The notes under the pieces were generated by a model. That model did no database searches. It saw only the letters and a list, made by a program, of their open reading frames with translations, and had not been told where the DNA came from. A stretch of DNA of 10,517 nucleotides from Candidatus Cloacimonadota bacterium (GTDB lineage: Bacteria; Cloacimonadota; Cloacimonadia; Cloacimonadales; TCS61): positions 1 through 10,517 of the forward strand of contig JASUTE010000034.1 in the NCBI GenBank assembly GCA_030445745.1, read 5' to 3'. Position numbers and translations under genes: made by a program. Shown piece after piece: positions 1 to 10,517 of this stretch (the first letter of the stretch is position 1; each line of letters opens with the position of its first letter).

Positions 1-1
1 G

Positions 2-163
2 ATACTAAAGCATGAGGCAAGGGACTTCTATGATGAGCTGAAACGACAACGTAGCCGGGAAGTATCCTTTTCCGATTTGTCGGCAAAGCAACTGGAGCAA
101 GCAGAAAAAGGGAAAAATAGCCTTAATTTATGCTTTAGGCAATATTCACATGGGGAAAAGTAA
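2..163 (+). pseudogene. sppA: SppA upstream fragment, out of frame with the catalytic part
   Basis: This open frame enters from the left edge of the window and encodes a charged, helical stretch (ARDFYDELKRQRSREVSFSD and onward to EQAEKGK). It looks like the linker between the two halves of a 67-kDa-type SppA. At EKGK the homology passes to the next frame: 114-149 reads KIALIYALGNIH, the standard opening beta-strand of an S49 domain, directly continuous with the protein starting at 150. The A-run at 113-117 has five As, and four would join both parts into one protein. The frame-2 reading past about 118 (ending at a stop at 161-163) is therefore probably not native. This may be a real frameshift mutation or a homopolymer sequencing error; the sequence alone cannot say which. 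Confidence 0.7.
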
Positions 164-974
164 AGGAAACAGCAGTATCGGCTCTGAAACAGTAGCAAAG
201 CAGATAAAAAAGGCGCGTGAAGATGATAAAATAAAAGGCATAATCTTGCGAGTAGATAGCGGCGGTGGTTCAGCATTAGCTTCCGAAATTATTGCCCGCG
301 AAATAAAACTGTGCAATAGTGGTGAAAATGCCAAACCAGTTGTTGTTTCTATGGGTGGAGCTGCCGCTTCTGGCGGTTACTACATCTCTTGCTATGCCGA
401 TAAGATATTTGCTGATCCAGGTACTATAACTGGTTCCATCGGCGTGGTTGGCATGGTTCCCGACCTTTCCCAATTATGGGATAAAGTGTTGGTAAACTGG
501 TCTGTAGTTAAAAAAGGGAAACATGCTGATTTTATGAATATCAATCGTGGACTTTCCCAAGATGAGTTAGAGATGCTGAAAAATTCTGTTCAGCATTCCT
601 ACTACAGCTTCACATCCGAAGTTGCAGAGGGCAGAGGTATGACCCAACCCGAGGTTCATAAAGTAGCTAAAGGAAGAGTATGGACAGGTAAACAAGCGCT
701 GGAAAGAGGGTTAGTAGATGAAATTGGTGGCCTGCAGGATGCTATAGCAGCTATCAAAGAAATTGCCGGAGTGGAAAACCAGGTCGAGTTGGTCGATTTT
801 AGCGAAACTAAAGGCAAACTTACGCTCAATCTCTCTTTCAGTAATTTAAATACTCAAGCTAAAAATCCTATTCCGCCTGAGTTGAATTCTATAAAAAATA
901 TGTTACAAAACTACCAACTTTACCAAAATGAGAAAATACTATATCTAATGCCCTATCACTTTGATATCAGATAA
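150..974 (+). CDS. sppA: Signal peptide peptidase SppA, C-terminal S49 catalytic domain (5' part frameshifted)
   Basis: SppA is an inner-membrane serine protease of family S49 that degrades signal peptides after their release. Numbered from the ATG at 150, the protein shows LRVDSGGGS (residues 33-41, usual form LRxDSPGGS), SMGGAAASGGYYIS with the nucleophile Ser74, TGSIGVVG (94-101) and GRVWTGKQALERGLVDEIGG (175-194). Fifty-two residues after Ser74, where single-domain SppA carries its general-base Lys, there is Ala126. This fits the second half of the 67-kDa two-domain type, in which the first domain supplies Lys; that domain would lie left of the window. The ATG at 150 is probably not a true start: it sits inside the first strand of the domain, no convincing ribosome site precedes it, and matching sequence continues upstream through the frameshift. 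Family call is very sure; whether the gene is intact is not. Confidence 0.93.
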   Translation: MGKSKGNSSIGSETVAKQIKKAREDDKIKGIILRVDSGGGSALASEIIAREIKLCNSGENAKPVVVSMGGAAASGGYYISCYADKIFADPGTITGSIGVVGMVPDLSQLWDKVLVNWSVVKKGKHADFMNINRGLSQDELEMLKNSVQHSYYSFTSEVAEGRGMTQPEVHKVAKGRVWTGKQALERGLVDEIGGLQDAIAAIKEIAGVENQVELVDFSETKGKLTLNLSFSNLNTQAKNPIPPELNSIKNMLQNYQLYQNEKILYLMPYHFDIR

Positions 975-983
975 AATGTAATA

Positions 984-1011
984 GCCTCGCCGTAGTGGCG
1001 GGGCTTTTTTT
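984..1011 (+). terminator. Rho-independent terminator of sppA
   Basis: An 8-bp stem GCCTCGCC/GGCGGGGC (one T-G pair) with loop GTAGT is followed by seven Ts, 10 nt after the sppA stop. The T-run overlaps the stop codon of the convergent permease gene. On the minus strand the hairpin lacks a clean T-run, so termination from that side would be weaker. Confidence 0.9.
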
Positions 1012-1729
1012 ATAAAATTCCAATTCCACCGAATATCGAAATTATTCCCAGTAGAATAAGTAAAAGCAGAGTAATTTTTCTAAAATGCTCTTCTTTAATT
1101 TTATGGGAAAAGTAGTTTCCAGCCAGCACACCCATCAACAGTGCTGGCAGATATTTTAAACTAATGTTCAACACAGGTGTCGTTAGCAAATTGTTCATAA
1201 TATAAACTGGAATAGTGAAAATATTCAAAATAAAAAAATATGCAGCTAAATTAGAGCGAAACACGTTTTTATCTACTTCTTGATTTGTAAGAAGTAGAAT
1301 TATTGGAGGGCCACTCATACTTATACTGCCACTTAAAATTCCGCTGATCAAACCAATAGGAGCTGAGACCATGCTGTTTTGCTTGAATTTCTTTTTGAAG
1401 CCCAATAACTGCAAACATCCAAAAACAAAGATAAGGAATCCAATTCCTATCCGCAAATAATTATCTGGTAAAACCACTAGCAAGTGTGTTCCTAACGGCA
1501 TTCCTATGATTCCAAAAATTAGTAAAACTAATATACGCTTAAGCTCTAGCGAGCGCCAGCAGCTGCTGAAGACCACAACATTTATTAAAATAGAATATAA
1601 AAGTAGAACTGGTACCATAAGTTTGGGCGAAAAGAAAAGAGTAAGAAGTGGTACAGCCAGAATGGAAAAACCAAATCCGGTTAGCCCTTGCAGCATAGCA
1701 GCCAGTAGAAAAATTAAACCTATTTTCAA
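1010..1729 (-). CDS. TSUP-family permease (TauE/SafE, DUF81), putative anion exporter
   Basis: This is a 239-residue, almost wholly hydrophobic protein with about eight membrane segments (roughly 3-30, 38-56, 66-88, 92-110, 122-147, 163-182, 192-207, 218-237). It has the internal duplication of the TSUP family: GLTGFGFSILAVPLL (15-29) near the start of the first half and GLISGILSGSISMSGPP (126-142) at the second. Family members move sulfite, sulfoacetate or other organosulfur anions, but the substrate cannot be read from sequence. The start is TTG, overlapping the stop of the patatin gene as TTGA; an in-frame TAA just upstream rules out a longer protein. The first ATG (residue 12) would cut into the first membrane segment. 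Translation is probably coupled to the patatin gene. It is the last gene of the operon. Confidence 0.85.
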   Translation of the reverse strand: MKIGLIFLLAAMLQGLTGFGFSILAVPLLTLFFSPKLMVPVLLLYSILINVVVFSSCWRSLELKRILVLLIFGIIGMPLGTHLLVVLPDNYLRIGIGFLIFVFGCLQLLGFKKKFKQNSMVSAPIGLISGILSGSISMSGPPIILLLTNQEVDKNVFRSNLAAYFFILNIFTIPVYIMNNLLTTPVLNISLKYLPALLMGVLAGNYFSHKIKEEHFRKITLLLLILLGIISIFGGIGIL

Positions 1730-2538
1730 GTTAACTTACTCAATTTCTCTCTGAATTTTTCTACATCAGTTTGCACACTTTCCAGTATCTCTTGCATCAA
1801 ATGAAAATCAAGAATATTGAATCCCTCCAGTTGTGGGCGTATAAAAATATCAGGTTTCTGTGTTTCTAATTTAGTATCTATTAACGAACCTTGCATGATT
1901 TGGAAAGAAGCAAGGATCGATTCGAACACCGAGGGAATTTTTGGGCTTTCATCATCGATTTGCCCTGTCACGTCGATGGCAATCACAATATCACATTCTT
2001 TTTCTAATTTGTCATAGGGTAGTGGATTGGTTACACCTCCGTCCACGTAGATTTTATCGCCAATTTTTACAGGTTCAAAAATACCTGGAATAGAGATACT
2101 AGCTCTGACTGCTTTACCTAAATTACCAGTTTGGAAAATTTTTTCTTCCATCTTCCAAAAATCGGTAGCTGCTATCTTAAGGGGTATCTTTAGTTCCGAA
2201 AAATCTTGGATTCCCACTGTTTTCTGGAAATAATCGAGTATTTTATCACCTTTCACAAATCCGTGATGGGGGAAAAAGGGAAGATCGATAAGCGCAGAGT
2301 ATTCTTTAATTTTTGGTTTAGGAAATAACGCTGCCAATTTATCGGCAGGAGTACCAGCGCAATATAAGGCACCGATTAGCGCACCTATGCTAGTTCCAGC
2401 AACCATAGTTGGTTTTATTTCTAGTTCATCCAATACTTTTAGGAAGGCAATATGGCCGAACCCTTTAGCTCCGCCGCCTCCCAATGCTATGCCAATTTTC
2501 TTTTTTCGTAGTTGTTGCATTTTTTTGAAAAAATTCAT
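1726..2538 (-). CDS. Patatin-like phospholipase (RssA/NTE type)
   Basis: Patatin-family lipid acyl hydrolases use a Ser-Asp dyad. All family marks are present in 270 residues: oxyanion-hole loop GGGGAKGFGH (20-29), nucleophile elbow GTSIG (48-52, Ser50), ATDF (124-127), the AVRASISIPGIFEPV segment (143-157), and DGG (166-168, catalytic Asp166) followed by NPLP. The size matches the short bacterial RssA-like group with no cyclic-nucleotide or barrel domain, and there is no signal peptide, so it is likely a cytoplasmic or membrane-associated esterase/phospholipase. The ATG overlaps the stop of the metallo-hydrolase gene by ATGA, and its own stop overlaps the permease start, so all three are probably translationally coupled. 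The natural substrate is unknown. Confidence 0.92.
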   Translation of the reverse strand: MNFFKKMQQLRKKKIGIALGGGGAKGFGHIAFLKVLDELEIKPTMVAGTSIGALIGALYCAGTPADKLAALFPKPKIKEYSALIDLPFFPHHGFVKGDKILDYFQKTVGIQDFSELKIPLKIAATDFWKMEEKIFQTGNLGKAVRASISIPGIFEPVKIGDKIYVDGGVTNPLPYDKLEKECDIVIAIDVTGQIDDESPKIPSVFESILASFQIMQGSLIDTKLETQKPDIFIRPQLEGFNILDFHLMQEILESVQTDVEKFREKLSKLT

Positions 2539-3182
2539 ATTACCAACACCTTTCCTACCCCTCCATCAATCGTGGTATGGGGATATTGTTTTTTTATTTC
2601 TGACCGATTTTGGGTACAGTGAGTGGGGCAGATGAGTTGAAAATTTTCCAACATCTGATAATTAGAAAAGCCATGAAAACCACCAATAATTGCATAGAGT
2701 GGAGCAATAGTTTGCGCAAAATCGAGGAAGGGTTTTAGTCCTGGATGCGAGCAGCCTACCAAAATTACAGCTCCTTGAGTTGTTTTTAAAACCACTGCCT
2801 GTTCCCATTTGCCATCGCCTGCTACAATCCCTGTGCTGTAGATTTCTGCAGCTATTTTCTGCGGAGATTCAATGAAATGAAGATTTTTGTGGTTCTTAAT
2901 ACCGTGTAGATTTTGCGGAATATACAAAGATGCCGTTTTGTTTTGGTTTAATAACCAGGAGAGTCCGCCAATATGGTCGAAATCGTTGTGTGATATAAAT
3001 AAGATATCTGCCAATTTAGGATTTATTTTCAATTTTCGCATGTTTTTTCTTAAAATCTCTCCGTTTTGTCCAGTATCAAAAATTATTTTATGCTCCTCAG
3101 TTTCAATGTAACAACTAAATCCCCAATCAGCAAGATATGCAGAATTCGTACTGGTATTATCGTAGGTTATGGTTATTTGCAT
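2535..3182 (-). CDS. Metallo-beta-lactamase-fold hydrolase
   Basis: This 215-residue MBL-fold protein carries DTG (36-38), the metal motif HNDFDH (65-70) followed by IGGL, His146 in GCSHPG, GGFH (167-170) and PTHCT (186-190). The overall pattern resembles the COG1237 group (annotated as dihydropterin/ribofuranosyl-aminobenzene phosphate synthase-like hydrolases). The second position of HxHxDH is Asp rather than His, a form known in ComEC-type MBL domains. The ATG at 3182 is preceded 7 nt upstream by AAGGA, while the in-frame TTG at 3263 would add 27 residues overlapping the preceding gene and has no such support. It starts 4 nt after the zinc-ribbon gene ends and ends in an ATGA overlap with the patatin gene. 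Substrate is unknown. Confidence 0.87.
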   Translation of the reverse strand: MQITITYDNTSTNSAYLADWGFSCYIETEEHKIIFDTGQNGEILRKNMRKLKINPKLADILFISHNDFDHIGGLSWLLNQNKTASLYIPQNLHGIKNHKNLHFIESPQKIAAEIYSTGIVAGDGKWEQAVVLKTTQGAVILVGCSHPGLKPFLDFAQTIAPLYAIIGGFHGFSNYQMLENFQLICPTHCTQNRSEIKKQYPHTTIDGGVGKVLVI

Positions 3183-3186
3183 AGGG

Positions 3187-3417
3187 CTATCCTTTTTGTT
3201 TAGTACCGCTATAGATAAAAGCAGATTGATCCATTTTGATATAATTTCCCATTTCAATTCCAATTCTATTACCGCAAGTACAAAATACAGCTCCGTCTTT
3301 GCGAATAGTGTTATCGTTTTTTATCTTATTTTTCCAGCAATGCAGAACTCTACCTATACCAATTTTGTGGTATTTAAACAATTTTTGTTTACATTTAGCG
3401 CATTTAATGGTCAACAT
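3187..3417 (-). CDS. Small zinc-ribbon-like protein (76 aa), function unknown
   Basis: The protein has CxxC (Cys6, Cys9), a lone Cys27, and CTCGN (Cys46, Cys48), so it probably binds one zinc; the CxC second half is unusual for a zinc ribbon. The rest is basic (KIGIGR, KNKIKND) and then RIGIEMGNYIKMDQSAFIYSG. The ATG at 3417 gives the start: it overlaps the glycosylase stop by 7 nt and begins MLTIKCAKC. A longer frame opening at 3459 would add 14 residues lying entirely inside the glycosylase gene. I recognise the general look (short conserved proteins of this type occur in several anaerobes and archaea) but no function. Its last codons contain the ribosome site of the next gene. Confidence 0.72.
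   Translation of the reverse strand: MLTIKCAKCKQKLFKYHKIGIGRVLHCWKNKIKNDNTIRKDGAVFCTCGNRIGIEMGNYIKMDQSAFIYSGTKQKG
3190..3194 (-). promoter_or_regulatory. Ribosome binding site fixing the metallo-hydrolase start
   Basis: AAGGA on the minus strand lies 7 nt before the ATG at 3182 and abuts the TAG stop of the zinc-ribbon gene. It supports the short start over the TTG at 3263. Confidence 0.7.
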
Positions 3418-4169
3418 TGTTTCAAATATTCCATCAGGGTGCCATCTGGGAGCATCCAATCAGGGTGTGGTTGTCCACGACTTTCCATTTGGAAGCGTAC
3501 GCAATTTTGCCAGTTTCCTAAGCAATACAATTGACGCCAACTAGGGTCAATTATTCCTTTTTCGGTGAATTTTTTCATAGGACAGCTACGGTGCCAACAG
3601 CAGTAGGTTTCCAGAGTTTTTAAAATAGCATATTTTTCTGAAATATTTTCTTTTAACTCGGGGCGATGCAATATAGAAGCTGGATGAGCCAAGGGCAGAA
3701 CTTTGAATTTACCTGTCCACTGCAATTCACCGAAATTTTTATAGAATTCTGCTTTTTCTACGGGAAAATCTAAATGGAATTGTGAGAATATAAATCGGGA
3801 AGCATAAAAACCTAAAGGTACGATGATTTCAGGCTTAACTTCCTCTATTTCTTGCAACAGAAATTCACTGCAGGCATCTATTTCGCGCTGTTTAGGTTTG
3901 CGGTTGTGGGGTAAATTGCATTTCAGCAGATTTGTCCAATAATAGTTTTTGGTATTTAACCTGTGTTCGGTAATAATTTGGCGTAGAACAGTGCCAGAAG
4001 GTCCCACAAACATTGAGTCTGCTTTGTCTTCCTGTTCACCTGGTGCTTGGGCCACAATCAGAAAACGTCCCTTTGGGTTACCTTCTGGGCAAATAGCATT
4101 ATTTCTGGAAATGGCTAATTCACATTTGTGGCAATTTTTTATCTGTGAGCAGATTTTTTGCCTGTTCAT
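3411..4169 (-). CDS. Family-4-type uracil-DNA glycosylase with Cys-rich C-terminal extension
   Basis: Family 4 glycosylases excise uracil from DNA and carry a [4Fe-4S] cluster. Here the probable cluster ligands are Cys13, Cys16, Cys84 and Cys100, in the family arrangement CxxC...C...C. AQAPGEQED (40-48, usual GEAPGxxE), FVGPSG (54-59), TNLLKC (79-84) with NRKP after it, and HPAS (162-165) are the other active-site landmarks. The Glu of GEAPG is Gln41 here. The catalytic domain ends near residue 188, about the usual length. A further 64 residues follow with Cys190, 191, 196, 216, 223 and 252 and a strongly patterned core (CPMKKF, YCLGNWQNCVRF, HPDWMLPDGT) suggestive of a second metal site. The start overlaps the radical SAM stop (ATGA). 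Glycosylase call is strong; the tail's role is unknown. Confidence 0.9.
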   Translation of the reverse strand: MNRQKICSQIKNCHKCELAISRNNAICPEGNPKGRFLIVAQAPGEQEDKADSMFVGPSGTVLRQIITEHRLNTKNYYWTNLLKCNLPHNRKPKQREIDACSEFLLQEIEEVKPEIIVPLGFYASRFIFSQFHLDFPVEKAEFYKNFGELQWTGKFKVLPLAHPASILHRPELKENISEKYAILKTLETYCCWHRSCPMKKFTEKGIIDPSWRQLYCLGNWQNCVRFQMESRGQPHPDWMLPDGTLMEYLKQC

Positions 4170-5191
4170 TTCACTTTTTTTTCCTTTATTTTTAACTTCA
4201 CCCCTTCACCACAATTCCGGCACATAGCAAGAGCTGCGCGGTTTTTTAGAATTTTACTACGAAAATTTTGGTAGGCTTCCGATTGCCATACTTGCAGTAC
4301 ACTATTCTCGTTTACATTTCCTATCTTAAAGTCTATATCTTTATCAAAACAACATACAGCTGCTTCACCATTCCAATTTATTACCGGTTGTGTCCAAATA
4401 CGCCGACAGCGGTTTTTTATGCCATATTTAAGCTCGAAAGCTTCTCCACTAACCTTATAACGTCTATATTTGGGATTTTGCGGCAGAAAGTTCTGGATGT
4501 CTTCTTTAGAATAAACCTGCGCCGATTTTAATTCCAAATTATCAACTTCCAAACTGCTGCCTAACTTTTTCATTGCTTCTATCTGGTGTTCGTTGTGCTT
4601 CATTACTATAAACTGCCAGCGAATAAGCGGTGATCTGCTTTTTAGCTTCTTTTTTACAGCTACAATATTTTTTACATTTTCTATTACTTTCTCTAATTTT
4701 CCATTACGACGATATTTATTGTAAACTTCTTGGGTAGTACCATCTGCAGAAACAATGAGGCTGTCCAAACCAGAATTTACTATTTGTTGGCCATTTAAAT
4801 CGGTATTGGCATTGGTAGAAACCAAGGTAAAAAGTTTGGCATCAGAAGCGTACTTTACCATTTTTACAAAATCTTTATTCAAAAATGGTTCACCCTGATT
4901 CCACAAGATCACCATCAGCGAATATGGAGCTATTTCATCTATTATTTTTTGAAATAAAGAAAACTCCATATAACCCTTTTCACGCTTTAGAGTGCCATTA
5001 CCACTAGGACACATAGGGCAGTGCAAATTACAAATATTTGTGGGTTCTATCATCAGAATGGGTGGATAGCCCCAAGCGAATGGTTTCTTAAGTAATTTAG
5101 ATAAAAAATAACCTGAATAGGCTTTTACAGCATTCCAGAATCTTTTCCAAGTGAGGCTCTTACGGATAAAACGAATATTTTCCTGTATCAT
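4166..5191 (-). CDS. Radical SAM protein with SPASM-like C-terminal cluster domain
   Basis: The 341-residue protein carries the radical SAM cluster motif CNLHCPMC (Cys54, Cys58, Cys61), the downstream NQGEP segment (98-102) and VSADG (147-151). The C-terminal part has Cys262 (RCRRIW), a CC pair (280-281) in NWNGEAAVCCFDKD, GNV (291-293) and CRNC (324-327), matching SPASM-type auxiliary cluster domains. Such enzymes cleave S-adenosylmethionine to start radical chemistry, often in peptide or cofactor modification. No precursor peptide is visible nearby, so the substrate is not inferable. The ATG has AAGGAAG a few bases upstream. It lies 63 nt after the DUF2007 gene with no terminator between, so both may share a promoter, and it overlaps the glycosylase gene by 4 nt. 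Confidence 0.9.
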   Translation of the reverse strand: MIQENIRFIRKSLTWKRFWNAVKAYSGYFLSKLLKKPFAWGYPPILMIEPTNICNLHCPMCPSGNGTLKREKGYMEFSLFQKIIDEIAPYSLMVILWNQGEPFLNKDFVKMVKYASDAKLFTLVSTNANTDLNGQQIVNSGLDSLIVSADGTTQEVYNKYRRNGKLEKVIENVKNIVAVKKKLKSRSPLIRWQFIVMKHNEHQIEAMKKLGSSLEVDNLELKSAQVYSKEDIQNFLPQNPKYRRYKVSGEAFELKYGIKNRCRRIWTQPVINWNGEAAVCCFDKDIDFKIGNVNENSVLQVWQSEAYQNFRSKILKNRAALAMCRNCGEGVKLKIKEKKVK

Positions 5192-5254
5192 ACTCTTCCT
5201 TTATCTTTTTAGGACAATTTTGCAAAGCCAATAGAGAGCAGCAACCAGAATTTT

Positions 5255-5575
5255 TCATTTCAGCTTTTCTAAAAGTTGTTCAGCCACCTCAGCATCTTCC
5301 TCACTAACTTTTATTCCGGGTGGTCCCGAAAGTGGATTAAACCCATATCCTAAACGGCCGATTCCAATTAAATCCTGGATGTGTTCATTCACAACATAAT
5401 AGGGAATATCGGCATCTTCTAAAATTGATTTAGCAATGGCAATTGTGCCAGCATCTCCGGTTTGTAACACTGTTACCAGCTCTGTTTCCTTGTTCTCGTC
5501 GAACAAGGGAACGTTGCACTCAGGACAGCGCTTTACATCTGAATTGTACATCTTTCCACATTTAAGACAAATCAT
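5255..5575 (-). CDS. Zinc-ribbon plus DUF2007 protein (putative signal transducing)
   Basis: This 106-residue protein has an N-terminal zinc ribbon, CxxC (Cys3, Cys6) and CPEC (Cys17, Cys20). A DUF2007-like domain follows (about 33-106): ELVTVLQTGDAGTIAIAKSI, ILEDADIPYYVVNE, and the terminal PPGIKVSEEDAEVAEQLLE. DUF2007 proteins are predicted small alpha/beta sensors with a GlnB-like fold, with no settled biochemical role. The start is well fixed: GGAGG sits 5 nt before the ATG. It is the first gene on the minus strand from the divergent promoter region and probably heads the transcript that runs into the radical SAM gene. Confidence 0.82.
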   Translation of the reverse strand: MICLKCGKMYNSDVKRCPECNVPLFDENKETELVTVLQTGDAGTIAIAKSILEDADIPYYVVNEHIQDLIGIGRLGYGFNPLSGPPGIKVSEEDAEVAEQLLEKLK

Positions 5576-5590
5576 TTTAACCTCCAGCTA

Positions 5591-5619
5591 AAAGTTAATT
5601 GCGGATGTTAATTAGTCAA
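5591..5619 (-). promoter_or_regulatory. Weak candidate promoter for the minus-strand operon
   Basis: TTGACT (5619-5614) is a good -35 element. At 17 nt the -10 would be AACTTT, and at 16 nt TAACTT, both poor matches. It lies about 20-40 nt before the DUF2007 ATG and is supported mainly by position. Confidence 0.35.
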
Positions 5620-5642
5620 GCTGCAAAAAAAGCAAATTAAAC

Positions 5643-5671
5643 TTGACTTCAAATAATTCTATTGTTATTTT
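5643..5671 (+). promoter_or_regulatory. Sigma70-like promoter for the 123-aa protein gene
   Basis: TTGACT (5643-5648), a 17-nt spacer and TATTTT (5666-5671) point to the gene at 5741, giving a leader of roughly 60 nt. The -35 matches consensus at five of six positions; the -10 is moderate. Confidence 0.55.
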
Positions 5672-5674
5672 TAC

Positions 5675-5724
5675 GAATGATGAGGAATGATGAAAAAAAT
5701 GATAAATTAACAATTTTTTAACAA
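5675..5724 (+). repeat. Two helically phased direct-repeat pairs in the leader
   Basis: GAATGATGA occurs at 5675-5683 and again at 5685-5693 (period 10). TTAACAA occurs at 5707-5713 and 5718-5724 (period 11). Both pairs lie between the predicted -10 and the ribosome site of the 5741 gene. The spacing of about one DNA turn is typical of tandem protein-binding sites, but the region is AT-rich and chance repeats are possible. Confidence 0.45.
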
Positions 5725-5740
5725 ATTCATAGGAGGTTAT

Positions 5741-6112
5741 ATGGAAAAGCAACAGGTGTCATTCAGTAACTTGGAACGTAAGTATGCTCATGAAGTTCGT
5801 AACAAGATCAATCATGCAGAAAGTATTACTGATCTACGTCGTTTATTTCAGCATACAGTTGCTAACTTTCTTTTGGAAATTTTCGAAGATGGCGATTTTA
5901 CTATAAGGGAAGAAGATATCCAATTTGATCCCGAAAATAAAAAATATTACACAATTAACCCAAATCTATTGGAAAAACCTGCTTTTAAAAAAGTGTGGGA
6001 AACATCTGATTTGCCAGATTTGTTACATAGATTTTCTAAAGCAATTTTCAACCATTATATAACCTTAAGTAAACACCACGAGCGTACAGAAAAGAAAATA
6101 AGGAATCATTAG
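5741..6112 (+). CDS. Hypothetical protein, 123 aa, unrecognised
   Basis: I do not recognise this family. The gene looks genuine: AGGAGG lies 4 nt before the ATG, a promoter candidate sits upstream and a strong terminator follows the stop. The protein is soluble, Cys-free and mostly helical in appearance, with many charged residues. Residues 8-50 (through HEVRNKINHAES and LRRLFQHTVANFLLEIFEDG) and 80-115 look like helical blocks around a central segment with aromatic and acidic residues (REEDIQFDPENKKYYTI, 56-72). There is no signal peptide, membrane segment or metal motif. It is transcribed alone, divergently from the DUF2007 operon. A small regulatory or adaptor protein is possible, but that is only a guess. 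Confidence 0.8.
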   Translation: MEKQQVSFSNLERKYAHEVRNKINHAESITDLRRLFQHTVANFLLEIFEDGDFTIREEDIQFDPENKKYYTINPNLLEKPAFKKVWETSDLPDLLHRFSKAIFNHYITLSKHHERTEKKIRNH

Positions 6113-6128
6113 TTCATAAGAAAATAAG

Positions 6129-6157
6129 AGGGATGAGAAAAAACTCATCCCTTTTTT
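6129..6157 (+). terminator. Rho-independent terminator after the 123-aa protein gene
   Basis: Perfect 9-bp stem AGGGATGAG/CTCATCCCT with an A6 loop, followed by TTTTT. It separates this gene from gcvT, so gcvT must have its own promoter. Confidence 0.93.
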
Positions 6158-6254
6158 AGTAGATAGAAACTTTTTTGATTTTAATAACCAAAGAACTTTA
6201 CAAAAAAGTAAAAAAGAAAAATTTTACTAAAAAACAATAAAAAGGAGAGTTATT

Positions 6255-7625
6255 ATGAGTAAGCTGGGTTTTAATTTTCCCAAAAAACCGCGTAAAACGG
6301 CTCTCTACGAGGTAGAGGACTGGTATCAGAAATTGCTGGCAGAAAAATTAGGTCGAGAATATGAACCAATAAAAAGAAGTAATTTTGGTGAATATGATAT
6401 GGCTGTTAATTACAAAACTTCTGTATTAGAAGAATCTAAAGCAATAGAAAAAGTAGCTATTTTTAATATCGATCATATGGCGCAAATTCGCTTTACAGGT
6501 GCAGATGCTGCTTGTTTGTTAGATAAAGTTCTGCCGGCCAATGTGCAGAGTATGAAAATTGGCCAGTGTAAGTATACCATCTTGTTAAAAGAAGATGGTG
6601 GAGTGGTAGATGATTTGATAATTATGCGGATTGCCGAAGCTGATTTTATTTTGGTTATAAATGCCGGTCACGATATTACAGATTTAGAAAAGGGAATGAA
6701 AGCAGATATAGACTATATCATGGATAGAAAAAAGGCAGATGAAGATGTGCAGGCAGTTGATATTTCCGACCAAGTGGTGAAAATTGATATCCAGGGTCCG
6801 CTTTCTTACAAATTGGTTACCTCTCTTTATGGAAACTCGGTGGTTAAGAACCGTCGTAAACCCCAAAAAAACATGCGTTTTTTCACCTTTAACGAATTTG
6901 AATATGAGGGTCATGATTACATTATAAGCCGTACTGGCTATACCAATCGCTGGGGTTGGGAACTTTATGTGCCTGCAGCTGTTGCAGAAGAGCAATTTAA
7001 ACGCATTGTAAAGGGTGCCTTGGAACTAGGCGGCCTTCTGGTTGGCCTGGGCGGTAGAGATGAAAACCGGATCTCTGCTGGTGATGTCGGTTTACCACTA
7101 TATGGCAACGAATATGACCAGCAGCATACTCCTACCAATTGTCCTTTGTTTGCAGCGGCAATAGATATGACGAAAGATGATTTTGTTGGTAAAAAAGCAC
7201 TACAAGCCGATATAGAAGCAGGAGTTGATAAGCGTATGGTGCTTATTATTAGCGAAGGTATTGCCGTGAATAGAGGTGTTTACAAAGATGGGAAAAGATT
7301 GGGTTCCATCACTTCCAGTATTACTTCACCCAATGTACCTCAGGAAAAACGCGAATTTTTGAATTCCAAACGTAAAAGCGTGAATGGCGCAGAAGGTACA
7401 GCTGCTATCGGCCTGGCTTGGTTGTATCATAATCCATATCAAGTTGATGAAAATGGCAAGGATATTACCAAAACAGAAGCAGGTGCAGTTCGCATTGCAG
7501 TTGAGCTGTATCGCGAAGATAAACAGCAGCTACCCACAGGTAAACCACTAAAGGGTTACATCAGCGGTGATGGTGTCAATCCGGCTACTGCGCCTAAACC
7601 TTTAAGACATATCCAAGATCTGTAG
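6255..7625 (+). CDS. gcvT: GcvT-like aminomethyltransferase family protein, divergent and long
   Basis: GcvT (T protein) moves the aminomethyl group from the H protein to tetrahydrofolate in glycine cleavage. The core matches the family: FNIDHMAQIRFTGADA (70-85), the segment through GQCKYTILLKEDGGVVDDLI (103-122, with Asp119-Asp120 where the family has its conserved Asp pair), SRTGYT (225-230), GLGGRDENR (264-272), LYG (282-284) and FVGKKAL (310-316). Differences: 456 residues against about 360-370 usually, with extra sequence at the N-terminus (about 60 residues), an insert around 360-380 and a C-terminal tail past 415. The normally conserved TGEDGFE after RTGY reads TNRWGWE. No gcvH or gcvP is adjacent. 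It could be a true GcvT or a related folate-dependent methyltransferase. AAGGAG precedes the ATG by 7 nt. Confidence 0.82.
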   Translation: MSKLGFNFPKKPRKTALYEVEDWYQKLLAEKLGREYEPIKRSNFGEYDMAVNYKTSVLEESKAIEKVAIFNIDHMAQIRFTGADAACLLDKVLPANVQSMKIGQCKYTILLKEDGGVVDDLIIMRIAEADFILVINAGHDITDLEKGMKADIDYIMDRKKADEDVQAVDISDQVVKIDIQGPLSYKLVTSLYGNSVVKNRRKPQKNMRFFTFNEFEYEGHDYIISRTGYTNRWGWELYVPAAVAEEQFKRIVKGALELGGLLVGLGGRDENRISAGDVGLPLYGNEYDQQHTPTNCPLFAAAIDMTKDDFVGKKALQADIEAGVDKRMVLIISEGIAVNRGVYKDGKRLGSITSSITSPNVPQEKREFLNSKRKSVNGAEGTAAIGLAWLYHNPYQVDENGKDITKTEAGAVRIAVELYREDKQQLPTGKPLKGYISGDGVNPATAPKPLRHIQDL

Positions 7626-7649
7626 AAATTAATTAAAAAAGATAAATTT

Positions 7650-7684
7650 AAACCCGTTTAGTTTGCTAAGCGGGTTTATTTTTT
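7650..7684 (+). terminator. Rho-independent terminator of the gcvT-like gene
   Basis: Twelve-bp stem AAACCCGTTTAG/CTAAGCGGGTTT (one T-G pair), loop TTTG, then ATTTTTT. On the minus strand the same hairpin is followed about 9 nt later by a T-run, so it may also stop transcription arriving from the PAP2 side. Confidence 0.92.
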
Positions 7685-8075
7685 AAAGTTTTGCCGGCTA
7701 GTTCGGAATAATCAACCAAGATATTTCATTTGAGTTCAGCAGCTGGCAGTATCAGGTTACCATCTTTATTTTCTAGCTTAATGCTAATTTTTTTATTCTT
7801 AGGAAGATATAGCGTGATAGTTTGAGCTATCCCTGTGAAAATTTAGTTAATAAGGTATGATCCTTTGTTTCTGGTTTCCAATTATTTTTTAACTTGCTCC
7901 TTGGGAAACCATGGCTGCTGGCTTTCAAAGCTATTGCCAAGCTGTCGGTTACGACCAATTCGGAATCAGCGCGCTCAGCTTCCAAACTAATGAAAATGCT
8001 ATCTGCCTGCTGCCAAGTTCTTTATTTTTTTTCGTATGGAGTGGCTGCAATCAGCAGAATAACCAGAAAAGATAT
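7664..8075 (-). pseudogene. Decayed gene for a small exported protein downstream of PAP2
   Basis: No intact gene lies in the 460 nt between gcvT and PAP2, but the minus strand carries a coherent broken one. It opens with ISFLVILLIAATPYEKK, a signal-peptide-like segment. The first codon is ATA (8073-8075), 7 nt after AAAGG, as if ATG had mutated. A TAA stop follows an A8 run, then the same frame continues through ADSIFISLEAERADSELVVT and on to LLTKFSQG, where TAG stops it. One base away the next frame carries on at IAQTITLYLPKNKKISIKLE to LPAAELK, hits TGA, and resumes NILVDYSELAGKT up to a TAG inside the gcvT terminator. I do not recognise the family. The AAAGG overlaps the PAP2 stop, so it was probably an operon partner of PAP2. 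Confidence 0.72.
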
Positions 8076-8085
8076 ACCACGACCT

Positions 8086-8802
8086 TTATTTGTGTTTGTT
8101 TATAGGATGTGAGGAGTGATAGAAAATAGAGCGATGTATCCCCAAAAGATAGTATAGTGCCGCCGAGCTAAGGTAACCCAATCCTCCCGACCAGATGATG
8201 TCGGAGAAAAAATGACCTCCTTGGACTATTCGGGCAACGCCAATTAAACCTCCAAAAAGTATTCCAAAAATAAGAAATACAATTGCCCACTTCCGCTGCT
8301 CACGGCGTAGCAGCAGAAATAAAATAAAGAAATAAAAACCAATAGAAGCGTGTCCGCTGGGAAATGATTTACCGCTGCTACTTGGATCTATTTCCAAAAC
8401 TTGCTCATATTGGTATTTGCCACCAAAATTTTGAATATTTCGGGGGCGGGGGCGACCCCAATTTTCTTTTAACAAAGAGTTTACAATAAGGCCTGGTCCT
8501 ACTATCATTCCCAATACCAAAAAAAGGCAGATCTTGCGATATTTTCGTAACTTTTGCTGGAAAAATCCCCAGACTAAGCCTACTAATGAAACTATTGCTA
8601 TAGCCAAAGCTGGCAGATTACTATAATGATAGATAAAATCCCAAGGCTGGGCGTGTTTTAAAAACCAGCCCGTACCTTTCTGCCAAAATTGGACCTGAAG
8701 GTTCAGGTCTAAATCAGTAAAACGAAAAATAAGCGTGAATACTGCCAAAATGGCAATTGGTATTATGAAATCAAGCCAATTTATTCTATTTATTTTTTCC
8801 AT
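8086..8802 (-). CDS. PAP2-family membrane phosphatase
   Basis: PAP2 enzymes dephosphorylate lipid phosphates or pyrophosphates at a membrane face. The three signature motifs are present, numbered from the ATG at 8802: KENWGRPRP (112-120), SFPSGH (146-151) and RIVQGGHFFSD (191-201), giving catalytic His151, His197 and Asp201. About six membrane segments are visible (13-27, 63-81, 92-110, 152-166, 172-190, 204-220). Candidate substrates are undecaprenyl pyrophosphate, lipid A phosphate (LpxE/LpxT-like) or phosphatidate; sequence alone does not choose. An in-frame TTG at 8829 would add nine residues. I chose the ATG because it directly precedes a normal polar N-terminus, although neither start has a clear Shine-Dalgarno. 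Decayed reading frames flank it on both sides. Confidence 0.9.
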   Translation of the reverse strand: MEKINRINWLDFIIPIAILAVFTLIFRFTDLDLNLQVQFWQKGTGWFLKHAQPWDFIYHYSNLPALAIAIVSLVGLVWGFFQQKLRKYRKICLFLVLGMIVGPGLIVNSLLKENWGRPRPRNIQNFGGKYQYEQVLEIDPSSSGKSFPSGHASIGFYFFILFLLLRREQRKWAIVFLIFGILFGGLIGVARIVQGGHFFSDIIWSGGLGYLSSAALYYLLGIHRSIFYHSSHPINKHK

Positions 8803-8861
8803 GTTCAAAAGAAAGAAAGGGCTATTCAATTTGGCAAGTAATTTATAATTTTTCTAAACGA

Positions 8862-9065
8862 CTATTTATGTAAATCAAGTAATTCGCTATTCTGTGGGTT
8901 ATCTGCCATTACTTCCTAAACAACTATTTTGTTATGATTCAGTGGGGTCTGCCAAAGTTCTGCATCGTTTAGAGTTTTGTAATTGGAACAAATGCTGCTG
9001 CCAGCCATGTAAATACTCTGTTTCCCTAACCAATTTAAACGTAAAATTATCAGTTTAAGCCATAA
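8862..9065 (-). pseudogene. Possible gene remnant upstream of PAP2
   Basis: The 260 nt between PAP2 and the outer-membrane gene hold no intact gene. On the minus strand one frame stays open from 9065 to 8919, reads through a single TAG (8916-8918), and continues to a TAG at 8862-8864. It encodes SIYMAGSSICSNYKTLND then AELWQTPLNHNKIVV, and after the stop EVMADNPQNSELLDLHK. The residue mix looks protein-like, but the stretch is short and AT-rich, there is no ribosome site at the ATG at 9008, and I recognise no family. The gene that feeds PAP2 may have started here, or this may be chance. Confidence 0.33.
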
Positions 9066-9090
9066 TTATTGTAATCTAGAAGTAATGAAT

Positions 9091-10260
9091 TTAAAACTGA
9101 TATGCCAGACTACAGCCGATCTTGAATTTTGAGTATTCGTATGAATAATTGGATTCACTAACTTTATCATCATAATTCAAGAATGAATAAGCAGCGGCAA
9201 TATCTAAGGTAAAGAAATTGTTAAGTTTAGCACCTGCACCTAAAGTTAGGCCATATTCAGTTAATGGATTTTTGTCATGTTCTAAAAACTCATCATCATA
9301 TTTTTTTTTATAAATGGGTACACTTTGCATAAAAAAACCACCCCGAAATGCACTTTCATTGCCTATTTCAAATCCAGTTCTGAAGGAATACCCTTTATCT
9401 GTTATGCCGTTAGGATTATAATTAAAAACTTCATAATCATCAAAATTTCTGGTTAAATATTCTGCAAATAAACTCACATTTCCATTTGGGCGCAATTCAG
9501 TAGCGAAACCCAATTCATAAGGAATCTCCATATTATACCCTTGAGTCGTTCCGTTTCCTGAGTATTCGTGTTCAAGTTCATAACCTGTACGCAATCTTGC
9601 AGCTATGGTAATTAAATCATTAATTTTATAACTTCCACTTAAAGTAAAGAAATAACCGCTTAAGTCAAAATCACTTTTGTAAAATTCGCCGTCATCATAT
9701 TCTTCTTCAGTTTCTACAGAGCTTGAAAAGGGGAAACTAAGGGATATGCCGCCAGCAATACGTTGTTCATAAGAAATACCACCTCCCAAAACGATAATAT
9801 TGAAACCACCACTGCTATCTAATGTATATGTTTCATCATCATATTCTGATTCACATTCTCTTTTATATCCAAAATCATAATAAGTACGATAACCAATACC
9901 TAAGCCAATTTGTAAGTCTTTTCTGTTAGGATAAGTTATAGGAAATGCAAACGAGATACCATTTAATTTTATATGTAGCGGATAATCATTCTCATCTTCA
10001 TAAATATCATTTTCATCTTCTACTGTTCTGTTATATGTTCCCAAATTTGCTCTACAGTTCACTTGGATACTCTTTTTTTTCATAAAACCAAGCTGAGAAG
10101 TGTTGTTAAAAAGAAAATTTGCTTTACTAGATGATAATATAGAAGTTCTACCTAATGCTTCTGAGCGTGTATCATTTGTTTCTGGTTCATAAAAATTCAA
10201 TATTTGCGCAGAAATAGCGGAAAAAGATAATACTAAAATTAAAATTACTAGTTTTTTCAT
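9091..10260 (-). CDS. Outer-membrane beta-barrel protein (FadL/PorV-like)
   Basis: The 389-residue protein begins with a clean signal peptide, MKKLVILILVLSFSAISA, with probable cleavage before Gln19. It ends in SLAYQF, the C-terminal Phe expected of a barrel handled by the BAM machinery. The N-terminal segment SEALGRTSILSSSKANFLFNN with SQLG resembles the AlGgT...alfxNPAxL opening of FadL/PorV/UPF0164-type barrels. The rest alternates aromatic beta-strands with loops rich in Asp and Glu (for example VEDENDIYEDENDYP and VETEEEYDDGEFY). The ATG at 10260 has AGGGG about 8 nt upstream; the in-frame TTG at 10290 would place ten charged residues before the signal peptide. It is transcribed alone from the promoter at 10291-10317. 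Whether it is a transporter or a structural porin is unknown. Confidence 0.85.
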   Translation of the reverse strand: MKKLVILILVLSFSAISAQILNFYEPETNDTRSEALGRTSILSSSKANFLFNNTSQLGFMKKKSIQVNCRANLGTYNRTVEDENDIYEDENDYPLHIKLNGISFAFPITYPNRKDLQIGLGIGYRTYYDFGYKRECESEYDDETYTLDSSGGFNIIVLGGGISYEQRIAGGISLSFPFSSSVETEEEYDDGEFYKSDFDLSGYFFTLSGSYKINDLITIAARLRTGYELEHEYSGNGTTQGYNMEIPYELGFATELRPNGNVSLFAEYLTRNFDDYEVFNYNPNGITDKGYSFRTGFEIGNESAFRGGFFMQSVPIYKKKYDDEFLEHDKNPLTEYGLTLGAGAKLNNFFTLDIAAAYSFLNYDDKVSESNYSYEYSKFKIGCSLAYQF

Positions 10261-10290
10261 TTGTCTTCCCCTTCTTTTAATATATGGCAA

Positions 10291-10317
10291 ATATTACCTA
10301 TTTATATAATATGTCAA
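10291..10317 (-). promoter_or_regulatory. Candidate promoter for the outer-membrane protein gene
   Basis: A perfect TTGACA -35 lies at 10317-10312. The -10 is less clear: TAATAT at a 15-nt spacer (10296-10291) or ATATTT at 17 nt. The leader to the ATG would be about 25 nt. Confidence 0.5.
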
Positions 10318-10347
10318 ATAAATCATATTATTTTTAATGGAATTTAC

Positions 10348-10375
10348 TAAAAAAGCCGATCCATCTGGGCCGGCT
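10348..10375 (-). terminator. Rho-independent terminator after the GIY-YIG/tRNA-like unit
   Basis: Minus-strand hairpin AGCCGG/TCGGCT extended by CC/GG after one mismatch, loop AGAT, then TTTTTT. It lies about 14 nt past the CCA of the tRNA-like segment and the same distance upstream of the outer-membrane gene's promoter, so it isolates the two units. Confidence 0.85.
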
Positions 10376-10381
10376 CTCTTT

Positions 10382-10517
10382 CTATAAATGGCGGGAGCGA
10401 CGGGACTCGAACTCGCGACCTCCTGCAATTAATTCCTCTAAAAATTTCCTACTTTTCTTCTTTTTGATTTGGTATTCTCGTTTAATAGCTTCAGATTTAG
10501 TTTCGTATTTTTCATAA
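10382..10517 (-). CDS. GIY-YIG nuclease domain protein, C-terminus (partial at window edge)
   Basis: GIY-YIG nucleases cut DNA. Only the last 44 codons are inside the window; the GIY and YIG strands lie beyond the right edge. The visible part, YEKYETKSEAIKREYQIKKK followed by SRKFLEELI, matches the typical end of the small (80-100 residue) UPF0213/YhbQ-like group, with the ETKSEAIKRE helix including the conserved catalytic Glu. In related proteins the chain ends around this LI. Here it continues AGGREFESRRSRHL, and these added residues are encoded by the tRNA-3'-half-like DNA at 10389-10425. The stop TAG follows two codons later. Whether the tail is translated in a functional protein is unknown. 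Domain assignment is firm despite the truncation. Confidence 0.8.
   Translation of the reverse strand, partial: YEKYETKSEAIKREYQIKKKKSRKFLEELIAGGREFESRRSRHL
10389..10425 (-). other. tRNA 3'-half-like sequence ending in CCA (no 5' half)
   Basis: Read on the minus strand, the segment has a variable-loop-like GAGGTC, the T arm GCGAG-TTCGAGT-CCCGT, the acceptor 3' strand CGCTCCC, discriminator G and CCA. One T-stem position is mismatched (A52 against C62); the rest pairs. The matching acceptor strand GGGAGCG, the D arm and the anticodon loop are absent: the upstream DNA is AT-rich GIY-YIG coding sequence. It is therefore a 3' fragment, not a working tRNA. This is what a recombinase attachment site or a captured tRNA end would look like. 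The parent tRNA cannot be named from this piece. Confidence 0.75.

Follow-up and report, generated by a model that had tools for sequence, protein, structure and literature searches.

The right end of the window (10,517 nt, the whole of contig C22 in a genome of 2.04 Mb and 38 contigs) raises the question of why a nuclease reading frame should run into the DNA of a tRNA gene. The 3' part of a GIY-YIG nuclease frame occupies positions 10385..10516 of the minus strand (44 codons in the window, including a 14-codon tail encoded by tRNA DNA). Translation of the window from 10516 on that strand gives YEKYETKSEAIKREYQIKKKKSRKFLEELIAGGREFESRRSRHL, with no stop before the TAG at 10384-10382 (minus strand), just beyond the tRNA 3' end. 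The tRNA segment (10389..10426, minus strand) spans the end of the anticodon arm, the variable loop, the T arm, the acceptor 3' strand, the discriminator and CCA, and is followed by an intrinsic terminator (10350..10388, minus strand). ARAGORN reports no tRNA in the window, as expected since only a tRNA half is present. A group I intron or intron-encoded endonuclease was rejected; no Rfam match was found in the window, and the functional tRNA is uninterrupted.

The preliminary description of the locus, an unbroken nuclease frame that enters a tRNA 3' half and then meets a terminator, is borne out both by the translation and by a second copy in the genome. Positions 10350-10426 match C23:9551-9627 over 77 nt with 99% identity (E = 8e-33 in a search of the 2.04-Mb genome), a match that is therefore not due to chance. 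The terminator is part of this repeat and also follows an intact tRNA-Asp(GTC) gene on C23 (C23:9512-9588), whose 3' end is identical to the segment in the window. The preliminary description had called for a search for an intact genomic tRNA sharing this segment and would have counted its absence as a refutation; the tRNA is there, and the shared stretch is 38 nt long, not 37.

The last 43 nt of C23 are identical to the first 43 nt of the window's minus strand (10475..10517), and from this overlap the two contigs very probably join. Extending the window rightward across the overlap, as had been proposed, makes the GIY-YIG assignment clear: the match to PF01541 is under the Pfam cut-off for the part in the window alone (E 0.066), while the joined fragment of C23 plus window scores 39.1 bits (E 9e-10; cut-off 22.6). 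The rest of the frame lies at the end of C23, up to L004:2444, and opens with GYTHNLELRL straight after an in-frame TAA. The inferred order across both contigs would be tRNA-Asp, terminator, Y1 transposase, 5'-truncated GIY-YIG gene, tRNA-Asp 3' copy and terminator. The transposase (REP-associated type, 178 aa; PF01797, 26.9 bits) separates the intact tRNA-Asp from the nuclease fragment; its gene (L004:1708-2244; C23:9707-10243) occupies the expected place of the nuclease start and is flanked on both sides by TTGACTATGTCAATTCGTGCATTGA repeats.

The nuclease frame has no start codon and is therefore dead; the N-terminal motif of the GIY-YIG active site is missing as well. We think it probable that the nuclease-plus-tRNA stretch represents the right end of a decayed tRNA-nuclease cassette and, judging from its sequence, this copy of the cassette is dead, having lost about 17 first codons next to the Y1 transposase. 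Intact cassettes in relatives measure ~340-400 bp and consist of a tRNA gene, a terminator, a GIY-YIG ORF and a copy of that tRNA truncated at its 5' end, in most cases with a second terminator after it; a hairpin takes the place of one arm of the tRNA copy. The hairpin typical of these copies is absent from the 38-nt copy in the window; the frame reads through the tRNA DNA because of this absence and because the gene is dead.

Within 147 related genomes, the closest GIY-YIG relatives lie mostly directly behind tRNA-Asp, and a sister group lies behind tRNA-Asn. Scanning 84,980 species genomes with an alignment of the family (A1) gave 281 relatives, of which the best 80 were kept; these 80 loci are those nearest to A1, not a random sample. 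They include Cloacimonadota, Bacteroidota, Ignavibacteriota, Fidelibacterota/Neomarinimicrobiota, Balneolota and others, with Aquimarina megaterium, Pontibacter ruber, Winogradskyella luteola and Fodinibius sediminis among the named isolates. Single records from Woesearchaeota and Myxococcota are metagenome bins and may reflect mis-binning. Of these best 80 loci (of 281), 68 have 260 nt or more of sequence upstream; an intact same-strand tRNA gene lies no more than 260 nt upstream of the nuclease in 51 of the 68 (median distance 48 nt), and on one side or the other in 57. The upstream tRNAs are mostly Asp, Gly, Ala and Arg, with Met and Pro also found. As a control, a different GIY-YIG family was taken from the same Pontibacter genomes: none of its 14 genes lies beside a tRNA.

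The earlier suggestions that this is a compact unit linked to the 3' end of a tRNA and that it belongs to a class are thus upheld by an arrangement that dozens of relatives in several phyla share. Chance association of a nuclease gene with a duplicated tRNA end in one genome would fit the dead fused frame of the window and its unconserved tail, but the same fixed geometry recurs in dozens of genomes, which refutes chance for the class and leaves it with next to no credibility here. The proposal that nucleases of this kind carry a recurrent tRNA-encoded protein tail did not survive the comparison. The frames of relatives mostly end before the tRNA copy or early in it, with tails (such as TY, NK, KK, AGGRPD and RN before the stop) that vary in length between two and about 25 residues and for the most part show no relation in sequence; among the matches listed for the 147 relatives, only the window's own frame matches through the end of the tail. 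The protein tail was accordingly rejected as a conserved feature. What is conserved is the order of the DNA, the intact upstream tRNA and the arm-replacing hairpin in the copy; the upstream tRNA and the hairpin escaped the preliminary description because neither is visible from the window.

The cassette ORFs (~80-90 codons) consist essentially of the GIY-YIG domain only, and a separate DNA-binding domain is not present in them. Y5, Y16, G18, R26 and E62 show no variation among 26 relatives, and a median dN/dS of 0.12 over 53 pairs indicates purifying selection on the nuclease. A predicted model (pLDDT 93) has a fold matching UPF0213, SLX1 and I-TevI. Among solved structures, those of UPF0213 proteins come nearest (1zg2, E 4e-11 by sequence and 3e-4 by fold; then 1ywl), followed by SLX1 and then I-TevI. 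On a nuclease tree of 78 columns, which is poorly resolved, tRNA type changes 21 times, against at least 48 changes in 200 shuffles, and is thus clustered (a few tRNA labels were hand-corrected from printed sequences before this count).

Relics of tRNA genes around the nuclease, detected by simple alignments, show a marked polarity. For 70 of the 83 nuclease copies with room for one, a downstream copy of the same tRNA scores above shuffles, in most cases no more than a few tens of nt away. The tRNA 3' end is preserved in 57 of 63 downstream relics and the 5' end in one; among upstream relics, 18 of 23 preserve the 5' end and one the 3' end. Three upstream candidates at Aquimarina-type Arg loci were rejected as relics, being the neighbouring tRNA-Pro, and with these discounted 15 of 20 keep the 5' end. 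This polarity looks like the repeated arrival of a complete tRNA plus nuclease inside an older tRNA gene, the older tRNA being left split on the outside. Four loci (L092, L095, L102, L166) have the reversed order, in which the nuclease follows the hairpin copy and precedes the intact tRNA. Tandem nuclease copies within one locus are usually near-identical, so local duplication occurs too.

Most tRNA copies have a hairpin in place of one arm, as a rule TCCCGA...TCGGGA. The position of 58 hairpins could be mapped: 22 of them substitute precisely for the 17-nt anticodon arm (Ala, Arg, Met, Pro, Val), and another 22 take up precisely 8 nt of the T arm (Asp, Gly). The class of arm tracks tRNA type: Ala loci that fall among the Asp nucleases show the anticodon-arm form, in a part of the tree with weak support. 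At Asn and initiator-Met loci the hairpin is a different one, which begins in the anticodon loop. Since ~10-20 nt of tRNA are kept to the left of the hairpin in downstream relics, the hairpin is not simply the end of an element. ARAGORN labels hairpin-swapped copies as Stop, Ser-GGA, Gly-TCC or '???' (L105, L114, L155, L199, L208), and public annotations may therefore hold spurious tRNA genes.

Palindromes of the form TCCCGA...TCGGGA are also scattered at many non-tRNA sites (genomes G001-G046, Pontibacter, L124-L138), and many of them lie away from tRNAs. The dispersed palindromes are enriched in the window's family, and their association with the cassette is not proven. The nuclease might have spread the palindrome through the genome, but this reading was set aside: Pontibacter carriers have a median of 4 palindromes vs 2 in non-carriers (p = 4e-5), a difference that falls to p = 0.06 when two per carrier, the cassette's own hairpins, are subtracted.

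Presence and absence at a single site are seen among relatives in both Pontibacter and Aquimarina. In Pontibacter, one genome (G147, L118) has a cassette behind tRNA-Ala, and another (G166, L193) has the same tRNA, terminator and downstream gene with no cassette between them; by our own reading of the alignment, the intergenic distances differ by about 361 bp. In the Pontibacter locus, a 73-nt direct repeat (99%) runs from the end of the tRNA's anticodon arm through the terminator into the nuclease start, and about 14 of 50 Pontibacter genomes hold a close copy of the cassette. At the tRNA-Pro/tRNA-Arg locus of Aquimarina, occupied (L075, L226, L235), empty (L231, L236, L239) and decayed (nuclease of L237 and L242) sites all occur. 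Three further Aquimarina genomes (G207, G230 and G233; L227, L228 and L229) have flanks 92-98% identical to those of A. megaterium, a tRNA-Arg of 87% identity and a changed spacer; two of them keep only the first ~36 nt of the nuclease, and the third lacks even that. By sequence comparison, this suggests that the tRNA itself may have been exchanged at the site.

A direct repeat of a tRNA 3' end, present in the cassettes, is also the classic att signature of integrative islands, and the locus could be read as the remnant of an integrase-type genomic island at a tRNA gene, with the 38-nt copy as attR and the nuclease as trapped cargo. Separate tRNA-Ala copies (positions 29-75) that lie 1-20 kb from the intact gene in Pontibacter agree with such a reading. 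The cassettes, however, are units of ~400 bp without an integrase in which the nuclease ORF stands alone between the repeats, and in the window's genome a Y1 transposase, again without an integrase, lies there. The same nuclease family directly follows tRNAs of many species in several phyla; moreover, upstream 5' relics and arm-swapped hairpins are unexpected from site-specific integration, and integrase-free insertions of ~360 bp at otherwise empty sites strain the island reading further, such that we regard it as quite unlikely. Ordinary-looking islands were seen in Pontibacter genomes such as G182, G205 and G165 between tRNA-Ala and a 3' copy 1-20 kb away, and in some such genomes a GIY-YIG gene or gene fragment lies at the distal tRNA-Ala copy.

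The closest known counterpart in arrangement is SegB, a free-standing GIY-YIG homing endonuclease encoded between the tRNA genes of phage T4 (PMC2988022). SegB cuts within tRNA genes at the motif RAWTSGAAC and drives tandem amplification of the tRNA-segB segment (PMC13096335); the reverse complement of this motif, GTTCSAWTY, reads in our view as the T-loop box of tRNAs, which would place it near the hairpin sites of the Asp and Gly copies. The cassette shares with SegB of phages T4/T6 a GIY-YIG catalytic domain, a gene beside tRNA genes and tandem tRNA-nuclease repeats. It differs in residing in bacterial chromosomes, in its lone domain of ~80 aa, in its single tRNA species per cassette, and in combining an intact tRNA with truncated, hairpin-swapped copies; a search for viral relatives of the cassette nuclease found none. 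As in free-standing homing endonucleases generally, the gene lies beside a conserved gene that would be its target, in this case presumably the tRNA.

Taken with the order, polarity and hairpin geometry, these likenesses lead us to favour, with fair but not high confidence, a homing cassette of the SegB kind that is specific to one tRNA gene and brings an intact tRNA of its own, a selfish element of the intronless-homing type. The nuclease would open the tRNA gene on a chromosome without the cassette, and repair from a cassette-bearing chromosome would install both the cassette and a complete tRNA, leaving the host with tRNA function. The old tRNA would be left as relics, with 5' pieces outside on the left and 3' pieces outside on the right, and insertion of a hairpin would disarm the displaced copies; as the hairpin occupies the former target arm, it would mark, and perhaps protect, the displaced copy. 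Repeated rounds would produce nested arrays. Amplification of tRNA genes to the benefit of the host, as SegB amplifies phage tRNA-Tyr and for example against tRNA-cutting defences, would suit the tandem arrays that are common among cassettes and has a precedent in the tRNA-segB repeats (PMC13096335). The extra tRNA copies are nevertheless disarmed and non-functional, and tRNA dosage is therefore normally not raised; we consider a host-serving role very unlikely.

Several points count against homing. One would expect the intact tRNA of the cassette to be a target as well, tRNA sequence is kept to the left of the hairpin in downstream relics, and the nuclease has no DNA-binding domain, its nearest solved relatives being UPF0213 and the structure-specific SLX1, not I-TevI or Seg. 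Known homing enzymes take their specificity from a separate DNA-binding domain. With a domain-only nuclease and a spared intact tRNA, a structure-directed or RNA-assisted mechanism is conceivable: the cassettes could form a separate class of mobile element, a domain-only GIY-YIG plus a whole tRNA gene, in which the hairpin-swapped piece, as DNA or RNA, is recognized or acts as a guide, and targeting is by a tRNA stem-loop. We hold this to be unlikely. A related idea, which we also judge unlikely, is that the nuclease transcript might end in a functional RNA, the hairpin-swapped tRNA piece, which would act with the nuclease as guide, template, decoy or regulator, a role that would suit the exact replacement of an arm, the conservation of relic 3' ends across phyla and the purifying selection on the nuclease. 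The same palindrome, however, is also found at unrelated sites, and the Asp and Gly relics lack the D arm and half of the anticodon arm; no common cloverleaf is therefore kept.

The homing-cassette reading can be set beside other known systems. UPF0213 and SLX1-type GIY-YIG proteins, the closest to the cassette nuclease in sequence and fold, are stand-alone cellular proteins that are not known to be tied to tRNA copies. Integrative islands at tRNA sites share the direct repeat and differ from the cassette in that it measures ~360 bp, has no integrase, and is accompanied by upstream 5' relics and hairpin-swapped arms. Some free-standing endonuclease genes of mitochondria duplicate the end of the host gene, as in Allomyces atp6/orf360, where the nuclease gene likewise travels with a partial copy of the gene that it invades; the cassette, by comparison, has a tRNA as its host gene and carries that gene whole, and hairpins are present in the displaced copies. 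Our search of open-access PubMed Central full texts returned SegB and mitochondrial cases and no description of the cassette arrangement itself.

We are thus probably dealing with a tiny, selfish DNA cassette, spread across many bacterial phyla, that pairs a small nuclease with a complete tRNA gene. If this is true, many phyla of the FCB group carry an overlooked parasite of tRNA genes that ranks among the smallest nuclease-driven elements, that extends intronless homing from phages to bacterial chromosomes, and that solves the problem of invading an essential gene by bringing a complete replacement tRNA. Such an element could help to explain tRNA-gene turnover, odd tRNA calls and tRNA fragments in annotations, and a hairpin that substitutes precisely for an anticodon arm poses a directly testable question about recognition by the nuclease.

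Other GIY-YIG genes were seen in settings of their own. The window's genome encodes a second one, ~115 nt past the tmRNA gene (L008:1034-1385 and 1501-1722, on contig C16), with no tmRNA copy downstream of it scoring above shuffles. Sister GIY-YIG genes also lie, apparently, inside a gene for a four-helix-bundle (S23-type) protein in L005, L034 and L041, at about position 1501 (about 379 in L034), with inverted ends, TGCCC(C/T)GTGTAAT...ATTACACAGGGCA.
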